NCBI GenBank assembly: GCA_027064585.1
Contig: JAMOPI010000036.1
Span: 127,777 to 191,776, forward strand
Source of the DNA: Candidatus Desulfofervidaceae bacterium
Lineage (GTDB): Bacteria; Desulfobacterota; Desulfofervidia; Desulfofervidales; Desulfofervidaceae
Direction: 5' to 3'
Length of the DNA stretch: 64,000 nucleotides
Shown here: positions 1 through 64,000 of the stretch, piece by piece
Numbering within the stretch: the stretch's first letter is position 1
How the letters are laid out: every line of letters begins with the position of its first letter
Notes under the pieces: generated by a model
Told to the model about the DNA's origin: nothing
The model's input: the letters and a program-made list of their open reading frames with translations, nothing else
Database searches by the model: none
Program-made: the position numbers and the translations under genes

Positions 1-461
1 GTCGCCAATGCCATGGCGATAGAAAGGCTGCTTAAAGAACACGGATTTCAGGTAAGAGGAGTGGCGCCACCCCTGCATTTACGCAAAGGTTGTGATTTGG
101 CCGTGGAATTTGAGTTAGTAGAGCAAATGGCCATTGAGCGGGTATTGAACAAAACAAAAATTCCCTATGAAATTGCCGCCCTTACAACCGAAGAAAAACC
201 CCAAGAATTGACGAAGGTAAAACAGCTTGGTGAATACATCCTTATACGGGCGGTAAATATGAAGCTTGCTTTTGATCCCAAGACAGGTAAGATTGTCAAT
301 GTTTCTGAGGGCGGTTGTCCAGATGTGCTTTTTTGGCCCAAAATTTAGTTGGAAAAACCCTTGCTGAGGCGAAAAGGATAATGGAGGAGGGTTACTCTTT
401 GTGTGCGTATATGCTAAATAAGGCCGTTTATAAGGCCCTGAAGTTAATGGAGCAAAAATAA
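1..461 (+). pseudogene. DUF3343 (putative Se/S carrier) protein, 5' cut by window, frameshifted near 335
   Basis: The reading frame is already open at base 1 (V-A-N-A before the first Met), so the true start lies outside the window. Residues up to about GGCPDV match my recollection of DUF3343 proteins, small putative selenium/sulfur carriers found beside YedE and TusA proteins. At the run of six T's near 331-336 the frame exits to a stop at 346-348. Reading on in frame 3 restores a plausible C-terminal tail (LVGKTLAEAKRIMEEGYSLC..., ending in stop 459-461, two bases before the next ATG). One missing base in the homopolymer explains this. It may be a sequencing error, a real lesion or programmed slippage. 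The DUF3343-YedE-TusA order supports a sulfur or selenium relay role. Confidence 0.6.
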
Positions 462-462
462 A

Positions 463-927
463 ATGCTTGTCATTGGGACAGTGCCCACCTCCTTAGATGA
501 GGTTGTAGCTGGAGAAGTAAGTTTTGAAGCGCAAAGGTTAAAAGTTGGCTCCCTTAAAGGCCTATTTGGCTTCTTTTTAGGGGGATTTTTAGGATTTATT
601 CTGTTTCACTATGTCTTTGCCGCAGGAACTTTAAAGACCTTTCCCTGGTTTATAAACGGAGCAGGTGTTTTCTTAAAGAAGTGGAAGGCAATGCATATTC
701 AGACCACGCCAAGTCCAGTTTTACGTGTACCAGGGGATCCCATTACCTGGTCACCCAAGGTGATTTATCATCTTCTGCTTGCTTTTATTGGCGGAATCAT
801 GGTTGGCTTTTTCTCAGTTCTAGCAGGTGGCTGTCCTTTTAGGCAACATGTTATGGCTGCTGAGGGTAGCCGCAGTGCACTAAGTTATATCCTTGGCTTT
901 GCCATCGGGGCGGTCATTTTTTCATAA
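463..927 (+). CDS. YeeE/YedE-family sulfur-compound transporter (half-size)
   Basis: 154 residues, an integral inner-membrane protein with about three hydrophobic segments (roughly 34-55, 105-125 and 138-153). The conserved GGCPFRQ motif near residue 122 is typical of YeeE/YedE proteins, which are associated with thiosulfate or sulfur-compound uptake; the cysteine in that loop is part of the family signature. At this length it is a half-size member. It starts one base after the stop of the shifted DUF3343 frame and is followed 44 bp later by a TusA-like gene, consistent with one sulfur-relay operon. The substrate cannot be read from the sequence. Confidence 0.75.
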   Translation: MLVIGTVPTSLDEVVAGEVSFEAQRLKVGSLKGLFGFFLGGFLGFILFHYVFAAGTLKTFPWFINGAGVFLKKWKAMHIQTTPSPVLRVPGDPITWSPKVIYHLLLAFIGGIMVGFFSVLAGGCPFRQHVMAAEGSRSALSYILGFAIGAVIFS

Positions 928-971
928 ATTTGTCGCGCCAGCGATAAAAATTATTTTTGAAATAGGAAAAA

Positions 972-1190
972 ATGGGAGAAAAATACACCCTTGATGTCTG
1001 CGGTGAGGTTTGTCCTATGCCGGTTATAAAGACCAAGGCCATGTTAGACAAAATGAAGTCAGGAGATATCCTAGAGGTCATTGTAGATTATCCTCCTTCA
1101 AAAGAGAATGTTAAACGCCTGGCCGAACATGAAGGATGTAAGGTAACAATAGAAGAAGGGGCAAAGATTAAACTGATTATTGAAAAATGA
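972..1190 (+). CDS. tusA: TusA-family sulfurtransferase
   Basis: 72 residues, the usual size for the SirA/TusA/YeeD fold. The CPMP motif near residue 15 carries the cysteine that holds a persulfide in this family, followed by the expected amphipathic helix (VIKTKAMLDKM). TusA-like proteins pass sulfane sulfur between partners in tRNA thiolation, cofactor synthesis or dissimilatory sulfur metabolism. The neighbouring YedE and DUF3343 genes point to a transport-coupled relay, but sequence alone does not say which acceptor it serves. The final lysine codon is followed by TGA at 1188-1190. Confidence 0.85.
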   Translation: MGEKYTLDVCGEVCPMPVIKTKAMLDKMKSGDILEVIVDYPPSKENVKRLAEHEGCKVTIEEGAKIKLIIEK

Positions 1191-1271
1191 ATTTTCCTAA
1201 AATTAGCAGGCAAAACAGAAAACTAGCGCTTTTCTCTTGCCTTTTCAAGAATAAAGTGGCATATATCTAGC

Positions 1272-2825
1272 ATGAACTTTGTGCAAGCATTGCTTAAACC
1301 TGAAGCCTATCCGCATGCAGTCAAAGAAATTCAACTTGTTCAAACCCATATTTCCTGGGTATTTTTAACAGGAGAGTTTGTTTATAAGATAAAAAAGCCG
1401 GTTAACTTTGGTTTTCTTGATTTTGCAACCCTAGAAAAGAGGCACCACTTCTGCCAAGAAGAGTTACGCCTTAACCGCCGCCTTTCTCCAGAAATTTATC
1501 TGGAAGTAGTGCCTATTGTGCAAAGGGATGGAGGTATTTATGTAGGGGGAGAAGGAAAGGTCATAGATTATGCCGTCAAGATGAAACAATTGCCGCAGGA
1601 AAGCTGCTTAATCTCTTTGTTAGAAAGAAAAAAATTAACCGCCTTTATTATGGAAAGACTGGCGCGGCTGATGGCCCGTTTTTATAAAGAGGCTAAAACC
1701 AGTAAAGAGATTGCCACCTATGGATTACCTGAAAAAATAGAGGTTAATATTAAGGAAAATTTTGACCAAACGGCTAGCTATGTCGGTAAAACCATTGAAA
1801 AAGATGTCTATGAGGCCTTAAAGGACTATTCCTTTCGTTTTTTAACCGAAAGAAAAGAGGTCTTTTTAGAACGCATTTGTGCCGAACAAATTAAAGATGG
1901 GCACGGAGACTTCCATTGTGCCAATGTTTACTGGCATAACAATAAAATCTATGTTTTGGACTGTATTGAATTTAATACTCGTTTTCGCTATGCCGATGTG
2001 GCGGCAGATGTAGCCTTTTTGTTAATGGACTTAGATTTTCGGCAGGCAAGCCACTTGGGCAATTGTTTTTTAAATGCCTATTTAACCTATACCAATGACT
2101 TTGGTCTATTAAAGGTGCTAGATTTTTATAAAATCTACCGGGCCTATGTGAGGGGAAAGATTGCCAGTTTTGAAATGGATATGGCTGAAATTCCTGAAAC
2201 CCAGCGCAAACAGGCTCAAGAAAAGGCCAAGCGTTATTTTGAGCTGGCCTACCGATATCTAACCGCCCCCAAAAGACCGTTCATTCTCGCTATGACCGGA
2301 CTTTTAGGTAGTGGCAAATCCACCCTGGCCTGTCAGCTAGCCCCTGTCCTTAAGGCAGTTCTCATTCGGTCTGACGCCCTGCGTAAGCATTTGGCAGGAT
2401 TAGACCCAGATGAACATGTGTATGTCCCTTTTGGACAGGGCATCTACCGCCCAGAGATGACAGAAAAGGTATATGCAGCGCTTTTTAGGATAGCCGAAGA
2501 AGTTCTAGCACAAGGTTTGCCTGTAATCTTAGATGCCTCTTTTAGTAAAGAAAAATGGCGGACAGAGGTTAAGGAATTGGCCAAAAAGATGAACTGCCCT
2601 TATTTCTTTATTGAGTGTGAATGTCCAGAGGAAGTACTTAAACAAAGGCTTGTCCTAAGATACAAGAATGGAGGTGATGTCTCTGATGGACATCCAGCCC
2701 TGCTTGAGACCTTTAAAAAGGATTTTGAGCCTATACAGGACAAACATAAAATTACAGTCAATACGGCCAGAGATGTGAAAGAAGCAGTGGAGGAAGTAAA
2801 GAAGGTTTTAGAAGGAAGTGTCTAA
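1272..2825 (+). CDS. Aminoglycoside-phosphotransferase-like kinase fused to a P-loop kinase
   Basis: 517 residues, a bifunctional protein of unknown substrate. The N-terminal two thirds resemble the APH/ChoK kinase fold: a Brenner-type motif HGDFHCANV near residue 214 and a metal-binding DCIEFN segment about 20 residues later. From about residue 335 a second domain begins with a Walker A, TGLLGSGKST, resembling gluconate-kinase/zeta-toxin-like P-loop kinases. The combination is known as an uncharacterised 'bifunctional aminoglycoside phosphotransferase/ATP-binding protein' family. The 3' end overlaps pgpA by 8 bp, suggesting translational coupling. Resistance is not implied; small-molecule phosphorylation is the safe reading. 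Confidence 0.75.
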   Translation: MNFVQALLKPEAYPHAVKEIQLVQTHISWVFLTGEFVYKIKKPVNFGFLDFATLEKRHHFCQEELRLNRRLSPEIYLEVVPIVQRDGGIYVGGEGKVIDYAVKMKQLPQESCLISLLERKKLTAFIMERLARLMARFYKEAKTSKEIATYGLPEKIEVNIKENFDQTASYVGKTIEKDVYEALKDYSFRFLTERKEVFLERICAEQIKDGHGDFHCANVYWHNNKIYVLDCIEFNTRFRYADVAADVAFLLMDLDFRQASHLGNCFLNAYLTYTNDFGLLKVLDFYKIYRAYVRGKIASFEMDMAEIPETQRKQAQEKAKRYFELAYRYLTAPKRPFILAMTGLLGSGKSTLACQLAPVLKAVLIRSDALRKHLAGLDPDEHVYVPFGQGIYRPEMTEKVYAALFRIAEEVLAQGLPVILDASFSKEKWRTEVKELAKKMNCPYFFIECECPEEVLKQRLVLRYKNGGDVSDGHPALLETFKKDFEPIQDKHKITVNTARDVKEAVEEVKKVLEGSV

Positions 2826-3282
2826 GTTTGTCAAATATCTTATAATTTTTTTGGCTACAGGTTTTGGTGTTGGTTTTTTGCTTGGTGCCCCTGGTACCTA
2901 TGGTAGTATTTTAGCTATAGGTCTTTACTTTTTTTTGCCCAAGTCAAATCTAGCCTATCTTTTATCTCTCATTGTTGCCATTCCTATTGGCTGTTTTGCT
3001 GCGGCTAAGGCTGAAGCATATTTTCAAAAAAAAGACCCCTCTCAGGTTGTCATTGATGAAATTCTAGGTATGTGGCTGGCGATGTGGACACTCAGGCCAA
3101 GCATTTTAAACCTTGTCCTCGCCTTTTTTTTCTTTCGCTTGTTTGACATCTTAAAACCACCTCCGATAAGACAGTTAGAAAAAATTCCTGGTGGGATTGG
3201 GATTGTCTTGGACGATATTATGGCCGGGGCCTATGCCCTTTTACTTATGCGGCTTTTGCAGCTTTGCTTTTTTCATTCCTAA
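2818..3282 (+). CDS. pgpA: Phosphatidylglycerophosphatase A
   Basis: 154 residues, a membrane-bound PgpA that would dephosphorylate phosphatidylglycerol phosphate to phosphatidylglycerol. Family marks are the GAPGTYGS motif near residue 23 and VVIDEILGMW near residue 78, whose acidic residues lie in the active region, plus several hydrophobic segments. The start used is GTG at 2818, inside the end of the upstream gene. Its ribosome-binding site is not clear, so a slightly later start is possible. The 3' end overlaps the convergent msbA-like gene by 38 bp, so the two stops interlock with no room for a terminator between them. Confidence 0.88.
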   Translation: MSKFVKYLIIFLATGFGVGFLLGAPGTYGSILAIGLYFFLPKSNLAYLLSLIVAIPIGCFAAAKAEAYFQKKDPSQVVIDEILGMWLAMWTLRPSILNLVLAFFFFRLFDILKPPPIRQLEKIPGGIGIVLDDIMAGAYALLLMRLLQLCFFHS

Positions 3283-4993
3283 ACTGGATGTCATAGAGGC
3301 GACGATAAACCCCGTCTTTTCTTAAAAGTTCCACGTGCGTGCCTTCTTCTACGATCCTTCCTTCACTCACAACGGCAATTTTGTCCGCCCGTTGAATGGT
3401 AGAAAGACGATGGGCGATAATTAAGGCCGTGCGGTTTTGCATGAGGTTTTCCAAGGCCTTTTGCACTATGGCCTCTGACTCGGTGTCTAAAAAGGATGTG
3501 GCTTCATCCAAGATCAAAATAGGGGCATTTTTTAAAATTGCCCTGGCAATACAAATCCGTTGTTGCTCTCCTCCAGAGAGTCTTACTCCCTTTTCGCCAA
3601 TTACCGTGTCAAAGCCCTGGGGCATTTTCATGATAAAGTCATAGGCATAAGCTGCCTTGGCAGCGGCAATAATTTCTTCATCGCTAGCATCAGGTCGCCC
3701 GTAACGAATGTTATTTTTGATCGTATCATTAAATAAAACAGATTCTTGACTGACAATGGCAATCTGGGCGCGTAGAGACTTTAAATTTACCTGATTAAGG
3801 TCAATTCCATCAATCAAAATTTTGCCCTTATTTACCCGATAAAAACGGGGCAAAAGATTGGCAATTGTTGTCTTGCCTGCACCACTTGGCCCGACCAAGG
3901 CTACCTTTTGTCCCTTTCTAATCACTAAGTTAACATTCTTAAGCACCCAATCCTGGTCATCGGCATACTTAAACCAAACATCCTTATATACAATTTCTTT
4001 AGAGAAGAGTGGTAGTTCTATTCCTTGTTCTTCCTTTGGTTCGGTGGCCGTATCAAGTACCTCAAATACCCTGATCGCCGCCGCCAGTCCTTGTTGAATG
4101 GTATTATTGGTGTTACTTAGACTTTTTACCGGACGATAAAGCATAAGCACGCCGGCAATAAAGGAAAAAAAGTTTCCTGGTGTGGAAGCTCCCTTGATGA
4201 CCTGATAGCCACCATACCAGATGACTGCCGCAATGCCAATGCTACCCAAAACCTCCATTAAAGGCGAAGTAATGCCGCGCATACTTACCGCATGCATATA
4301 CCAACGGAAAATCTGCTCATTAATGCGTTTAAAGCGGGACTTTTCATATTCCTCCATGCAAAAGGCCTTCACAATCCTTGCTCCGCCAAAGGTTTCATGC
4401 ATGAGAGTAGAAAGCCTGCCCATCTCTTCTTGGGAAGAAGTGCTAATTTTCCGTAACTTCCGTCCAATTTTGACGACAGGCATAATGGCCAGGGGAAAAA
4501 CGATCATCGTAATACAGGCCAGCTTAAAATCCCGGTAAAAAACCACAAAGATAAGGCCAATTACCGTAAAAGTATCGCAAAGCAAGCCGGTTACAGCAGT
4601 AGATACGGCCGATTGAATTAGGTTAACATCATTGATAATGCGGCTCATTAAGACACCGGTGTGGTGTCTGTGAAAAAAAGAAAGAGGTAGATCAAGAATG
4701 TGGACATAAAGGTCCTCCCGTAGTTCGGTAACAATACGCTGTCCTACATAGTTCATCAAATATGTTTGACCATACCAAAATATGCCTTTGATCATGTAAA
4801 CGAGACAGATGACAAAGGGTAAGATTTTAAGCATGCGCATGTTTTTTTCAAAGAAAATCTTATCCAGCACGGGTTTTACTAAATAGGCCGTGGCCGAGGT
4901 AGCAGCTGCCACTACCAGCATACAGATCATGGCCAAAAACAGATGTTTCCAGTAAGGTTTAACCCTTTTTAAAAGACGACGATAAACGTGCAT
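3245..4993 (-). CDS. msbA: MsbA-like lipid A exporter, ABC transporter with fused membrane and ATPase domains
   Basis: 582 residues, the usual MsbA length. An N-terminal six-helix exporter domain is followed by an ATPase with Walker A GPSGAGKTT (about residue 370), signature LSGGEQQR (about residue 473), Walker B ILILDEAT and the H-loop histidine in IIAHRLS. It is expected to work as a homodimer in the inner membrane, flipping lipid A-core. It is the last gene of the lpxD-fabZ-lpxA-lpxI-oxidoreductase-lpxB series and starts 1 bp from lpxB, which supports lipid A rather than drug export, although sequence alone cannot exclude other lipids. Confidence 0.88.
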   Translation of the reverse strand: MHVYRRLLKRVKPYWKHLFLAMICMLVVAAATSATAYLVKPVLDKIFFEKNMRMLKILPFVICLVYMIKGIFWYGQTYLMNYVGQRIVTELREDLYVHILDLPLSFFHRHHTGVLMSRIINDVNLIQSAVSTAVTGLLCDTFTVIGLIFVVFYRDFKLACITMIVFPLAIMPVVKIGRKLRKISTSSQEEMGRLSTLMHETFGGARIVKAFCMEEYEKSRFKRINEQIFRWYMHAVSMRGITSPLMEVLGSIGIAAVIWYGGYQVIKGASTPGNFFSFIAGVLMLYRPVKSLSNTNNTIQQGLAAAIRVFEVLDTATEPKEEQGIELPLFSKEIVYKDVWFKYADDQDWVLKNVNLVIRKGQKVALVGPSGAGKTTIANLLPRFYRVNKGKILIDGIDLNQVNLKSLRAQIAIVSQESVLFNDTIKNNIRYGRPDASDEEIIAAAKAAYAYDFIMKMPQGFDTVIGEKGVRLSGGEQQRICIARAILKNAPILILDEATSFLDTESEAIVQKALENLMQNRTALIIAHRLSTIQRADKIAVVSEGRIVEEGTHVELLRKDGVYRRLYDIQFRNEKSKAAKAA

Positions 4994-4994
4994 A

Positions 4995-6113
4995 TTATTT
5001 TACCAATTCTCTTGCTAGCTGTGCTACCCTTTGGGCTACCCCCGGGCTACCCAAACATTGGCGTATCCTTTTAAGGCGGTCTTTAATTTGCTTTATTTTT
5101 TCCTGATTAGCAAGGGTTTCAAGAACATATTGGGCAATAAGCGCTGGTTTGGCCTTCTCTTGGATAAACTCCGGAATAATCTTTTCGCCTGCCACCCAGT
5201 TAACCAGGCCGATATATGGCACCTTTACCAACATTCGGCCCAAAAGATAACTCAAGGTAGAAAGGCGGTAGATGACAACAAAGGGCCTTTCTAAAATGGC
5301 CGTCTCTAATGTAGCCGTGCCAGAGGCTACAAGCAAAAAAGAGCATCTTTGTATGAGCTCATAGCTGGCCTTCTCTAAACTAAGCGGAAGACGATAAGAA
5401 TAACAATGCACAAATTGCTTAAGCCAGCCCAAATCAAGGGTAGGGGCAACAGGTAAAACAAACTTTAATACTGGCCTTTTTTTATGCAAGATACTAGCGG
5501 TTTCAAGCATAAGAGGAAGAATGTGTTTAATCTCACTTCGGCGGCTACCGGGTAAAAGACCAATGGTTGGATTTACAAGGTTTATGGGGGTTGGAGGAGG
5601 CATAATGTCTAATAAAGGATGGCCAACAAAGGTAGCGTTTATCCCATAACGGCGGTAAAATTCCTCTTCAAAGGGTAAAATTACAGCCATTTTATCTACA
5701 ATTTTAGCAATCTTTTTTACTCTATTTCTCCGCCATGCCCAGACCTGAGGGCTAATGTAATAAAGTACAGGAATGCCTAACTTTTTAGCAAAGGCGGCCA
5801 GTCCAAAATTGAAATCCGGATAGTCAATGGGAATAAACAAATCAGGCCGCTGTGTAGATAAAAACCTTCTTGCTCTCTGTCTTGCCAGCCAGATGTCTTT
5901 TAAATGGGTAATGACCTCGGTCAAACCAACAACCGCCAATTTCTCTGCGGCGTAAAGGCACTCTAAACCCGCTTCCCGCATTTTAGGGCCACCAATCCCA
6001 GCTACCTTCACCCCAGGGATAGCAGCCTTTAAGGCCTTGATGAGATTGGCCCCATGCATGTCTCCTGACGCTTCTCCAGCAACGATGAAAATGGATGGGT
6101 TGCTATTTACCAA
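4995..6113 (-). CDS. lpxB: Lipid-A-disaccharide synthase
   Basis: 372 residues, close to the family norm. LpxB joins UDP-diacylglucosamine and lipid X into the lipid A disaccharide at the inner face of the inner membrane. The N-terminal GEASGDMHGANL motif is diagnostic. YISPQVWAWR near residue 120 and GLLPGSRRSEIKH near residue 185 are also family hallmarks, as is the SGTATLE nucleotide-sugar region near residue 265. The start overlaps the preceding oxidoreductase gene by 11 bp, indicating translational coupling within the minus-strand lpx operon. Confidence 0.95.
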   Translation of the reverse strand: MVNSNPSIFIVAGEASGDMHGANLIKALKAAIPGVKVAGIGGPKMREAGLECLYAAEKLAVVGLTEVITHLKDIWLARQRARRFLSTQRPDLFIPIDYPDFNFGLAAFAKKLGIPVLYYISPQVWAWRRNRVKKIAKIVDKMAVILPFEEEFYRRYGINATFVGHPLLDIMPPPTPINLVNPTIGLLPGSRRSEIKHILPLMLETASILHKKRPVLKFVLPVAPTLDLGWLKQFVHCYSYRLPLSLEKASYELIQRCSFLLVASGTATLETAILERPFVVIYRLSTLSYLLGRMLVKVPYIGLVNWVAGEKIIPEFIQEKAKPALIAQYVLETLANQEKIKQIKDRLKRIRQCLGSPGVAQRVAQLARELVK

Positions 6114-7044
6114 ACCTTTCTATCCTTTCTTTTATGCGTTTGTTTATTTCCAAGGCTACCTTAAGGGCCTTGCGGCCGTCTTCACCAGAAACGACAGGTC
6201 TTTTCCCCTCTTTAATCACTTCTAAAAAACTGGCAATTTCAGCCTGCAAAGGATCTCCTTCTGCAAAGCGTAAGAGTTTATGGAAAAAGGGCAAAGGCCC
6301 ACCTTCCTGCCTGCGGATGATGGCTAATTCTCGCTTGGCATAATCAAGAGAAAAATAGGCATCTTTTTGAAAAAAGCGAATCTTGCGCATCTTTTTACCA
6401 GTAATGCGGCTGGCCGTTAAGTTAGCCACGCAGCCGTTTGTAAATTCAAGGCGCACATTAGCAATGTCTATATTGCCTGAGATAACAGGCACCCCAACTG
6501 CCCTAATTTCTACAATTTCTTCTGGAACCGCTGCCAAGATGATGTCAATGTCATGAATCATGAGGTCCAAAATGACATCCACATCTGTGCCTCGTTCCAA
6601 ACAAAGGCCCAGGCGATGGGTTTCAACAAACATAGGTTTATGCAAATAAGAAAAAAGTGCCTTTACGGCTGGGTTAAATCTTTCTAGATGCCCTATCTGT
6701 AAGATTACTCCCTTTTTGGCTGCCAGATCAATCAGGGTATCTGCCTCTTCTAAGGTCGTTGTCATAGGCTTTTCTAATAAGACATGTTTACCTTCAGCAA
6801 TACAGGCCTTAGCCACCTCAAAGTGCGCCTTGGTAGGCACAACCACGCTAACGGCCTCTACCTTTTCTAATAAAGGGGACAGTTCAAAAAAGGCCTGGCA
6901 TTTATACCGGGCCGCAATTTCTTTTGCCCGTGCCTGGTCTATATCCATCACACCGACAAGCTCTGCCTCTGGCAATCTGGCATACTTTTCAGCATGAAAC
7001 TTACCTAAATAACCTACTCCGATAACACCAATCTTTATCGGCAT
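6103..7044 (-). CDS. Gfo/Idh/MocA-family NAD(P)-dependent sugar oxidoreductase
   Basis: 313 residues with an N-terminal Rossmann fold (GVIGVGYLGKFHAEKY) and the EKPMTTT motif near residue 93 that is typical of Gfo/Idh/MocA dehydrogenases. It sits between lpxI and lpxB and abuts or overlaps both, so it is almost certainly co-expressed with lipid A genes. From family knowledge, GnnA, a relative, oxidises UDP-GlcNAc at C3 on the way to a diamino lipid A precursor. No GnnB-type aminotransferase lies in this window, so that function is only a hypothesis. Another nucleotide sugar or polyol is equally possible. Confidence 0.8.
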   Translation of the reverse strand: MPIKIGVIGVGYLGKFHAEKYARLPEAELVGVMDIDQARAKEIAARYKCQAFFELSPLLEKVEAVSVVVPTKAHFEVAKACIAEGKHVLLEKPMTTTLEEADTLIDLAAKKGVILQIGHLERFNPAVKALFSYLHKPMFVETHRLGLCLERGTDVDVILDLMIHDIDIILAAVPEEIVEIRAVGVPVISGNIDIANVRLEFTNGCVANLTASRITGKKMRKIRFFQKDAYFSLDYAKRELAIIRRQEGGPLPFFHKLLRFAEGDPLQAEIASFLEVIKEGKRPVVSGEDGRKALKVALEINKRIKERIERFGK

Positions 7045-7863
7045 TTACAACACTCCGTTCTCTAAACTCACCACGCTAATTCCTTCTTTATTCGCCAAGG
7101 CAAGCATCTCTTCTTTATCAAACATCAACGTTTTTCCAGCTTCTATGACCAATACCTTAGCCTTCACCATAGCCATCGTTTCTATTGTCTTTAACCCTAC
7201 GGCCGGCACATCAAAACGTAAATCCTGGTTTGGCTTACTTACCTTAACGACTACCGCCCCTTCTTTCGCTAACTTCCCTCCCCTTTTAATGGTTTCATCG
7301 GTGCCCTCTACTGCCTCTACCGCCACCACTGCCTGTTTTTTCACCACCACACACTGGCCAATATCCAGTTCGCCAATTGCCTTCGCCATACGCCAGCCAA
7401 AGGTAATATCTTCTTTTTCCTCTTTATTGGGCTTGCGTTTGGTCAGGCACCCCCCCGGAGCAAGTAAAGAATGCACAAACAGGGTGGAAGGCTGAACAAC
7501 AAGGCCCTCTTTTTCCAATTCATCGGCCACGGCCCTTAAGGCAACATCGTCAGTCTTGTTTTTCAATCTGGCCAAAAGGCTTAATGCTTTAAGATCAGGA
7601 AAGATTTCTTTAAACAACCGTCTGCGGGTAATACCACCGGCTAATACTACATCCTTTACCCCTGCCTGTTTAAAGGCCTTAATGAGCTTGCCCAATTGTC
7701 CAACCTTTACCCATTTAATGCCAGAAACATAGCGCTCTAAGGTAGGATCTGTTTCACCCTTATGGGCAACGGCAAAGACCTCATAACCTTCTTTGCCTGC
7801 TGCTTGCGCAAAGATGAGAGGGAATTTGCCGTTACCAGCAATTAAGCCAATCTTTTTTTTCAC
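7045..7863 (-). CDS. lpxI: UDP-2,3-diacylglucosamine pyrophosphatase LpxI
   Basis: 272 residues of the DUF1009/LpxI family. It hydrolyses UDP-2,3-diacylglucosamine to lipid X, replacing the unrelated LpxH found in many gammaproteobacteria. Visible marks are the N-terminal GLIAGNGKFPLIFA motif, the GGITRRRLFKEIFPD segment near residue 76 and the AVEAVEGTDETIKRGG stretch near residue 180. Stop and start overlap the lpxA end by 4 bp, and the next gene starts immediately after it. Placement between lpxA and lpxB is common where LpxI is used. Confidence 0.92.
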   Translation of the reverse strand: MKKKIGLIAGNGKFPLIFAQAAGKEGYEVFAVAHKGETDPTLERYVSGIKWVKVGQLGKLIKAFKQAGVKDVVLAGGITRRRLFKEIFPDLKALSLLARLKNKTDDVALRAVADELEKEGLVVQPSTLFVHSLLAPGGCLTKRKPNKEEKEDITFGWRMAKAIGELDIGQCVVVKKQAVVAVEAVEGTDETIKRGGKLAKEGAVVVKVSKPNQDLRFDVPAVGLKTIETMAMVKAKVLVIEAGKTLMFDKEEMLALANKEGISVVSLENGVL

Positions 7864-8642
7864 CGTCTTGGCACCCCTCGTTTAGAGGTTTCAATAAATT
7901 CTACAAAGTGGGCTACCTCTGGTACGGCAAAAATGGGATCGGCCTTTACCTCGGCGATGACTTCTTTAAGGGGTTTCTTAGCATAAATAATAAGCCTATA
8001 GGCTCTCTTTAAGGCCTTAATGACTTCTGGGGCAAAGCCGTGGCGTTTTAGTCCAATCAGATTGAGCCCATAGAGCCTTGCCCGCGGACCCCAGGCCGTG
8101 ACATAAGGAGGAATATCTTTTACTGCTCCGGATTTACCACCAAGGATGGCATAGGCACCTATTTTGACAAATTGATGTATGGCGGTTAAGCCACCAATAA
8201 TAGCACAATCTTCAATTTCTACATGTCCACCAAGCGTAGCGACATTGGCCAAAATAACGCGGTTGCCAATCTGACAGTCATGGGCAATATGGACATAGGC
8301 CATAAGTAGATTGTGATCTCCCAGCCGGGTTATTCCTCCTCCTCTAGCCGTACCGCGGTTAATGGTAACATATTCCCGGATAATGTTATAGTTGCCAATT
8401 TCTACCCATGTCTCTTCGCCTTTGTATTTTAAATCCTGGGGGGACCCACCAATAGAGGCAAATGAATAAATCTGACAGCCCTTGCCGATTTTGGTGTGGG
8501 AATGAATAACAACATGGGAGCCAATTTTTGTATCCTTGTCAATAAATACCTTTGGCCCAATAATACTATAAGGGCCAATGCTCACCGAATCTGCAATTTC
8601 TGCCTCTTTGTCTATGATTACCGTTGGATGGATATCTGCCAT
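7860..8642 (-). CDS. lpxA: UDP-N-acetylglucosamine acyltransferase
   Basis: 260 residues, a left-handed beta-helix built from hexapeptide repeats (for example IGPYSI, IGPKVF, IGSHVV), followed by a helical C-terminal domain. LpxA transfers an R-3-hydroxyacyl chain from acyl carrier protein to UDP-GlcNAc, the first lipid A step. The catalytic-histidine segment AYVHIAHDC is present near residue 115, as is the GGLTAIHQFVKIG stretch. Five bases separate it from the upstream fabZ stop. A Gfo/Idh gene nearby leaves open whether an aminosugar variant is the substrate. Confidence 0.95.
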   Translation of the reverse strand: MADIHPTVIIDKEAEIADSVSIGPYSIIGPKVFIDKDTKIGSHVVIHSHTKIGKGCQIYSFASIGGSPQDLKYKGEETWVEIGNYNIIREYVTINRGTARGGGITRLGDHNLLMAYVHIAHDCQIGNRVILANVATLGGHVEIEDCAIIGGLTAIHQFVKIGAYAILGGKSGAVKDIPPYVTAWGPRARLYGLNLIGLKRHGFAPEVIKALKRAYRLIIYAKKPLKEVIAEVKADPIFAVPEVAHFVEFIETSKRGVPRR

Positions 8643-8647
8643 CTTTT

Positions 8648-9097
8648 TTACTCCGCCAGGATTGCCGTTAAGATACCTTCGGCTACGACCTCACCGTCTA
8701 CATAGGCCTTACCTTCCATCTTACAAACCCGTTTTTTACATTTGACAATCTCTAGTTCAAAAATTACCTGATCTCCTGGTACCACCGGTTTGCGAAACCG
8801 CACCTTATCAATGGCCGCAAAATAAATAAGTTTTCCTTTTGTTTCTTCTGGGGCAGACTTATAGGCCAATACACCACCTACCTGGGCCATGGCCTCAATG
8901 ATCAAAACCCCGGGCATAACTGGCGCCTGGGGAAAATGTCCTTGGAAAAAATGTTCATTAAATGTCACATTTTTAAGGCCAACAATCCGTTTACCCTCTT
9001 CTATTTCCAAAATCCTGTCTACTAGTAAAAAAGGATAGCGATGGGGGAGGTATTTTTGTATCTCCATAACATCCATAAGATAATTTTTCTCCTTCAT
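8648..9097 (-). CDS. fabZ: 3-hydroxyacyl-ACP dehydratase FabZ
   Basis: 149 residues, a hot-dog-fold dehydratase of type II fatty acid synthesis. [12 protein letters not shown] near residue 15 and [15 protein letters not shown] near residue 50 hold the catalytic histidine, and EAMAQ supplies the acidic partner. In lpx operons FabZ balances 3-hydroxyacyl chains between lipid A and phospholipid synthesis. A ribosome-binding site (GAGGGAGAAAG) precedes the ATG. The 225 bp upstream holds a repeat element whose TATAAT sequence points at this gene. Confidence 0.95.
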
Positions 9098-9178
9098 CTT
9101 TCTCCCTCACTGAATTTATAGCTAACCGCATAACTTTACGTATTTTGTGGAGTCTTTGCCTTCCAAGGCCCAATCATA

Positions 9179-9210
9179 ATTATAGCGCCTCCGCTCGCTC
9201 GTGCGGTCAA
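9179..9210 (-). promoter_or_regulatory. Candidate repeat-borne promoter facing fabZ
   Basis: On the minus strand TTGACC (9205-9210) is followed after 20 bases by a perfect TATAAT (9179-9184), about 80 bp upstream of the fabZ start. The boxes are near consensus but the 20-base spacing is longer than the sigma-70 optimum of 17, so strength is uncertain. The same pair at the same spacing occurs in the other two copies of the element. Confidence 0.4.
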
Positions 9211-9311
9211 GACCAAGCCCTACGGGTGGTCTTCGTCCAGCCTTCCGCACAAATTCCTTTTTGAGGCCAGAAGGAAGAAAGTAAATTCATCAATTTTTGC
9301 GGAATACTATA
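9181..9311 (-). repeat. Intergenic inverted-repeat element, copy C (inner module only)
   Basis: 131 bp flanked by imperfect terminal inverted repeats: TATAGCGCCTCCGC on the plus strand at 9181 and, reading the minus strand from 9311, TATAGTATTCCGC. On the minus strand its left arm continues as AAAAATTGATGAATTT, shared with copies A and B. The core differs from theirs but can pair with itself: GTGCGG with CCGCAC, and inside that AAGACCA with TGGTCTT. The outer arms and terminator-like hairpin found in A and B are absent. Minus-strand TTGACC (9205-9210) and TATAAT (9179-9184) are present. Confidence 0.75.
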
Positions 9312-9322
9312 ATAATTCATCG

Positions 9323-10357
9323 TTAATCATTCTCTATTAACCCTTTAACCCTCTCCAACTCCTTCTCTAAATTCCTTATTTTATTGAGCAACTCAGGCAA
9401 TTTAGGCAGAATACTGACTACGCGCAAATAGGTATGATAAGGCATGGCTGGAATGCCAGAACCAACCATTGCTCCTTCTGGTAGAGATTTGGGCACACCT
9501 GTCTTGGCTCCTACTTTAACTCTATCGCCAATAGTAATATGACCTACTACCCCCACTTGACCAGCTAGGGTAACCTTATTTCCAATCTTGGTACTACCCG
9601 CAATGCCTACTTGCGAAACAAGAATGGTATCCTCACCTACCTCTACATTATGTCCGAGCTGCACTAGGTTGTCTATTTTTGTGCCTCTTTTAATCCTTGT
9701 TTCACCCAAGGCCGCCCGGTCAATGGTTGTATTGGCTCCAATCTCCACATCATCTTCAATGACGACAATCCCCATTTGGGGAATCTTGGTATATTTTCCT
9801 TCTTCATCCGGAGCAAAGCCAAAACCGTCGCTGCCAATCACTGCGCCACTATGAATAATTACTCTCTTACCAATCCTACAACCAGCCAAAATAGAAACAT
9901 TGGAGTAAACAATCGTTTTTTCCCCAATGACTACCTTAGGGCCAATGTAAACACCTGGAAAGATGATAGCTTCGTCTCCTATTTCAGCCTCTTCGTCAAT
10001 GTAGGCTTGAGGATAAATGGTTACATTTTTTCCTAAACGCACTCCTTGGGCAATAAAGGCCTTTTCACTAATTCCCTTAAAAGGATAGGGCCACTTATAG
10101 AACAATTGGGCTACGCGGGCATAGGCCAGATAAGGACTGGTCGTTTTGATTATTGGAATGGAAATATTTTTTATATCAGGCGGCACGATAACAGCACTGG
10201 CCTTGGTAGAACTCAGATATTGTTTATATTTTTTGTTGGCCAAGAAGGAAATGTCTCCCTCTTTGGCCTGGTCAAGGGGAGCAATACCCCTAATTTCTAT
10301 CTCCCCATCCCCTATTAATTCTCCGTTTATGAAACGGGCAATTTCTCCTAGTTTCAT
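9323..10357 (-). CDS. lpxD: UDP-3-O-(3-hydroxyacyl)glucosamine N-acyltransferase
   Basis: About 344 residues. LpxD adds the second acyl chain in lipid A synthesis. The N-terminal uridine-binding domain ([18 protein letters not shown]) is followed by many hexapeptide repeats and a short C-terminal coiled helix. The catalytic-histidine motif [11 protein letters not shown] is present. I chose the ATG at 10357, one base after the skp stop, because family members begin with this MKLGEIA-like sequence. A longer frame back to 10396 would only add a basic 13-residue tail overlapping skp. Confidence 0.93.
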
Positions 10358-10358
10358 C

Positions 10359-10898
10359 TTACTTTGCCTTCTTTTGACCCTTTTTCCATTCGGCATTATA
10401 AAGCTTTACTACTTTATCAGTAATGTCTATTCCATGTTCGTAACACACAATCCCGGCATTGTTTTTCTCAAACACGACTAAATAACCTTCTTTTTTCCGA
10501 ATTTCTTCGGCCACCCGCTGTAGATCCCGTAAAATGGGCTGAATGGCCTCATATTCAGCCCTAGTCATTTCTTGTTTATAGTCTTGATATAAATCCTGAA
10601 AATCTCTCAATTTCCTTTTATACTCTCTTTCTTTATCCCTCTTTGCATCCAAGCTAAGCATTAAACTTTGTTTTTCCAGCTCCTGTTTCAATTTTTCTAA
10701 CTCCTTTTGCCTCGCATCAAGATCTTTCTTCATCTTTTCAAACTTTTTCTGCAATCTTGCCTTAGCTACTTTTCCTGCTTCACACATATTAAGGGCCTTT
10801 TGCATGTCAACAATAGCAATTTTGAAATTACTCGCCCAAATGGGTGTCGCGAGAAGACATAGACAACAAAAAATTACTGCCAATCTTACCTTTTTCAT
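10359..10898 (-). CDS. skp: Periplasmic chaperone Skp/OmpH
   Basis: 179 residues with a signal peptide ([22 protein letters not shown], cleavage near residue 23) and a strongly charged coiled coil from about residue 40 to 110. This matches Skp/OmpH, a trimeric chaperone that carries unfolded outer-membrane proteins across the periplasm to BamA. The bamA-skp-lpxD order on one strand is the classic arrangement. A 59 bp gap containing its own ribosome-binding site separates it from bamA. Confidence 0.9.
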
Positions 10899-10957
10899 TG
10901 TTTACCTCCTAATTCATTATTTTAAAAAAAGCAAATTGTTCAACTAGCTTTCAAATT

Positions 10958-13567
10958 TTAGAAAAATGTCCCCATGGCAAATTCCCAGTTACTGGTAGAT
11001 TCACCGGCTTCTGCATCAAGGGCCCGCGCCCATTCTAAACGTATCGGTCCCATGGGAGAAAACCATCTAATTCCTACTCCTACGCTCTTTTTCAGATGGC
11101 TGAAATCAAAAGCCTGATTCACATCGTATACATTACCCACATCAAAAAAGACCACCCCTATCAAACGCACCTTTTTCACTAGAGGAAAGCGGTATTCTAG
11201 ATTACATAGCGCCATTTTATTCCCACCAATCCTGTCTCCTGTTTTAGGATCTCGCGGACTGATCGTAGCAAAGTCATATCCTCTAATGGTATAAGGCCCA
11301 CCTAAATAGTATTTTTCAAACAAAGGTAAAATCCCTCCATGGCGTTTGTCAATATAACCAACCCGCGTGCGAATGAAACCTACTGTATCCCAAAATAAAG
11401 GGATAAACACCGAAGCAGAACCTTCATAGCGTGTAAAGGCACTGTCTCCGCCTAATGGTCCGCCGGCATATTCAACAGTAGCAGAAAGAACTGTGCCTCT
11501 GCTCGGATTAAAAAAGCGGTTTCTGGTATCTCTTTTCCAGGCCAAACTAATGCTGCTAGTCGTTATACCTTCCGCCAGCTCTTTAATATAAAGAGAGGCA
11601 CCTTCGCTAAAATCAGAAGTCTTAGCATCTTCATAACGATAAGTTCCGTAAATTCTCGAAAAATGTCCAACAGGATAGCTCAGTCTAATTTCTCCTCCAG
11701 AACTTTCCTTAGTATAGTCAATATATTCTGTATCCCATTTAAAAATTTCAAAACCTGTTGATAATTTTGTATCCATAAAATAAGGTTCAGTAAAGTCAAA
11801 GATGTATCTTTTAGTAATACTGCCCACATAGCCTCGTAAAGTGACTCGCTGTCCGCGACCTAGAAAGTTGCGTTGAGTAATATCAGCCGTAACGACGAGC
11901 TTTTCCACCGAGCTATACCCTGCGCCAAGGGAGAAAGAACCAGTAGGCTGTTCCTTTACCTTTATTTTAATATTTACTTCGCTTGACTCCTTTCCCTTTT
12001 CTGTTTCAACTTGGACATCTTCAAAATACCCCAGTCGGCGTAAGGCATTTATACTTTCTTCCACCTTCTTTTTGCTAAAAATCTCTCCTTCTTTTATCCA
12101 TAGTTCCCTTCTTATTACCTTATCCCGTGTTTTTGTATTACCTACAATTTCTATCCGATTAATATAGACCTTAGGCCCTTTTTTGATCTGATAGCTAATA
12201 TCCATTAGCCTCTTGTGTGGATGGGGAGTAAGCTTAGGATCAATCTCTACATAGGCAAAGCCTTCGTTAGCGTAAATATCAGAAAGGGCAAAAATGTCCT
12301 TTTGTAACTTTTCCCGACTATAAATATCCCCTGGCTTAAGATTTAACTTCTTTTTTAATTCAAAAGCAGGTTTTATTAAATCACCTTTAAGTTCCACCTT
12401 ACCCACACGGTATTGCACCCCTTCTTCTATAGGAAAAATGAGGTATATTTCTCTTCCCTTGCGTTCAATACGGGGTTCTCCTACCTTGGCGTTGATATAA
12501 CCGTGATTGTAATAAAAATTGGCAATCCGGTTAACATCATTTTCCAATTCGTCCCTTTTTAACTTGCCTGAACCAGTCAAAAAGGACAAAAACCAATGTT
12601 CTTTATTTTTTAAAAGCTTTTTTAAGGTCTTATCAGAAAAGGCCTTATTCCCTTCAAATATGATTTTTTTAATATAAGCCTTTCCCCCTTCCTTAATCCG
12701 AAAGACGACTTTTACTGATTGTTTATCAATAGGGATGACTTCATAATTTACCTCAGCGTCAAAATATCCCTCTTTTTCATAAAGAGTCTTAATTTGCTTA
12801 ACTGATTTGGTAAGAAGATCTTGTTTAAAAATAGAATTTACCTTTAAGGCAATGACCTCTTTTATTTTCTCTTCAGAAATATGTTTGTTCCCCTTAATTA
12901 TGATCTGTTTCACTAAAGGTTTTTCGGTAACAATAAACCTAATCAGCTTTCCTTGAGGTAGGTCTTCTACCTCTACTTTTATATCCCTGAAATAGCCCAT
13001 TTTAAAAATGGCCTTAATATCTTGACGAATTAACCTGGGATTAAATAACCCTCCTTTTTTTGTTTTAATAACTGCCAAAATAGCATCGGTATCTATTCCT
13101 TTGTTGCCCACAATCTCTACCTTGGCTACCTTTTCCTTTTTAAAGAGTTTTAATAAAATTTCCTCAGTAAACTTCTTTACCGCTTGATCAAGTTTATTCA
13201 AAGAAGGAATTTCTGCATAGGCCGAAAAAGAGGGTCTGATTCCCCCGGTTTCTATCACCACTGCATCTAAACTCCATTTTTTCCCAAACTGGATCAATGT
13301 CCCCATAATAACGTAGTCAACACCTAAGGCATTGGCCTTTTTTCTTGCTATTTTTTCATTTTTGGGAATATGGCCTTTCCAAGGAACAACTTGCACCTTG
13401 TCTGGAGGCAAGTTAGCAATCAACTTTTGTTGAATCTTTTCGCTTAATCCCTCTATTGCCTTTTGCGCATATATCTTAAAAGGAGGAACAGTAACCCTCA
13501 ATATCTCTTCCGCAAAGGCAGACGAAGCAATGAGCCATATAAAAAGGAAAATAATCCATCTCCGCAT
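10958..13567 (-). CDS. bamA: Outer membrane protein assembly factor BamA
   Basis: About 869 residues. Signal peptide, then a region of about 140 residues with a TolB-N/FlgO-like character, a series of POTRA domains (about 150-545) and a 16-strand beta-barrel ending in a C-terminal aromatic (FAMGTFF). The barrel contains an IRGYD motif (the conserved RGF/RGY loop) near residue 765. BamA inserts beta-barrel proteins into the outer membrane. An ATG at 13576 overlaps the lolD stop, but the AGGAG sequence spaces better for the ATG at 13567. Neighbours lolD, skp and lpx genes fit. Confidence 0.93.
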   Translation of the reverse strand: MRRWIIFLFIWLIASSAFAEEILRVTVPPFKIYAQKAIEGLSEKIQQKLIANLPPDKVQVVPWKGHIPKNEKIARKKANALGVDYVIMGTLIQFGKKWSLDAVVIETGGIRPSFSAYAEIPSLNKLDQAVKKFTEEILLKLFKKEKVAKVEIVGNKGIDTDAILAVIKTKKGGLFNPRLIRQDIKAIFKMGYFRDIKVEVEDLPQGKLIRFIVTEKPLVKQIIIKGNKHISEEKIKEVIALKVNSIFKQDLLTKSVKQIKTLYEKEGYFDAEVNYEVIPIDKQSVKVVFRIKEGGKAYIKKIIFEGNKAFSDKTLKKLLKNKEHWFLSFLTGSGKLKRDELENDVNRIANFYYNHGYINAKVGEPRIERKGREIYLIFPIEEGVQYRVGKVELKGDLIKPAFELKKKLNLKPGDIYSREKLQKDIFALSDIYANEGFAYVEIDPKLTPHPHKRLMDISYQIKKGPKVYINRIEIVGNTKTRDKVIRRELWIKEGEIFSKKKVEESINALRRLGYFEDVQVETEKGKESSEVNIKIKVKEQPTGSFSLGAGYSSVEKLVVTADITQRNFLGRGQRVTLRGYVGSITKRYIFDFTEPYFMDTKLSTGFEIFKWDTEYIDYTKESSGGEIRLSYPVGHFSRIYGTYRYEDAKTSDFSEGASLYIKELAEGITTSSISLAWKRDTRNRFFNPSRGTVLSATVEYAGGPLGGDSAFTRYEGSASVFIPLFWDTVGFIRTRVGYIDKRHGGILPLFEKYYLGGPYTIRGYDFATISPRDPKTGDRIGGNKMALCNLEYRFPLVKKVRLIGVVFFDVGNVYDVNQAFDFSHLKKSVGVGIRWFSPMGPIRLEWARALDAEAGESTSNWEFAMGTFF

Positions 13568-13572
13568 AAAGG

Positions 13573-14262
13573 TCATTCTCCTTTCTTTAGATGTAACTGA
13601 CCATGGCTTAATTCATACCATAAAGGAAAAGAAGAGGCTAGTTTTAAATTATGAGTCGCCACAATTAAAGTCATGCCTTTCCTCTTTTGCAGAGAAAATA
13701 AAAGTTCTTTTACCTTTTCGGCCGTTTTCTCATCTAAACTTCCTGTTGGTTCATCGGCTAAAACTATTTCTGGCTCTAAAATCAAGGCCCTAGCAATAGT
13801 CACCCGTTGTTGTTCTCCTCCTGAGAGTTCTCCTATTTGATAATGCAGTTTATCTTTTAATCCAACCTCGTCTAATAACTCCTCTGCCTTTAGGGCTGCC
13901 TTTTTTTTGGTCCAGCCAGCGATTAAGGCAGGTAGCATTACATTTTCTAAGGCATTGAATTCCAAAAGAAGATAATGAAACTGAAAGATAAAACCTATTT
14001 TTTGGTTCCGAAACTGCGCTAAGGACTTGGCCGAAAGACAAAAAAGATCATTTCCTTTATAAAAAACCTGTCCTGCCGTTGGTTTTTCCAATGTTCCTAA
14101 AATATGCAAAAGAGTGGATTTACCAACACCTGACGCCCCTGTAATAACAATTCTATCGCCAGCATAAACATCTAAATTTATTCCTTTCAATACTTCAATG
14201 AGTTCACTTTTTTGGTGAAAGCTTTTTTTTACTCTTTTTATTTTAAGTAAAATTTCTCTCAT
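13573..14262 (-). CDS. lolD: Lipoprotein-releasing ABC transporter ATPase
   Basis: 229 residues, an ABC ATPase with Walker A GASGVGKST (about residue 40), Q-loop, signature LSGGEQQRV, Walker B IVLADEPTGSLD and H-loop ATHN. This is the MacB/LolD branch. LolD powers extraction of lipoproteins from the inner membrane by the LolC/E permease encoded just upstream. The 31 bp gap to lolC and the overlap or abutment with bamA suggest one lysS-lolC-lolD-bamA transcription unit. Confidence 0.9.
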   Translation of the reverse strand: MREILLKIKRVKKSFHQKSELIEVLKGINLDVYAGDRIVITGASGVGKSTLLHILGTLEKPTAGQVFYKGNDLFCLSAKSLAQFRNQKIGFIFQFHYLLLEFNALENVMLPALIAGWTKKKAALKAEELLDEVGLKDKLHYQIGELSGGEQQRVTIARALILEPEIVLADEPTGSLDEKTAEKVKELLFSLQKRKGMTLIVATHNLKLASSFPLWYELSHGQLHLKKGE

Positions 14263-14293
14263 CCTTTTAAACTAATTTAAAGTTTAATAAACT

Positions 14294-15541
14294 TCATTCA
14301 TACCGAATGGCCTCTACCGGGTCAAGCCGTGCTGCCTGTTTAGCTGGATAAATAGTCCCAAGAAGGCTTAGGATAATTGCTCCTACGCAGACAAAGAAAA
14401 CATCTGTAAATTTAATCTCTACAGGTAAGGTAGAAATATAATAAACATCCTGAGGGAGATGAATAAAATGATAATGTTTAAGTAACAAGCAAATGCCCAA
14501 ACCACCCATAAGACCTATTGCCGTGCCGATAAGACCAATAATTAACCCCTGAAACACAAATATCTTAAGGATATTTTTGTCTGTTGCTCCCATAGCCTTT
14601 AGAATAGCAATATCTTTTTTCTTTTCCATCACCATCATAATCAAGGTGCTAGCAATATTAAAGGCAGCAACCACAACAATAAGGCTAAGAATAATAAACA
14701 TAGTTACCTTTTCCAGCTTAAGGGCTGAAAAAAGGCTTTTATACATATCCATCCAATCACGTGTCCAAAAAGGAAAACCAAGTCTCTTTTGAATCTGCTG
14801 TGCAATTTTTTTGGCCTTAAAGATGTCCTTTACTTTTACTTCTAGCCCTGAAACCGCATTCCCGAGGTCAAAAAAACTTTGTGCTTCTTTAAGATTAATA
14901 TAGGCTAAAGAAGAATCGTATTCATACATTCCCGTAACAAAGATTCCATAGACCAAAAATTTCTTTACCTTAGGAATCTGCCCCATGGGCGTAATCTGCC
15001 CGAAAGGAGAAATAACACTTACTTCATCCCCTATCCATACTCCCAAATTTTTGGCCAACTCTTTTCCTAAAATAATAGCTGGTAAAGTCTGCCCTTTTTT
15101 TGTTTTGGGTTCATCTTTCAAACAGTTTAAATTTCCTAATTTTAAAGTAGACTTTAAATTTGTCACTCTAGCAGTTGTATCCGGTTCTATGCCCTTTAAT
15201 ACTGCCCCTGCCACCCTTTGCCCAGAGCTAATCATTACTTGCGAATAAACAAAAGGAGCTACAGCAACAACATTTTTTACTTCTTTTACTTGCTGGGTAA
15301 TCTTTTCATAATTTGCAAAAGGTCCTCTTAGGTTTAAAACAAAGATGTGGGCATTAATGCCCAAAATTTTACTTCGTATCTCTCTCTGAAATCCTGACAT
15401 TACGGCCAAGACGATGATAAGGGTCATTACCCCCACGATGACCCCAAGGACAGAAATAAGGGTAATAAGGGAGACAAACCTTTGTTTGTGTCTTCCTTTT
15501 AAATATTTAAGACTGATAAAAAGTTCGTAGGGAAATTTCAT
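14294..15541 (-). CDS. lolC: Lipoprotein-releasing system permease LolC/LolE
   Basis: 415 residues with one N-terminal membrane helix (about 22-48), a large periplasmic domain and three C-terminal helices, the FtsX/MacB-type layout of LolC/E. The N-terminus PYELFISLKYLKGRHKQRF is typical. Only one permease gene is present, so it probably forms a homodimer, as proposed for bacteria with a single LolC/E (LolF-like). Its ATG lies against the stop of lysS (1 bp shared). Confidence 0.9.
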   Translation of the reverse strand: MKFPYELFISLKYLKGRHKQRFVSLITLISVLGVIVGVMTLIIVLAVMSGFQREIRSKILGINAHIFVLNLRGPFANYEKITQQVKEVKNVVAVAPFVYSQVMISSGQRVAGAVLKGIEPDTTARVTNLKSTLKLGNLNCLKDEPKTKKGQTLPAIILGKELAKNLGVWIGDEVSVISPFGQITPMGQIPKVKKFLVYGIFVTGMYEYDSSLAYINLKEAQSFFDLGNAVSGLEVKVKDIFKAKKIAQQIQKRLGFPFWTRDWMDMYKSLFSALKLEKVTMFIILSLIVVVAAFNIASTLIMMVMEKKKDIAILKAMGATDKNILKIFVFQGLIIGLIGTAIGLMGGLGICLLLKHYHFIHLPQDVYYISTLPVEIKFTDVFFVCVGAIILSLLGTIYPAKQAARLDPVEAIRYE

Positions 15542-17016
15542 TATTTCTCTGGTCTTAAATGGGGAAATAGGATGACATCCCGTATAGAAGGAGCATCAGT
15601 AAGGATCATCACTAGCCGATCAATGCCAATTCCTTCCCCTGCAGTCGGAGGCATACCGTACTCAAGGGCAACAATGTAGTCCTCATCAATAGGATGAGCT
15701 TCTTCATCTCCTATTTTACGCATTTCCATCTGTTGTAAAAAACGCTGGCGCTGATCCTCTGGGTCATTTAATTCAGAAAAACCATTGGCCACTTCCTTTC
15801 CCGCAATAAACAGTTCAAACCGATCGGTAATTTCTGGGTTTTCATCATTACGCCTGGCCAAAGGAGATACCTCTACTGGATAACCCACAACAAAGGTCGG
15901 CTGAATCAATTTGGGCTCAACCAGCTTTTCAAAAAGCTTGGCCAAGGCCTTTCCTACCCCTTCCCCTGGACGCAGTTTTGCTCCCAATTTTTTAGCATAC
16001 GCAATTGTTGCCTCTGGGTCCTTTAAAATCTCCTCTGACACCTGTCCAATTTCCTTTAGACTTCCTCTAAAATCAACCCGCCTCCAAGGCGGAGTAAGGT
16101 CAATTTCCTCGCCCTGATAAGTAATCTTCTTTGTTCCCAGTACCTTATCGGCCAACTGTGGAATCAACTCTTCGGTTAGGGCCATCAAGTCTTCGTAGGT
16201 TGCATAGGCCTGATAAAATTCAAGCATAGTGAACTCAGGGTTATGATCAATATCTATCCCTTCATTTCTAAAGTTACGATTGATTTCAAATACCCGATCA
16301 AAACCACCTACCAAAAGTCGCTTTAAATATAGCTCTGGTGCAATCCGCAAGTATAAGGTAATGCCTAAGGCGTTGTGATAGGTCTCAAAAGGTTTCGCTA
16401 ATGCCCCTCCTGGAATAACCTGCATCATGGGGGTTTCTACCTCCAGAAACTCCCTATCAGTAAGAAATTGGCGAACAAATTGTATAATTTTAGTGCGTTT
16501 TAAAAACCTTTTTTTAGAAATAGGATTAACTATTAAATCTAAGTAACGCTGACGATAACGTAATTCTATATCTTTTAGACCATGATACTTTTCTGGGAGG
16601 GGACGCAGAGACTTGGTGAGCAGACGAAAGTCTTCTACAAGTAAGGTCAATTCTCCAGTTTTGGTGCGAAAAAGATGACCGCAGAGCCCAATGATGTCTC
16701 CAATATCAAGGAGTTTAAAGATTTCGTATTTTTCCTTACCCAGGACATCCTGCTTAAAATACGCTTGGAGTTTTCCTGTAGCGTCCTGAAAATGAATAAA
16801 AGCCGCCCGACCAAATCGACGCAAAGCCACTATCCGCCCAGCCAGACAAAAGGTCTTTTTTAGGGCTAAAAGTTCTTCTTCACTCGTTTCCCCATATTGG
16901 GCCCATATTTCTCCCACCCGATGGGTAGGTTTAAAATCATTAGGATATAACTTTACCCCCTTCTCTAATAGCTTCTTCGCCTTTTCTTTCCGCTGCTGGA
17001 TTAACTTTTCCTCCAT
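15541..17016 (-). CDS. lysS: Lysyl-tRNA synthetase, class II
   Basis: 491 residues. An N-terminal OB-fold anticodon-binding domain (IVALRRFGRAAFIHFQD) is followed by the class II catalytic core: motif 2 FRNEGIDIDHNPEFTMLE near residue 255 and motif 3 GEGIGIDRLVMILTD near residue 455. It charges tRNA-Lys. The start ATG has a nearby AGGAG. It heads the lolC-lolD-bamA-lpx series, an order seen in several deltaproteobacterial genomes, and faces the rpsF operon across a 457 bp divergent gap that contains repeat copy A. Confidence 0.95.
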   Translation of the reverse strand: MEEKLIQQRKEKAKKLLEKGVKLYPNDFKPTHRVGEIWAQYGETSEEELLALKKTFCLAGRIVALRRFGRAAFIHFQDATGKLQAYFKQDVLGKEKYEIFKLLDIGDIIGLCGHLFRTKTGELTLLVEDFRLLTKSLRPLPEKYHGLKDIELRYRQRYLDLIVNPISKKRFLKRTKIIQFVRQFLTDREFLEVETPMMQVIPGGALAKPFETYHNALGITLYLRIAPELYLKRLLVGGFDRVFEINRNFRNEGIDIDHNPEFTMLEFYQAYATYEDLMALTEELIPQLADKVLGTKKITYQGEEIDLTPPWRRVDFRGSLKEIGQVSEEILKDPEATIAYAKKLGAKLRPGEGVGKALAKLFEKLVEPKLIQPTFVVGYPVEVSPLARRNDENPEITDRFELFIAGKEVANGFSELNDPEDQRQRFLQQMEMRKIGDEEAHPIDEDYIVALEYGMPPTAGEGIGIDRLVMILTDAPSIRDVILFPHLRPEK

Positions 17017-17226
17017 GCTTTCCTCCTTAAAGCGTCGGCAACAATAACTACTTTATTTTTCTCCACCCGTCAACCTATTTCCCGTGATTGATCTATAGTA
17101 TCCCGCAAAAATTAATGAGTTTCCCTTCCTCCTTACTTACAGGAATTATACGCCAAGGCCTCGTTAGATGCTCAAGGGGCTATGCCCGCTTCGTTCGCTA
17201 TAGACCTGCGTCCTGCGGGCTTGGCC

Positions 17227-17258
17227 TTGACTACATAAGCGAGCGGAGGCACTATAAT
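17227..17258 (+). promoter_or_regulatory. Repeat-borne promoter-like pair (copy A)
   Basis: TTGACT (17227-17232), 20 bases, then a perfect TATAAT (17253-17258), conserved in position in all three repeat copies. Transcription from it would run into the hairpin at 17281-17313 after about 50 bases. Spacing is longer than optimal, so activity is uncertain. Confidence 0.35.
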
Positions 17259-17280
17259 TGGACTTGAGGAAAAGATAAAT

Positions 17281-17313
17281 GCTTTTCACCTGTTAGGTAA
17301 AAGGCGTTTTTTT
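17281..17313 (+). terminator. Rho-independent-terminator-like hairpin in repeat copy A
   Basis: Arms GCTTTTCACC and GGTAAAAGGC enclose a five-base loop and are followed by seven T's. Copy B has a hairpin at the same place whose outer stem is ATAT/ATAT instead of GC/GC, so pairing is kept while sequence changes. No plus-strand gene lies upstream, so it would terminate a transcript begun inside the element. Confidence 0.55.
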
Positions 17314-17416
17314 GAAAAATCGCTTTATTACAGCCTACTTGCGGGCTATATTGGAGGGCAATCACGGATTTTGTGTTCCTCTTGAATAATCCGCTAACTC
17401 ATTGTATATTGTGTGC

Positions 17417-17445
17417 TTGACAAACAAAGGTAAGTGTAATATATC
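17417..17445 (+). promoter_or_regulatory. Sigma-70-type promoter of the rpsF operon
   Basis: TTGACA (17417-17422), a 17-base spacer, then TATATC (17440-17445). The rpsF ATG lies about 28 bp downstream of the -10 box, behind a strong AGGGAGGTGA ribosome-binding site. It drives rpsF-rpsR-rplI-dnaB. Confidence 0.7.
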
Positions 17446-17473
17446 AAGGCGAATTTTAGAAAGGGAGGTGACG

Positions 17474-17815
17474 ATGAAATTAAGAGAATATGAAACTGTG
17501 ATCGTGGCCGATCCGGATCTTGCTGAGGAGCAGTTAGAAGATCTAATTACCAAGTTTAAAAACATCATTACCCGGGATAACGGAATTGTAAAAGAGGTGG
17601 AGAAGTGGGGCTTAAAGGAGTTGGCCTTTAAGGTAAAACATAAAAAGAAGGGTTATTATTTTGTCCTTCATTATTATGGTGAACCCAACATCGTAGAAGA
17701 AGTGGAAAGAAATGTTAAGATAGACGACCGTATTATCCGCTTCCTCACCTTTAAGGTATCTAAGAAAGAATTTAACCGGGAAGAAATAGAAGCTCAACTT
17801 AAAGAGGCAGCATAA
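17474..17815 (+). CDS. rpsF: 30S ribosomal protein S6
   Basis: 113 residues. S6 binds 16S rRNA together with S18 in the platform of the small subunit. The sequence LREYETVIVADPDLAEEQLE and the later WGLKELAFKVKHKKKGYYF segment are clear S6 marks. The ATG at 17474 is chosen because it follows a strong AGGGAGGTGA site and begins the conserved family sequence. The frame is open upstream to 17402, but that stretch overlaps the promoter. It is followed by rpsR and rplI, the usual S6-S18-L9 operon. Confidence 0.95.
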   Translation: MKLREYETVIVADPDLAEEQLEDLITKFKNIITRDNGIVKEVEKWGLKELAFKVKHKKKGYYFVLHYYGEPNIVEEVERNVKIDDRIIRFLTFKVSKKEFNREEIEAQLKEAA

Positions 17816-17869
17816 AAAGGATTGTGTTTCTTAGTTACTTTATAAATATTTTTAAGGAGGGAAAGACAT

Positions 17870-18121
17870 ATGGCCAATCCCAATGCGCCAAGGCGTAGGT
17901 TTTATGTCAGAAGGAAGTTCTGTCGGTTTTGCGCCGATCCTAATTTAAAGATCTCTTATCGCAATGTAGACATCTTAAGGCAATTTATTACCGACCGGGG
18001 TAAAATCATTCCCAGGCGAATTTCCGGTAATTGTGCCCGGCATCAGCGCCAGCTTACCTTGGCTATCAAGCGGGCAAGACACTTGGCCCTTTTACCCTAT
18101 ACAACTGTTGGTCACGAATAA
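17870..18121 (+). CDS. rpsR: 30S ribosomal protein S18
   Basis: 83 residues. S18 forms a heterodimer with S6 on the ribosomal platform. The zinc-binding form is present: CRFC near residue 18 and NCARHQ near residue 57. The basic RNA-binding core and the [20 protein letters not shown] stretch match the family. An AAGGAGGGAAAG site precedes the ATG, and rplI follows 15 bp downstream. Confidence 0.96.
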
Positions 18122-18136
18122 AAGCGGAGGTAGTCA

Positions 18137-18580
18137 ATGAGAGTTATCTTGAGAGAAACAGTACCTAACCTGGGACAAATAGGAGATGTTGTTAATGTTG
18201 CTGATGGTTATGCGAGAAACTATCTTCTTCCGCGCCGGCTTGCTATTCCGGCCACAAGAAAAAATATAAAGGCCTTGGAAAAAGAAAGGCAAATCTTATT
18301 GCGCAAAAGAGAGAAGGAAAAACTCCGGGCCGAGAGTTTGGCCGAAAAGCTGGCTGCCGTTACCTGTGAGATTGCCAAGCAGGTAGGTAAAGAAGGTAAA
18401 CTCTTTGGTTCGGTTACGGCCATGGACATTGCCAAGGCCTTAGAAGAAAAGGGCTTTGAGATTGATAAGAGGAAGATCCTTCTTGAACAGCCCATTAAGA
18501 CCATTGGCGAATATGAGGTGCCGGTTAAACTTCATCCTGAGGTACAGACGTATTTAAAGGTAAAAGTTGTAGGGGCATAA
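18137..18580 (+). CDS. rplI: 50S ribosomal protein L9
   Basis: 147 residues. The N-terminal 23S rRNA-binding domain (GQIGDVVNVADGYARNYLLPR) is joined by a long exposed helix to a C-terminal domain with GKLFGSVTAMDIA. L9 stabilises the L1-stalk region and limits ribosome slippage. The stop is directly followed by the dnaB ATG, so the helicase gene is probably translationally coupled to it. Confidence 0.96.
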   Translation: MRVILRETVPNLGQIGDVVNVADGYARNYLLPRRLAIPATRKNIKALEKERQILLRKREKEKLRAESLAEKLAAVTCEIAKQVGKEGKLFGSVTAMDIAKALEEKGFEIDKRKILLEQPIKTIGEYEVPVKLHPEVQTYLKVKVVGA

Positions 18581-20002
18581 ATGCAGTTAGAAGCAGGGCG
18601 AGTACTTGCTACGGCTAAGCGGAAGAATAGCAAAACTGCTGCCGTTACTAAGTCTTTGCCCCAGAATATAGAGGCCGAGCAGTTTGTCCTTGGTGGTATT
18701 CTTATTGATAATGAGGCCTTACATGCTGTTTTAGAAATTATCAAACCAGAAGATTTCTATCGTGAGGCCCACCGCAAAATCTTTCTTGCCTTTCTAGAAC
18801 TATATGAACAAAATCTTCCTATAGACCTGGTTACAGTAAGTGAACTTCTGCAAAAAAAGGGACAATTGACCGACGTAGGTGGAGCCTCTTATTTGGCTAC
18901 TTTAGTAGAAGCTATACCTACAACAACTAATCTTGTTCATTACGCCCGGATTATCAAAGAAAAGGCCATTTTAAGAAAATTGATTAACTGCGCAAGTGAA
19001 ATTATCAATCAGTGCCTTACACCCACTGAGGATGTAGAGGAAGTCTTAGATAGGGCTGAACGCACGGTCTTTGAAGTCGCTAATGAGCGTATCCAAACTT
19101 CTTATTATCCTCTAAAGGAGATCATTAAAGAAACCTTTAACATGATTCAAAACATTGCTAGTAAAGATACTCACATTACCGGTGTTCCTACGGGCTTTGT
19201 GGACTTTGACCGCTTAACCTCAGGTCTACAACCTTCAGACTTAATAATTGTTGCTGGCCGGCCTAGTATGGGAAAAACGGCCTTTGCTCTAAACATTGCT
19301 GCTAATACGGCCATTCGCTATGGTATCCCAGTAGCCATATTTTCCTTGGAGATGTCTAAAGAACAACTGGCTAACCGTATGCTCTGTGCCGAAGCCAAGG
19401 TGGATAGTCAGAAACTACGTTCAGGCTTTCTCGCCGATCATGACTGGCAATTATTAACAGAGGCTGCCTCAATTTTATCTGAGGCCCCCATCTTTATTGA
19501 TGATACCCCAGCCATTTCTATTCTAGAAATGCGGGCTAAAGCCAGAAGACTTAAGGCTGAGCATAATATCGGACTCATCATTATAGACTACCTTCAGCTT
19601 ATGAAAGGTAAGGGACAATCCGAACGCAGGGAACAGGAAATCTCTGAAATTTCTCGTTCACTAAAAGCCTTAGCCAAGGAGTTAAATGTTCCCGTTGTTG
19701 CTCTTTCCCAGCTTAACCGCCGGGTAGAAGAAAGAGAAGACAAAAGACCCCGTTTGGCTGATTTAAGGGAATCAGGGGCTATTGAGCAAGATGCTGACCT
19801 AATCGTCTTTCTTTATCGGGATGAGGTCTATAACAAGCGGGAAGACAATCCTAACAAGGGCATCGTAGAGCTCATCATCGGCAAGCACCGCAACGGTCCT
19901 ACAGGTACGGTTAAGTTAGCCTTTTTGGACAAGTTTACAAGCTTTGAAAATCTGGCCAGTGAGGAAATGTACGATGACGAACTCCCTGGATTTGAAGACT
20001 GA
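18581..20002 (+). CDS. dnaB: Replicative DNA helicase DnaB
   Basis: 473 residues. The N-terminal helical domain (PQNIEAEQFVLGGILID) mediates primase and loader contacts. The RecA-like ATPase domain has Walker A GRPSMGKTAFAL near residue 228, IIIDYLQLM near residue 330 and the arginine-finger region SRSLKALAKELNVPV. It unwinds DNA at forks as a hexamer. No intein or insertion is visible. rplI-dnaB coupling is a common arrangement. The 3' end overlaps the next gene by 29 bp. Confidence 0.96.
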   Translation: MQLEAGRVLATAKRKNSKTAAVTKSLPQNIEAEQFVLGGILIDNEALHAVLEIIKPEDFYREAHRKIFLAFLELYEQNLPIDLVTVSELLQKKGQLTDVGGASYLATLVEAIPTTTNLVHYARIIKEKAILRKLINCASEIINQCLTPTEDVEEVLDRAERTVFEVANERIQTSYYPLKEIIKETFNMIQNIASKDTHITGVPTGFVDFDRLTSGLQPSDLIIVAGRPSMGKTAFALNIAANTAIRYGIPVAIFSLEMSKEQLANRMLCAEAKVDSQKLRSGFLADHDWQLLTEAASILSEAPIFIDDTPAISILEMRAKARRLKAEHNIGLIIIDYLQLMKGKGQSERREQEISEISRSLKALAKELNVPVVALSQLNRRVEEREDKRPRLADLRESGAIEQDADLIVFLYRDEVYNKREDNPNKGIVELIIGKHRNGPTGTVKLAFLDKFTSFENLASEEMYDDELPGFED

Positions 20003-21302
20003 AGATAATCCCTATTGGGAGTCCAAATGGGAAACACTACCAGAAGAAGAGCTTAAGGCCTTACAACTAAAACGCCTTAAAGAAACCATAGCTAGGGCGG
20101 CAAGGGCGCCGTTTTATCAAAAGGTCTTTAAGCAAAATAAGATTGATCCTGAAAAGATTAACTCTTTAGATGATCTTAGACGCATTCCCTTTACCACCAA
20201 AGAGGACTTAAGGGAGTGGTATCCCTATGGTTTTTTAACCGTGCCCAAAGAAGAAATTGTACGAATGCACTCTTCCTCTGGTACCACAGGCCGTCCTACC
20301 GTGGTCTTCTATACAAAAAAAGACATTGACACCTGGGCCAATCTTGTTGCTCGGTGCATGTATATGACTGGGGTAAGACGCAAGGATGTCTTTCAAAATA
20401 TGATGGGCTATGGCCTTTTTACTGGTGGCCTTGGTTTCCATTATGGAGCCGAAAAGCTAGGTTGTTTAGTGATCCCGGCCGGTCCAGGCAATACCAAAAG
20501 ACAGCTTTTTTTAATGCGAGAGTTTGAGACCACCGTCGTGCATATTATTCCCAGTTATGCCCTTTATGTGGCTGAAGTTTGTAAAGAAGAAGGCATTGAT
20601 CCCCAAAAGGAATTTAAGCTGCGTATTGCCTTTATTGGGGCTGAGCCCCACTCTGAAGGCATTAGACAAAGGATTGAAGCGTTTTTTGGTATTGATGCTT
20701 TTAACTCCTATGGTCTTTCGGAGGTTAACGGTCCTGGCGTGGCCTTTGAATGTCCTTATAAAAACGGTATGCACATCTGGGAAGACGCCTACATCGTGGA
20801 AGTTATTAATCCAGAAACTTTGGAGTCAGTGAAAGAAGGGGAAGAAGGGGAGCTTGTTTTAACGACTTTGACCCGTGAAGGTATGCCTCTCTTACGCTAC
20901 CGCACTCGTGATTTAACCAAGTTCCTTCCTGGAAAATGTCCCTGTGGCCGTACCCATCGCCGCATTGATCGCATTACTGGACGTACTGATGATATGCTTA
21001 TCATTAAGGGTGTGAACATTTATCCCATTCAAATTGAGCGGGTGCTTATGTCTCTGCCTGAAGTGGGTAGCAATTATCTCATTGAGGTACACAAAAGGCC
21101 TACTGGGGATGAACTTTTGATCAAGGTGGAAGTTAAGAGCGAAATATTTCAAGAGGACATGCGTTACCTGGAAGGCTTACGGAAGAAAATTGCCCGTGAG
21201 GTTAAGGAAGAAATCTTAGTTACGCCGAAAGTAGAGCTAATAGAGCCAAATTCATTGCCCCGTAGTCAAGGGAAGGCACAGAGAGTAGTGATAATAGAAT
21301 AA
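19974..21302 (+). CDS. paaK: Phenylacetate-CoA ligase family (AMP-forming aryl-CoA ligase)
   Basis: About 442 residues, a short PaaK-type adenylating enzyme that activates arylacetates (phenylacetate, indoleacetate) as CoA thioesters. Phosphate-binding loop HSSSGTTGRPTVVFY near residue 90, SYGLSEVNGPGVAFEC near residue 240 and GRTDDMLIIKGVNIYPIQIE near residue 335 are diagnostic. I start at ATG 19974, preceded by GAGGA, which overlaps the dnaB end; a further in-frame ATG at 19944 is less likely. No other aromatic-degradation genes are in the window, so the substrate is unclear. In anaerobes it often scavenges products of amino-acid fermentation. Confidence 0.85.
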   Translation: MTNSLDLKTEDNPYWESKWETLPEEELKALQLKRLKETIARAARAPFYQKVFKQNKIDPEKINSLDDLRRIPFTTKEDLREWYPYGFLTVPKEEIVRMHSSSGTTGRPTVVFYTKKDIDTWANLVARCMYMTGVRRKDVFQNMMGYGLFTGGLGFHYGAEKLGCLVIPAGPGNTKRQLFLMREFETTVVHIIPSYALYVAEVCKEEGIDPQKEFKLRIAFIGAEPHSEGIRQRIEAFFGIDAFNSYGLSEVNGPGVAFECPYKNGMHIWEDAYIVEVINPETLESVKEGEEGELVLTTLTREGMPLLRYRTRDLTKFLPGKCPCGRTHRRIDRITGRTDDMLIIKGVNIYPIQIERVLMSLPEVGSNYLIEVHKRPTGDELLIKVEVKSEIFQEDMRYLEGLRKKIAREVKEEILVTPKVELIEPNSLPRSQGKAQRVVIIE

Positions 21303-21325
21303 AATATGAATTCAGAGAGGCTTTG

Positions 21326-21826
21326 ATGGAAGAATACCTAGAAATCGTCAATGAAGATGATCGGATAATTGGTGTGGGAAAGCGTTCTTTTATTCACAAG
21401 ATTGGTTGCCTTCATCGGGCAGTACACATCTTTGTCTTTGATTTTCAGGGACGGCTCTATTTGCAGAAGCGTTCTAAAGATAAAGATGAACACCCTTTAA
21501 AGTGGACCTCTTCTGCTTCTGGACATGTAGATTACAAAGAAACTTATGAAAAGGCAGCCTATCGGGAATTAAAAGAAGAGTTGGGGCTTGAATTGCCTTT
21601 AAAAAAGGTGTTTAAAATAAAGGCGTGTAAGGAAACTGAAGGTGAACATGTGGTGCTTTATGAAACCCAAACGGGCTTTGAACCCTTTCCCAACCGGGCA
21701 GAGATAGAAGAAGGGAAATTTTTTGAACTGGCAGAAATTGCTGATTTAATTAAGGAAAAAGAAGACATGTTTACCCCAAGTTTTGTATATATCTTTAAAC
21801 TCTTTCAGAAAAAATGCGCAAAATAG
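21326..21826 (+). CDS. NUDIX hydrolase
   Basis: 166 residues. The Nudix box GHVDYKETYEKAAYRELKEELGL (GX5EX7REXXEEXG) at about residues 69-91 coordinates the divalent metal used to cleave nucleoside diphosphate-linked substrates. The N-terminal layout (EEYLEIVNEDDRIIGVGKR ... LHRAVHIFVFD) resembles the YfcD/isopentenyl-diphosphate-isomerase-like branch, but an IDI role is not supported because key IDI residues were not checked. A TTG codon directly before the ATG could also start it. It overlaps the following secreted-protein gene by 13 bp. Confidence 0.85.
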   Translation: MEEYLEIVNEDDRIIGVGKRSFIHKIGCLHRAVHIFVFDFQGRLYLQKRSKDKDEHPLKWTSSASGHVDYKETYEKAAYRELKEELGLELPLKKVFKIKACKETEGEHVVLYETQTGFEPFPNRAEIEEGKFFELAEIADLIKEKEDMFTPSFVYIFKLFQKKCAK

Positions 21827-23235
21827 ATTTACACATTACGTATTACGTGTTAATAATATACTTTTTTCCTGCCTTCCTTTGGGCACAGGAGATTATAAAA
21901 AGTACAGCCCAAGACAGGCAGTCCCTGCAATTAGTTATCTACAACCAAAACTTTGCTTTAGTCCAAGAGGTAAGGCAAATTGAACTTCCTGAAGGGAAAT
22001 GTAAACTTTATCTAGAAGATATTCCCAGCAAAATTGAGCCAGAAACAATTATTGCCAAATCTCTTTTTGCAGAAGGAAGTTTGCAAATTCTTTCCCAAAA
22101 ATATCTCTATGACCCTATCACCCCTCAAAACCTCCTTAAGCGTTATGTAGGCAAGCAGATCAAAGTTTTTTTTGAAAATCCCTTAACAGGCAATAAAGAG
22201 ATGACGGATGCCTTACTTTTGGCCTATGCCCCGAGTGGACCTGTATGTGAGATTAATGGTCAAGTCTATCTTCATTGTCCAGGAGAAATTATCCTACCTT
22301 CTCTGCCTGAAGGGCTTTTCCCTTCCCCTACTCTTTCTTGGGAAATACACAATAGTACTGAAGGGGAACACCTCATTCAGCTTACTTACCTTACTCAAAA
22401 TATCAACTGGCAGGCTGATTATGTGCTTATCCTAACCCAAAAAAATCAAGGAAATCTAACTGGGTGGATTAGAATTAACAATCAAAGTGGAGCTGACTAT
22501 AACCAAGCTAGGGTGTTGCTTTTGGCAGGTGAATTACATAAGACTTCCCCTGCCCGAAGGGTATATCGGAGTGAGTTTGTGGGCCAAAAGTCTCTAAGCC
22601 CACAAGTAAAAGAGACTCCTTTTTTTGAGTATCATCTTTATCGCCTCAACCAGCCTCTTACCATTAAAAACAACCAACAGGTGCAGATTCAATTTTTACA
22701 GCAAAGTGGGATTGGCGTGCAACAGGAGTTTGTGTACAAAGGTAACAGCTATTATTACCGTTCTTATTATGATACCCCTATCTCTCAAGATAAAGTTAAA
22801 GTTTATTTAAAAATTGCTAATACTGGAGAAAACAAACTAGGTTTACCACTACCTCCAGGCAAAATCAGAGTCTATCAGGAGGACAAGGAAGGGAATGCTA
22901 TCTTTATCGGTGAGGACAAGATAAATCCTACCCCTGTAGGTAAGGAATTGAAACTAGCCATGGGGGTTGCCTTTGACATTATCGCCCAGCGCCGACAGAA
23001 TGTCTATCGCCGTCTTTCGGCTACGATTTATGAAATTGGGTGGGAAATTCTTTTCCAGAACAAAAAGGACTATCCGGTTACAATTAATGTCACGGAGAAC
23101 ATTCCTGGCGATTGGGAAGTTATAAATGCCAACTTTGAATACCAAAAGACAGGGGCGCATCAGCTTGTCTTTGTCGTGCCTGTAGCAGCAGATGGTGAAA
23201 CAAAAATAAAATATGTGGTACGGGTAAAAGATTAA
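21814..23235 (+). CDS. DUF4139 domain protein, exported
   Basis: 473 residues. A hydrophobic N-terminal segment (TYYVLIIYFFPAFLWAQ, cleavage near residue 25) suggests export. The mature protein is rich in beta structure: a DUF4140-like N-terminal part (LVIYNQNFALVQEVRQIELPEG), a central LTYLTQNINWQADYVLIL segment typical of DUF4139, and a C-terminal immunoglobulin-like stretch. The family is widespread in bacteria without a settled function, though envelope or mucoidy-related roles have been suggested. It overlaps the Nudix gene and shares one base with surE, so it is probably co-transcribed with them. Confidence 0.7.
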   Translation: MRKIDLHITYYVLIIYFFPAFLWAQEIIKSTAQDRQSLQLVIYNQNFALVQEVRQIELPEGKCKLYLEDIPSKIEPETIIAKSLFAEGSLQILSQKYLYDPITPQNLLKRYVGKQIKVFFENPLTGNKEMTDALLLAYAPSGPVCEINGQVYLHCPGEIILPSLPEGLFPSPTLSWEIHNSTEGEHLIQLTYLTQNINWQADYVLILTQKNQGNLTGWIRINNQSGADYNQARVLLLAGELHKTSPARRVYRSEFVGQKSLSPQVKETPFFEYHLYRLNQPLTIKNNQQVQIQFLQQSGIGVQQEFVYKGNSYYYRSYYDTPISQDKVKVYLKIANTGENKLGLPLPPGKIRVYQEDKEGNAIFIGEDKINPTPVGKELKLAMGVAFDIIAQRRQNVYRRLSATIYEIGWEILFQNKKDYPVTINVTENIPGDWEVINANFEYQKTGAHQLVFVVPVAADGETKIKYVVRVKD

Positions 23236-23993
23236 TGGTGATTCTTTTAACCAATGACGACGGTATATTTGCAGCAGGTCTTTATGCCCTTTATCATCAA
23301 TTTGAGGCTGAACATAAGGTTTATGTCGTTGCCCCTGAAAGTGAACAGAGTGCTGTTGGGCATGCCCTTACCTTAAGTAACCCTTTACGGGTAAAGGAGG
23401 TTTATCGTAATGGCAATTTTTATGGTTGGGCCGTCAGTGGTACCCCAGCCGATGCGGTAAAGATTGCTGTAAATGAACTACTTCCCACTAGACCTGACCT
23501 TGTCATCTCTGGTATTAACCTGGGGCCAAATGTAGGCATTAATGTTCTTTATTCAGGCACAGTCTCTGCTGCTACCGAAGCGGCTATTTTGGGTATTCCA
23601 GCTGTTGCTGTTTCTCTTGACACCTACACCAATCCAGACTACAAGCCTGCGGCTGAATTTATCTATAAACTTGCCCCCAAAGTATCTAAACTAAATTTAC
23701 CTCCCGGTGTCTGTCTTAACATCAATATCCCAGCATTACCCTTAGAGCAGATAAAAGGAGTTGCCCTCACCCGTCAGGCTACTGTTCCTCTAAAGGATAA
23801 ATTTGAAAAACGAGTAGACCCCCGTCAGCGGGTCTATTACTGGGAGGCTGAAGATGGATTTCAAGGGCAACCTGAGCCAGGCACGGATATGTATGCCTTA
23901 AAGGAAGGGAAAATCTCCATTACTCCCATTCACCACGACCTCACCCATTACCCCACCTTAGAAATGCTTGCCGAAAAATATATCCTTTTCTAA
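23235..23993 (+). CDS. surE: 5'/3'-nucleotidase SurE
   Basis: 252 residues. SurE is a metal-dependent phosphatase of nucleoside monophosphates linked to stationary-phase survival. The N-terminal LLTNDDG motif (residues 4-10) carries the two metal-binding aspartates. VAPESEQSAVGHALT near residue 35 and VISGINLGPNVGINVLYSGTVSAA near residue 90 complete the active site. ATG overlaps the upstream stop by one base. Downstream are 133 non-coding bp with only two weak, AT-rich hairpins. Confidence 0.95.
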   Translation: MVILLTNDDGIFAAGLYALYHQFEAEHKVYVVAPESEQSAVGHALTLSNPLRVKEVYRNGNFYGWAVSGTPADAVKIAVNELLPTRPDLVISGINLGPNVGINVLYSGTVSAATEAAILGIPAVAVSLDTYTNPDYKPAAEFIYKLAPKVSKLNLPPGVCLNINIPALPLEQIKGVALTRQATVPLKDKFEKRVDPRQRVYYWEAEDGFQGQPEPGTDMYALKEGKISITPIHHDLTHYPTLEMLAEKYILF

Positions 23994-24126
23994 CACCTCT
24001 TTAGGTTAAAAAACCTTTTATCGGGAAAAATTTCCTTTTATCTCTTTTTATGGTTTAACTATAAGAATTTTTTTGCATTCAAATAAAAATTCTGTTAAAA
24101 AAAGTCAAACGCAAAAGGAGTGGACT

Positions 24127-25911
24127 ATGGGGGTTGATAATACGCTTCTTATTTCTCCCTGTCGTAATGCTTGTCCTCTTTCCCGTACCATTCAGCGTCA
24201 TAATGTGCTTTTGCACCATTTGGGCAAACTTATAAAAGGTGGTCTGGTTAGAGAGGATGCCTTTTTAATTGTCTTTGACGAGATATTTAACTTTAACCCC
24301 CTTTTTGGTATTTGTGGATATGTTTGTGGTCTTTGCGAAAATTTTTGCAACCGGGCCGAGGTAGATGAAAGGGTACACATACGCTTTATAGAAAGATTTA
24401 TCTTTGATTGGTATCATGAGGCGGTTAGAAAAGGCAAAATTCCTCCATATCGCCCCATTGTACCTCAAAATTCCTTTCCCCAAAGGATAGCCATTGTAGG
24501 CGGTGGTCCAGCAGGGCTGGCTGCTGCCTTTTTCCTTAAAAAAATGGGGTTTGACGTTCATCTTTTTGAGCAAAAGGCAAAGCTTGGAGGGGCCTTAAGA
24601 TTGATTCCTTCTTTTCGTCTGCCTAAAGAGGTGCTTGACTTTGCCATTGACCAAGTAATTGCCTCTCTTAAGATAAAGGTTTGTCTGAATACTAAACCTA
24701 CCTTAAACGATCTCAAACAGGAATACGATGCCGTGCTCCTAGCTACAGGCACCCCCTTGCCTCGCCCTATCCCTCCCTTTGCCCAAGGATATAAAGGGGT
24801 AGAAAGTGCGATTGACGTTTTATCCACCATTTATTGGGGAGACGGAAACAGGGAAAAGTATGCTGGTAAGGATATTATCGTGATTGGGGGCAGTGGTGTA
24901 GCTATAGATACGGCGCGCTCCTTAAGACGTTTAGGCGCTAATGTTTCGTTGGCCTGCTTGGAATGTGAAGACCGCTCTTCTAAGGATGGTATTTTAGTTA
25001 ACATAGAAGATGAAGAAGGCGCTAAAGAAGAAGGTATTAAGATTTATTATTCCCGTGGGTTGCAAAAAGTAGAGGAAAAAGGTGGGCGTTTAGACCTTAC
25101 TTTTTGCCGTTGCACTTCTGTTTATGACCTGAAAGATGGTCGTAAGGTTTTTAATCCCCAGTTTGATTCCAGTGATACCATTAGCCTGTCTACTGACTTT
25201 CTTATCTTTGCTATTGGTCAAGTGCCAGATAGGGAATATTTGAGAGAGGTACTTAATGACCGTGGGTTTGTAGAGGCCAATCCGCTAACCTTACAGACCA
25301 AAGAAGAAAAGATCTTTGTGGCTGGGGATGTTTTTAGGATTGGACGTGTACCTGAGGCCATTAGGGCTGGTAAAGAAGCCGCTGAGTCTATCAAACGATA
25401 TCTCCTAAAAGAAGATTTGGAGGCGGAGAGAAATACTATAAAATACATTCCTACCCCCCTCCCCTACCCTAAAGAACGGGTGTCTCAAAAGCCTGCTCCG
25501 AGAACCAAAAGGCTTCCAGTAGAGGAACGTCTCCATAACTTTACTTTAGAACAAGAGGGATTTGATCTAGATCAACTCATTATAGAGACAGGGCGTTGCC
25601 TCCACTGCGGTGGATGTGAAAATTGCCGTGCATGCGTTACCCTGGGTTTTAGAGAAGATTTATGTAAGATGCGAGTTATAGAAGAAAAGTGTGATGGATG
25701 TGGTTATTGTGTGGATGTGTGTGTTACGCAGGCGATTACGATTAAAGAATACGAAAAGAATGGTGTAATTAGAAGGATTGCTGAGGTAGATACTTTTAAA
25801 TGTCGTGGGTGTGGTGTTTGTCAGGCTACCTGTCCTAAAGAAGGATGTGAAGTTACGGGATTTAGCCTTAGACAAATATATGCCCAAATAGATGCCGCCT
25901 TAAGTATTTAG
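24127..25911 (+). CDS. GltD-like FAD/NAD(P) oxidoreductase with C-terminal ferredoxin domains
   Basis: 594 residues. An N-terminal helical Fe-S domain (SPCRNACPL, then CGYVCGLCENFC) as in glutamate-synthase small subunits precedes an FAD-binding GGGPAGLAAAFFL near residue 122 and an NAD(P)-binding GGSGVAIDTARSL near residue 256. The last 100 residues hold a cysteine-rich CLHCGGCENCRAC segment and two 4Fe-4S motifs (CDGCGYCVDVC and CRGCGVCQATCP). The ending GFSLRQIYAQIDAAL resembles HdrA- and ferredoxin-type subunits. It is probably a cytoplasmic electron-transfer hub between NAD(P)H and ferredoxin; no partner subunit is adjacent. ATG 24127 is chosen for its AAAGGAG site. Confidence 0.75.
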   Translation: MGVDNTLLISPCRNACPLSRTIQRHNVLLHHLGKLIKGGLVREDAFLIVFDEIFNFNPLFGICGYVCGLCENFCNRAEVDERVHIRFIERFIFDWYHEAVRKGKIPPYRPIVPQNSFPQRIAIVGGGPAGLAAAFFLKKMGFDVHLFEQKAKLGGALRLIPSFRLPKEVLDFAIDQVIASLKIKVCLNTKPTLNDLKQEYDAVLLATGTPLPRPIPPFAQGYKGVESAIDVLSTIYWGDGNREKYAGKDIIVIGGSGVAIDTARSLRRLGANVSLACLECEDRSSKDGILVNIEDEEGAKEEGIKIYYSRGLQKVEEKGGRLDLTFCRCTSVYDLKDGRKVFNPQFDSSDTISLSTDFLIFAIGQVPDREYLREVLNDRGFVEANPLTLQTKEEKIFVAGDVFRIGRVPEAIRAGKEAAESIKRYLLKEDLEAERNTIKYIPTPLPYPKERVSQKPAPRTKRLPVEERLHNFTLEQEGFDLDQLIIETGRCLHCGGCENCRACVTLGFREDLCKMRVIEEKCDGCGYCVDVCVTQAITIKEYEKNGVIRRIAEVDTFKCRGCGVCQATCPKEGCEVTGFSLRQIYAQIDAALSI

Positions 25912-25941
25912 TTTCTACGACTCAAGATTTTATTGCCTCTT

Positions 25942-25960
25942 TTCTACTTCCATGGTAGAA
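25942..25960 (+). promoter_or_regulatory. Palindrome upstream of gpgP
   Basis: TTCTAC and GTAGAA, separated by seven bases, sit 8 bp before the gpgP ATG. This is a perfect 6-bp dyad overlapping the expected ribosome-binding region. It could be an operator or an RNA hairpin hiding the start. No known regulator was matched. Confidence 0.25.
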
Positions 25961-25967
25961 TTGATTT

Positions 25968-26834
25968 ATGGAAATAAGTTATCTTATTTTTTCTGACCTT
26001 GATGGTACTCTGCTTGACGCAGACACATATGATTTTACGCCTGCCAAAGAAGCCATAGAATTTCTTAAAGAGCACCAGTTTCCCCTTATCCTTTGTTCTA
26101 GTAAAACAAAGGCAGAAATAGAAGTCTATCGCGAAAAAATGGGACTAAAGGCCTATCCCTTTATCTCAGAAAACGGAGGAGCAATCTTTATCCCTAAGGG
26201 AAGTTTAAATTTAAACGGCTTTAATTATCAAATAAGATCTGGCTATTGCGTCATTGAACTGGGTATGCCCTCTGCCTATATCCAAAAATGTCTTTATAAG
26301 ATAAAACAACAGTTGCAAACTAAATTAAAGTGTCTTTCTGAAATGGATTTGGAAGAAATCATTGCCTTCACTAATCTACCTCCAGCAGAGGCCAAATTAG
26401 CTCAAAAAAGAGATTATTCTGAACCTATTATTTTTGCCGATATACCGGAAAAACTACCCGTTCTTAAAAGGGTTCTTCAGGAATACCGTCTTTATTTGAC
26501 AAAGGGAGGGAGATTTTATACGGTAATGGGTGGTAATGATAAAGGAAGGGCCGTAGAGATTTTAAAGAATATTTATCAACAGACATATCCTTATAAGAAG
26601 TTTGTTTCTATTGGTCTAGGTGACAGTCCTAACGACTTACCTCTGTTAGAGAAAGTGGATATTCCAGTAGTCGTAAGAAGAAAAGATGGTTCTCATCTTT
26701 CAATTCAACAGAGAAATGTCTATTTTACCCAATTTCCAGGTCCTAAAGGATGGGCCGAAGCTATATTTAAGATAATCAAGGAGGAAAAAAATGACGGACT
26801 TTTTTCAAAACGGGGTAATTGCTACCTTACATAG
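25968..26834 (+). CDS. gpgP: Glucosyl/mannosyl-3-phosphoglycerate phosphatase (HAD-IIB)
   Basis: 288 residues of the HAD superfamily, MPGP branch. Motif I FSDLDGTLLD (residues 8-17) contains the nucleophilic aspartate; motif IV GLGDSPNDLPLLE near residue 216 binds magnesium. It would remove phosphate from glucosyl- or mannosyl-3-phosphoglycerate to give the compatible solute. The next gene is the matching synthase, and its ATG lies 44 bp inside this gene, behind an AAGGAGG sequence. Glucosyl is favoured only because the synthase looks GpgS-like. Confidence 0.85.
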   Translation: MEISYLIFSDLDGTLLDADTYDFTPAKEAIEFLKEHQFPLILCSSKTKAEIEVYREKMGLKAYPFISENGGAIFIPKGSLNLNGFNYQIRSGYCVIELGMPSAYIQKCLYKIKQQLQTKLKCLSEMDLEEIIAFTNLPPAEAKLAQKRDYSEPIIFADIPEKLPVLKRVLQEYRLYLTKGGRFYTVMGGNDKGRAVEILKNIYQQTYPYKKFVSIGLGDSPNDLPLLEKVDIPVVVRRKDGSHLSIQQRNVYFTQFPGPKGWAEAIFKIIKEEKNDGLFSKRGNCYLT

Positions 26835-28011
26835 ATTAAATCCTGATAATGAAGAAGTGTTAATTAAAAAATTGCTTAAGTCTAAAAAGAGGCGACCCAT
26901 TGCCCTAGTTTTACCAGCCCTTTTTAGCGAATTTACGGGTAAGGCCCTGCCAAGGATTGTAGAAGAGCTAAAGAAGGTTAGCTACATAGATCAAATCGTT
27001 CTTAGCCTTGGCAAGGCCAATAAGGAGCAGTTCTTATATGCCAAAAAATTCCTTTCTTGCTTACCTCAAGAAACAGTTATCCTTTGGAACGATGGCCCAC
27101 GCTTGCAAGTCCTTTATCAAGAGTTGGAAGAAGAGTTTTTTTCCTGGGAAAGCGGCAAGGGTCTAGCTACTTGGATGGCTTATGGTTACGTGTTGGCTTG
27201 TAATAAGTGCCATGTTATTGTCTGTCATGATTGTGATATTTTAACTTATAAAAGAGAAATGCTCACGCGTCTTTGTTTTCCTATTGCCAGTACACAGCTT
27301 AATTATGAATTTTGTAAAGGTTATTATCCTCGCATTACTGACCGTATGCATGGTCGCGTAACACGGCTTTTTGTTACTCCTCTTATACGGGCATTAATAA
27401 AAATATTAGGCCACACTCCCTTTTTAGTCTATCTGGACAGTTTTCGCTATCCTCTGGCTGGAGAATTTGCCATGACCACAGAGCTGGCTTGGCGTATTCG
27501 CATTCCTTCTGATTGGGGGTTGGAAGTGGGGGTTTTAAGTGAGGTCTATCGTACTTCTACTTTGCGTAACATCTGTCAAGTAGACCTGGCCGAAAATTAT
27601 GAACACAAACATCAGGAACTTTCTCCTGAAGATGCAAGCAAAGGGCTTTTAAAAATGGCTGTAGATATTGCCAAGACCCTCTTCCGAACCCTAGCAGGAG
27701 AAGGCGTAGTCTTTTCTGACGGCTTTTTTAAGACGCTAAAGGCCACCTATGTGCGTGAAGCCCAAGATGCCTTAAGAAAATATCAAAATGACAGCATTAT
27801 TAATTCCCTCTTTTTTGATCGCCATGCCGAGGCCCTGGCCGTAGAGGCCTTTGCTAATGGTATCATCATTGCGGGTGAGCAAATTCTAGAAGATCCACTT
27901 GGCATTCCTCTTATTCCGAGTTGGAGTCGTGTGGGTTCAGCCTTACCTGAGTTTTTTGACAAATTGCAGGAAGCGGTAGAAGAAGATAATAAGATGGTGA
28001 ATGGTGATTAG
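26791..28011 (+). CDS. gpgS: Glucosyl-3-phosphoglycerate synthase-like glycosyltransferase (GT81)
   Basis: 406 residues. A GT-A-type fold with LVLPALFSE near residue 37, a DxD-like metal site in HDCDILTY near residue 147, and YPLAGEFAMTTELAWRIRIPSDWGLEVG near residue 220, which resembles GpgS/MpgS proteins. It would transfer glucose from a nucleotide donor to 3-phosphoglycerate. The 5' end overlaps gpgP by 44 bp, an unusually long overlap implying coupled translation. Such solutes protect against salt and heat and are known in Persephonella, methanogens and mycobacteria. Donor specificity (GDP- or UDP-glucose) cannot be read here. Confidence 0.82.
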   Translation: MTDFFQNGVIATLHRLNPDNEEVLIKKLLKSKKRRPIALVLPALFSEFTGKALPRIVEELKKVSYIDQIVLSLGKANKEQFLYAKKFLSCLPQETVILWNDGPRLQVLYQELEEEFFSWESGKGLATWMAYGYVLACNKCHVIVCHDCDILTYKREMLTRLCFPIASTQLNYEFCKGYYPRITDRMHGRVTRLFVTPLIRALIKILGHTPFLVYLDSFRYPLAGEFAMTTELAWRIRIPSDWGLEVGVLSEVYRTSTLRNICQVDLAENYEHKHQELSPEDASKGLLKMAVDIAKTLFRTLAGEGVVFSDGFFKTLKATYVREAQDALRKYQNDSIINSLFFDRHAEALAVEAFANGIIIAGEQILEDPLGIPLIPSWSRVGSALPEFFDKLQEAVEEDNKMVNGD

Positions 28012-28037
28012 TGAATTTAATATCAAAAGAGGTTAGA

Positions 28038-29327
28038 ATGTTTTACCAAGATGTCCTAAAAAAACTTTTTTGGTCAGGAATAAAGGCAGTTAATCCTTAT
28101 AAGGCCGTAAAAGAGACCTTAAAGGAGTATCAAGAAGAAATAAGGCGTTATAAAAACATTATCGTCATTGGTTTCGGCAAAGCCGCTTGTCCAATGGCTA
28201 GGGCAGTGGAAGAAATGTTGCTTGAAGACATAAAAGAGGGGCTGGTCATCACTAAATACAAACATGGCCAAGCGTTAAAGAAGATAAAAATTATAGAAGC
28301 AGGCCATCCGGTGCCAGATGCAAACGGAGTAAGGGGAACAGAAAAAATTTTAAGTATTATTAAAACCCACGCCAAAGAAAATACCCTTGGTCTCTGTTTG
28401 ATTTCTGGAGGTGGATCAGCCTTATTTGTTGCCCCTTATAAAGGGATTACCCTTAAAGAAAAACAGGCCGTTACCCAACTCTTGTTAAAGGCTGGTGCGG
28501 ATATTTATGAACTCAATGCCGTCAGAAAACATCTTTCTAAAGTGAAAGGAGGAAGATTGGCCGAAAAAGTTTATCCAGCCCGTTTAATTTCTTTTATCCT
28601 TTCTGATGTCATTGGTGACCGTCTAGATGTAATCGCCTCTGGTCCTACCGCTCCAGATGAGACAACTTATCAAGATGCTTGGGAGGTGTTAGAAAGGCAT
28701 AATTTACTTAAAAGCGTTTCTCCTCAAGTATTAAACCTGCTAGAAAAAGGGAAAAAAGGCCTTATTCCCGAAACCTTAAAGGCAAAACATCCGGTCTTTA
28801 AAAAGGTAAGCAATATCATTGTGGGCAGCAATCGCAAGGTCCTAAAGGCGATAAAAAAGGCTGCTCTAAAGCAAGGTTTTGTGGCTGAAGTTATTTCTTC
28901 CGACCTCCAAGGTGAAGCCAAAGAGGTAGCCAAACAGTTGGCCAAATTAGCCATAGAAAAACAGGCACAGCTTTGTGAGAAAACGAAATGTCTGATTAGT
29001 GGTGGAGAAACGACGGTCACCGTCAAGGGCAATGGATTGGGTGGAAGAAATATGGAATTAGCCCTGGCTTTTGCTTTAGAAATCGCGGGCAAAAAAGGTA
29101 TAAGTCTACTTTCAGCTGGAAGCGATGGCACTGATGGCCCTACAGATGCCGCTGGAGCCATTGTAGATGGTAAAACCGTTATTAAGGCCCAAAGAATGGG
29201 CATTGACCCAAAGGCATACTTAGAAAATAACGATTCCTACCACTTTTTTCAAAAAGTCGGCGGGCTGTTTGTTACTGGGCCTACCGGCACAAATGTGATG
29301 GACATTCAAATAATACTTATTAAATAG
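28038..29327 (+). CDS. Glycerate 2-kinase (GckA/MOFRL family)
   Basis: About 429 residues. GckA-type kinases phosphorylate D-glycerate to 2-phosphoglycerate. FGKAACPMA near residue 46, the glycine-rich LISGGGSALF near residue 122 and the C-terminal MOFRL-type region (GGRNMELALAFA ... SAGSDGTDGPTDAAGA) identify the family. GTG at 28011 shares a base with the gpgS stop, but ATG 28038 has an AAGAGG site and is preferred. Its link to gpgPS suggests recovery of glycerate released when glucosylglycerate is broken down. Confidence 0.85.
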   Translation: MFYQDVLKKLFWSGIKAVNPYKAVKETLKEYQEEIRRYKNIIVIGFGKAACPMARAVEEMLLEDIKEGLVITKYKHGQALKKIKIIEAGHPVPDANGVRGTEKILSIIKTHAKENTLGLCLISGGGSALFVAPYKGITLKEKQAVTQLLLKAGADIYELNAVRKHLSKVKGGRLAEKVYPARLISFILSDVIGDRLDVIASGPTAPDETTYQDAWEVLERHNLLKSVSPQVLNLLEKGKKGLIPETLKAKHPVFKKVSNIIVGSNRKVLKAIKKAALKQGFVAEVISSDLQGEAKEVAKQLAKLAIEKQAQLCEKTKCLISGGETTVTVKGNGLGGRNMELALAFALEIAGKKGISLLSAGSDGTDGPTDAAGAIVDGKTVIKAQRMGIDPKAYLENNDSYHFFQKVGGLFVTGPTGTNVMDIQIILIK

Positions 29328-29354
29328 GTTTTTTGAAAGTACAAACAGAGTCCC

Positions 29355-30206
29355 ATGATTTCTATCTTAATGTGGGTTGAACGTTTATTTGACTATCTCC
29401 AAGCCCAGTGGCAAAAACCTCGGACCCACCGGGTCATAGGTTCTATGATAACCGCTAGTTTTATCTTTGCCTTAGGTATCATTGAGCTTAATCGGCAGCA
29501 TTTGTTGTCTAGTCCCTTAAATGTATTTATTCCCACTAATCACTTGGTAGCCATCAAATGGGCCTTTACCTTTTCACTTGTATTTGAAGTTATTAGTCTT
29601 ATCCTTTCTTTAGCCGAATCAGTTTCTATTTCCGTTGGCAAACAATTTGAAATCTTTTCTCTTGTTCTCTTGCGGGATGCATTTAAGGTCTTTTCTCATC
29701 TTAATGAGCCGCTGGTTTGGAAAGAAATTAAGCAAGCCCTTCCCTCTATTGTCGCTCCGGCCATTGGGGCACTCTTTATTTTTGTCATCCTTGGATTCTA
29801 TTACAAGGTTCAACATCACGCTCCGGTTATTAAGGATGGGCAAAGTAAAGCTACCTTTATTTTACTGAAAAAGACTATGGCCCTTATTTTATTAATCAGT
29901 TTTATTACTATTAGCTTAAATAATCTTTGGGGATATTTAACTAAGGGACAGCCAGAAACGGCCTTTGAGATATTTTTTACATTACTTATTTTTAGCGATG
30001 TTTTAATTGTTTTAATTTCATTAGCTTACAGTACAAAATACTGCGTGGTCTTTAGAAACTCCGCTTTTGCCGTAGCTACCCTCTGTATCCGGTTGGGTTT
30101 TATTGCCCCGGTTATAATAAGTGCCCTTCTTGGTGTTGGTGCTGTCCTCTTTGCCCTTGGGGTTACTATTGTCTATAACAAATTTGCCTTAATGGAGGGT
30201 AAGTAA
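29355..30206 (+). CDS. Integral membrane protein of unknown function
   Basis: 283 residues, not recognised. It has about six or seven hydrophobic segments (around 29-43, 68-88, 130-150, 170-190, 207-227 and 240-275), few charges between them, and no catalytic motif or signal peptide. It follows the glycerate kinase by 27 bp on the same strand and may be in the gpg operon, so a solute-related membrane role is possible but unproven. Its 3' end overlaps cooC on the other strand by 18 bp. Confidence 0.55.
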   Translation: MISILMWVERLFDYLQAQWQKPRTHRVIGSMITASFIFALGIIELNRQHLLSSPLNVFIPTNHLVAIKWAFTFSLVFEVISLILSLAESVSISVGKQFEIFSLVLLRDAFKVFSHLNEPLVWKEIKQALPSIVAPAIGALFIFVILGFYYKVQHHAPVIKDGQSKATFILLKKTMALILLISFITISLNNLWGYLTKGQPETAFEIFFTLLIFSDVLIVLISLAYSTKYCVVFRNSAFAVATLCIRLGFIAPVIISALLGVGAVLFALGVTIVYNKFALMEGK

Positions 30207-31067
30207 TTCACACTTTTCCAGACAGCTAGCAATAGCTTCAATCGCTTGTGTAAGGGTTGATTCTGGGAATTGATTGTAAAAATCAATTACGGCCGGTTCC
30301 AAGTCAAATAGCTTGTCCTCTTGGGGAAGGATAAAGATGTGGTTTACTTGGTTTTCTAAATCAAATTTAGTCATGAGAGTTTGTGCTTTCTGTTTTTCTT
30401 TTTCGCTGGCAATCCGATTAAGCACTAGATGAATATTTTTAATGCCAATATCTTTAGCCAGTTTAACCGCATGGGCAGCTACAGCCATAGCATTAAACGT
30501 GGCATCAGTTACTACTAGGCACTGCGAGAATCCCTTGGCCAGTGCCCGGCCAAAGTGTTCTACTCCTGCTTGTGTATCTAGAAGAATCAATTCATCTTGA
30601 CGCAAAGAAATGTGTTTCATCACTGCATCAAGCAGCGCATTCTCTGGACAAAGACAACCAGTGGCCGGTTGTACAACCGTTCCCATGACCAAAAAACTCA
30701 ATTTATCATTAAGCCTTATGCCAAATCTTTCTACTACGTCCTCTACGGGCGGATTTAACCTTAAAAAACTCCCCCAGCCTGTGCCTGGCCTAGCCCCTGT
30801 TTTTTCTTCTATGTAATCCAGATTCTGACTTAAGGGTTTAAGCTCAGTGGCCTTTTCTAAAGGATAACCCAAGGCAAAAGGAAGATTCATCTGGGGATCT
30901 TCATCCACCGCCAGCACCTTATAACCCTTGTTAACAAATGATTGGGCAAGGAGGACGGTTAAGGTTGTTTTACCCGCTCCACCCTTTCCTGTGATAATTA
31001 CCTTAAAACCATTAGTAATTCCCTCTTTCCTTAGCGATTTAATCTCTTCTACCGTCCTCTTGCCCAT
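30189..31067 (-). CDS. cooC: CO dehydrogenase nickel-insertion ATPase CooC
   Basis: 292 residues, a MinD/SIMIBI-class P-loop ATPase. The deviant Walker A GKGGAGKTT near residue 27, VDEDPQMNLP, the CLCPENALL segment (a CxC that binds nickel or zinc in CooC dimers) and LLDTQAGVEHFGR are all present. CooC loads nickel into the C-cluster of CO dehydrogenase. It starts 9 bp after the cooS stop, so the pair is an operon. About 20 residues precede the usual N-terminus, so the true start may be slightly further in. Confidence 0.92.
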   Translation of the reverse strand: MGKRTVEEIKSLRKEGITNGFKVIITGKGGAGKTTLTVLLAQSFVNKGYKVLAVDEDPQMNLPFALGYPLEKATELKPLSQNLDYIEEKTGARPGTGWGSFLRLNPPVEDVVERFGIRLNDKLSFLVMGTVVQPATGCLCPENALLDAVMKHISLRQDELILLDTQAGVEHFGRALAKGFSQCLVVTDATFNAMAVAAHAVKLAKDIGIKNIHLVLNRIASEKEKQKAQTLMTKFDLENQVNHIFILPQEDKLFDLEPAVIDFYNQFPESTLTQAIEAIASCLEKCELLTLH

Positions 31068-31076
31068 AAACTCCTC

Positions 31077-32990
31077 CTAAATTCCTAGTGCCTTTCTCTT
31101 TTCCATAATAATTTCTTCTATTATATCTGCTGTTTTTATCGGATCTTCTTCAACGAAGAAATAACCACCAATTAGATCTTTAAGATCTGCGGTCAAAATT
31201 TTAACCACCGTTTCACTTCCAGCAATGGGTGGCATAGGCCACAAATGCACTGGAATACCTGAGGCTACAAAATATGTCCCGATAGAAACAGCCTTTTCTG
31301 ACATCCATTCAGGTGCCGATCCTACCAATGGGAGGTCTGAAATATCCACTTTCATATAATCCGCAATGGCTCCTGCCAATGTTAACATCCTTGAGCAATC
31401 AACGCAAGAACCCATGTGCAATACAGGCGGAATATTAAGTGCCTGACAAACTTCTCTTAAGCCATCTCCAGCCATTTCCTGGGCTTTAAGTTGCATCAAT
31501 CCTGCCTTAGCACAAGCAATGGCCCAGCAGCCGGTGCCGATGACCAGAATATTTCTTTTTATCAACTCCTTTGTAATATTCACGTGATTGTAGTCATGTC
31601 TTACCTTGGGATTGTTACATCCCACTATTCCTGCCACTCCTTTGATTTTACCGGCGGCAATGGCATCTACCAAAGGTTTGGGACTCCCACCTAAAGCGCT
31701 TAATATACCTTCAGTGGTAAACCCCACTATTGCTTCGGTTTTATAAGAGGGAATATAAACACGACTTTTATCCCGACAAGGAAACGCCTCTATGGCTGTT
31801 TTTACAATTTCCTTAGCCACAGCCGTAGCGTGTCTTTCATCAAATTGGATATGCAAAGAACCTGGAAATTTTGCTTGATCACTGGTGGAGATGAATTTAG
31901 TATGAAAGCACTCAGCCAATTGTCCAAGGGCAGGATAAATACATTGGACATCAACTACCACCGCTTCAACCGCTCCAGTCATTACGGCTAGTTCCTGATG
32001 TAAAACATTTCCCGCAATAGGTATACCCTGACGCATTAACAGTTCGTTACCCGTGCAACACATACCTACGACATTAACTCCCTTAGCACCGTATTTTTGG
32101 GCTAAATTTTGCATCTCCTCTGATTGGGCTACCTCTACAATCTTCTCTGATAAAATGGGCTCATGGCCATGGGCGACAATGTTCACATAGTCAGCATCAA
32201 TTACTCCCAGATTGGCCATGATTGTCTTTACGGTAGGGGTGCCAAACAAAACATCTTGAATTTCAGTAGCAATCAACGAACCCCCCCAGCCATCTCCTAG
32301 TGCCGCCCGCACTCCTTGAAACAAAAGAGATACCGGATCGTTATCTACACCGATATGTGTTCTGTGCATGATGTCTACGATCTCTCTATCAATGTTACGA
32401 GGGAAGACACCTATTTTTTTAGAAGTCTTTTCAAAAAGGACCTTCTCCAAATTCTGCCAGCATTCAATTCTTTTTTTAGGAGCATAGGAGAGAAGAAATT
32501 TAATAGGGGTATCGTCTTGTTTTCCATAGTCTTTCATGGCAATTTCAGCTACCTCTTTAGCCAATTCTTCAGGTTTTTTATCTGTAGAAATTCCCAGTTT
32601 GCTGGCAATTAATTTCAGCTTTTCTACATCTTTAATTTGATAATCCCTATTCTCCCCTTCAGCCACTTCTTTTAACGTCATGGCTAGGGGACGTCCGTGA
32701 TCAGAATGGGCAGCAGCTCCCGCGGCAATGGCCCGTATGAGATTTCTTGCCACAATAATGTCTGCTGTCGCTCCACAGGCACCTTTAGGTGTCTTTTTGG
32801 TAATACGGCAGGGCCCCATGGCACAGTTTTTACAACATACCCCTGCGCTTCCAAATTTACAATGTGGAGTCTGCGCATCTTCCCTATCCCAAGCCGTTTC
32901 ATATCCTCTGGCTTCAGCCAGCTTTAACATCTCCTGCGCGGCAGGATCGATACTCCTTTGTAAATACTTCTCTTGTCCTTCTGCCTTCAT
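31077..32990 (-). CDS. cooS: Anaerobic nickel-iron CO dehydrogenase catalytic subunit
   Basis: 637 residues, full length. It interconverts CO and CO2 with ferredoxin-type partners. Cysteine pattern CKFGSAGVCCKNCAMGPC near residue 42 supplies the B- and D-clusters. C-cluster ligand segments follow: HGHEP, MCCTGNE, VQCIYP, GCNNP, GTGCWAIACAKAG and MGSCVDCSR. The ATG at 32990 has an ideal AAGGAGG site; an upstream in-frame ATG is less likely. It is followed by cooC. No CooF, hydrogenase or acetyl-CoA synthase genes are in the window, so its pathway (Wood-Ljungdahl or CO scavenging) is open. Confidence 0.95.
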   Translation of the reverse strand: MKAEGQEKYLQRSIDPAAQEMLKLAEARGYETAWDREDAQTPHCKFGSAGVCCKNCAMGPCRITKKTPKGACGATADIIVARNLIRAIAAGAAAHSDHGRPLAMTLKEVAEGENRDYQIKDVEKLKLIASKLGISTDKKPEELAKEVAEIAMKDYGKQDDTPIKFLLSYAPKKRIECWQNLEKVLFEKTSKKIGVFPRNIDREIVDIMHRTHIGVDNDPVSLLFQGVRAALGDGWGGSLIATEIQDVLFGTPTVKTIMANLGVIDADYVNIVAHGHEPILSEKIVEVAQSEEMQNLAQKYGAKGVNVVGMCCTGNELLMRQGIPIAGNVLHQELAVMTGAVEAVVVDVQCIYPALGQLAECFHTKFISTSDQAKFPGSLHIQFDERHATAVAKEIVKTAIEAFPCRDKSRVYIPSYKTEAIVGFTTEGILSALGGSPKPLVDAIAAGKIKGVAGIVGCNNPKVRHDYNHVNITKELIKRNILVIGTGCWAIACAKAGLMQLKAQEMAGDGLREVCQALNIPPVLHMGSCVDCSRMLTLAGAIADYMKVDISDLPLVGSAPEWMSEKAVSIGTYFVASGIPVHLWPMPPIAGSETVVKILTADLKDLIGGYFFVEEDPIKTADIIEEIIMEKRKALGI

Positions 32991-33033
32991 GGCTAGACCT
33001 CCTTTTAGTAATTTTAACACTACTATTTCCTTG

Positions 33034-33121
33034 ATTTTATTAAATCTAGGTTTAAAACAAAAATGTAGAAAAAATGTATAAACTGAATAATAAGTGGATA
33101 AAAAGGGGAATAGGCGGATAA
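33034..33121 (-). promoter_or_regulatory. cooS control region: direct repeats and -10-like box
   Basis: Two 13-bp direct repeats lie exactly 20 bp apart at 33089-33101 and 33109-33121 (minus strand TTATCCACTTATT and TTATCCGCCTATT, 11 of 13 identical). Nearer cooS, the nine-base sequence TACATTTTT occurs twice at 11-bp spacing, and TAAAAT (33034-33039) could be a -10 box without a good -35. Same-phase direct repeats two helical turns apart are what LytTR regulators typically bind, and a LytTR gene lies next door. Confidence 0.4.
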
Positions 33122-33125
33122 GAAG

Positions 33126-33818
33126 TTAGCGGAGACCAAAAAGTTTCAGGAAGGTATTTATTTTACTTCTACTTAAAGGCAGATCTGAACCGTCCTTCAT
33201 TAAAATGCGATATCTGTTTTCAGTCTTTTTTAACTTCTGAACGGAATTTATATTGATGATAAAGCTTTTATGAATTCTCACAAACCGTTCAGGAGAAAGT
33301 TTGTTTTCAATCTTTCTCAGAGATAATGGACTTAAAAATTTCCTTTTCTGAGAGACCACCTCAGTATAATTCCCTCTAGCGGCAAAAAAATCAATATTTT
33401 TTACTTCTAAAAGTAAAAAGTCATCTCCTTCATATACCGGAAATTTGACAATAAAGTCCTCTTCATTGGTCAAAAGGGTAGTAACATCATAAAGCAGGGC
33501 CACAAAAGTGGCCTGACATTGACCATGAAGCAGGAAGACTTTACCTAGAAACATGATTTCTTTATCACTACCATTTTTATAAACCTTAATAACATAACTA
33601 CCACTTTTATTCTTCTCTACTGCCTCAGCGGTCATTTTTTGGATCTTGGCAAATGCTTGCGGAGAATGAAGCTGGGAGAGATTATAAGTTGACTCTAAAC
33701 TAATTCCAAAAAGTTCGCTTATGGTCTTATTTACGCAGAGAATGTCATAATTTCCATCAAATACAACAACACCTACCTTAAAGGTGCGCTTCAAAATGTC
33801 CAGCGTCAAAGAAAGCAT
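33126..33818 (-). CDS. PAS-LytTR regulator, RcoM-like (candidate CO sensor)
   Basis: 230 residues: an N-terminal PAS domain (about 5-115) and a C-terminal LytTR DNA-binding domain (about 130-230, with FFAARGNYTEVVSQ and FVRIHKSFIININSV). This is the architecture of RcoM, the haem-based CO regulator of Burkholderia, where a histidine in an LHPP-like motif binds haem. Here QLHSPQAF puts His51 at an equivalent place; the second ligand cannot be assigned. It sits directly upstream of cooS-cooC on the same strand. If it binds haem it would switch on CO oxidation. A generic redox PAS regulator is the alternative. Confidence 0.7.
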   Translation of the reverse strand: MLSLTLDILKRTFKVGVVVFDGNYDILCVNKTISELFGISLESTYNLSQLHSPQAFAKIQKMTAEAVEKNKSGSYVIKVYKNGSDKEIMFLGKVFLLHGQCQATFVALLYDVTTLLTNEEDFIVKFPVYEGDDFLLLEVKNIDFFAARGNYTEVVSQKRKFLSPLSLRKIENKLSPERFVRIHKSFIININSVQKLKKTENRYRILMKDGSDLPLSRSKINTFLKLFGLR

Positions 33819-34070
33819 AAAATTAAACCTGCCTTTTTATTCCCTATTGTTCAATTTAGGCAACTTATCCATCTGGCAATTTACATTGTAGCGTTCTCTT
33901 CTTTAGACTGTCAAGGCTATAGCACCTTTCCCATGATCTGTAACAATCTGGTAAGATCGTATAGATAAGCTTGCTAAAAAACTTGAAGAAAAGAATAGAG
34001 AACAGTGTCGGTTTACCCTGTAAATGTTTTCTTATCACTGTTGGTCTTTCTTTACTTGTTACTTCAGGAA

Positions 34071-34113
34071 TATTTTAAAGTAAGTTGACGTATTTTAAAG
34101 ATTTGATCTTAAT
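34071..34113 (+). promoter_or_regulatory. Promoter-like sequence framed by exact 10-bp direct repeats
   Basis: TATTTTAAAG occurs exactly at 34071-34080 and again at 34091-34100, a 20-bp period. Between them lies TTGACG (34085-34090), which is followed after 17 bases by CTTAAT (34108-34113). A regulator bound to the repeats would cover the -35 box. No plus-strand gene follows before ndk (opposite strand), so any product would be a non-coding or antisense RNA. Confidence 0.35.
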
Positions 34114-34155
34114 CTCTTCCAATACCATAGGCGCCAAGGTCCTATACTTTGGCCA

Positions 34156-34191
34156 CGTCAAGTTGAACTTGAATAAACAAGAACCTTGACG
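34156..34191 (+). other. Hairpin-forming inverted repeat
   Basis: CGTCAAG (34156-34162) pairs with CTTGACG (34185-34191), and inside it CTTG pairs with CAAG around an AATAAA loop. There is no T-run on either side, so it is not a typical terminator. It could shape an RNA started at the promoter-like site 45 bp upstream. Confidence 0.35.
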
Positions 34192-34226
34192 CCTTAGAGT
34201 TATAACTGAACTTTAAGGATATTAAT

Positions 34227-34652
34227 TTATCTCTCACCCTCTATCAATTCATTTTCACTAAAGAAAAAGGCAATTTCTTTAACAGCATTTTCTGGAGAAT
34301 CAGAACCATGCACCGTATTTTCTCCCTTATTTAGGCCTAAATCAGCCCTAATAGTGCCAGGGGCAGCCTCTTTGGGGTCCGTAGCACCCATAATCTCCCT
34401 TACCTTGGCAATTGCGTCTTCTCCCTCAAGTACCATAGCTACAATAGGACCAGAGCTCATATAAGTGGTAAGTTCATCAAAAAAAGGACGACCTTTATGC
34501 ACGGCATAAAAGGCCTCAGCCTGGGTCTTGGTTAGACGCAACATCTTTAAGCCAATTACCTTTAACCCTGCCTTCTCAAAGCGACTAATTACCTCTCCTA
34601 CTAAATTCCTTTTTACTCCATCTGGCTTGACTAAACTTAATGTCCTTTCCAT
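34227..34652 (-). CDS. ndk: Nucleoside diphosphate kinase
   Basis: 141 residues, the standard Ndk size. It balances nucleoside triphosphate pools. [16 protein letters not shown] at the start and the active-site [20 protein letters not shown] near residue 113, with the phospho-accepting histidine, are diagnostic. The ATG at 34652 follows GAGGAG; a longer frame upstream lacks family similarity. A minus-strand promoter-like pair lies 36-64 bp upstream. Its 3' end borders the non-coding stretch described separately. Confidence 0.96.
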
Positions 34653-34687
34653 ATTTACTCCTCCACATCTTCTAAAATTTATTGCCG

Positions 34688-34716
34688 TTTTTAACCCAAA
34701 GAAAGAAAAATGACAA
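34688..34716 (-). promoter_or_regulatory. Candidate ndk promoter
   Basis: On the minus strand TTGTCA (34711-34716), 17 bases, then TAAAAA (34688-34693), 35 bp before the ndk ATG. Five of six and four of six consensus bases match. Confidence 0.45.
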
Positions 34717-34785
34717 GCCAAAATACTTGCTTAAGAAAAAGGCTTATGGTATTGGAGAAAGAAAGGGGGGAAAGGAGAAAATTTC

Positions 34786-35313
34786 ATGGCTGACTTTGCC
34801 GAGAGGATCATAAGAGCCATCAAGTTAGATCCGAGCCTGTATGAAGAAGTAGAGGCCGATGAACAGGCTATGGAACAGGCGTTATTGGTAGTACTGCTTT
34901 CTAGCTTAGCCGCAGGGGCAGGAAGTGCTACTCATAGTTTCATGGTTATAGTAATCGGCATCATTTCTTCTTTGGCAGGCTGGTTTATCTGGGCCTACCT
35001 GACTTATTGGATTGGGACAAAGTTATTGCCTGAACCCCAAACCCAATCAAACCCCAAAGAACTTTTACGTGTTTTAGGATTTGCTAGTGCTCCAGGTCTA
35101 TTACGGGTATTAGGCGTCTTTCCCTTTATAAGACTATTGGTCTTTATCATTGCCGCCATCTGGATGATCGCTGCTATGGTAACTGCCATCAGGCAAGCCC
35201 TTGATTATACGAGCACAGCCCGGGCCATATTAGTTTGTGTTATCGCTTGGCTTATTCAGGTAGTGGTTTTGGCTATATTTCTAAGCCTTGTTGGTTATTC
35301 CGGAAAAGTCTAA
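34786..35313 (+). CDS. Yip1-domain membrane protein
   Basis: 175 residues with a short soluble N-terminus (ADFAERIIRAIKLDPSLYEEVEADEQAMEQAL) and about four or five membrane segments from residue 33 onward. The N-terminal amphipathic stretch and the LRVLGFASAPGLLRVLGVFPFIR loop match bacterial Yip1-domain proteins, whose function is not established. An AAAGGAG site precedes the ATG by 10 bases. It stands alone between divergent ndk and a convergent kinase gene, so context gives no clear clue. Confidence 0.7.
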   Translation: MADFAERIIRAIKLDPSLYEEVEADEQAMEQALLVVLLSSLAAGAGSATHSFMVIVIGIISSLAGWFIWAYLTYWIGTKLLPEPQTQSNPKELLRVLGFASAPGLLRVLGVFPFIRLLVFIIAAIWMIAAMVTAIRQALDYTSTARAILVCVIAWLIQVVVLAIFLSLVGYSGKV

Positions 35314-35320
35314 ACTGCAG

Positions 35321-36454
35321 TCATTTTAAGGGCAAGGTGAAGCTAAAAATACTACCTTTCCCCAAGGTACTTTCAACCCAAATATGGCCGCCGTGTGCTT
35401 CAACGGCAAGTTTACAAAAAGGCAAACCAAGACCAGTATTAAATCTAGCCCATCTTTGGGATTCTACTTGAGCGAATTTATCAAAAATCTTTGGGAAATA
35501 TGCCTTTGGAATGCCATAGCCATTATCTATAACTCTAATAATCACATTCTTTTTGCCTCTGTCCAAACTTGCTTTTAATGTAATATATCCAGATCTTTCC
35601 TTTTGTGGAAGAAGACTTTTTAAGGCATTTGAAACCAAATTTTCCAGGACTCTAATTAATAGGTTTCTATCGGCTGCAAAAAGAGGAATTCCCTTCTCTA
35701 CTTCATATTGGATTAAAGCGCCTCTCTGGGTTGCCTCAGCCCTAAACATGCGTATAACCTTTTTGAATAGCCCAGCTATGTCTATTTGTCTATAATTAAG
35801 CCGAAGTTTCCCCTCTTCTATTTTGGTAATATCCAGTAAATTTTGAATGAGAGATAGGATTCTCTCTGTAATGTAAAGTGCATTTTGGGGCGAATATAGA
35901 GCTTCAGGTGATATAATTCCTTTCGTTTTAAGAGAAAGCAATTCTAAAGAACCCATAAGAGCAGTAAGGGGATTTTTGAGATCATGAATAAGCATTCGTA
36001 CTAACAATTCCTTGGTTTTTTCTAATTTTTTTAATCGGTCATAGCTTTGTTGGAGTCGTTTGTGTAAGCTCCTAATTCGGAGCATGGCATTGATTTTGGC
36101 CACCAGTTCAGGAATGTCTATCGGTTTGGAAATGAAATCATCGGCTCCAGCCTGGAGCCCCTCAATCTTATCTTCTCGTCTATTAAGGGCAGTAACCATG
36201 ATGATGGGGATAAACTCATCTTCTGGTAGTTTTTCTTTAATGATCCTGCATATTTCAAAACCGTGAGTATCTGGCAGTAAAACATCAAGTAGGATTAAAT
36301 CAGGTAGATTCTTAGTAAGCAATTTTAAGGCCTCTGTACCACAATAGGCTTTATCAATCTGATAACCCAAAGGTCTAAGGGAAAGTTCAAATAAGCGAAC
36401 GCTATCTGGATCGTCATCAATGATCATAATTCTAGGGCTGGAGTTAGTTAACAT
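35321..36454 (-). CDS. Receiver-histidine kinase hybrid, cytoplasmic
   Basis: 377 residues. A receiver domain (residues 8-125; phospho-accepting Asp in LILLDVLLPD near residue 57) is followed by a HisKA helix with LIHDLKNPLTALMG near residue 159 and a HATPase domain with N-box ENLVSNALKS, G1 DNGYGIP and G2 TGLGLPFCKLA. No membrane segment is present. It is a receiver-first kinase, probably relaying signals from another kinase. Its start overlaps the upstream 80-residue phosphoacceptor gene by 7 bp, and the large hybrid kinase lies just before that. Confidence 0.88.
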   Translation of the reverse strand: MLTNSSPRIMIIDDDPDSVRLFELSLRPLGYQIDKAYCGTEALKLLTKNLPDLILLDVLLPDTHGFEICRIIKEKLPEDEFIPIIMVTALNRREDKIEGLQAGADDFISKPIDIPELVAKINAMLRIRSLHKRLQQSYDRLKKLEKTKELLVRMLIHDLKNPLTALMGSLELLSLKTKGIISPEALYSPQNALYITERILSLIQNLLDITKIEEGKLRLNYRQIDIAGLFKKVIRMFRAEATQRGALIQYEVEKGIPLFAADRNLLIRVLENLVSNALKSLLPQKERSGYITLKASLDRGKKNVIIRVIDNGYGIPKAYFPKIFDKFAQVESQRWARFNTGLGLPFCKLAVEAHGGHIWVESTLGKGSIFSFTLPLK

Positions 36455-36690
36455 GTGGATTTATCCTCTATTCGTGGTTCTATTTTTTTATAAGTTTGGT
36501 TTAACATCTCCAGAAGTTCCAAGGCATTGCGATGAATAATTTCTAAAAATTCTTTTTGTTCAGGGGTTAGAGGGCCATAAGTCTCTTTTTTTAACAATTC
36601 TGTAAAACCTAAGATTGAATTAAGCGGTGTGCGTAAACGGTGGAAAAGTTTGCTTAAAGCTTCTGGTGTTTGGTTATTTATCTCACTCAT
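36448..36690 (-). CDS. Stand-alone HisKA phosphoacceptor domain protein
   Basis: 80 residues, consisting almost only of a histidine-kinase dimerisation helix pair: LFHRLRTPLNSILGFTELLKKE near residue 16 has the H-box with the phospho-accepting histidine. The catalytic ATPase domain is absent, and the reading frame ends cleanly. It is flanked by a hybrid kinase 4 bp upstream and a receiver-kinase overlapping by 7 bp, so it could act as a phosphotransfer intermediate or as a dimerisation partner. A decayed kinase is the alternative, but the coding overlap and intact reading frame argue for a maintained gene. Confidence 0.7.
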   Translation of the reverse strand: MSEINNQTPEALSKLFHRLRTPLNSILGFTELLKKETYGPLTPEQKEFLEIIHRNALELLEMLNQTYKKIEPRIEDKSTC

Positions 36691-36694
36691 AACT

Positions 36695-39600
36695 TTACCT
36701 CCTTTTTTTCTTTGTCAACCACTCTTCTATCTTCTTCTTAAAGATAAAAGGATCAACTGGTTTAGCCAGATAATCATCACAACCTGCAGCTAAAACCTTT
36801 TCCCGATCTCCCCGCATAGCCCGAGCAGTTAAACCAATGATAGGTATATTTTTTAATGTAGGATCCTTTTTTAACCGCTGTGTCGCCTCATAGCCATCCA
36901 TTATCGGCATCAACATATCCATGATAATTAAATCAGGCTTTATCCTTTGTGCCTGTTCTATGGCTTGAACCCCATTTGGGGCTGTATGGATGGTGTAATT
37001 AGTATCCTTCAATGCCTCTTTTAAAAGAAAAAGATTATCCGGATTATCTTCTACAATAAGGATCTTAGCCGGGCCAGCAGAAGTTGTATCTAAAGATGGT
37101 TGAAGAGGTTTTTGGAGCGATTCTGTTTTAATTTCTGTTTCTGGATATAAAATCTGCCTTACAACTTTAATTAAGCTGGTCTTATCTATTTGCCCTTTCA
37201 GCAAAATTGCCTTAACATTTGGAGGAAATCGCCTTTTTTCTTCTTCAGTTAAGTCTATAGCAGAGAGTATAATAACCGGTATATCTTTCATTTTCTCATC
37301 TTTTTGTAACAATTCTAAAACCGTAAACCCATCCATTCCAGGCATCCTTAAGTCAAGGATGAGCAAATCAGGCCTGAATTTTTTGATAAACTCCAATCCC
37401 TTCTCTCCGGTATAGGCAAAAGATAACTCACAATTTTCGTCCTTAAGCAACACCTTCAACTCTTGAGTCACAATAGGATCATCGTCAATAATCAATATCT
37501 GCTTTTTTGTTCTCATTGAAGAAGGAACAGGCTTAGAAACTTTTTCTTTGCTCAGAAGAGCGGTCTTAATTTTTCCTTTCCAATCTTTACTTAATTTTTC
37601 CCTCTTTATAGGTCTCTTAGGAAGAATAACGGTAAACACAGAGCCTTTGTTTAATTTACTTTTTACCTTTATTTCTCCCCCTAGTAAATCAACCAATTTT
37701 TTGACAATACTTAAACCTAAACCAGTGCCACCATATTTTTTGGTAGTAGAGCCATCTACTTGCCGAAAGACGTCAAAGATATAGTCTAATGCCTCTTCAG
37801 GAATGCCAATGCCCGTATCTTTAACGCTTATAAGGATATTGCCGTCTTTTTCTTCTATAATCACTGCTACCTCACCCTTTTCGGTAAATTTAATCGCATT
37901 GCTTAATAGGTTGAGTAAAATCTGGCGGAGCTTTTCTGGATCTGTAACAATATAATCTACCTTTCCTTTAAATATACTTTTAAGAATCAGTCCTTTTTCC
38001 TCTGCTAATGGACGGACAGATTTAAGTAGTTCGTTAATAAATTCTTTTAGGAAAATTTTATTCCAAATAATTTCTACCTTTCCAGCTTCAATTTTTGATA
38101 GATCCAGAACGTCGTTAATCAAGGCCAAGAGATTTTCACCGTTACGCTCAATAATATCCAAATAATCACGCTGTTTTTCGGTTATTTTACCCCCTACACC
38201 TGCCTTTAACAATTTGGTCATACCCAGAATAGCATTAAGGGGAGTTCTTAACTCATGAGACATATTAGAGAGAAATTCAGACTTAAGCCGATTGGCCTCT
38301 TCTACCTGGCGTGTCTTTTCCTCCAAGGCCTTCTTTTGGGCACTCAGTTCTTCGGCCTGCGCCTTAAGTTCTTCGTTTAAGGCTATCAATTCCTCTCCTT
38401 GGGCCTTTAATTCCTCATTCTGAGAGATCAAAAGTTCGTTCTTTTCTTGTAATTCTTTGGCCAAGATTTCAACCCGTTGATAGCTCAACGCATGGTCAAT
38501 TCCTACTCCAATGGAGTCAGCGACGATGTTTAAAAACTGAAAGAGTTGTTCTGAAAAAGGACTAAAGGCAGCCAGTTCTAGCACACCAATAAGTTGATCT
38601 TTAAACATAATAGGCAAACAGACAATATATTGAGGCAATCGCTCTCCACTACCTGAAGTCACCTTAAAATAATCAGAAGGGACATCGGAGACCACAATTG
38701 TTTCCCTCTCTTGTGCACATTGACCAGGGAGCCCTTCACCCAATTTTAAAACAGGAACCTTTTTCTTATCCAAGGCATAAGCAGCCATGGGTTTTAATTG
38801 TCCGTCTTTGTGTAAATAAATTACTCCCAATTGACTTTTTGTATGATGGGCAACCTTTGTTAAAACATCTTCAAGTAAAGGCTGAAGTTCAATTATTTGG
38901 CTTAAGGAAGTTAAAATGTCAGTATAGGCCCGCTGCGTGGTAAGGGTAAGATGAAGGTCTTTAGTTTTTTTCTCTAACTCTTGGATAAACTTCTTTCTTT
39001 CCGTAATATCTACAAATATTTCTATAATACCAATGACTTTTCCCTTACTATCCTTAAAAGGGGTGCCAAAACACTGGCATGGGATTTCCCTTCCATCAGG
39101 TGTAATTCGCACTTCTTCTCGGGCAACCTTTTGGCGGCCTTCTAAGACTAGATGCAAGGTACAATCTTTTGTTCGGCAATAAGAACACCTGAACAGCTTG
39201 TAACACTTTTCCCCGATAGCCTTTTCGGTGCTAACTCCCACTAATTTACTCATGGCCTTGTTTTGACTTATTACTTTAAACTTGGCATCAACTACCCGAA
39301 TAGGGGTAGGCACACCGTTATAAATTTGATTCAATTCGTTAAACAGCCTTTCAATTTCTTCTTGCGTGCTTTTAATCTTTTCTGTCATCTGGTTAAAAAC
39401 ATTGGCCAACTCTCCTATTTCATCTCTTGTTTTTATTTCTACTTTAGTATCTAAATTTCCTTGACCAATGGCCTTTGCCGCCAAACTAAGAGTAAGTATA
39501 GGCCTGCTAATGAAATGAGAAAGGAGATATGCTAGTCCAATGCCTAGTAGACTAACTAACCCCATTACACCAGCTACTAGTTTAAGGATATGGTGAACCC

Positions 39601-40060
39601 TTACCTGAACAGGAAGCTGGGTTAGACGCAATGCCCCAAGATGGAGAGTCCATTCTTTTAGGGGATACGCATAGTTAAAAATGAGTTTTCCCTTTATGTG
39701 TAAGTCTTTTATGGTATATGGCCTTTGCGATTTTATCTCTTCTAATTTAAACCTTACTGAACACTTAAAGGCATGGGCAAATATGTTCCCCGATTTGTCT
39801 ACAATGACAAAGTAAGCAAATTCTGGTTCTCTTTGTAAGTACTTGAGCAAGATCTTCTCAACAGCAGTTTTATCTCCGGCAAGAAGGGCTGGTCTTATTT
39901 CCTTACCAAGTTCTTTAGCAAAAGGACCAACCCATTTCTTGAATTCTTTTCTGAAGTGGTAGGAAAGAGTAAAATAGCCTAAAATAGTTGTAATAATTCC
40001 AAGACTCAAAAAACATCCTAAAATTACCAATAAGAATTTAGTACGAATACTTACTCTCAC
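36695..40060 (-). CDS. Large membrane hybrid sensor kinase (HAMP-PAS-GAF-HisKA-HATPase-REC-REC)
   Basis: 1121 residues. Membrane helices at about 9-29 and 160-181 flank a periplasmic sensor domain; then HAMP (about 182-235), PAS (about 245-355), GAF (about 385-540), a coiled coil, HisKA (SHELRTPLNAILG near 606), HATPase (TGIGIPEEALDYIF, GGTGLGLSIVKKL) and two receivers (about 860-980 and 1005-1115, Asp in LILDLRMPG and IIMDMLMP). The PAS domain has a cysteine cluster (CYKLFRCSYCRTKDC, about 285-299), suggesting metal or redox sensing. It overlaps cheR by 4 bp. Confidence 0.9.
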   Translation of the reverse strand: MRVSIRTKFLLVILGCFLSLGIITTILGYFTLSYHFRKEFKKWVGPFAKELGKEIRPALLAGDKTAVEKILLKYLQREPEFAYFVIVDKSGNIFAHAFKCSVRFKLEEIKSQRPYTIKDLHIKGKLIFNYAYPLKEWTLHLGALRLTQLPVQVRVHHILKLVAGVMGLVSLLGIGLAYLLSHFISRPILTLSLAAKAIGQGNLDTKVEIKTRDEIGELANVFNQMTEKIKSTQEEIERLFNELNQIYNGVPTPIRVVDAKFKVISQNKAMSKLVGVSTEKAIGEKCYKLFRCSYCRTKDCTLHLVLEGRQKVAREEVRITPDGREIPCQCFGTPFKDSKGKVIGIIEIFVDITERKKFIQELEKKTKDLHLTLTTQRAYTDILTSLSQIIELQPLLEDVLTKVAHHTKSQLGVIYLHKDGQLKPMAAYALDKKKVPVLKLGEGLPGQCAQERETIVVSDVPSDYFKVTSGSGERLPQYIVCLPIMFKDQLIGVLELAAFSPFSEQLFQFLNIVADSIGVGIDHALSYQRVEILAKELQEKNELLISQNEELKAQGEELIALNEELKAQAEELSAQKKALEEKTRQVEEANRLKSEFLSNMSHELRTPLNAILGMTKLLKAGVGGKITEKQRDYLDIIERNGENLLALINDVLDLSKIEAGKVEIIWNKIFLKEFINELLKSVRPLAEEKGLILKSIFKGKVDYIVTDPEKLRQILLNLLSNAIKFTEKGEVAVIIEEKDGNILISVKDTGIGIPEEALDYIFDVFRQVDGSTTKKYGGTGLGLSIVKKLVDLLGGEIKVKSKLNKGSVFTVILPKRPIKREKLSKDWKGKIKTALLSKEKVSKPVPSSMRTKKQILIIDDDPIVTQELKVLLKDENCELSFAYTGEKGLEFIKKFRPDLLILDLRMPGMDGFTVLELLQKDEKMKDIPVIILSAIDLTEEEKRRFPPNVKAILLKGQIDKTSLIKVVRQILYPETEIKTESLQKPLQPSLDTTSAGPAKILIVEDNPDNLFLLKEALKDTNYTIHTAPNGVQAIEQAQRIKPDLIIMDMLMPIMDGYEATQRLKKDPTLKNIPIIGLTARAMRGDREKVLAAGCDDYLAKPVDPFIFKKKIEEWLTKKKRR

Positions 40061-40929
40061 TCTATATTCTCTTTTTTACGATATATTTTAGCCTCACTGC
40101 TGAAGATTTCAAAAAATGGCTCAAATTCTTTCAGTAGAGTTTCAGCCTCTCCCAATACCAAATACCCTCCTGAATTCAATGACTGATAGAGTTTTAAGAT
40201 TACCTGTTTCTGTAAGGAAATATCAAAATAGATAAGCAGATTGCGGCAGAGAATAAGATCATAGTTACATACTACCCCTGAAGGAGGAGCAATTTGTTTG
40301 GAAGAAGTAATATCATGCCAACAAAAGGTAACCATATTTTTTATTTCTTCTTTCAAATGATAAAGCCCATTTTTATAGATAAAATATTGATCCAAAAAAC
40401 GCTTTTTAACTTCTAAAACCGCTTCTTCTTCATATATAGCCCTTCTCGCTTTACTTAATGCCTTTTCATCAATATCCGTACCCAAAAGGAATAAATCATA
40501 TGCTTTTATATCCTTGTGTTTCTTTCCAAAATAGTCTTTTAATAAGATGGCTACAGAATAAATTTCTTCTCCGTAGGCACAACCAGCACTCCAAATGCGA
40601 ATAGTATGATCATTTTGTTCTCCTTTAGTTGCGATTATCGTGGGAATGACTACTCGAGCCATACATTCAAAAACATAAGGATCACGAAAAAAACAGCTTA
40701 CTTTAATCGTCAAATCCTGAACAAGGCGTTTATATTCTTCCAAATCTCCCTCTAAAAGTTGAAGGTAGGTTTGACAATCACCTATCCCAGATACCAATAG
40801 ACGTTTGTATATCCGGCGCTTAATTGTCCCTTGGCGATATCGAGAAAAATCACATCCGTATTTTTGTTTTATTTTGGTTAATAACATCCTGAGTGCCTTA
40901 TCATCAACTTCCGGTATTTTGCCTTCCAT
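40057..40929 (-). CDS. cheR: CheR-type chemoreceptor methyltransferase
   Basis: 290 residues. An N-terminal helical domain (GTIKRRIYKRLLVSGI) precedes a SAM-binding fold with SCFFRDPYVFECMA, IWSAGCAYGEEIYSVAILL near residue 117 and LILCRNLLIYFD near residue 225, all CheR marks. CheR methylates glutamates on chemoreceptors. No MCP, CheA or CheW gene is in the window, so it may serve receptors elsewhere or the neighbouring kinase. It lies between the CheD-HDOD gene and the hybrid kinase in one minus-strand run. Confidence 0.88.
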   Translation of the reverse strand: MEGKIPEVDDKALRMLLTKIKQKYGCDFSRYRQGTIKRRIYKRLLVSGIGDCQTYLQLLEGDLEEYKRLVQDLTIKVSCFFRDPYVFECMARVVIPTIIATKGEQNDHTIRIWSAGCAYGEEIYSVAILLKDYFGKKHKDIKAYDLFLLGTDIDEKALSKARRAIYEEEAVLEVKKRFLDQYFIYKNGLYHLKEEIKNMVTFCWHDITSSKQIAPPSGVVCNYDLILCRNLLIYFDISLQKQVILKLYQSLNSGGYLVLGEAETLLKEFEPFFEIFSSEAKIYRKKENIE

Positions 40930-40946
40930 ATCTCTCCCTTGAGATT

Positions 40947-42305
40947 TTAAACGACCTTGAAGGCCTCAACTTGTTTTATAATCTCAGGTATTTTTTCAAT
41001 TAGAACATCTACCTCTAATGCCTTTAAATTCAAAAGATTTAAGGCCTGGGGATGAATAGGATTAGTCAAACCGGCCACCCCACATCCTATGCCGGCTAGA
41101 CGACAGACAACATCTGCGATGTGCACCATGGCCACAACAGCCGGCGCCTCTTGAGCCTCATGGGGAGCATGGTGAAAGGCAATGGCTTCTCTCAATACGC
41201 CGGGTAAATACCACTGTTGGGCCATCATCTCTCCTACCTGAGGGTGAGTATAGCCAAGAATTTCTTTTTCTGCCTCTAGAAAAGACTTTTTTTCTTTAAG
41301 CACTTTTCTCATCACCAAATGAAATTTATCCGCTGCCACTTGATCCAAAATAATTTTGCCAATGTCATGTAGAAGTCCAGCAGTGAATACCACTTCTGGT
41401 TCTGGATACTGCTTTTCTTTTGCTATTAACTCAGCTATAAAGGCACAGCCTAGTGCATGTTCAAAAAACTCGCCCTGCTTTAAAGAATAGGCGTTTATCC
41501 TTGGAGCTAAAATGTCTTTAAAAGAGAGAGAAACAATTATCCTTTTAATAGCATTTAATCCTAACAGTGTAATTCCCTGGCTTAGATTAGAAACCCGTTG
41601 GGCTAAACCGTAATAAGGGGAATTGCAGATTTTAAGGATGTTGGCTGTAAGGGCCTGGTCCTGATAAATCTCCCTTTTTATTTCCTCCACACTAAAAGGA
41701 TCACTTTCAATGATCTTTAAAACTCTGTTTACAGTTTTAGCCATGGGTTTAAGCTGGTCAATTTTTTGGAGAAGTACCTTTAATGTTACTTCTTCAACTT
41801 TTAACGGAGATACAGGGGCAAGAGCGGCTTCACGCAGCCTGTAACCAATAAATTTTATTTCTGTCGTTCCATCCCTTATATATAAACGAAGGAGGCGGCC
41901 GAAGTTACCGCCTATATCTTCTTTTAAAATAGGAATATTCTCTTGTTTTAAAATCTCTTTTACCTTAGTGATGTTGCGCTGGCCAATATTTATATCTGTA
42001 TCTTGAACAATAGAAGCCCCTCCGGCGATAGTAGCTTCCAGTCGTTCTTTAGACGCCCCAGCCTTTAGCATTTCTTTAATAAGATAAGGTATACCAGAAT
42101 GGGCATACTTGGTCGGAGCATTGGTTTCTTTTTCTTCACTACCTTGGGGTAAAACAATATGCACCATTCCCCCTATGTGAGAAAAAGAATCGTAGAGAGC
42201 TATTCCTACACAAGAACCCAAACAAGTTTCTATAACTTCATTTGAAGCAGAGCTTACATAAACCCCGCTAAGAGAAAGAAAATAATACTTCTCTTCAAAC
42301 GTCAT
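40947..42305 (-). CDS. CheD-HDOD fusion protein
   Basis: 452 residues. Residues 1-155 match CheD, a chemoreceptor glutamine deamidase: ETCLGSCVGIALYD holds the catalytic cysteine, GGMVHIVLP the histidine. From about 185 to the end is an HDOD domain (VLKIIESDPFSVEEI, ICNSPYYG, and GLLHDIGKIIL with an HD pair). HDOD proteins are signalling domains without confirmed nuclease or phosphodiesterase activity in most cases. The two domains share one frame without a visible break. It sits in a chemosensory-like cluster with cheR. The fusion could link receptor adaptation to another output. Confidence 0.85.
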   Translation of the reverse strand: MTFEEKYYFLSLSGVYVSSASNEVIETCLGSCVGIALYDSFSHIGGMVHIVLPQGSEEKETNAPTKYAHSGIPYLIKEMLKAGASKERLEATIAGGASIVQDTDINIGQRNITKVKEILKQENIPILKEDIGGNFGRLLRLYIRDGTTEIKFIGYRLREAALAPVSPLKVEEVTLKVLLQKIDQLKPMAKTVNRVLKIIESDPFSVEEIKREIYQDQALTANILKICNSPYYGLAQRVSNLSQGITLLGLNAIKRIIVSLSFKDILAPRINAYSLKQGEFFEHALGCAFIAELIAKEKQYPEPEVVFTAGLLHDIGKIILDQVAADKFHLVMRKVLKEKKSFLEAEKEILGYTHPQVGEMMAQQWYLPGVLREAIAFHHAPHEAQEAPAVVAMVHIADVVCRLAGIGCGVAGLTNPIHPQALNLLNLKALEVDVLIEKIPEIIKQVEAFKVV

Positions 42306-42307
42306 AT

Positions 42308-42877
42308 TTATTTAAGTAACTCCAAGATTTTCTTTATCAGGGCTTCTAGGTCTAATGGTTTGGTAAAAAATGCGTCTGCTCCACAGGCTAAAACCTTTTT
42401 TTTCTTATTTTTATCTGGGAAGGCTGTCACAGCGATTACTCTTATGTCTTGGGTCTCAGGATTCTCTTTAATATTTTTACAAACAGCAAAACCATCCATA
42501 TCTGGCATGACAATGTCTAAAATCACCAAGTCTGGCTTTAATTCTCCAATTTTATAAATAGCCTGAAAACCATTACTGGCCGAATGAACTTCATATCTAT
42601 CACTAGCTGCTAAAAAGGCCGTTTGAAGTAATTTCACATCATCAGGATTGTCATCTACGATTAATATTTTCTTTTTCCTTACTCTTTCTGGTAGGTGGAG
42701 TCCCTGTTTTTTAATAAATTCCTCTAAATCCCTTCGTCGGATTTTACGGTGCCCTCCTGGAGTAACAAAGGCCTTAATGACCCCTTCGTCAATCCACTTA
42801 ACAACTGTAGTCCGAGCTACTCCTAAAATCTTGCTTGCCTCTGCCGTGCTGATAAAATCGCTATTTTTTCTCTTCAT
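42308..42877 (-). CDS. Excisionase/MerR-type HTH fused to a receiver domain
   Basis: 189 residues. An N-terminal helix-turn-helix of the MerR/excisionase kind (STAEASKILGVARTTVVKWIDEG, then TPGGHRKIRRRDLEEFI) is joined to a C-terminal receiver (about 70-189, phospho-Asp in LVILDIVMPDMDG). The usual response regulator puts the receiver first, so the order is reversed. It leads the minus-strand signalling cluster and stops two bases before the CheD-HDOD start, so it may sense the phosphorylation output of the nearby kinases and bind DNA. Confidence 0.82.
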   Translation of the reverse strand: MKRKNSDFISTAEASKILGVARTTVVKWIDEGVIKAFVTPGGHRKIRRRDLEEFIKKQGLHLPERVRKKKILIVDDNPDDVKLLQTAFLAASDRYEVHSASNGFQAIYKIGELKPDLVILDIVMPDMDGFAVCKNIKENPETQDIRVIAVTAFPDKNKKKKVLACGADAFFTKPLDLEALIKKILELLK

Positions 42878-42959
42878 AACTTTTTTTATACATTATTTTT
42901 CAATTTATGTCAATTTGATCGTTTATTTTATATTCAATTAATTTTAAAAAAATAAATAT

Positions 42960-43712
42960 CTATTTCTGGTCTTTCTTCCATTTTTCCTCTAATTTGGTAT
43001 ATTTAATAAGGGTGTAATTAGCATAAAGACTGGCAAGTAAAATTCCGTACCGGCCATCTAGAAAGCCCAGACGTAAAAAATACATTTTTAAAAATGTCCA
43101 GACCCCATGTCCAAATCCTTTTAGTATACCCCCCTTCTTACCCTTTCTTTTTTGTTCTTCTGCCCACAATTCTGTATACCGCTCCATTTTTTCTAAAAAT
43201 TCAGTTAGAGAATTATAAGTATAATGCAATAAAGGGCTCTTAAGACGCCCTACTTTGCCTTCAACTATAACTCTTTCATGTACTAGTCTTTCTTCAAAAC
43301 GGGCTCTATCCCGTTTAAACAATCTTAACTGGTAGTCAGGGAACCAACCGCTGTGTTTGATAAATTTGCCACAAAAGAAGCTTTGACGGGGGATATAATA
43401 ACCAAAAATATCAGACCGCTTAATGGCTTCTTTTATTTCCTTTTTCAAGCTCTCGCTTACCCGTTCATCGGCATCAACACTTAACACCCATTCTCCTTTG
43501 GCCTGCGCTAGGGCAAAGGCCTTTTGAGAACCATAACCCTTGAAGGAACGAAGAAATACCTTATTAGTATATCTTTGGGCAATTTCAACCGTTTTGTCCT
43601 TACTAAAACTATCTACCACAATAATTTCATCTGCCCAAGCTACACTTTTAAGACATGGATCAAGTCGTTTTTCTTCGTTATAGGTGATGATAATTACCGA
43701 AATAGTTGACAT
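42960..43712 (-). CDS. Family 2 glycosyltransferase, lipopolysaccharide type
   Basis: 250 residues, a GT-A enzyme: ISVIIITYNEEKRLDPCLKSV at the start, VDSFSKDKT, and the DxD motif in LSVDADERV near residue 76. The WaaE/KdtX-like branch adds glucose to the LPS core or makes similar core sugars; the sequence resembles that branch, but specificity is not established. A hydrophobic C-terminal part (about 205-235) suggests membrane association. It is transcribed away from mltB, with repeat copy B between them; waaA is nearby. Confidence 0.8.
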   Translation of the reverse strand: MSTISVIIITYNEEKRLDPCLKSVAWADEIIVVDSFSKDKTVEIAQRYTNKVFLRSFKGYGSQKAFALAQAKGEWVLSVDADERVSESLKKEIKEAIKRSDIFGYYIPRQSFFCGKFIKHSGWFPDYQLRLFKRDRARFEERLVHERVIVEGKVGRLKSPLLHYTYNSLTEFLEKMERYTELWAEEQKRKGKKGGILKGFGHGVWTFLKMYFLRLGFLDGRYGILLASLYANYTLIKYTKLEEKWKKDQK

Positions 43713-43881
43713 AGATATACAATTTTACCCTACTTTAAACTACACAGCAACCAATTTAAATTCCCAAAATTCGCGATTGATTTATAGTATTCCGCAAAAA
43801 TTGATGAATTTCCCTTCCTCCTTACGCTTTGCTCGCTCTGACCTGCGCAAAAGGCACAGGCTGTGCCCTGTGGACTTGCCC

Positions 43882-43913
43882 TTGACCGCATGAGCGAGCG
43901 AAGGCACTATAAT
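43882..43913 (+). promoter_or_regulatory. Repeat-borne promoter-like pair (copy B)
   Basis: TTGACC (43882-43887), 20 bases, TATAAT (43908-43913), at the same spacing as in copies A and C. Transcription would reach the hairpin at 43940-43975 within about 55 bases. Confidence 0.35.
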
Positions 43914-43939
43914 TATGATTGGGCTTGAGGAAAAGACAA

Positions 43940-43975
43940 ATATTTTCTCACCTTTTAGGTGAAAGATATTTTTTT
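43940..43975 (+). terminator. Rho-independent-terminator-like hairpin in repeat copy B
   Basis: Arms ending TCACC and GGTGA enclose a TTTTA loop, with an AU-rich outer stem (ATAT with ATAT), then a T-run of about eight. It corresponds to the hairpin of copy A with its outer stem replaced. Confidence 0.5.
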
Positions 43976-44104
43976 AAAAAAATTGTTTTGTTATGGCATA
44001 CTTCTGGGGTTTCTTGGAGGGCAATCACGGATTTTGGGCAGGTTATTTTACCTTTAAACTCTCCCATTTTTTCTTTTTTTATGTTATCATTTGTTCAAAA
44101 AACT

Positions 44105-44929
44105 ATGCGGAAAGTACAGTTATTTAGTTTATTTATTCTTTTATATCTATCACTGCTTACGCATCTCTTTGCACAAGATTTATTTGCTCCCCTAGAAGAA
44201 AAACTAGTGAATGATGGGTTTAGTCTTAAATTAATTAAAAAGCTTTATCAGCAACCCCAGGTGAAATTTCTGGATCAAACCATAAGGATCTACATGACCT
44301 ATAAAGAAAGCAGGTTGAATTATAGGCAATTTTTAGATCCAAGGCTCATTCGTATGGGTAAGGCATATTTGAAAGAACACAAGGACATTTTGCTTAAGGC
44401 ACAATCAAAATACGGTGTCTCTCCTCACATTATTGTTGCCCTTTTGACGATAGAGACACGCCTAGGTCAGTATCTAGGGCGATATAGGGTGTTTAATGTC
44501 CTTTCAAGTCTTGCCTTGGTAGGAATAAACAAAGATCTCTCTTCCTCTTTGAATTTGCCTCAAACGCTCATTCCTCGCTTAGAAAAAAGGGGCAAATGGG
44601 CCTATAAAGAGCTTAAGGCCTTTCTTTGTTATACCCAGAAAAACGGCTTTGATCCTCTTTTTATAAAAGGTTCGTTGGCCGGGGCCTTTGGTATTCCTCA
44701 ATTTGTTCCTACAAGTGCCATTAAGTTTGGTTGTGACGGTGATGGAGACGGACGCGTTAACCTCTTTGATCATGACGATGCTATCATGAGTGTGGCCAAA
44801 TATCTATGGGCACATGGTTGGAAGCCTAACCTTACCCAAAGGCAAAAGGAAAAGATATTAATGTCTTATAACCATAGTCCTTATTATACACACACTATTC
44901 TCAACTTAGCCCAAAGGGTAGAGGACTAA
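44105..44929 (+). CDS. mltB: Membrane-bound lytic transglycosylase B (MltB-like, GH103)
   Basis: About 274 residues starting at ATG 44105, which begins a signal peptide (RKVQLFSLFILLYLSLLTHLFA). The mature enzyme cleaves peptidoglycan strands by lytic transglycosylation. LLTIETRLGQYLGRYRVFN holds the catalytic glutamate near residue 118, and GSLAGAFGIPQFVPTSA and DGDGDGRVNLFDHDDAIMSVA are family motifs. No lipobox cysteine is seen, so it may be periplasmic. A longer frame from 43919 runs through repeat copy B and is rejected. The 3' end overlaps waaA by 4 bp. Confidence 0.88.
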   Translation: MRKVQLFSLFILLYLSLLTHLFAQDLFAPLEEKLVNDGFSLKLIKKLYQQPQVKFLDQTIRIYMTYKESRLNYRQFLDPRLIRMGKAYLKEHKDILLKAQSKYGVSPHIIVALLTIETRLGQYLGRYRVFNVLSSLALVGINKDLSSSLNLPQTLIPRLEKRGKWAYKELKAFLCYTQKNGFDPLFIKGSLAGAFGIPQFVPTSAIKFGCDGDGDGRVNLFDHDDAIMSVAKYLWAHGWKPNLTQRQKEKILMSYNHSPYYTHTILNLAQRVED

Positions 44930-46194
44930 AGACTTAAAGTTCTTTTTATGATCTCCAAATATCGTTCTCCTACTCCCTGATTGCACGCAATGAGATTCCT
45001 TCCTTGTTTTCCCACAAATTGAGCTAAATCCTTATTTTCTAAAAGCAACCTTGCCCATTGAAAAAGACCTCTTTCGTTTTTTACTTGTAAGGCAGCCCTT
45101 GCTTCTAACATCTGCTGGGCAATAGTGCTAAAATTAAACATATAAGGCCCAAAAATGACAGGTTTTGCCCAACGCGCGGCCTCTAAGGGATTATGACCTC
45201 CTACAGGTACAAAGCTACCACCTAAAAAAACAAAATCAGCTACCGCATAAAAATCAGCCAATTCGCCTAAGGTGTCTAAGATAATGACCTGCGGTTCAGC
45301 CTCGGTTGGTCTTGTGCGACGACTGGTAACAAAACCCATGCGTTGGCTTAAGGCTGTTACTTCATCAAAACGCTCAGGATGACGAGGAGCAATAATCAAA
45401 CAAAGAGAGGAAAACACTCGCAGAAGGGCCTTATGCACCCTTAATGTGATTTCATCCTCACCCCGATGGGTACTCCCTGCCATCCAGATAGGCCTTGTTT
45501 GGTCAATACCAAGTATCTTTTTTTGCCTGTTTATCCTTTGTTCATCTATAGGCGGCAGGTCAATATCAAACTTTAGGCTCCCCATTACCCTAAGGCGATT
45601 CTTAGGGAAGCCAAAAGAAAGAAACCTCAATGCGTCTTCCTCCCGCTGTACGCCAATAAAAGATAGGGACCGAATAATTTTAGAAAACCATGGTTTAATT
45701 AAACAATAACGCCTATAAGAACGTTCAGACATGCGCGCATTAATTAAAAGACAAGGAATCTGTCTTTCTTTAAGTATGCGCAAAAAATTAGGCCAAAGGT
45801 CTGTTTCGGTTAAAATCACCAACCTGGGCCTAATCCTTTTTAGATATCGTTCAATCACTGGCGGCAGGTCCAGGGGAAAATAATCGATCCCCTCAACGGT
45901 ATTTTTAAGCTGTTTTACCGCAATCTCATGTCCAGTCAGGGTGCTAGCGGTAAAGAAAAGAGGAAACTTAGGGTAATAAGCGTGCCACTTTTTCACCAAG
46001 GATACAACTGAGAGCACTTCTCCTACCGAGAGGGCATGAAACCAAATAGGATCGTTGACAAAAGCAATTCCTGACTGGATAAGGTGTTTCCCTAGACGGT
46101 TGGTAACATAGTGTTTTATCTTCTTTTGAAAGAACCCAAGGGGAAGAGCAGCACTAGTCGCCAACCAGAGACTAACACTATAAATTCGCCACAA
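44926..46194 (-). CDS. waaA: 3-deoxy-D-manno-octulosonate (Kdo) transferase WaaA
   Basis: 422 residues, a GT-B enzyme (GT30). WaaA attaches Kdo to lipid IVA at the inner face of the inner membrane, using an N-terminal anchor. DPIWFHALSVGEVLSV near residue 50 includes the catalytic acidic residue, FTASTLTGHEIA follows, and WMAGSTHRGEDEIT (near 238) and GGSFVPVGGHNPLEAARWAKPVIFGP (near 335) bind CMP-Kdo. The presence of WaaA in addition to the lpx genes shows a real lipopolysaccharide. It is followed upstream by the cysteine-cluster gene, one base away. Confidence 0.93.
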   Translation of the reverse strand: MWRIYSVSLWLATSAALPLGFFQKKIKHYVTNRLGKHLIQSGIAFVNDPIWFHALSVGEVLSVVSLVKKWHAYYPKFPLFFTASTLTGHEIAVKQLKNTVEGIDYFPLDLPPVIERYLKRIRPRLVILTETDLWPNFLRILKERQIPCLLINARMSERSYRRYCLIKPWFSKIIRSLSFIGVQREEDALRFLSFGFPKNRLRVMGSLKFDIDLPPIDEQRINRQKKILGIDQTRPIWMAGSTHRGEDEITLRVHKALLRVFSSLCLIIAPRHPERFDEVTALSQRMGFVTSRRTRPTEAEPQVIILDTLGELADFYAVADFVFLGGSFVPVGGHNPLEAARWAKPVIFGPYMFNFSTIAQQMLEARAALQVKNERGLFQWARLLLENKDLAQFVGKQGRNLIACNQGVGERYLEIIKRTLSL

Positions 46195-46195
46195 C

Positions 46196-46765
46196 TTAAT
46201 TCTCCCAGTTAGGTCTGATAAATCCAGCCTTGACTAGCTTTTGCACAAAGGGATAAGTAGATTTTCCTTTTAAATAGGCCTCTTTAAAACCAGGTATGGC
46301 AAAGAGGCTAACGATAAAGCTTAAATGGCCGGTATAGCCCTGAACGTCAAGTTGGGTAATGCCTTTAATGATTTTTTGAGAGAGGTTAAACACCTGGCGG
46401 TGAATAACAGGCATGCCCTTTTCACATTTTTTTAGAGAATAAAGCCAACGGCAACTAAACGGCCGGACTTCATAGATAAGGCAACTATCATCCCTGGCCA
46501 GGAAGGGACAGGTTGCGTATTTGCCCTTTTTTCTCTTTTGAATGTCCTTTTTTAATTTTTTTCTTATTTCCGCTAAATTTTCAACTCTATCCAGATACCT
46601 AAAAATAACAAAACCTTCAAGGGTAGTTGCCTCTATTCTGGGCATGTGCTTGCAGCAATCTGCACAACCCTTTTGACAAACTGCCTCCTTTTTAAATCCT
46701 CTTGCCTCCTCCTCAAACTGTTGGTAAAGCTGATTTAAGCGCGTAATGCTCTCCTCAATATTCAT
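46196..46765 (-). CDS. YkgJ-family cysteine-cluster protein
   Basis: About 189 residues. Cysteines CQKGCADCCKH near residue 30, a CPFLARDDSCLIYEVRPFSCRW stretch near residue 95 and a later Cys are the UPF0153/YkgJ signature, thought to bind zinc or an iron-sulfur cluster. The function is not established. Start ATG 46765 fits the family; the frame runs on upstream into the neighbouring OmpA gene but is not family-like. Four bases separate it from the preceding stop, so it belongs with the VWA-OmpA gene in one operon. Confidence 0.75.
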   Translation of the reverse strand: MNIEESITRLNQLYQQFEEEARGFKKEAVCQKGCADCCKHMPRIEATTLEGFVIFRYLDRVENLAEIRKKLKKDIQKRKKGKYATCPFLARDDSCLIYEVRPFSCRWLYSLKKCEKGMPVIHRQVFNLSQKIIKGITQLDVQGYTGHLSFIVSLFAIPGFKEAYLKGKSTYPFVQKLVKAGFIRPNWEN

Positions 46766-46769
46766 GATT

Positions 46770-47882
46770 TTACTCGGTAACGGCACAGGGAGGCATAAGT
46801 AGATATATCTCTGCCCGCCGGTTTTTAGCCCTGCCTTCAGGCGTTTGGTTAGAAGCAATAGGCCTTGTCTCCCCGTAGCCAATAATAACGCTCTGATAAG
46901 GATGGATATGAAAACGATGCGTAAGATACGCCTTTATTGCCTCAGCCCGACGTAAGGAAAGCCTTAAGTTGTAAATTCTTCTTCCCTTATTATCGGTATA
47001 ACCAGCAATTATGACTCTTGCTCCTGGATGAACTTTCAGACACTTGCCTATTTTTTCTAATTTTTGATAATACTTTGGATTTAGCTTTGCACTGTTAAAA
47101 TCAAATCTAACAATAAGTTTCAACCCAGGTGTGCAAGCAAACCTTTTAATTACCAGTTTTTTTCTCGGTCTGGGCTTATTAATTACCACTTTTTTTCTCG
47201 GTTTAGGCTCAAGTTTTAACTCCTTTATCGCTAGTACCTTTTGGACAAAAGTTTTCATCTTGTTCTCTATAATCAACTCCTCAGCTTTGACAAAAAAACC
47301 AGCTCCATTTTCAGTGATCTGCCTTAAAACTCGTTCTCCCCGCTTGGCCTTTCCGATCATGATGGCCGAGATAGCAACCTTGTCCCCGTATTTTCCCTTA
47401 ATTTGTTTTGCTACTTCCTCTGCCTTGGGTGGCCAGTTCTCTAGACCATCACTTAAAATAACCAGAGCAATCTTTCCCTTTAAAGCCTTCATATCCTTTT
47501 CGGCATATCTTAAGGCCACGCCTAAAGGGGTTGGACCAATCCCTGGCTTAATTTTTATAACAGATTTCAACAACTCTTCCTTTTCCAAAATCTTAGGACC
47601 ATAAAGTACTTGTGTAGGTAGCCTAAATAGACTGATTCCCCTACCAAAGCTTCGCACTATCACCTCCAAATGGGAAGAAGGAAGTTGAGAAATAAACGCA
47701 GTTAAGGCCTTTTTTAAAATATCTATTTTCCGTTTTCCCTGCACCAAAGAACGCATTGAACCAGAGGCATCTATTAAGATAACGAGACCATCCTTGCCAA
47801 CTATTAAATGCTGGTCTGCCTCAAGTATCCATGGGATAAAAAGGGCAAGGATAAAGATGACGCAAAGCCAAAATCTTCTCAT
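46770..47882 (-). CDS. VWA domain-OmpA domain fusion, exported
   Basis: 370 residues. Signal peptide (WLCVIFILALFIPWILEA), then a von Willebrand A domain with the metal-binding DASGSMRS (MIDAS) near residue 37 and a later LSDGLEN, a basic linker with a repeated PRKK motif (about 225-245) and a C-terminal OmpA-type peptidoglycan-binding domain (IIAGYTDNKGRRIYNLRLSLRRA ... NRRAEI). It probably tethers to the cell wall and binds a ligand through the metal site. Its partner is unknown. It precedes a cysteine-cluster gene on the same strand. Confidence 0.82.
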   Translation of the reverse strand: MRRFWLCVIFILALFIPWILEADQHLIVGKDGLVILIDASGSMRSLVQGKRKIDILKKALTAFISQLPSSHLEVIVRSFGRGISLFRLPTQVLYGPKILEKEELLKSVIKIKPGIGPTPLGVALRYAEKDMKALKGKIALVILSDGLENWPPKAEEVAKQIKGKYGDKVAISAIMIGKAKRGERVLRQITENGAGFFVKAEELIIENKMKTFVQKVLAIKELKLEPKPRKKVVINKPRPRKKLVIKRFACTPGLKLIVRFDFNSAKLNPKYYQKLEKIGKCLKVHPGARVIIAGYTDNKGRRIYNLRLSLRRAEAIKAYLTHRFHIHPYQSVIIGYGETRPIASNQTPEGRAKNRRAEIYLLMPPCAVTE

Positions 47883-47973
47883 TTTTCATAATTTGAAAAG
47901 TTTTTTCCAATATAACACAGGTTTTCCTAAGAAGCAATTATAAATTTGGCCAATATCCCCCTGCTTTATTTCT

Positions 47974-48810
47974 TTACTCCTTATTTATCTCAGCTAGACC
48001 TGAATGGTCTCCTTGTAGGTATTTCTCTAAATGCCGTTTTACCTTCTGAATATCCTCTGTCTGGGGAAGATAAGAGATAATCCTTTCTACATATCCCCTC
48101 TTCCTTATCTCCTTAAGGGTAGGTAAAAAATTGATGTCAAAGAGCCAGCTAAGGAGCATAAGCTTCATGTCGTTTTTGCACTGCATCAGTTTTAAATCTG
48201 AGATGCGATTGTTAAGGATATCATTGATAATGGCGAAAGAATAACCGTTTCCTTCAGGCAAATCTAATTCAATGGTAGATTTAGAAGAAAGTGGCCTTTC
48301 ATAATGCATCACAAAAACATGAAACACATCTAGTTTGTCAGCATCTCGTATCAACTTGCTGTAAAATTCCATCTCAGGCGAAAGTCCTTTGGGTAAAAGC
48401 CGCACATTATGATACATTATGGCATTACAAATAATTTCTTGGATATTTAAAGGCAAATGTTGCAGTATTTTCTCGCGTTTAATTGTTTTGACACTTAATA
48501 AAGCATGATTTTCTGAATGTGCATCCCTAAAAGTGCCATATTTTTCATACTGTTCAAACCGGCCTACATCGTGAAAGAGACCAATGGTTTTAGCCAGAAA
48601 TAATTGTGGTAAGTTTAAGCCCAACTCCTTTCCAATGCGAACAATCTCTTGACAAACGCGAAGGGTATGTTTTTCCTTTAAAGCAATAATCCCTTGTTCT
48701 TCTTTGGTCTTGCCCTGGTAAAAGCCTTTTACATAAGACTTAAACCAACGGTAAAAAGAGAAAAACTCCCGTGCGTTTACGCCTTCTTCTTTAAAAGAAG
48801 TCCTTTTCAC
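47974..48810 (-). CDS. HD-domain phosphohydrolase
   Basis: 278 residues. HD superfamily: H near residue 48 in EKHTLRV, the HD pair in IGLFHDVGRFEQY near residue 78, and D in LIRDADKLDVFHVFVM near residue 150 complete the metal-binding set. Phosphohydrolase activity on nucleotides or second messengers is likely, but the substrate cannot be told. The 5' end overlaps the AMMECR1 gene by 20 bp; co-expression is expected. Confidence 0.75.
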   Translation of the reverse strand: MKRTSFKEEGVNAREFFSFYRWFKSYVKGFYQGKTKEEQGIIALKEKHTLRVCQEIVRIGKELGLNLPQLFLAKTIGLFHDVGRFEQYEKYGTFRDAHSENHALLSVKTIKREKILQHLPLNIQEIICNAIMYHNVRLLPKGLSPEMEFYSKLIRDADKLDVFHVFVMHYERPLSSKSTIELDLPEGNGYSFAIINDILNNRISDLKLMQCKNDMKLMLLSWLFDINFLPTLKEIRKRGYVERIISYLPQTEDIQKVKRHLEKYLQGDHSGLAEINKE

Positions 48811-49342
48811 TAAACACCTCAGCTGAAAAGATGTAAATTTCAGCCCCTGAGCGCCAACACCCTGGCGGCAATCCAGCCTTCATACAGGTATGATCTAAAA
48901 ACTGATACCGATCCCAACCATACTCAGTTGCCACTTGCGGCAAAAGCACTCCCCTATAAAATCCTTTGACTAAAAAGATACCATGCTTGCCTACTTCTAT
49001 TTGTTCTACGTCGGTAATGCGCTGTAAGGGAGAGAGAACAGAAATTTCTATCTCTAGTTCTGAAAACTCCTCTTTAGTTAAAGGAGGAAAGCGGGGATCC
49101 CGAAAGGCAGCCTCAATGGCCATCTCCTGCACGGTCAAAAACAGAGGTTTTTCTCCAATAAGAGAACCGATACATCCCCGCAACTGACCGTGTTTGTGTA
49201 AGGTTACAAAGGCGCCGCAAGGTTTGGTCAATACTCCATTTTTTACCTCTACTCTAGGCTTGGGCTCATTATTTAAAGCCGCCCAAATGGTATCCCTTGC
49301 CAGTTTTAACAAAAAACGTTTTTGTTCATCCGTAAGCTGCAT
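48791..49342 (-). CDS. AMMECR1-domain protein (AmmeMemoRadiSam system protein A)
   Basis: 183 residues. The HGQLRGCIGSLIG motif near residue 50 is the signature of the AMMECR1 family, whose biochemical role is unknown. In other genomes it is often found with a Memo-like protein and a radical-SAM protein; neither is adjacent here. It directly follows the nicotinate phosphoribosyltransferase gene (1 bp overlap) and overlaps the HD gene, forming a three-gene minus-strand run. Confidence 0.85.
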   Translation of the reverse strand: MQLTDEQKRFLLKLARDTIWAALNNEPKPRVEVKNGVLTKPCGAFVTLHKHGQLRGCIGSLIGEKPLFLTVQEMAIEAAFRDPRFPPLTKEEFSELEIEISVLSPLQRITDVEQIEVGKHGIFLVKGFYRGVLLPQVATEYGWDRYQFLDHTCMKAGLPPGCWRSGAEIYIFSAEVFSEKDFF

Positions 49343-50703
49343 TAGCTTTCTCCTAATTCCTTTTCTCTTACCTTAAAAATTACTTGATTTTGGAGCTTTT
49401 GTAAACCAGGAGATATCTGTACAGGAAAGTGCTCAGGTGCCTTTAGGCGTTTGTAACGCTCATCTAGCTTGGCAAACTCCTCTTTAAATCGTTCCCTTAT
49501 GACCTTTAGATCTTCAGACGGTTTAATTCTTTTACCATTTTTCATTACCTGTTTTAGGATTGGCTCTCCATCCAAGGTTTCGTCTCTTAGGGCAATGATG
49601 TCCTGCTTTAACCGTCCCTCTTTCTCTATCCGAAAGACCTGTTTTTCTCCCACAAGGGTGCGTTTGCCCGTACTAAGCTTTAAAACCGGCCTTCCATCAT
49701 ATTGGACTAATTTATAAGCAAGATCTGTATAAGGGGCATCGGCCGAAACCCCCATTTTGGTGCCCACACCAAAGGCATCTATTTCTGCTCCCTGCTCAAG
49801 TAAGTGGGCAATCTTATATTCGTCTAACCCACCGCTAGCAAAAATGCTTACCTCTTGCAACTCAGCCTCGTCTAAAACCGCCCTTACTTCTTTGCTTAAC
49901 CGCACCAAATCTCCACTGTCTAGCCGTACCCCTTTTAATTTTTTTCCCGCCGCCGCCATCTCCTTTCCCACAATAGCCGCCTTGTGGGCTCCGATAATGG
50001 TATCATAAGTGTCAATCAATAGCACTGTATTTTCAGGAAACATCTCAGCAAATGCCCGGAAGGCATCTATTTCTCTTTCGAAGCTAGTCACAAAGGAATG
50101 GGCCATGGTGCCAAAGACAGGGATGTTATAAAGCTTGCCAGCAAGGACATTACTTGTGCCGATAAATCCAGCAATATAACTTGCCCTTGCTACCTTAAGC
50201 CCAGCGTCTATTCCCTGCGTTCTTCTTAAAGAAAAGTCTACAAGCTTTCTTCCCTTGGCCGCATAGACACACCTAGCAGCCTTAGTGGCGATGGTTACTT
50301 GCAGGTTTATGGCGTTCATAACAAAGGTTTCTACCAGTTGGGCCTCAATAATAGGGGCCGTAATTTCCAGCACAGGCTCTTCCTTAAAAAATATCCTTCC
50401 TTCGGGAATGGCAAAAACATCTCCTGTAAAGCGTAAATTGCTTAAATAATGAAGGAAATCCTCACTAAAGAGTTTAAGGGAAGCCAAATAATCCAAGTCA
50501 TCTTGTGCAAAGTGGAAAGATTCAAGCAGATTTAACACTTCTTCTAAGCCGGCACTGACAAAATAGCCTCGGTGGGGAGGATATTCACGGATAAAAAGGC
50601 TAAAAGTAGCCGGGGCAAACATCTGATGGTGATAGTAACAAGCGGCCATCGTAAATTCATAAAGATCAGTCAAGAGCGCAAGATTGTTATAATATCCTTT
50701 CAT
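49342..50703 (-). CDS. pncB: Nicotinate phosphoribosyltransferase
   Basis: 453 residues. It joins nicotinate and PRPP to nicotinate mononucleotide in NAD salvage. LLTDLYEFTMAACYY at the N-terminus, SLRRTQGIDAG near residue 155, GTMAHSFVTSFEREIDAF near residue 200 and GVRLDSGDLVRLSKEV near residue 260 are conserved family segments. The length is in the usual range for the short bacterial form. The first gene of the run with AMMECR1 and HD genes, it is divergent from recN over a 162 bp gap. Confidence 0.92.
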   Translation of the reverse strand: MKGYYNNLALLTDLYEFTMAACYYHHQMFAPATFSLFIREYPPHRGYFVSAGLEEVLNLLESFHFAQDDLDYLASLKLFSEDFLHYLSNLRFTGDVFAIPEGRIFFKEEPVLEITAPIIEAQLVETFVMNAINLQVTIATKAARCVYAAKGRKLVDFSLRRTQGIDAGLKVARASYIAGFIGTSNVLAGKLYNIPVFGTMAHSFVTSFEREIDAFRAFAEMFPENTVLLIDTYDTIIGAHKAAIVGKEMAAAGKKLKGVRLDSGDLVRLSKEVRAVLDEAELQEVSIFASGGLDEYKIAHLLEQGAEIDAFGVGTKMGVSADAPYTDLAYKLVQYDGRPVLKLSTGKRTLVGEKQVFRIEKEGRLKQDIIALRDETLDGEPILKQVMKNGKRIKPSEDLKVIRERFKEEFAKLDERYKRLKAPEHFPVQISPGLQKLQNQVIFKVREKELGES

Positions 50704-50828
50704 TCTTCACCTTCCTGTTTGTTTTACCTTCTTATACAAAAAAATATTTGGGTTTACAACTCTATTTATTCTTTTTTTTGTCCATTAACCTAATAATATG
50801 TAACTTTCACAAATTGCTAGCTATGAAG

Positions 50829-50857
50829 TTGACAAACATTGGCTTTCTGGCTTAATT
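50829..50857 (+). promoter_or_regulatory. Candidate recN promoter giving a possibly leaderless mRNA
   Basis: TTGACA (50829-50834), 17 bases, then TTAATT (50852-50857), a weak -10 box. The recN ATG at 50866 is only 8 bases after it and has no ribosome-binding sequence, so the message could begin at or near the start codon. Confidence 0.4.
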
Positions 50858-50865
50858 TAATTTTG

Positions 50866-52545
50866 ATGTTGGAGCAACTACATGTAGAAAATCTGGCTAT
50901 CATTGAACATCTAAACATTCAATTTCACCCTGGGCTTAATGTCATCACCGGTGAGACCGGCGCAGGTAAGTCTATCATTGTCAATGCCATCAAGTTACTT
51001 ATGGGAGAACGAGCGACCAAGGAGATGGTGCGCTACGGGAAGGAAAGTGCAGTTATTGAGGCCTTTTTTACAGGAAAACAAGAGGTTTGGGAAAAAACAC
51101 TGTTAGAAGTAGGTATTGAGCCTGCAGAAGAGCTTTTGGTTAAACGGATTATCAATAAGGAAGGCAAAAACAGGGTATTTATTAACGGCCAACTGGCTAC
51201 CTTACAGATGCTGCAGCAAGTGATTTCGCCTCTCCTCACCCTCTCTGGACAGCATGAGTATCAGCATCTTCTTCTGCCCTCTTATCAATTAGAAATTCTG
51301 GACGCCTTTGCCGAATTAGAAGAGGAAAAAAAGAGGTGGCAGCGGCTTTATTCTCAATTTTTAAAGGCGCTTAAAGATAAAGAGGCATTGTCTCAAAGGA
51401 TCAAACAACAGGCAGAAAGAAGAGAGTTGCTTCTTTTTGAAATTCAAGAGATAGAAAATGCCCGTCTTTCACCCCATGAAGAGGATGAACTAAAGGAAGA
51501 AAGAAGGCGCTTGCGTCACATAGGTTTTTTAAAAGAATTGGCGGATAAGGCCTACTGGCAACTTTATGGCGAAGAAAACGCCATTACATCTAACTTGGCC
51601 AGTTTGGAACGGGAGATGGAAGAGGCCGCAGGCTATGATCCTAGGTGGAAAAAGTGGCTGGAAAACTTAAGACAAGCCCTTTATCAATTGGAAGATTTAG
51701 CCCATAGTCTTAAGGATTACGGGGAAACCCTCTTTTTTGAACCAGACCACCTTGAAGCCATAGAAGCGCGTTTAGCAGAAATCTCAAGGCTAAAAAAGAA
51801 ATATAAGGTAGCTGATGTTAAGGAACTATTAGCCTTAAAAGAGAAATTTGTTCAGGAGTTAGAAGCAAGTGAAAATTTAGAAGACCAAATAAGAGAAATA
51901 GAAAGGCAGAGCAATCGGCTTAAGACAGAACTAATAGAACTTGCCCAGCAGATCCGGGCACAAAGGGAGAAAAAGGCAAAGGAACTCCAGGAAAGGTTGA
52001 CTTCTTTTTTAAAGACCTTGGGGATGAAGCATGTTACTTGTGAGATAGCCCTAAGACCTTTAAAGAGCGGCTTAAAATTAGAAGAAAATGTATGGGTAAA
52101 TGAAAACGGAGCTGAAGAGGTAGAATTTCTCTTTTCTGCCAATGTAGGTGAGCCTTTGCGTCCTTTAAATAAAATTGCCTCTGGTGGGGAATTGGCCCGA
52201 TTTTTATTAGGGCTAAAAAGCATTTTGGGAATAAAGGCCGGCACAGAAACGATTGTATTTGATGAGATAGATACAGGCGTTGGGGGTGATATAGGAACTT
52301 TAATTGGCCAAAAGCTAAAACAACTGGCCCAAAGTCATCAAGTTATATGCATTACTCACCTTCCACAGATTGCCTGTCAGGCAGACATACATTTTAAGGT
52401 AGAAAAACAGATTAAAGATCAACAGACAATCACTACTATTTACCCTTTAAATCCAGATGAAAGAATAAATGAAATTACCCGTATGTTAGGCGGAAAGTTT
52501 TCTTCACGTCCCTATGCTGAAGCCCTCTTAAAGCAGGCTCAATAA
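50866..52545 (+). CDS. recN: DNA repair protein RecN
   Basis: About 559 residues, an SMC-like ATPase in double-strand-break repair. Walker A GETGAGKS near residue 30, LSGQHEYQ near residue 125, a central coiled coil (about 155-370), signature ASGGELARFLLGLK near residue 440 and Walker B FDEIDTGVGG near residue 465 are present. The ATG at 50866 begins the conserved MLEQLHVENLAIIE; the longer frame from 50839 is unlikely. There is no Shine-Dalgarno sequence. The 3' end overlaps acyP by 7 bp on the opposite strand. Confidence 0.93.
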   Translation: MLEQLHVENLAIIEHLNIQFHPGLNVITGETGAGKSIIVNAIKLLMGERATKEMVRYGKESAVIEAFFTGKQEVWEKTLLEVGIEPAEELLVKRIINKEGKNRVFINGQLATLQMLQQVISPLLTLSGQHEYQHLLLPSYQLEILDAFAELEEEKKRWQRLYSQFLKALKDKEALSQRIKQQAERRELLLFEIQEIENARLSPHEEDELKEERRRLRHIGFLKELADKAYWQLYGEENAITSNLASLEREMEEAAGYDPRWKKWLENLRQALYQLEDLAHSLKDYGETLFFEPDHLEAIEARLAEISRLKKKYKVADVKELLALKEKFVQELEASENLEDQIREIERQSNRLKTELIELAQQIRAQREKKAKELQERLTSFLKTLGMKHVTCEIALRPLKSGLKLEENVWVNENGAEEVEFLFSANVGEPLRPLNKIASGGELARFLLGLKSILGIKAGTETIVFDEIDTGVGGDIGTLIGQKLKQLAQSHQVICITHLPQIACQADIHFKVEKQIKDQQTITTIYPLNPDERINEITRMLGGKFSSRPYAEALLKQAQ

Positions 52546-52817
52546 AGGATAGAAAACCGTTCAAATTCTCCCCGGTACGGTTGCCATTCCACCTTTACTT
52601 CTTTTACCCTTGCCCAGGGCGGACCTTCATGACACCACTTAATAATTTCTTCAATTGCCTTTTTATCTCCTTCAAATACCGCCTCTACCCTGCCATCAGG
52701 TAGATTCCTCACCCATCCTTTCAGACCTAAACGTAAGGCCTCATCTTGGGTAGAAGCCCGGAAAAATACCCCCTGGACCTTTCCAGAAATAAACACATGT
52801 GCCCTTGCCTTTTCCAT
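52539..52817 (-). CDS. acyP: Acylphosphatase
   Basis: 92 residues, the normal size. It hydrolyses carboxyl-phosphate bonds such as in acetyl phosphate. The GKVQGVFFRAST motif near residue 13 binds phosphate with its arginine, and GWVRNLPDGRVEAVFEG near residue 34 supplies the catalytic asparagine. It is a single minus-strand gene convergent with recN. Upstream, CCACA and TGTGG arms flank a T-rich loop at about 52829-52844, too short to call a terminator. Confidence 0.93.
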   Translation of the reverse strand: MEKARAHVFISGKVQGVFFRASTQDEALRLGLKGWVRNLPDGRVEAVFEGDKKAIEEIIKWCHEGPPWARVKEVKVEWQPYRGEFERFSILY

Positions 52818-52983
52818 GCCCCCTCACCCCACATATTTTTGTGGACGATTATATAACATAAAAAATGGGCTTAAACAACTTTCTTTTGAAGTCCACGTCC
52901 AAGGAGTTGATTTTTCTGGCAAATTAAGTTATAAGCTGGTTGTTTATAAATCCCGTCTCTAAGAGGCACATACGAGGAGTAAG

Positions 52984-54075
52984 TTGGAAATTACTGTCCC
53001 TAAACACTTAGAAAGGATAAAGGCCTATGTGCCGGGTAAGCCCATTAGCGAGGTGCAAGCCCAATACGGGATTACTTCTCCCGTAAAGTTAGCCTCTAAC
53101 GAAAATCCACTTGGACCTTCTCCTAAGGCCTTAGAGGCCATTCGCCAAGCCTTATCTTATATCCATTTATATCCAGATAGTCATTATCGGAAGCTGCGGC
53201 AAAAATTAGCAGAGATTTTAGGCGTAACTCCAGAACAAGTTATCGTTGGCAATGGTTCAGATGAAATTATGGCCCTTATTGGGCAGGCCCTTTTGCTCCC
53301 AGGGGAAGAGGTAATTTCACCGCATCCTGCCTTCTCCATCTACGAAAAGGTAGCCATTCTCGCTCAAGCAGAGTTTAAAAAGATTCCCCTTAAGGACATG
53401 GCCATTGACTTAGAAGGAATACTTAAGGCGGTTTCGGGAAAAACAAAGCTTATCTTTCTAACCAATCCCCATAATCCTACAGGAAGTTTCTTTGATATCT
53501 TTGCCTTAAATACCTTTTTAAATGCCTTACCCTCTTCTGTTTTGGTTGTTTTGGATGAGGCCTATGTAGACTTTGTGTCTAAGGAAAGGCAGTTTAATAG
53601 TGTAGAGCTACTTTCTAAGTTTCCTAATCTTATCATCCTTCGTACCTTTTCTAAGGCCTATGGCTTAGCTGGCTTGCGGATTGGATATGGTGTTTTTTCT
53701 AAAGCATTGGTTGGCTTTATAGAAAAGGTGCGTATGCCTTTTAATGTTAACACCCTCGCTCAGGTAGCGGCAGAGGCAGCGTTAGAAGATAGGGAGTTTC
53801 TTAAAAAGACCCAAGAAACTATCTGGTCTGGAAGGAAGTTTTTAACCAAGGAACTTATGGACTTAGGCGTAAAAGTTTATCCTAGTGAGGCTAATTTTAT
53901 CTTAGTTGAGGTGGGAAAACAAGCTGCATGGGTATATGAAGAACTTTTAAAAAAGGGGGTAATTGTAAGGCCCTTGGCCAATTATGATCTTCCTGCGTGC
54001 TTGCGCATCAGTATTGGAACACCAGAAGAAAACCAGAAGTTTTTGGATGTGTTTAGAGAGATATGGAGGAAATAA
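52984..54075 (+). CDS. hisC: Histidinol-phosphate aminotransferase
   Basis: 363 residues, a PLP-dependent class I/II aminotransferase of histidine biosynthesis. LASNENPLGPSPKALEA near residue 36, TNPHNPTGSFF near residue 160, VVLDEAYVDFV near residue 190 and the lysine in LRTFSKAYGLAGLRIGYG near residue 225 are diagnostic. The start appears to be TTG at 52984, spaced 5 bases from a GAGGAG site; no ATG precedes the conserved N-terminus. A 13 bp overlap couples it to cmk. Confidence 0.93.
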   Translation: MEITVPKHLERIKAYVPGKPISEVQAQYGITSPVKLASNENPLGPSPKALEAIRQALSYIHLYPDSHYRKLRQKLAEILGVTPEQVIVGNGSDEIMALIGQALLLPGEEVISPHPAFSIYEKVAILAQAEFKKIPLKDMAIDLEGILKAVSGKTKLIFLTNPHNPTGSFFDIFALNTFLNALPSSVLVVLDEAYVDFVSKERQFNSVELLSKFPNLIILRTFSKAYGLAGLRIGYGVFSKALVGFIEKVRMPFNVNTLAQVAAEAALEDREFLKKTQETIWSGRKFLTKELMDLGVKVYPSEANFILVEVGKQAAWVYEELLKKGVIVRPLANYDLPACLRISIGTPEENQKFLDVFREIWRK

Positions 54076-54746
54076 TTATTACTATTGACGGCCCTGCTGG
54101 TGTAGGAAAGACAACGGTGGCCAAAATTCTGGCCCAAAGGTTAGGGTTTATTTATGTAGATACAGGTGCTATGTATAGAACAGTGGCCTTAATGAGCCTA
54201 GAAAAAGGTATTTCTGTTGATAATACTAAATTATTAGGGGAAGAAGCACAAAAACTTAAACTTAATTTTAAGCAAGATGGAGATAATATTCGTATTTTTT
54301 TGAAAAAGAGAGATATATCAGACCTGATTCGTACCCCTGAAATTGATATGCTTTCTTCCACAGTGTCCAAGATAAAAGAAGTAAGAGAGGCGTTATGGCG
54401 TTTACAAAGAGATTTAGCCCAAAGGTTAAAACGAGCTATTTTTGAAGGCAGGGATATGGGCACGGTAGTCTTTCCTGGAGCCCCAATCAAGTTTTTTTTA
54501 ACGGCCTCTCCTGAAATTCGGGCCAAGAGAAGGTGGAAGCAGCTTCAGGCGGCTGGAAAAGCAATAGATTACCAAGAGGTCTATGGAGCCCTTTTAAAAA
54601 GAGATAAACAGGACAGTGAGCGCCAGATCGCTCCCTTAAGGCCTGCATCTGATGCCATCATTATTGATACTACACATTTGGGCATAGAAGAAGTAGTGAA
54701 CAAAATGCAAACATATGTTGCAAATAAGCTTGGGAGGGAGGAGTAA
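54063..54746 (+). CDS. cmk: Cytidylate kinase
   Basis: 227 residues. It phosphorylates CMP and dCMP. ITIDGPAGVGKTTVAKILAQRLG at the N-terminus is the Walker A region; DTGAMYRTVAL follows, and FEGRDMGTVVFP near residue 130 and the DKQDSERQIAPLRPASDAI segment near 180 match the family. Its ATG lies inside the hisC end, and its stop shares a base with the rpsA ATG. The hisC-cmk-rpsA order is seen in other deltaproteobacteria. Confidence 0.95.
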   Translation: MEEIIITIDGPAGVGKTTVAKILAQRLGFIYVDTGAMYRTVALMSLEKGISVDNTKLLGEEAQKLKLNFKQDGDNIRIFLKKRDISDLIRTPEIDMLSSTVSKIKEVREALWRLQRDLAQRLKRAIFEGRDMGTVVFPGAPIKFFLTASPEIRAKRRWKQLQAAGKAIDYQEVYGALLKRDKQDSERQIAPLRPASDAIIIDTTHLGIEEVVNKMQTYVANKLGREE

Positions 54747-56467
54747 TGGAAGTCTTAGAGACAGAAAAAGGTGATCTTTCTGGGAGAAAATCCCAGGAAA
54801 CTCAAGAAAAATCTTCAGATTTAATAGAATTATACAAAGAGAGTTTTAAAGAAATAGAACCTGGGCAAATCATCACGGGTAAGGTAGTTTACGTAGGTAA
54901 GGACTATGTCATGATTGATGTTGGCCTTAAGTCCGAAGGTAGTGTGCCGTTAAGGGAATTTACCGATGATAAAGGTAACGTTATGGTCAAAGAAGGGGAT
55001 GAAGTAGAGGTATATTTTAAAGGTATTAATGCACAAGATGGCAGTGTATTTTTATCTCGTAAAAAAGCCGTTCAGATACGGACGTGGGAGAAAATAGAAA
55101 AGCTTTATCAAAAAGGTGGTTATATCTATGGTAAGATTTTAAAGAGAATAAAAGGGGGATATACAGTAGATATAGGCGTGCCTGCCTTTTTGCCTGGCTC
55201 ACAAGTAGATATCAAGCCAGTCAGGGACTATGATCGTTTCGTGGGGAAAACCTATTCCTTTAAGATCATTAAGTATGATCCTAAACTTCATAATGTTATT
55301 CTTTCTCGTCGGCAGTATTTAGAAGAAGAAAGAGAAAGGCAAAAGCAACAAACCTTAGCGAGATTAAAAGAAGGGGCGGTAGTATATGGACGGGTAAAAA
55401 GCATTATGGACTATGGCGTCTTTGTGGATTTAGGCGGAATAGACGGACTCTTACATATTAAAGACATCTCTTGGGGAAAAGTGAGGCATCCAGAAGACTT
55501 GTTTGAAATTGGAGATGAGATTAAGGTCAAAGTGTTAAAGTTTGATAAAGAAAAGGAAAAGATTGCCTTAGGTATGAAGCAGCTTACCCCTGATCCTTGG
55601 GAAAGTGTGCCTGAAAGATATCCTGTGGGAAAACGCGTAAAAGGTAGAGTAACCAATCTGGCAGATTACGGCGTGTTTCTACAAATTGAAGACGGCGTGG
55701 AAGGCTTTATTCACATTTCTGATCTCACTTGGTCAAAGCGCTTAAAACATCCTTCTGAAGTTCTTTCCGTCGGAGATATGGTAGAGGCAGTGGTGCTAAA
55801 TATTGATAAAAAGAAGAGGCGGTTACAATTAGGTCTAAAGCAGATTGAGCCTGATCCGTGGGATGTTGTCGCTGAAAAATATCCTGTTGGGAGCGTGATT
55901 GAAGGTAAGGTTAAAAATGTAACAAGTTTTGGTGTCTTTGTAGAGGTCATGGAAGGTATTGACGGTTTAGTACATGTTTCAGATATCTCTTGGACAAAGA
56001 AGATAAAAGATCCACGCGAGATCTTCAAAAAGGGCGATGTGGTAAAGGCGAAGGTCCTTTCCATTGACAAAGAGGCAGGTAAAATTGCTCTAGGCATTAA
56101 ACAACTTGAGCCTGATCCATGGCAGCAAGTACCAGAGAAGTATCCTATAGGAAGCACGGTAACAGGAAAGATCACTCATATCGCTGATTTTGGCTTGTTT
56201 GTGGAAGTAGAAGAAGGACTTGAAGGATTAGTGCACATTTCTGAAGCAGGTTTGGAAAGAATAAAGGATCTTTCCGAGAAGTTTAAAGTAGGCGATGAGA
56301 TAAAGGCCAAAGTTATCAAGGTAGATCCTGAAAAGAAAAAGCTTGGTCTTTCTATTAAACGGGTTTTAGAAGAGGAAGAGAAAAATGTATTATATAAATA
56401 CTCCCCTAGTCAAAAGGGTATTATGAAATTGGGAGAGCTGGTTAAGACTAAACAGAACATCATTTAG
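54746..56467 (+). CDS. rpsA: 30S ribosomal protein S1
   Basis: 573 residues with six S1 RNA-binding domains, at about 38-105, 120-190, 205-275, 290-362, 377-449 and 464-536. The last four are the most alike: each opens with G-x-V/I-x-G-x-V and contains a GVFV/GVFL-type core and a conserved HI/HV-S segment. S1 captures mRNA for the ribosome. The start is translationally coupled to cmk by a one-base overlap with its stop. Confidence 0.95.
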   Translation: MEVLETEKGDLSGRKSQETQEKSSDLIELYKESFKEIEPGQIITGKVVYVGKDYVMIDVGLKSEGSVPLREFTDDKGNVMVKEGDEVEVYFKGINAQDGSVFLSRKKAVQIRTWEKIEKLYQKGGYIYGKILKRIKGGYTVDIGVPAFLPGSQVDIKPVRDYDRFVGKTYSFKIIKYDPKLHNVILSRRQYLEEERERQKQQTLARLKEGAVVYGRVKSIMDYGVFVDLGGIDGLLHIKDISWGKVRHPEDLFEIGDEIKVKVLKFDKEKEKIALGMKQLTPDPWESVPERYPVGKRVKGRVTNLADYGVFLQIEDGVEGFIHISDLTWSKRLKHPSEVLSVGDMVEAVVLNIDKKKRRLQLGLKQIEPDPWDVVAEKYPVGSVIEGKVKNVTSFGVFVEVMEGIDGLVHVSDISWTKKIKDPREIFKKGDVVKAKVLSIDKEAGKIALGIKQLEPDPWQQVPEKYPIGSTVTGKITHIADFGLFVEVEEGLEGLVHISEAGLERIKDLSEKFKVGDEIKAKVIKVDPEKKKLGLSIKRVLEEEEKNVLYKYSPSQKGIMKLGELVKTKQNII

Positions 56468-56469
56468 CC

Positions 56470-57402
56470 ATGACGTGGATTAGGCTCTTTACAGGTTTAT
56501 TTGTTATCTTCTTTGCAGGCAAGCGGCATGCGCAGTATGGGTATGTGTATCTGGAGCAAAGTGGGATTAAATCCCCTTGGCTGCGCACCTTCAGCTGGCA
56601 TATCATTAATGCCTTTCCAGAAGCATCTATCGTCTTTTTAAGTGCTTCTGTTCTGCCTCAGGCTGTCTTCAATTTAGCCCTTATTTGGAGCATTTTTCTT
56701 CTAAACTTTGTCATCCTAAGCCTTGCTATTTTAGCCAAAAAAGAAGAATTCAAATTGTCTACTCCTAAACATCAGACTTCGTTTGTCTTCCTCCTAGCCT
56801 TTACTCTTTTGTTTTTGGTCTCTCTCGTGCCTAAGTTTCAGGCCAGTGTCTTTCATATTGGCTGGCCTAGCCTTTGTTTTTTGGTCGGCTATACCTTTTA
56901 TCTTCATCGGTTCCGTTTTGAAGAAGGAAAGCTAGAACTTGATTTGTCTCCTATGGTGCTATTTTTGCGCTTCTTTACCGCTACCTTATTAATCTTTGCT
57001 GGCGCAGGTCAAGTTGTTTACGGCTGCAAGGAGTTGGTCATCCAATTTCATTGGTCACCCTTTCTCACCGCTGCCTTTCTTTTAGCCCCTATTGCCTGTC
57101 TGCCTAAGATCCCTTCAGTATGGCAAAAAGAAATAAACATTGCCTTTTTTACCGAAAGGGTAACTGAGGCTAATATTCTCCTCGTGGGTCTTTTTCTCTT
57201 CTTTACCGATGTCTTTTATCTCAAAAGTGATATTTATCAAAAGGCCTCTTTTTTTCATTTCCTGTTTGCCTTGGTAGCTGCATTTTTTGTTCTCCTCCAC
57301 TTCTTTTTAGGTAAGATGGACTTGAAAAAGAAAAAGATTTTCAGTAGTATTACGATATTGACTTACTTTTTACTTACAGGCCTTACCTTGATAAACAAGT
57401 GA
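56470..57402 (+). CDS. Multi-pass membrane protein of unknown function
   Basis: 310 residues, not recognised. It is hydrophobic throughout, with about nine or ten possible membrane segments (for example about 5-20, 45-92, 105-122, 165-190, 205-222, 258-280 and 290-308), with short basic loops and no catalytic motif. It begins 3 bases after the rpsA stop and precedes sppA by 36 bp, so it is an insert in the usual cmk-rpsA-sppA operon. A transporter or lipid enzyme is possible; nothing in the sequence decides. Confidence 0.6.
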   Translation: MTWIRLFTGLFVIFFAGKRHAQYGYVYLEQSGIKSPWLRTFSWHIINAFPEASIVFLSASVLPQAVFNLALIWSIFLLNFVILSLAILAKKEEFKLSTPKHQTSFVFLLAFTLLFLVSLVPKFQASVFHIGWPSLCFLVGYTFYLHRFRFEEGKLELDLSPMVLFLRFFTATLLIFAGAGQVVYGCKELVIQFHWSPFLTAAFLLAPIACLPKIPSVWQKEINIAFFTERVTEANILLVGLFLFFTDVFYLKSDIYQKASFFHFLFALVAAFFVLLHFFLGKMDLKKKKIFSSITILTYFLLTGLTLINK

Positions 57403-57438
57403 AGAAAGATTTCTGGCAAGAGAAACGTGTAAGGTAAT

Positions 57439-58320
57439 ATGTTGGCTGGGTATAATGACCATAATATAAAAAAGAGGCGGCCTTTTTTAAAATTTTTAGG
57501 TCGTCTGTTTATATTTTTCTTTATCTTCCTCTTGGGCTTTGGCCTGGCCAGACGCTGGGGAAAAGAAGGAATCACGGGAGAGCGGATTGGAGTAATAGAA
57601 GTTAAGGGAATTATCAAGGATAGTCGTTCCATTCTAGAAAACATAGTTAAGTTTGAAAAAAACGACCATATCAAAGCCATCTTGTTACGGATAAATTCCC
57701 CCGGAGGTGCTGTTGCTCCTTGTCAAGAAATCTATATAGAACTTATAAAGGCTAGAAAGAAAAAGCCTGTAGTAGCCTCATTGGGCACCGTGGCTGCTTC
57801 GGGTGGATACTATATCGCCGCGGCAGCCAATAAGATCATCGCCACCCCTGGCACATTAACTGGCAGTATTGGAGTAAAACTAGAGTTAGCCAATGTGCAG
57901 AAACTGTTAGAAAAAATAGGTATAGAGCCGGTAGTATTAAAAAGCGTGCCTTATAAGGACATTGGTTCTCCCTTTCGGCAAGTTACGCCTGAAGAAAAGA
58001 AAATGTTAATAAAATTACTTAAAGATATTCATCGTCAGTTTGTAGAAGACATCGCTAAAGGACGGCATCTTTCTTTTGAAAAAGTAGAGGCCATCGCTGA
58101 CGGTTCTGTTTTTACAGGAAAAGAGGCTAAAGACTTAGGATTAGTAGATATGTTAGGCAACTTTGAAGACGCTATTAAAGAAGCAACCAGACTGGCAGGG
58201 ATAAAAGGAGAGCCCAAATTGTATTATCCTAAGAAAAAGACCCCTTGGACAAGGCTATTGTTAAATACCCTGCTTGAAATCCTCAATGAGGATATCCAAA
58301 AAATAAAAATTTCATATTGA
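57439..58320 (+). CDS. sppA: Signal peptide peptidase SppA (short form)
   Basis: 293 residues, the 36 kDa-type SppA. One N-terminal membrane helix (about 19-37) anchors it in the inner membrane with the catalytic domain outside. The serine lies in VASLGTVAASGGYYIAAAANKI near residue 120 and the lysine of the Ser-Lys dyad near residue 175 (KSVPYKDIGSPFR). It degrades cleaved signal peptides. It sits between the membrane gene and an HU/IHF gene, in the common sppA-ihf order. Confidence 0.92.
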   Translation: MLAGYNDHNIKKRRPFLKFLGRLFIFFFIFLLGFGLARRWGKEGITGERIGVIEVKGIIKDSRSILENIVKFEKNDHIKAILLRINSPGGAVAPCQEIYIELIKARKKKPVVASLGTVAASGGYYIAAAANKIIATPGTLTGSIGVKLELANVQKLLEKIGIEPVVLKSVPYKDIGSPFRQVTPEEKKMLIKLLKDIHRQFVEDIAKGRHLSFEKVEAIADGSVFTGKEAKDLGLVDMLGNFEDAIKEATRLAGIKGEPKLYYPKKKTPWTRLLLNTLLEILNEDIQKIKISY

Positions 58321-58332
58321 GGTGGAAGGAGT

Positions 58333-58617
58333 ATGCTTAAAAAAGAATTAGTAGAAGAATTAGCGCAGCGGTTTCCTCAGTTTTCTAAAAAAGATATGTT
58401 TTTTTTGGTAGAAGCCTTTTTTGATGCCCTTAAGGAAGGTATTAAGGCAGGAAGGGTAGAATTAAGAGGATTTGGGGTTTTTACCTCTAAGATTAGAAAT
58501 TCACGCCAAATGCAGCATCCCAAGACGAAAAAAATCATCAAAACCAAACCCCATCGCTCCATTCGTTTTAAATCAAGTTTTGAAGTCCCGTTAGAGGTCG
58601 TAGAAAAGGAAAAGTAA
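58333..58617 (+). CDS. HU/IHF-family DNA-binding protein
   Basis: 94 residues. A histone-like bending protein: KKELVEELAQRFP at the N-terminus, then VELRGFGVFTSKIRNSR near residue 42 and the DNA-arm segment HPKTKKIIKTKPHRSIRFKSS near residue 58. The FGVF element and the arm match IHF-beta or HU. A gene just downstream of rpsA and sppA is often ihfB, but the subunit cannot be settled here. A GGTGGAAGGAG site precedes the ATG. Confidence 0.93.
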   Translation: MLKKELVEELAQRFPQFSKKDMFFLVEAFFDALKEGIKAGRVELRGFGVFTSKIRNSRQMQHPKTKKIIKTKPHRSIRFKSSFEVPLEVVEKEK

Positions 58618-58629
58618 GGGAGCGTGTGT

Positions 58630-60450
58630 ATGTCCTTTTTAAAGGCTTTACAAGAAGGTGTCCTCGTCTCTGATGGGGCAATGGGCACCATGCTCTATCA
58701 AAAGGGCGTTTACATCAATCGTTGCTTTGACGAAGTAAATCTATCTGCCCCTGATCTGGTAGAAGACATCCATATTGCTTATGCTAAAGCAGGAGCAGAT
58801 ATTCTAAGTACAAATACCTTTGGTGCCAATTATTGGCACTTAAAGACTTATGGCCTTGAAGGAAAGATTGCGGCCATTAACCAAGCCGGGGTAAAACTGG
58901 CCCGGAAGGTAGCTGGTAGTAAACTTTTGGTAGCAGGCACAATTGGTCCTCTCTCTCCTTTTTTAAAGCCCCCATTTACAGAAGAGGATTTTCGGCAGGG
59001 ATATGAAGAACAGGTAAAAACCTTGGTTAATGAAGGTGTAGACTTGCTTATCTTAGAAAGTTTTGAGTATCTGAACGCCCTCTTGTTGACGATTAAACTC
59101 ATCAAGGAATGGACAGATTTGCCTATTGTTGCTGAAGTGACGGTGGAGAAAGAGGAACACTTGGCTTCTGGTGAACATGTAAGTGAAATTGTTAAACCCA
59201 TTGAAGAAAGTGGCGTTGTCGCCTGGGGCTTTAACTGCTGCCAAGGGGCGCGGCATATCTTACATCTGCTTGATTTGATTAGAGATGAGGCTACCTTACC
59301 TCTTATTGCTCAGCCCAGCGCTGGCATACCTCAAAAGGTAGAAGGCCGTAAGCTTTACCTTTGCACGCCTGAATATCTGGCCAGCCACAGTCGTTATTTC
59401 ATTCAAAAAGGGGTAAAAATTGTCGGGGGCTGTTGTGGTACTACTCCTAGACACATCAAGGCTGTGCGCTCGGCTGTCCGCTCCATGAGTCCAGGTCGCA
59501 TTCGGATTGAAAGTGGAGAAGAGGCTAAAGAAAAAGCGGGGACAGTCTCACCTGCTATTCCTCTGGCCGAAAGGTCGGCTATGGCCAAAAAGATTGCCCA
59601 GGGTAAGTTTGTGATTAACGTGGAATTAACCCCGCCCCGTAGCCCTGACCCAAGCAAGACTTTAGAAAAGGCAAAACTTCTTAAGAAGATGGAGATTGAC
59701 GCCATTAACATCCCCGATGGTCCGCGGGCAAGTGCTAGAATGAGTGCGCAGGCCTTGGCGGTCTTGATTGAACAAAAGGTAGGCATAGAGACTGTATTAC
59801 ATGTTTGCTGTCGTGACAGGAATCTAATCGGGCTTCAAGCCGATCTTTTAGGAGGGTACGCGCTAGGCCTGCGGAATTTATTAATCATCACTGGTGACCC
59901 CCCTAAACTAGGTGACTATCCTGATGCCACAGCCGTATTTGACCTAGATGCCATTGGTCTGGTGCAATTGGTGCAAAATCTAAACCGGGGGCTTGATTTG
60001 GTTGGACGAGCTATTTCTAAGCCAACTGGCTTTTTGGTTGGAGTAGGGGTTAATCCCGTAGCCGTTAATGTAGAAAGGGAAATTGCCCGTTTTGAGGCCA
60101 AGGTCAAGGCTGGGGCTGAATTTGCCATTACGCAACCTGTTTTTGACATCAGGGCGTTAGAAAGATTTGTTGAACAGGTAAAGCACTTAAATATTCCCAT
60201 CATTGCTGGCATCTGGCCTTTAACTAGCTACCGGGCCGCCCTATTTATGCAAAAAGAGGTACCTGGCGTAAGTGTGCCTGAGGAAATTGTAGAAAGAATG
60301 GCTAAATCCCCCACAGGAGAGGCTGCCATTACCGAAGGAGTTGCCATCGCTAGAGAAGCCTATGAAGCGGTTAAAGACCTAGTGCAAGGGGTACAAATCA
60401 GCGCTCCCTTAGGTAAGGTGGAAATGGTAGCTAAAGTGTTGGACCTTTAA
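58630..60450 (+). CDS. Homocysteine S-methyltransferase / methylenetetrahydrofolate reductase fusion
   Basis: About 606 residues, the YitJ layout. The N-terminal half is a zinc-dependent homocysteine methyltransferase: DGAMGTMLYQKG near residue 12, FNCCQGARHI near residue 205 and GGCCGTTPRHI near residue 270 hold the zinc cysteines. The C-terminal half (from about 315) is a MetF-like reductase (VELTPPRSPDP, GDPPKLGDYPDA, AITQPVFDI). It could make methyl-THF and methionine, or feed C1 units in an acetyl-CoA pathway. GTG at 58624 is an alternative start. Confidence 0.85.
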   Translation: MSFLKALQEGVLVSDGAMGTMLYQKGVYINRCFDEVNLSAPDLVEDIHIAYAKAGADILSTNTFGANYWHLKTYGLEGKIAAINQAGVKLARKVAGSKLLVAGTIGPLSPFLKPPFTEEDFRQGYEEQVKTLVNEGVDLLILESFEYLNALLLTIKLIKEWTDLPIVAEVTVEKEEHLASGEHVSEIVKPIEESGVVAWGFNCCQGARHILHLLDLIRDEATLPLIAQPSAGIPQKVEGRKLYLCTPEYLASHSRYFIQKGVKIVGGCCGTTPRHIKAVRSAVRSMSPGRIRIESGEEAKEKAGTVSPAIPLAERSAMAKKIAQGKFVINVELTPPRSPDPSKTLEKAKLLKKMEIDAINIPDGPRASARMSAQALAVLIEQKVGIETVLHVCCRDRNLIGLQADLLGGYALGLRNLLIITGDPPKLGDYPDATAVFDLDAIGLVQLVQNLNRGLDLVGRAISKPTGFLVGVGVNPVAVNVEREIARFEAKVKAGAEFAITQPVFDIRALERFVEQVKHLNIPIIAGIWPLTSYRAALFMQKEVPGVSVPEEIVERMAKSPTGEAAITEGVAIAREAYEAVKDLVQGVQISAPLGKVEMVAKVLDL

Positions 60451-60464
60451 TAAGGAGGTATAGA

Positions 60465-61829
60465 ATGAAAGTAAACCCTTTAATTTTTAGAGAATATGAT
60501 ATTCGTGGTCTCGTAGAAAAAGACTTAACCGATGAATTTGTTGAACATTTAGGTAAGGCCTATGGCACATATGTTCTTAGGCATGGGTATAAGAATGTTG
60601 TCATAGGATATGATGGTCGCCAAAGTTCTCCCCATTTAAAAGAAGCGCTCATACAGGGTATCTTAAGTACAGGATGCAATGTTACGGAAATAGGTATGTG
60701 TCCAACCCCTGTGCTTTATTTTAGCATATTTCACTTAGACAAAGGGGGAGGAATTGCTGTCACTGGAAGCCATAATCCACCAGAATATAATGGCTTTAAA
60801 ATTTGTGTGGGCAAAGAGACTATTTTTGGAGAACAAATTCAGATATTAAGAAATCTCATAGAAAATGAAGATTATGAAAAAGGCAACGGCCAGCGAGAAC
60901 AATATGACATTATTCCAGATTATTTGCATTTCCTTAAAAATAACATCACAATTAAAAACCAACACAAAGTTGTGTTAGATGCAGGCAATGGTGTAGCAGG
61001 CCTTACGGCAGGACCTATTTTTAAGGAATTTGGATGTGATGTCACTTGTCTATATTGCGATATTGACGGAAACTTTCCCAATCATCATCCTGATCCAACA
61101 GTCATTAAAAATCTTCAGGATCTCATTGCTACGGTAAAAAAAGAAAAGGCAGAAGTAGGCTTTGCCTATGATGGAGACGGCGACCGTATTGGTGTCATTG
61201 ATGAAAAGGGTAATATTCTCTGGGGTGATCAGCTCTTAATCATCTTTGCCAGAGACATTTTAAAGGAACATCCCGCCGCTAAAATTATCGGTGAAGTAAA
61301 ATGCTCCCAGTTGCTTTTTGACGACATCGCCAAACACGGTGGTACACCCATCATGTGGAAGGTAGGACACTCCCTTATTAAAAACAAGCTAAAGGAAGAA
61401 AAGGCCCTTTTAGCTGGGGAGATGAGTGGACATATCTTCTTTGCTGACAGATACTTTGGCTTTGACGATGCGGTCTATGCCTCATTGCGATTTTTAGAAA
61501 TTATGGATAAAACTGGCAAAAAACCAAGCGAACTTATTGCCGATTTGCCCAAAACATATTCCACGCCTGAAATTAGGACTGAATGTCCGGATGAAATTAA
61601 ATTTAAAGTAGTAAAAATGGCGCAAGATTACTTTCCAAAGCACTATAAGACCGTAACCATTGACGGCGTGCGCATTATTTTTGAAGACGGCTGGGCCCTA
61701 ATTCGAGCCTCTAATACCCAGCCTGTTTTGGTCTTACGCTTTGAAGCCCAGAGTGAAGAAAGACTCAAGGAAATAAGAAATTTAGTGGAGAGCAAGCTGA
61801 AGGAATTTATGAAGCAAGCACAAGCATAA
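60465..61829 (+). CDS. manB: Phosphomannomutase/phosphoglucomutase
   Basis: 454 residues of the alpha-D-phosphohexomutase family. It interconverts hexose 6- and 1-phosphates for nucleotide-sugar synthesis (GDP-mannose, UDP-glucose, LPS). REYDIRG near residue 10, the phosphoserine loop AVTGSHNPPEYNG near residue 100, the metal loop FAYDGDGDRIGV near residue 235, the sugar loop GEMSGHIFF near residue 325 and the C-terminal RASNTQPVLVLRFEA near residue 420 are all present. It ends a plus-strand run that starts at hisC; the symbol is by family resemblance only. Confidence 0.9.
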   Translation: MKVNPLIFREYDIRGLVEKDLTDEFVEHLGKAYGTYVLRHGYKNVVIGYDGRQSSPHLKEALIQGILSTGCNVTEIGMCPTPVLYFSIFHLDKGGGIAVTGSHNPPEYNGFKICVGKETIFGEQIQILRNLIENEDYEKGNGQREQYDIIPDYLHFLKNNITIKNQHKVVLDAGNGVAGLTAGPIFKEFGCDVTCLYCDIDGNFPNHHPDPTVIKNLQDLIATVKKEKAEVGFAYDGDGDRIGVIDEKGNILWGDQLLIIFARDILKEHPAAKIIGEVKCSQLLFDDIAKHGGTPIMWKVGHSLIKNKLKEEKALLAGEMSGHIFFADRYFGFDDAVYASLRFLEIMDKTGKKPSELIADLPKTYSTPEIRTECPDEIKFKVVKMAQDYFPKHYKTVTIDGVRIIFEDGWALIRASNTQPVLVLRFEAQSEERLKEIRNLVESKLKEFMKQAQA

Positions 61830-61835
61830 TGTTTA

Positions 61836-62366
61836 TCACGGATAACCTGTTAATTGCCAACCAGAGAGGTCTACCGTATGAGCAATTACCTTTTCTACGG
61901 TGTTGGTTTTGAGGTTAAAGATGCGAGTAAAGAGGTAGATATAACACCCTCTCATTTCATAGGTGCCAATAATGGCATAGGTAATGTCTTCGTTTAATTC
62001 TTTTTGACGGATATCTTTTATGTTCCTAGTTAAGAGGGTGAAACCTTCGGGAGTGAGTTTAAAATAACGGGCAAATTCTGCTTCCTTTATTTTTATACCC
62101 TCCTTACTCAAATGGCTGCTAAGTAAATTACGCAACAAAAGCCCAAAGGAATGTGGTTTTAGGTCGTCTAGGTAGACAAAGTCAGTAATAATAACAACTT
62201 TTGGAGCGTAAGAGTGCTTAAGGTAAGCAGCTACCTCGTTTCCTATCTCCCGCATTTCTTTTCTCCAATTGACCGCATCTGGTGATTTACATACAGGATG
62301 AGGGTAACAACCTGTAAGAAAAAAGGCCAACCAGATAAATAAGAAAATTATTTGTTTATTCTTCAC
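61836..62366 (-). CDS. FlgO-like outer-membrane lipoprotein
   Basis: About 176 residues starting at GTG 62366, which has a GGGAGAAG site and begins a lipoprotein signal: KNKQIIFLFIWLAFFLTGC. The lipobox cysteine near residue 20 suggests anchoring. The rest resembles FlgO-domain proteins (LLRNLLSSHLSKEGIKIKEAEFA, YAIIGTYEMRGCYIYLFTRIFNLKTN). It overlaps the upstream gene by 11 bp; the two are similar in layout. No flagellar genes are nearby, so the FlgO label is structural only. Confidence 0.7.
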   Translation of the reverse strand: MKNKQIIFLFIWLAFFLTGCYPHPVCKSPDAVNWRKEMREIGNEVAAYLKHSYAPKVVIITDFVYLDDLKPHSFGLLLRNLLSSHLSKEGIKIKEAEFARYFKLTPEGFTLLTRNIKDIRQKELNEDITYAIIGTYEMRGCYIYLFTRIFNLKTNTVEKVIAHTVDLSGWQLTGYP

Positions 62367-62922
62367 CTTCTCCCACAATTTTGATTTTTGGTGCTTTGGC
62401 AGTGGAGTCATGGAGTAAAAAGGCCACATCATTTAAAGGAATAATCGTTTGGGCCGTAGAGACTACAAGCCCTGTTTTAAGATCAAGCAGTCTAATGTTT
62501 ATTACCACTCCTCCATCGGCTACACTGTAGGTGCCGGTTAAAAGGTAATTTACATCAATTTCTTTTTTCAATTTTTGGGGGTTACGGGTTAAGATAAACT
62601 CTCCCTTTTTCGGAGAAGCTACAATTTCTGGCACCATTCTGATGTCCTTTATCTGAAAACCTCTTATCTGGAGTTCATGAATGAGACATTCAGATATTAA
62701 CCTGCCTAAATCATTTGTTTGTTTTAAGTTGTTTAAATTCTGAATTGTAGTTATGACGACTGATCCGGTTATTGGTTTAAAAGTCGCATTTTTAAAGAGG
62801 TTATTAGCCAAAAGACTTATTTGTCTCTTTAAAACATGCAAACTCCTTGCTTCTCCAGTTTGGGTAAAGACAGGTAAATAAATAAAAAATGACAATAAAA
62901 AAACGCAAATAAGCTTTTTCAT
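62356..62922 (-). CDS. FlgO-domain exported protein
   Basis: About 188 residues. Start ATG 62922 follows AAGGAGGG and begins a signal peptide (MKKLICVFLLSFFIYLPVF), so it is exported. The mature part has an FlgO-like fold: VLKRQISLLANNLFKN, LIHELQIRGFQIKDI and DVNYLLTGTYSVADGGVVINIRLLDLKTG. It overlaps the neighbouring lipoprotein by 11 bp and shares its general layout, suggesting an old duplication. It lies 43 bp from the end of pyrC. A role in flagella is not shown; no flagellar genes are present. Confidence 0.72.
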   Translation of the reverse strand: MKKLICVFLLSFFIYLPVFTQTGEARSLHVLKRQISLLANNLFKNATFKPITGSVVITTIQNLNNLKQTNDLGRLISECLIHELQIRGFQIKDIRMVPEIVASPKKGEFILTRNPQKLKKEIDVNYLLTGTYSVADGGVVINIRLLDLKTGLVVSTAQTIIPLNDVAFLLHDSTAKAPKIKIVGEGEE

Positions 62923-62965
62923 ATTTTCCCTCCTTAAGGCTTTTACAATAAATTCGGGCAATTTT

Positions 62966-64000
62966 TCATATCGTTCGTGGTTTAATCTCCCCGTGTTGAT
63001 AAACAATCTCTCCGCCTAAGATCGTTATCACCGCCCTACCCTTTACTTTCCAACCATTAAAGGGACAATTACGAGCCTTGGAAAAGAAGCTGTTTGCATC
63101 TATTTGGTAAGTTAACTCAGGATCAATGATGGTTACATCGGCCACTGTGCCTGGCTTTAAACTTCCTCCCTTTAAACCAAAAATCTGGGCAGGCTTACAA
63201 CTCATTTTATCTATCAACTCAGGCCAGGTTAAGACCCCTTCTTCTACCAACTTTAAGGATATAGGCAGTGAAGTCTCTAGACCAATCAGCCCACTTGGGG
63301 CGTCTTCAAAGGTCGTCTCTTTTTCCAAGGGATGATGGGGGGCGTGGTCCGTAGCGATAAGGTCAATCGTGCCGTCCTTCAATCCCTGTTTAATTGCCTG
63401 TATATCGGCATCTGTCCGTAAAGGTGGGCTAACCTTGGCATTGGTGTTAAAGTCTCTTACTGCTTCTTCAGTCAAGGAGAAATAATGGGGACAGGTTTCA
63501 GCGGTAATCCTTATTCCTTTTTTCTTTGCTTCTCTAATCAACTCTACACTTCCAGCCGTGCTTACATGGGCAATGTGAATATGTCCACCGGTTAACGCGG
63601 CTATCTTTATATCCCGAAAAACCATAATTTCTTCGGCCACGGCTGGTATGCCAGGAAGGCCCAAAAGAGTAGACATCCTGCCCTCATTCATTACTCCATC
63701 ACGAGCCATTTTTTTATCCTCGGCATGAGAAATGATCGGCAGGCCAAAGTATTTGGCATATTCTAAGGCCCGCCTTAAGAAACCACTGTCATAAATGGGT
63801 TGACCATCATCTGAAAGGGCTACCACCCCGGCCTCTTTTAACTCCCCAATAGGGGCGAGTTCCTCTCCCTTAAGGCCCTTACTCACCGCTCCAATGGGAT
63901 AAAGTCGGGCTAGTCCTACTTCCTCTGCCCGCTTAAGAAGATAGCGGGTTACTTCCTGGTTATCATTGACAGGATTGGTGTTGGCCATACAACAGACGGC
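62966..64000 (-). CDS. pyrC: Dihydroorotase, 5' part cut by window end
   Basis: At least 340 residues are visible; the frame continues past 64000 (A-V-C-C before MANTNPV), so the N-terminal HxH metal motif is outside the window. This type I dihydroorotase closes carbamoyl-aspartate in pyrimidine synthesis. Visible metal and substrate residues are in CMANTNPVND, PIISHAEDKKMA, HIAHVSTAGSVELIREAK, ETCPHYFSLTEE and DLIATDHAPHH. The C-terminal end (VAKVTI-like, then GWKVKGRAVITILGGEIVY) matches the family. It is the most upstream gene seen of this minus-strand run. Confidence 0.92.
   Translation of the reverse strand, partial: AVCCMANTNPVNDNQEVTRYLLKRAEEVGLARLYPIGAVSKGLKGEELAPIGELKEAGVVALSDDGQPIYDSGFLRRALEYAKYFGLPIISHAEDKKMARDGVMNEGRMSTLLGLPGIPAVAEEIMVFRDIKIAALTGGHIHIAHVSTAGSVELIREAKKKGIRITAETCPHYFSLTEEAVRDFNTNAKVSPPLRTDADIQAIKQGLKDGTIDLIATDHAPHHPLEKETTFEDAPSGLIGLETSLPISLKLVEEGVLTWPELIDKMSCKPAQIFGLKGGSLKPGTVADVTIIDPELTYQIDANSFFSKARNCPFNGWKVKGRAVITILGGEIVYQHGEIKPRTI

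Follow-up and report, generated by a model that had tools for sequence, protein, structure and literature searches.

An RcoM-like PAS-LytTR regulator upstream of cooS and cooC in a Candidatus Desulfofervidaceae bacterium, a probable CO sensor with an altered distal haem side

A gene for a regulator resembling RcoM is found beside genes for an oxygen-sensitive Ni-dependent CO dehydrogenase (Ni-CODH) in a Candidatus Desulfofervidaceae bacterium. The locus raises the question of whether this regulator senses CO through haem and controls the CODH genes, and whether it does so by the ligand chemistry of RcoM. The best explanation, given a probability of roughly 0.6 on the basis of sequence comparison, is that it is a one-component haem-based CO sensor which acts as a transcription activator of the downstream cooS-cooC operon.

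The three genes lie on the minus strand of the window, the whole stretch of 64,000 nucleotides that was analyzed, and are transcribed in the order regulator, cooS, cooC. The ORF map thus agrees with the first-pass annotation, which placed the regulator directly upstream of cooS and cooC on the same strand. The span given there, 31077-33818, includes the regulator and cooS, but cooC lies outside it at 30189..31067. The regulator (33126..33818, 230 aa) is designated as an RcoM-like PAS-LytTR single-component protein based on its ORF, its LytTR domain, and the tree and alignment with RcoM-type proteins linked to cox genes.

The cooS gene (31077..32990) encodes a protein of 637 aa from the ATG at 32990, the likely start, which is preceded by AAAGGAGGT; the ORF list gave a GTG at 33020. 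The protein matches TIGR01702 with 764.9 bits and can be aligned end to end with CODHs of solved structure, the best match being 6t7j. The His and Cys motifs that would supply the cluster ligands in the CODH family are present. A genome-wide search found a single copy of CooS in this genome, and likewise in the congener genome. Six genomes of the family and order gave no match to the acetyl-CoA synthase CdhC, and CooS, the catalytic subunit, is therefore probably a monofunctional CODH, as judged from sequence. The idea of an operon serving acetyl-CoA synthase was dropped for the same reason.

The protein encoded downstream of cooS is a MinD/ParA-like P-loop ATPase according to family profile matches. 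It is a predicted nickel-insertion factor for CODH, and the name CooC was assigned from the place of its gene after cooS. No cooF or oxidoreductase gene follows cooC at this locus; a convergent ORF (29355-30206) comes next, and the end of the cooC gene overlaps with it. Farther along, a HAD-type phosphatase gene, a possible glycosyl-phosphoglycerate synthase gene without a Pfam match, and a DUF4147/MOFRL glycerate-kinase-like gene are consecutive at 25968-29327 of the window, a row that is perhaps related to compatible-solute metabolism.

The regulator has the domain order of RcoM, as the first-pass annotation proposed. The LytTR DNA-binding domain (residues 134-227; 33138..33419, minus strand) matches PF04397 with 84.3 bits. 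The N-terminal PAS-type sensor domain (residues 1-120; 33459..33818, minus strand) is weak in Pfam when scanned alone, with an e-value of 0.0026 for PF00989, under the Pfam cut-off; the N-terminal domain of the cox-linked protein of P. aromaticivorans is likewise only a weak PAS in Pfam. The homology was indicated by hhalign: the N-terminal profile of the regulator's clade and the profile of cox-linked RcoM-type proteins aligned over 110 columns with the e-value 4.3e-9 and a probability of 96. PDB sequence searches with the N-terminal domain returned no clear PAS relative, and a profile search of the genome contigs with a six-sequence alignment returned mostly generic LytTR response regulators. 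AlphaFold2, run with three sequences, gave a mean pLDDT of 57.4. The LytTR half was modelled well; for most of residues 1-123 the pLDDT stayed under 50, which weakens the CO-sensor reading to the extent that the PAS domain has no confident model.

In a tree of 21 sequences, the regulators are divided into two clades, each supported at 98/95 with a long-branch warning. This regulator shares its clade with its congener L033, with five small genomes of thermophile-like character (L152-L156), and with members of two other families. Its sister clade consists of the cox-linked proteins and four others, two of which adjoin cooS. The comparison with the characterized RcoM-1 and RcoM-2 of Paraburkholderia xenovorans was made through cox-linked homologs from P. 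aromaticivorans and Caballeronia, which stand in for the P. xenovorans sequences. The P. aromaticivorans gene is carried by a plasmid, where a single gene separates it from the divergently oriented coxMSL, and a Caballeronia plasmid carries a similar cox-linked locus. In the Caballeronia protein, a His, a Cys, and a Met are spaced like the RcoM ligands usually numbered His74, Cys94, and Met104.

This regulator shares with RcoM-1 and RcoM-2 the one-component PAS-LytTR layout, the linkage to CO dehydrogenase genes, and the equivalent of His74. The latter is His51 (33666..33668, minus strand), in the context SQLHSPQAF. It is the predicted proximal haem ligand; hhalign placed it on the His of the cox type, and it is invariant in 21 of 21 sequences, where Gly16, Val18, and Asn30 are the only other invariant positions of the PAS domain. 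The alignment therefore supports the choice of this residue as the haem-motif histidine in the first-pass annotation. That annotation also considered the second haem ligand not evident, which can now be stated exactly. The regulator differs from RcoM-1 and RcoM-2 in having neither Met104 nor Cys94 with its loop. The Met104 position is Ile77, followed by Lys78 (33585..33590, minus strand). At this position Ile, Leu, or Phe is observed in all 17 clade members seen (15 of 15 in the alignment and two more loci), and the next residue is always Lys; all six sister-clade sequences have Met. The run from His51 to Ile77 is ungapped and equal in length to that of L157, a Met-type protein, and the replacement is therefore independent of gap placement. 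A four-residue deletion removes the Cys94 position from every sequence without cox linkage, whether or not Met104 is kept. As Met104, the ferrous ligand replaceable by CO, and Cys94, the ferric ligand, are the known distal ligands of the characterized proteins, their absence weakens an RcoM-like CO-sensor reading.

The genomic neighborhood bears on the function. Among 19 full-length PAS-LytTR homologs from several families, a sample of one phylum that includes this regulator and its congener, 16 are adjacent to cooS. The gene order varies: the regulator precedes cooS in some families and follows it in L152-L156. Adjacency in several families and in both gene orders is more than would be expected by chance and suggests a functional link between the regulator and cooS. 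In L157, which keeps Met104, the regulator and cooS are followed by ferredoxin-like and oxidoreductase genes. Two members of the Lys-containing clade, L151 (6438-7145) and L200 (3880-4572), have no cooS within the stretch read, and they weaken the reading of the regulator as a CO sensor for cooS. At 4598-5659 of L154, cooS is broken by a transposase-like gene, and the neighboring regulator is intact. In the family-mate genome G004 (L034, 6900-7776), what is left of the regulator, cooS, and cooC beside ndk is a set of internally deleted fragments. This remnant points to a loss of the whole operon; it may also be an assembly artefact.

It was implied by the first-pass annotation that an RcoM beside a Ni-CODH is new. 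This does not hold, as rcoM-cooS-cooC clusters have been published from Geobacter sulfurreducens (PMC4703632) and Deferribacter autotrophicus (PMC6896113), and the regulator-cooS neighborhood alone is not new. The clusters of G. sulfurreducens (GSU2099-2095) and D. autotrophicus (rcoM-cooS-cooC-cooF-FNOR) resemble this locus in gene order, with rcoM directly before cooS and cooC, but there cooF and FNOR follow, unlike here. For Ni-CODH genes, other bacteria have a haem-based CO sensor, CooA, which belongs to the CRP/FNR superfamily and is not a PAS-LytTR protein. The ligand-altered clade and the 20-bp repeat triplet before cooS described below were not found in the literature searched, which did not extend to the founding RcoM papers.

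The signal itself might be other than CO. The LytTR protein would then regulate cooS while its PAS domain responds to, for example, redox through another cofactor. The absence of the usual distal ligands fits this alternative, as does the variety of cofactors bound by PAS domains, and most of the thermophile subgroup retains Cys28 and Cys101. However, the invariance of His51 extends to the cox-linked proteins, and it is mostly CO dehydrogenase genes that the regulators are linked to. A non-CO signal is therefore considered unlikely.

If CO is the signal, as preferred here, haem would be held in the PAS domain on His51, and CO binding to the ferrous haem would alter the conformation of the regulator. 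Because Met104, the ligand displaced by CO in Paraburkholderia RcoM, is absent throughout the clade, the ferrous haem may be five-coordinate or held by another residue, for which Lys78 is the first candidate. A ferrous haem of the canonical His/Met type would need a Met from elsewhere, such as Met62 or Met89. Met62 is kept in nearly all of the clade, but it lies on a helix predicted with low confidence just after His51 (residues 53-68) and would hardly reach the opposite face of the haem; Met89 is on the next predicted strand, but it is not kept in the congener. This arrangement appears quite improbable.

The regulator is not designated as an RcoM by His/Met haem chemistry here, as the Met104 position was tested by alignment and the Met is absent. 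It is likely to be RcoM-like in its working, with the distal side of the haem altered. A broader proposal, for which the balance is even, is that in anaerobes a clade sister to RcoM senses CO by haem without a displaceable Met, the haem being five-coordinate or Lys78 being displaced, with a ligand exchange different from that of aerobic RcoM. The accepted mechanism of RcoM depends on the displacement of Met104 by CO. An entire Ni-CODH-associated clade which keeps the proximal ligand without this Met would be a natural test of the role of Met in the switch, and it also allows one to ask whether the Met is of use to organisms living in oxygen.

In the gap between the regulator and cooS, a candidate operator was recognized at 33067..33122 on the minus strand. 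It consists of three 16-bp direct repeats (CTTATCCGCCTATTCC, TTTATCCACTTATTAT, and TTTATACATTTTTTCT) with an exact 20-bp period, the first of which begins four bases past the stop codon of the regulator. Shuffled sequences were as good as this triplet in 1 of 100 cases here and 0 of 100 in the congener; these counts are descriptive, since the repeats were first spotted by eye and both the score and the spacing range of 19-23 for the 17 regions were chosen after the repeats had been noticed in these two loci. Nowhere else in the 64-kb window does a triple repeat with a period of 20 reach that score. The pattern TTATHC-N14-TTATHC-N14-TTATHC, drawn from the operator sites of this locus and the congener, has no other zero-mismatch match in either whole genome.

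Held-out loci were examined with a matrix from the two loci of this genus, applied to cooS upstream regions at 64 spacings. Built from this genus only, the matrix picked out 20-bp triplets before cooS in other families: the 20/20 spacing ranked first of the 64 in L152 (0 of 500 shuffles) and in L153 (3 of 500), and second in L156 (0 of 500). The triplet was weak in L155 (26 of 500), and the genus matrix gave no 20/20 triplet in L154 within 200 bases upstream of cooS. The remnant in G004 has a triplet at 21/20. In a second scan, L152 was added to the matrix, and whole loci were covered on both strands at nine spacings. The top match was a 20/20 triplet upstream of cooS in L153, L154, and L156, located in L154 about 240 bases upstream; L155 had no such top match, and neither did L200 and L201, two loci in which cooS is missing or cut off. 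The operator reading is weakened by the weak triplet in L155 and by its absence in the orphan locus L200.

Three direct repeats, separated by 12-13 bp, make up the RcoM1 operator (PMC11347149), and those of RcoM-1 and RcoM-2 have periods of 20-21 bp. Judged by sequence, the candidate operator has this architecture in common, but not the letters. Neither this locus nor the thermophile relatives showed a TTNNNG triplet before cooS; as a control, TTNNNG triplets at 20-21 bp were found near coxM in two cox loci. The lack of the TTNNNG core of the RcoM1 operator weakens an RcoM-like reading of these repeats, and a further difference from RcoM-1 and RcoM-2 is the linkage to Ni-CODH instead of cox. 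The conserved 20-bp triplet is a concrete candidate operator and a handle for seeking CO-regulated genes in anaerobes.

A candidate sigma-70 promoter of the regulator gene, TTGACA-18-TACAAT, matching 11 of 12 consensus positions, is located at 33885..33914 on the minus strand. The consensus scan reported no comparable sigma-70 site between the regulator and cooS. A strong promoter-like site at the regulator and none reported before cooS fit a dependence of cooS on an activator. The regulator would probably be produced constantly, through a promoter of its own. In its CO-bound form, its LytTR domains would bind cooperatively to the three repeats upstream of cooS, and cooS-cooC transcription would be switched on from there. 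Haem binding, CO response, operator binding, and activation are what we infer for this regulator. A repressor of cooS released by CO is very doubtful. The CO-responsive CoxC of Afipia carboxidovorans, a repressor of cox genes with a membrane MHYT sensor and no PAS domain, also has a LytTR domain acting on three direct repeats (PMC11347149). However, the CoxC operator is one that overlaps with the -35 box, and here no consensus promoter overlapping the repeats was reported; moreover RcoM, the nearest relative by architecture, is an activator (PMC11347149).

Before the regulator or cooS in other families (17 and 14 regions), no clear triple repeat was found except in L037, L149, and L150. These three related, mutually non-independent loci carry a GC-rich triplet at 21/20 before cooS, with 2, 1, and 9 of 100 shuffles as good, respectively. 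Elsewhere in the window, 21-bp repeats at 38340-38361 lie within a large hybrid kinase gene and match a repetitive stretch of its protein (EELKAQGEELIALNEELKAQAEEL).

Follow-up and report, generated by a model that had tools for sequence, protein, structure and literature searches.

The window, a 64,000-nucleotide stretch of a Candidatus Desulfofervidaceae bacterium genome, contains a gene cluster in which a CheD-HDOD fusion stands between an HTH-REC gene and a cheR gene, with a hybrid histidine kinase and a REC-kinase following (Table 1). The genes all lie on the minus strand, separated in the order of transcription by 2 bp (HTH-REC to fusion), 17 bp (fusion to CheR), a 4-bp overlap (CheR to hybrid kinase), and 240 bp (hybrid kinase to REC-kinase). 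Judging from its sequence, the HTH-REC protein is likely a DNA-binding output. Since CheA, CheW, and a chemoreceptor are missing from the cluster, it is by membership not a Che pathway. A scan for promoters and terminators returned scores no better than those of shuffled sequence. An earlier reading of this DNA from its sequence only (the sequence-only reading) had described cheR and a hybrid kinase as adjacent to the fusion without chemoreceptors, which is true for the window, while four MCP matches lie elsewhere in the genome.

Table 1. Genes and features of the cluster, with positions in the window
Feature	Position	Strand	Domains and remarks
HTH_17 (MerR/excisionase-like) and REC protein (HTH-REC), 189 aa	42308..42877	(-)	Assigned by Pfam; stop 2 bp before fusion start
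CheD-HDOD fusion, 452 aa	40947..42305	(-)	CheD residues ~8-160, linker, HDOD ~175-445
CheR methyltransferase, 290 aa	40057..40929	(-)	Pfam CheR 9.9e-47, CheR_N 1.4e-10; kinase-linked CheR branch
Hybrid histidine kinase, 1121 aa	36695..40060	(-)	N-terminal sensor part, HAMP, PAS, GAF, coil, HisKA, HATPase, REC, REC
Kinase coil just before HisKA, residues ~544-577	38330..38431	(-)	Four heptad-spaced EE pairs; putative CheR/CheD substrate
REC-HisKA-HATPase protein (REC-kinase), 377 aa	35321..36454	(-)	Conserved last cluster gene

The ORF reading of the window gives the fusion as a single frame, running from ATG to stop with no interruption, and both of its domains exceed their Pfam cut-offs: CheD (PF03975) at residues 52-151 (102.1 bits, cut-off 25, 2.4e-29) and HDOD (PF08668) at residues 187-381 (188.1 bits, cut-off 22.9, 1.6e-55), the HDOD profile being covered in full (positions 3-196 of 196). 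The claim that CheD is joined in frame to a full HDOD domain is thereby borne out. A frameshift, chimera, or assembly artefact was ruled out by the single open frame together with ORFs that have the same joint in 14 further genomes (identity 35-75%). The NCBIfam CheD equivalog cut-offs lie above the score of the fusion (best 134.8 of 240). A PDB sequence search aligned residues 23-154 with Thermotoga maritima CheD (2f9z_C, 4.2e-25) and residues 177-407 with the Geobacter HDOD structure 3hc1 (3.1e-32), in agreement with a Foldseek search using the AlphaFold model of the fusion (3hc1 3.1e-12, 2f9z_C 1.1e-5). In the full-length AlphaFold model the HDOD half was good and the CheD half, covered by only two alignment rows, was poor, and because of this poor half the domain orientation was left unused; when predicted alone, the CheD half reached a mean pLDDT of 89. 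The N-terminal half is thus assigned to the CheD family by both match and fold (Pfam, 2f9z_C, and the CheD model). The neighboring CheR is likewise assigned to its family, with 159.3 bits for the CheR domain and 41.1 bits for CheR_N against cut-offs of 27.

The motif residues of both halves were compared across two alignments, the first consisting of the 15 best fusion matches (identity >=36%, group A; further fusions are referred to as group B) and the second of 11 rows. C32 and H49 of the fusion correspond in the alignment to the Cys and His that we take to be catalytic in T. maritima CheD (2f9z_C), and they are invariant in all 15 group A fusions and all 11 rows of the second alignment. T27 is invariant in group A, not in group B, and lies one position off a T. 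maritima Thr in the alignment, a residue that is presumably the third member of the CheD catalytic triad. In the HDOD half, H283, H313-D314, H354, and H378-H379 are invariant across the 15 group A fusions; H379 is not constant beyond these, differing in one row of the 11-row alignment. Both domains therefore look intact, and the proposal that the CheD Cys and His and the HDOD HD pair are preserved appears correct at the motif level.

These motifs bear on two alternative views of the protein. In the first, CheD serves for binding rather than catalysis: the fusion attaches to the kinase coil or to CheR, HDOD switches this docking by sensing c-di-GMP or another nucleotide, and methylation is a side issue. 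We consider this unlikely: a Cys and a His that are invariant in 24 distinct fusions (the two alignments have two rows in common) would be needless in a pure docking domain, and although a PilZ gene within the main che operon of this genome favors it, no PilZ gene was noted by Pfam in the window cluster. The docking view does have a precedent in B. subtilis CheD, which the portion of the source available describes as believed to activate the kinase by receptor binding (PMC3513319). In the second view, HDOD itself is the output, as a phosphohydrolase or a nucleotide-binding effector, and the CheD half merely localizes it. Invariance of the HD-type histidines in 15/15 group A fusions and an HDIG model score of 37.6 bits, above the cut-off of 27.6, are what this view would lead one to see; nevertheless, the last Asp (D398) is Asn in 4/15 group A fusions, HDOD also stands behind CheD in che operons having a CheY-like gene, and HDOD is said to lack catalytic activity in the part of the literature source at hand (PMC6543031), so that we regard an output role as highly improbable.

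Recurrence of the fusion and of its neighbors

The fusion was searched for in 59 relatives and then in 395 genomes of the phylum, with matches counted by hand and at most four candidates scored per genome. Stop-free fused ORFs spanning both domains numbered at least 51, in at least 49 of the 395 genomes, and this recurrence across the phylum rules out the fusion as a unique oddity. In group A, cheR lies directly behind the fusion in 15/15 genomes, and a hybrid kinase follows cheR in all 12 loci in which the sequence continues, the three other contigs ending after CheR (among these 12, G004 gives the first 205 codons of the kinase and G076 has HTH-REC between). A REC-kinase stands behind the hybrid kinase in 10/10 group A loci with room for it, while HTH-REC is found in 10 of the 15 loci, is absent in four, and falls off the short contig of one. 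The search for the architecture and its neighbors, which the sequence-only reading had put forward as a check, thus returned a recurrent fusion with a conserved cheR-kinase-REC-kinase order in group A.

Neither CheA, queried through its CheW domain in long frames only, nor CheB was detected within 8 kb of cheR in the 15 module loci, five of which are whole contigs shorter than 8 kb. Within the same distance, CheW was found in 1/15 loci and MCP in 4/15, all on the opposite strand; same-strand MCP or CheW genes were found near none of the 15. The nine group B fusions with wide flanks (L048-L051 and L097-L101) have no adjoining CheR, and hence the kinase module cannot be presumed from the fusion alone; at one of them, L098, CheD and CheR of che type lie several kb off. 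The module is also not universal in the family, because G002, a single-contig genome of the same family, shows no fusion, only HDOD matches and one separate CheD. In another genome (L096 7359-10073), a CheD-HDOD fusion and a split cheD-HDOD pair were observed as immediate neighbors on one strand.

The two domains were also found to be paired as separate genes. Across 31 cheD loci (the 30 best-scoring loci plus L002 of this genome), HDOD lies directly downstream of CheD in 17, one locus is the window fusion itself, and 13 are without it, one of which lies at a contig edge; the CheD and HDOD genes overlap by 4 bp in each of the 13 pairs that were resolved. Among the matches listed, CheD and HDOD also stand side by side in MAGs carrying the labels KSB1, Actinomycetota, Phycisphaerae, Spirochaetes, and Nitrospiria. 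In a Nitrospiria MAG (L194 8761-13901), a stop codon separates CheD from HDOD, and behind them come CheR and a kinase whose coil has the same four heptads as in the window. The CheD-HDOD pairing is not exotic in the phylum, since its che operons frequently pair cheD with an HDOD gene. The pairing is accordingly more ordinary than had been thought at first, and the setting, a kinase and cheR with no CheA or CheB detected nearby, is the more interesting of the two. In a Thermosulfurimonas MAG (L216 8965-9438), the CheD adjoining HDOD was seen to carry Glu in place of the usual active-site His and, going by this residue, is possibly non-catalytic.

The main che operon and the CheR branches

Genome-wide, there are matches to 4 MCP, 2 CheR, 2 CheD, and 10 HDOD domains (two HDOD in one frame). 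The second CheD lies in a che operon with the order CheW-PilZ-CheR-CheD-HDOD-REC-CheX-CheB. This main operon resembles the cluster in the order CheR-CheD-HDOD, with HDOD immediately behind CheD, and differs from it in that CheD and HDOD are separate, CheW, a CheY-like REC, CheX, and CheB are present, and the CheR belongs to another branch. In the CheD tree, the main che-operon CheD group does not include the fused CheDs, and therefore a recent fusion of the genome's own che-operon cheD and HDOD is not supported; the group A fusions need four changes in this tree.

The CheR was compared with those of a sample of 40 further loci, hand-picked down the ranking of CheRs in 59 genomes and limited to standalone-sized frames. 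Among the resulting 41 CheRs, 29 have CheW, CheA, or MCP within 5 kb, two have a hybrid kinase and CheB, and 10 have none of these. In a CheR tree of 78 rows, a single branch (96/82) unites 15/15 module CheRs, 10/10 kinase-linked CheRs (a non-random set, with seven found via kinase similarity, two via the CheR sample, and one, L194, via the fusion), and 4/10 orphan CheRs, and includes 0/43 che-operon CheRs (29 assigned by the CheW/CheA/MCP test and 14 from earlier operons, some judged by CheD, HDOD, or CheB neighbors). By eye, module CheRs have a short insertion before the conserved CRN motif, which the che-operon CheRs shown are without. For the orphan CheRs in this branch (L299 6975, L301 7185, L304 6838, and L311 3564), no neighboring kinase or che gene was evident by eye from the first 70 residues of the neighbors.

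The same CheR branch includes three clusters of hybrid kinase, CheR, and CheB (L173 6835-11935; L308, CheR at 662; L310, CheR at 7276), near which no CheA, CheW, or MCP was detected. The kinase lies 101 bp from CheR in L310 and 616 bp from CheR in L308, with a receiver gene between, and the kinases of both have three EE heptads. Judged by gene content, these clusters would be a CheB-bearing counterpart of the window module, with CheB there and CheD-HDOD here.

The distribution of these genes also weighs on the alternative that CheR and CheD-HDOD act in trans on the four chemoreceptors of the genome, and that the kinase cluster only controls their timing or activity. The genome does have four MCP matches and a che operon, the described CheD substrates are receptors as far as the accessible parts of the sources go (PMC3513319, PMC3579733), and the opposite-strand MCP genes within 8 kb in 4/15 module loci, with CheW in one, point the same way. 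However, the main operon is already equipped with a CheR, CheD, HDOD, and CheB; the branch of the window CheR is without any of the 43 che-operon CheRs sampled; the fused CheD is outside the main che-operon CheD group; and no same-strand MCP or CheW occurs near any of the 15 loci. Action on chemoreceptors is, in our assessment, improbable.

A conserved coil before HisKA

In 11/11 full-length module kinases, HisKA is preceded by [EQ]E pairs in four exact heptads, and the same four-heptad coil was found in two more kinases, L134 and L135, whose contigs do not reach CheR. When each 95-aa segment was shuffled, a four-heptad chain was reached in 0-2 of 2000 shuffles across the 11 module kinases. 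Mean pairwise identity among module kinases is 0.68 in the coil and 0.72 in the heptads, next to 0.70 in HisKA, 0.64 in HATPase, 0.48 and 0.61 in the REC domains, and 0.39-0.41 in the N-terminal part, HAMP, PAS, and GAF.

As controls, kinases similar to the module kinase were taken from a search of 148 genomes, in which 60 regions were hand-picked among the higher-ranking matches listed, 58 of them non-module and two holding module kinases. These gave 63 non-module kinases below 1e-50, of which 9 with less than 900 bases of flank were dropped, leaving 54: seven with a same-strand CheR no more than 300 bp away and 47 without. Chains of at least two [EQ]E heptads were found in 6/7 CheR-adjacent and 6/47 other kinases (Fisher p 0.0002), and chains of at least three in 3/7 and 0/47 (p 0.0014), in tests whose events are not independent, since common ancestry may tie kinase, coil, and CheR together. 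A kinase fragment of 355 aa with a chain of four and no CheR detected (L162) was weaker than 1e-50 and so stands outside the control count. On the stricter MCP-style pattern [EQ][EQ]xx[AST], module kinases score 2-5 (13 kinases), MCPs 0-2 (38), and both kinds of control kinase 0-1; since MCPs themselves score only 0-2, the motif is not a validated methylation predictor. This stricter pattern sets the module apart and gives no support for an association with CheR outside it. The EE pairs of the module presumably sit in a different coil register from MCP methylation sites.

A candidate adaptation module dedicated to the kinase

We tentatively propose, at somewhat short of an even chance, that the cluster is an adaptation module dedicated to the kinase, in which CheR would methylate, and CheD-HDOD would deamidate or demethylate, the kinase coil; substrate, activities, HDOD ligand, and output are all inferred here. 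Under this proposal, the hybrid kinase would sense a signal through its N-terminal, PAS, and GAF parts and pass it through the Glu/Gln-rich coil to HisKA. Coil Glu residues would be methylated by CheR, and the CheD half would strip methyl groups and/or turn Gln to Glu in the place of CheB, or alternatively dock on the coil as B. subtilis CheD does on receptors. The REC domains would then signal to the HTH-REC protein and the REC-kinase. The kinase is the putative substrate because the cluster offers no other plausible one, its CheR falls on a separate branch, and the coil is strongly constrained. The suggestion of the sequence-only reading that the fusion ties receptor adaptation to another signaling output thus seems right in direction, with a different target: with cheR on the kinase-linked branch and a kinase that has a conserved methylation-helix-like coil, this target is likely the adjacent hybrid kinase and not a chemoreceptor.

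Several observations run against the adaptation reading. Signal transmission by itself could account for the conservation of the coil in front of HisKA, and CheR-adjacent non-module kinases score 0-1 on the stricter pattern, no better than the 47 others. Furthermore, the genome's CheB, encoded in the main che operon, could serve the cluster in trans, and 4/15 module loci do have opposite-strand MCP genes within 8 kb.

The role of HDOD is the least certain step of the proposed mechanism. It would be the regulatory half, probably relaying a nucleotide or partner signal to CheD, with c-di-GMP as the leading candidate. A nucleotide-sensing HDOD is plausible because c-di-GMP is bound by SadB, in which YbaK and HDOD are combined, and HDOD is said to lack phosphodiesterase activity, according to the available part of a source that also describes the HDOD mechanism as not established (PMC6543031). 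T. maritima CheD (2f9z_C), the HDOD structure 3hc1, and SadB (9qzk_A) have domain folds and motif residues in common with the fusion; none of them is a CheD-HDOD fusion, SadB combining HDOD with a YbaK-like domain (PMC6543031, in the part available). HDOD proteins have been tied to motility in several bacteria, and both deamidase and methylesterase activity have been ascribed to T. maritima CheD, in the sections of the reports consulted (PMC11004494 and PMC3579733, respectively). The CheD-HDOD pairing, whether as neighbors or as one protein, provides a concrete partner for HDOD; in the open-licence literature searched, no paper was found that names CheD together with HDOD.

The nearest described arrangement, as far as the available text of its report goes, is Pseudomonas putida cfcABCDE, in which the hybrid kinase CfcA is accompanied by the CheB/CheR proteins CfcB/CfcC and which is not involved in chemotaxis (PMC4951495). 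Like the cluster, it combines a hybrid kinase with CheR and no MCP is mentioned; unlike the cluster, it has CheB, no CheD or HDOD is mentioned, and kinase methylation is not claimed, in the portion of that report at hand (PMC4951495). Compared with cfc, the window has the kinase beside a CheR of the kinase-linked branch, and CheD-HDOD instead of CheB. The cfc paper was the only one found on a CheR-kinase link in the open-licence literature searched, and a paper on kinase methylation by CheR may have been missed. The alpha-group che clusters of Geobacter are similarly mcp-less and each has a standalone HD-domain protein of unknown role; they differ in that CheA, CheW, CheB, and CheR are present and no CheD-HD fusion is described in the part of the source available (PMC2577667).

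By analogy, the cluster would work as the adaptation arm of chemotaxis does. Chemotaxis-style adaptation through reversible methylation is regarded as a chemoreceptor property; were CheR and CheD to act on an ordinary sensor kinase, two-component signaling would gain access to precise adaptation. The broader idea of a methyl-accepting histidine kinase, an ordinary hybrid kinase given sensory memory by CheR and CheD acting on a four-heptad Glu coil, with an HDOD-gated eraser, is one we hold as possible but rather more doubtful than not. If true, CheR genes beside kinases would gain a testable role, and the kinase-CheR-CheB clusters would represent the same principle in a second form, with CheB as the eraser. 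Elsewhere in the window (30189-33818), we observed an anaerobic CO dehydrogenase catalytic subunit (TIGR01702, 764.9 bits), an ATPase with only weak MinD/ParA-type profile matches, which we take to be CooC-like, and a small regulator with weak similarity to LytTR-type response regulators in its C-terminal half, for which a PAS-LytTR CO sensor would be a comparison.
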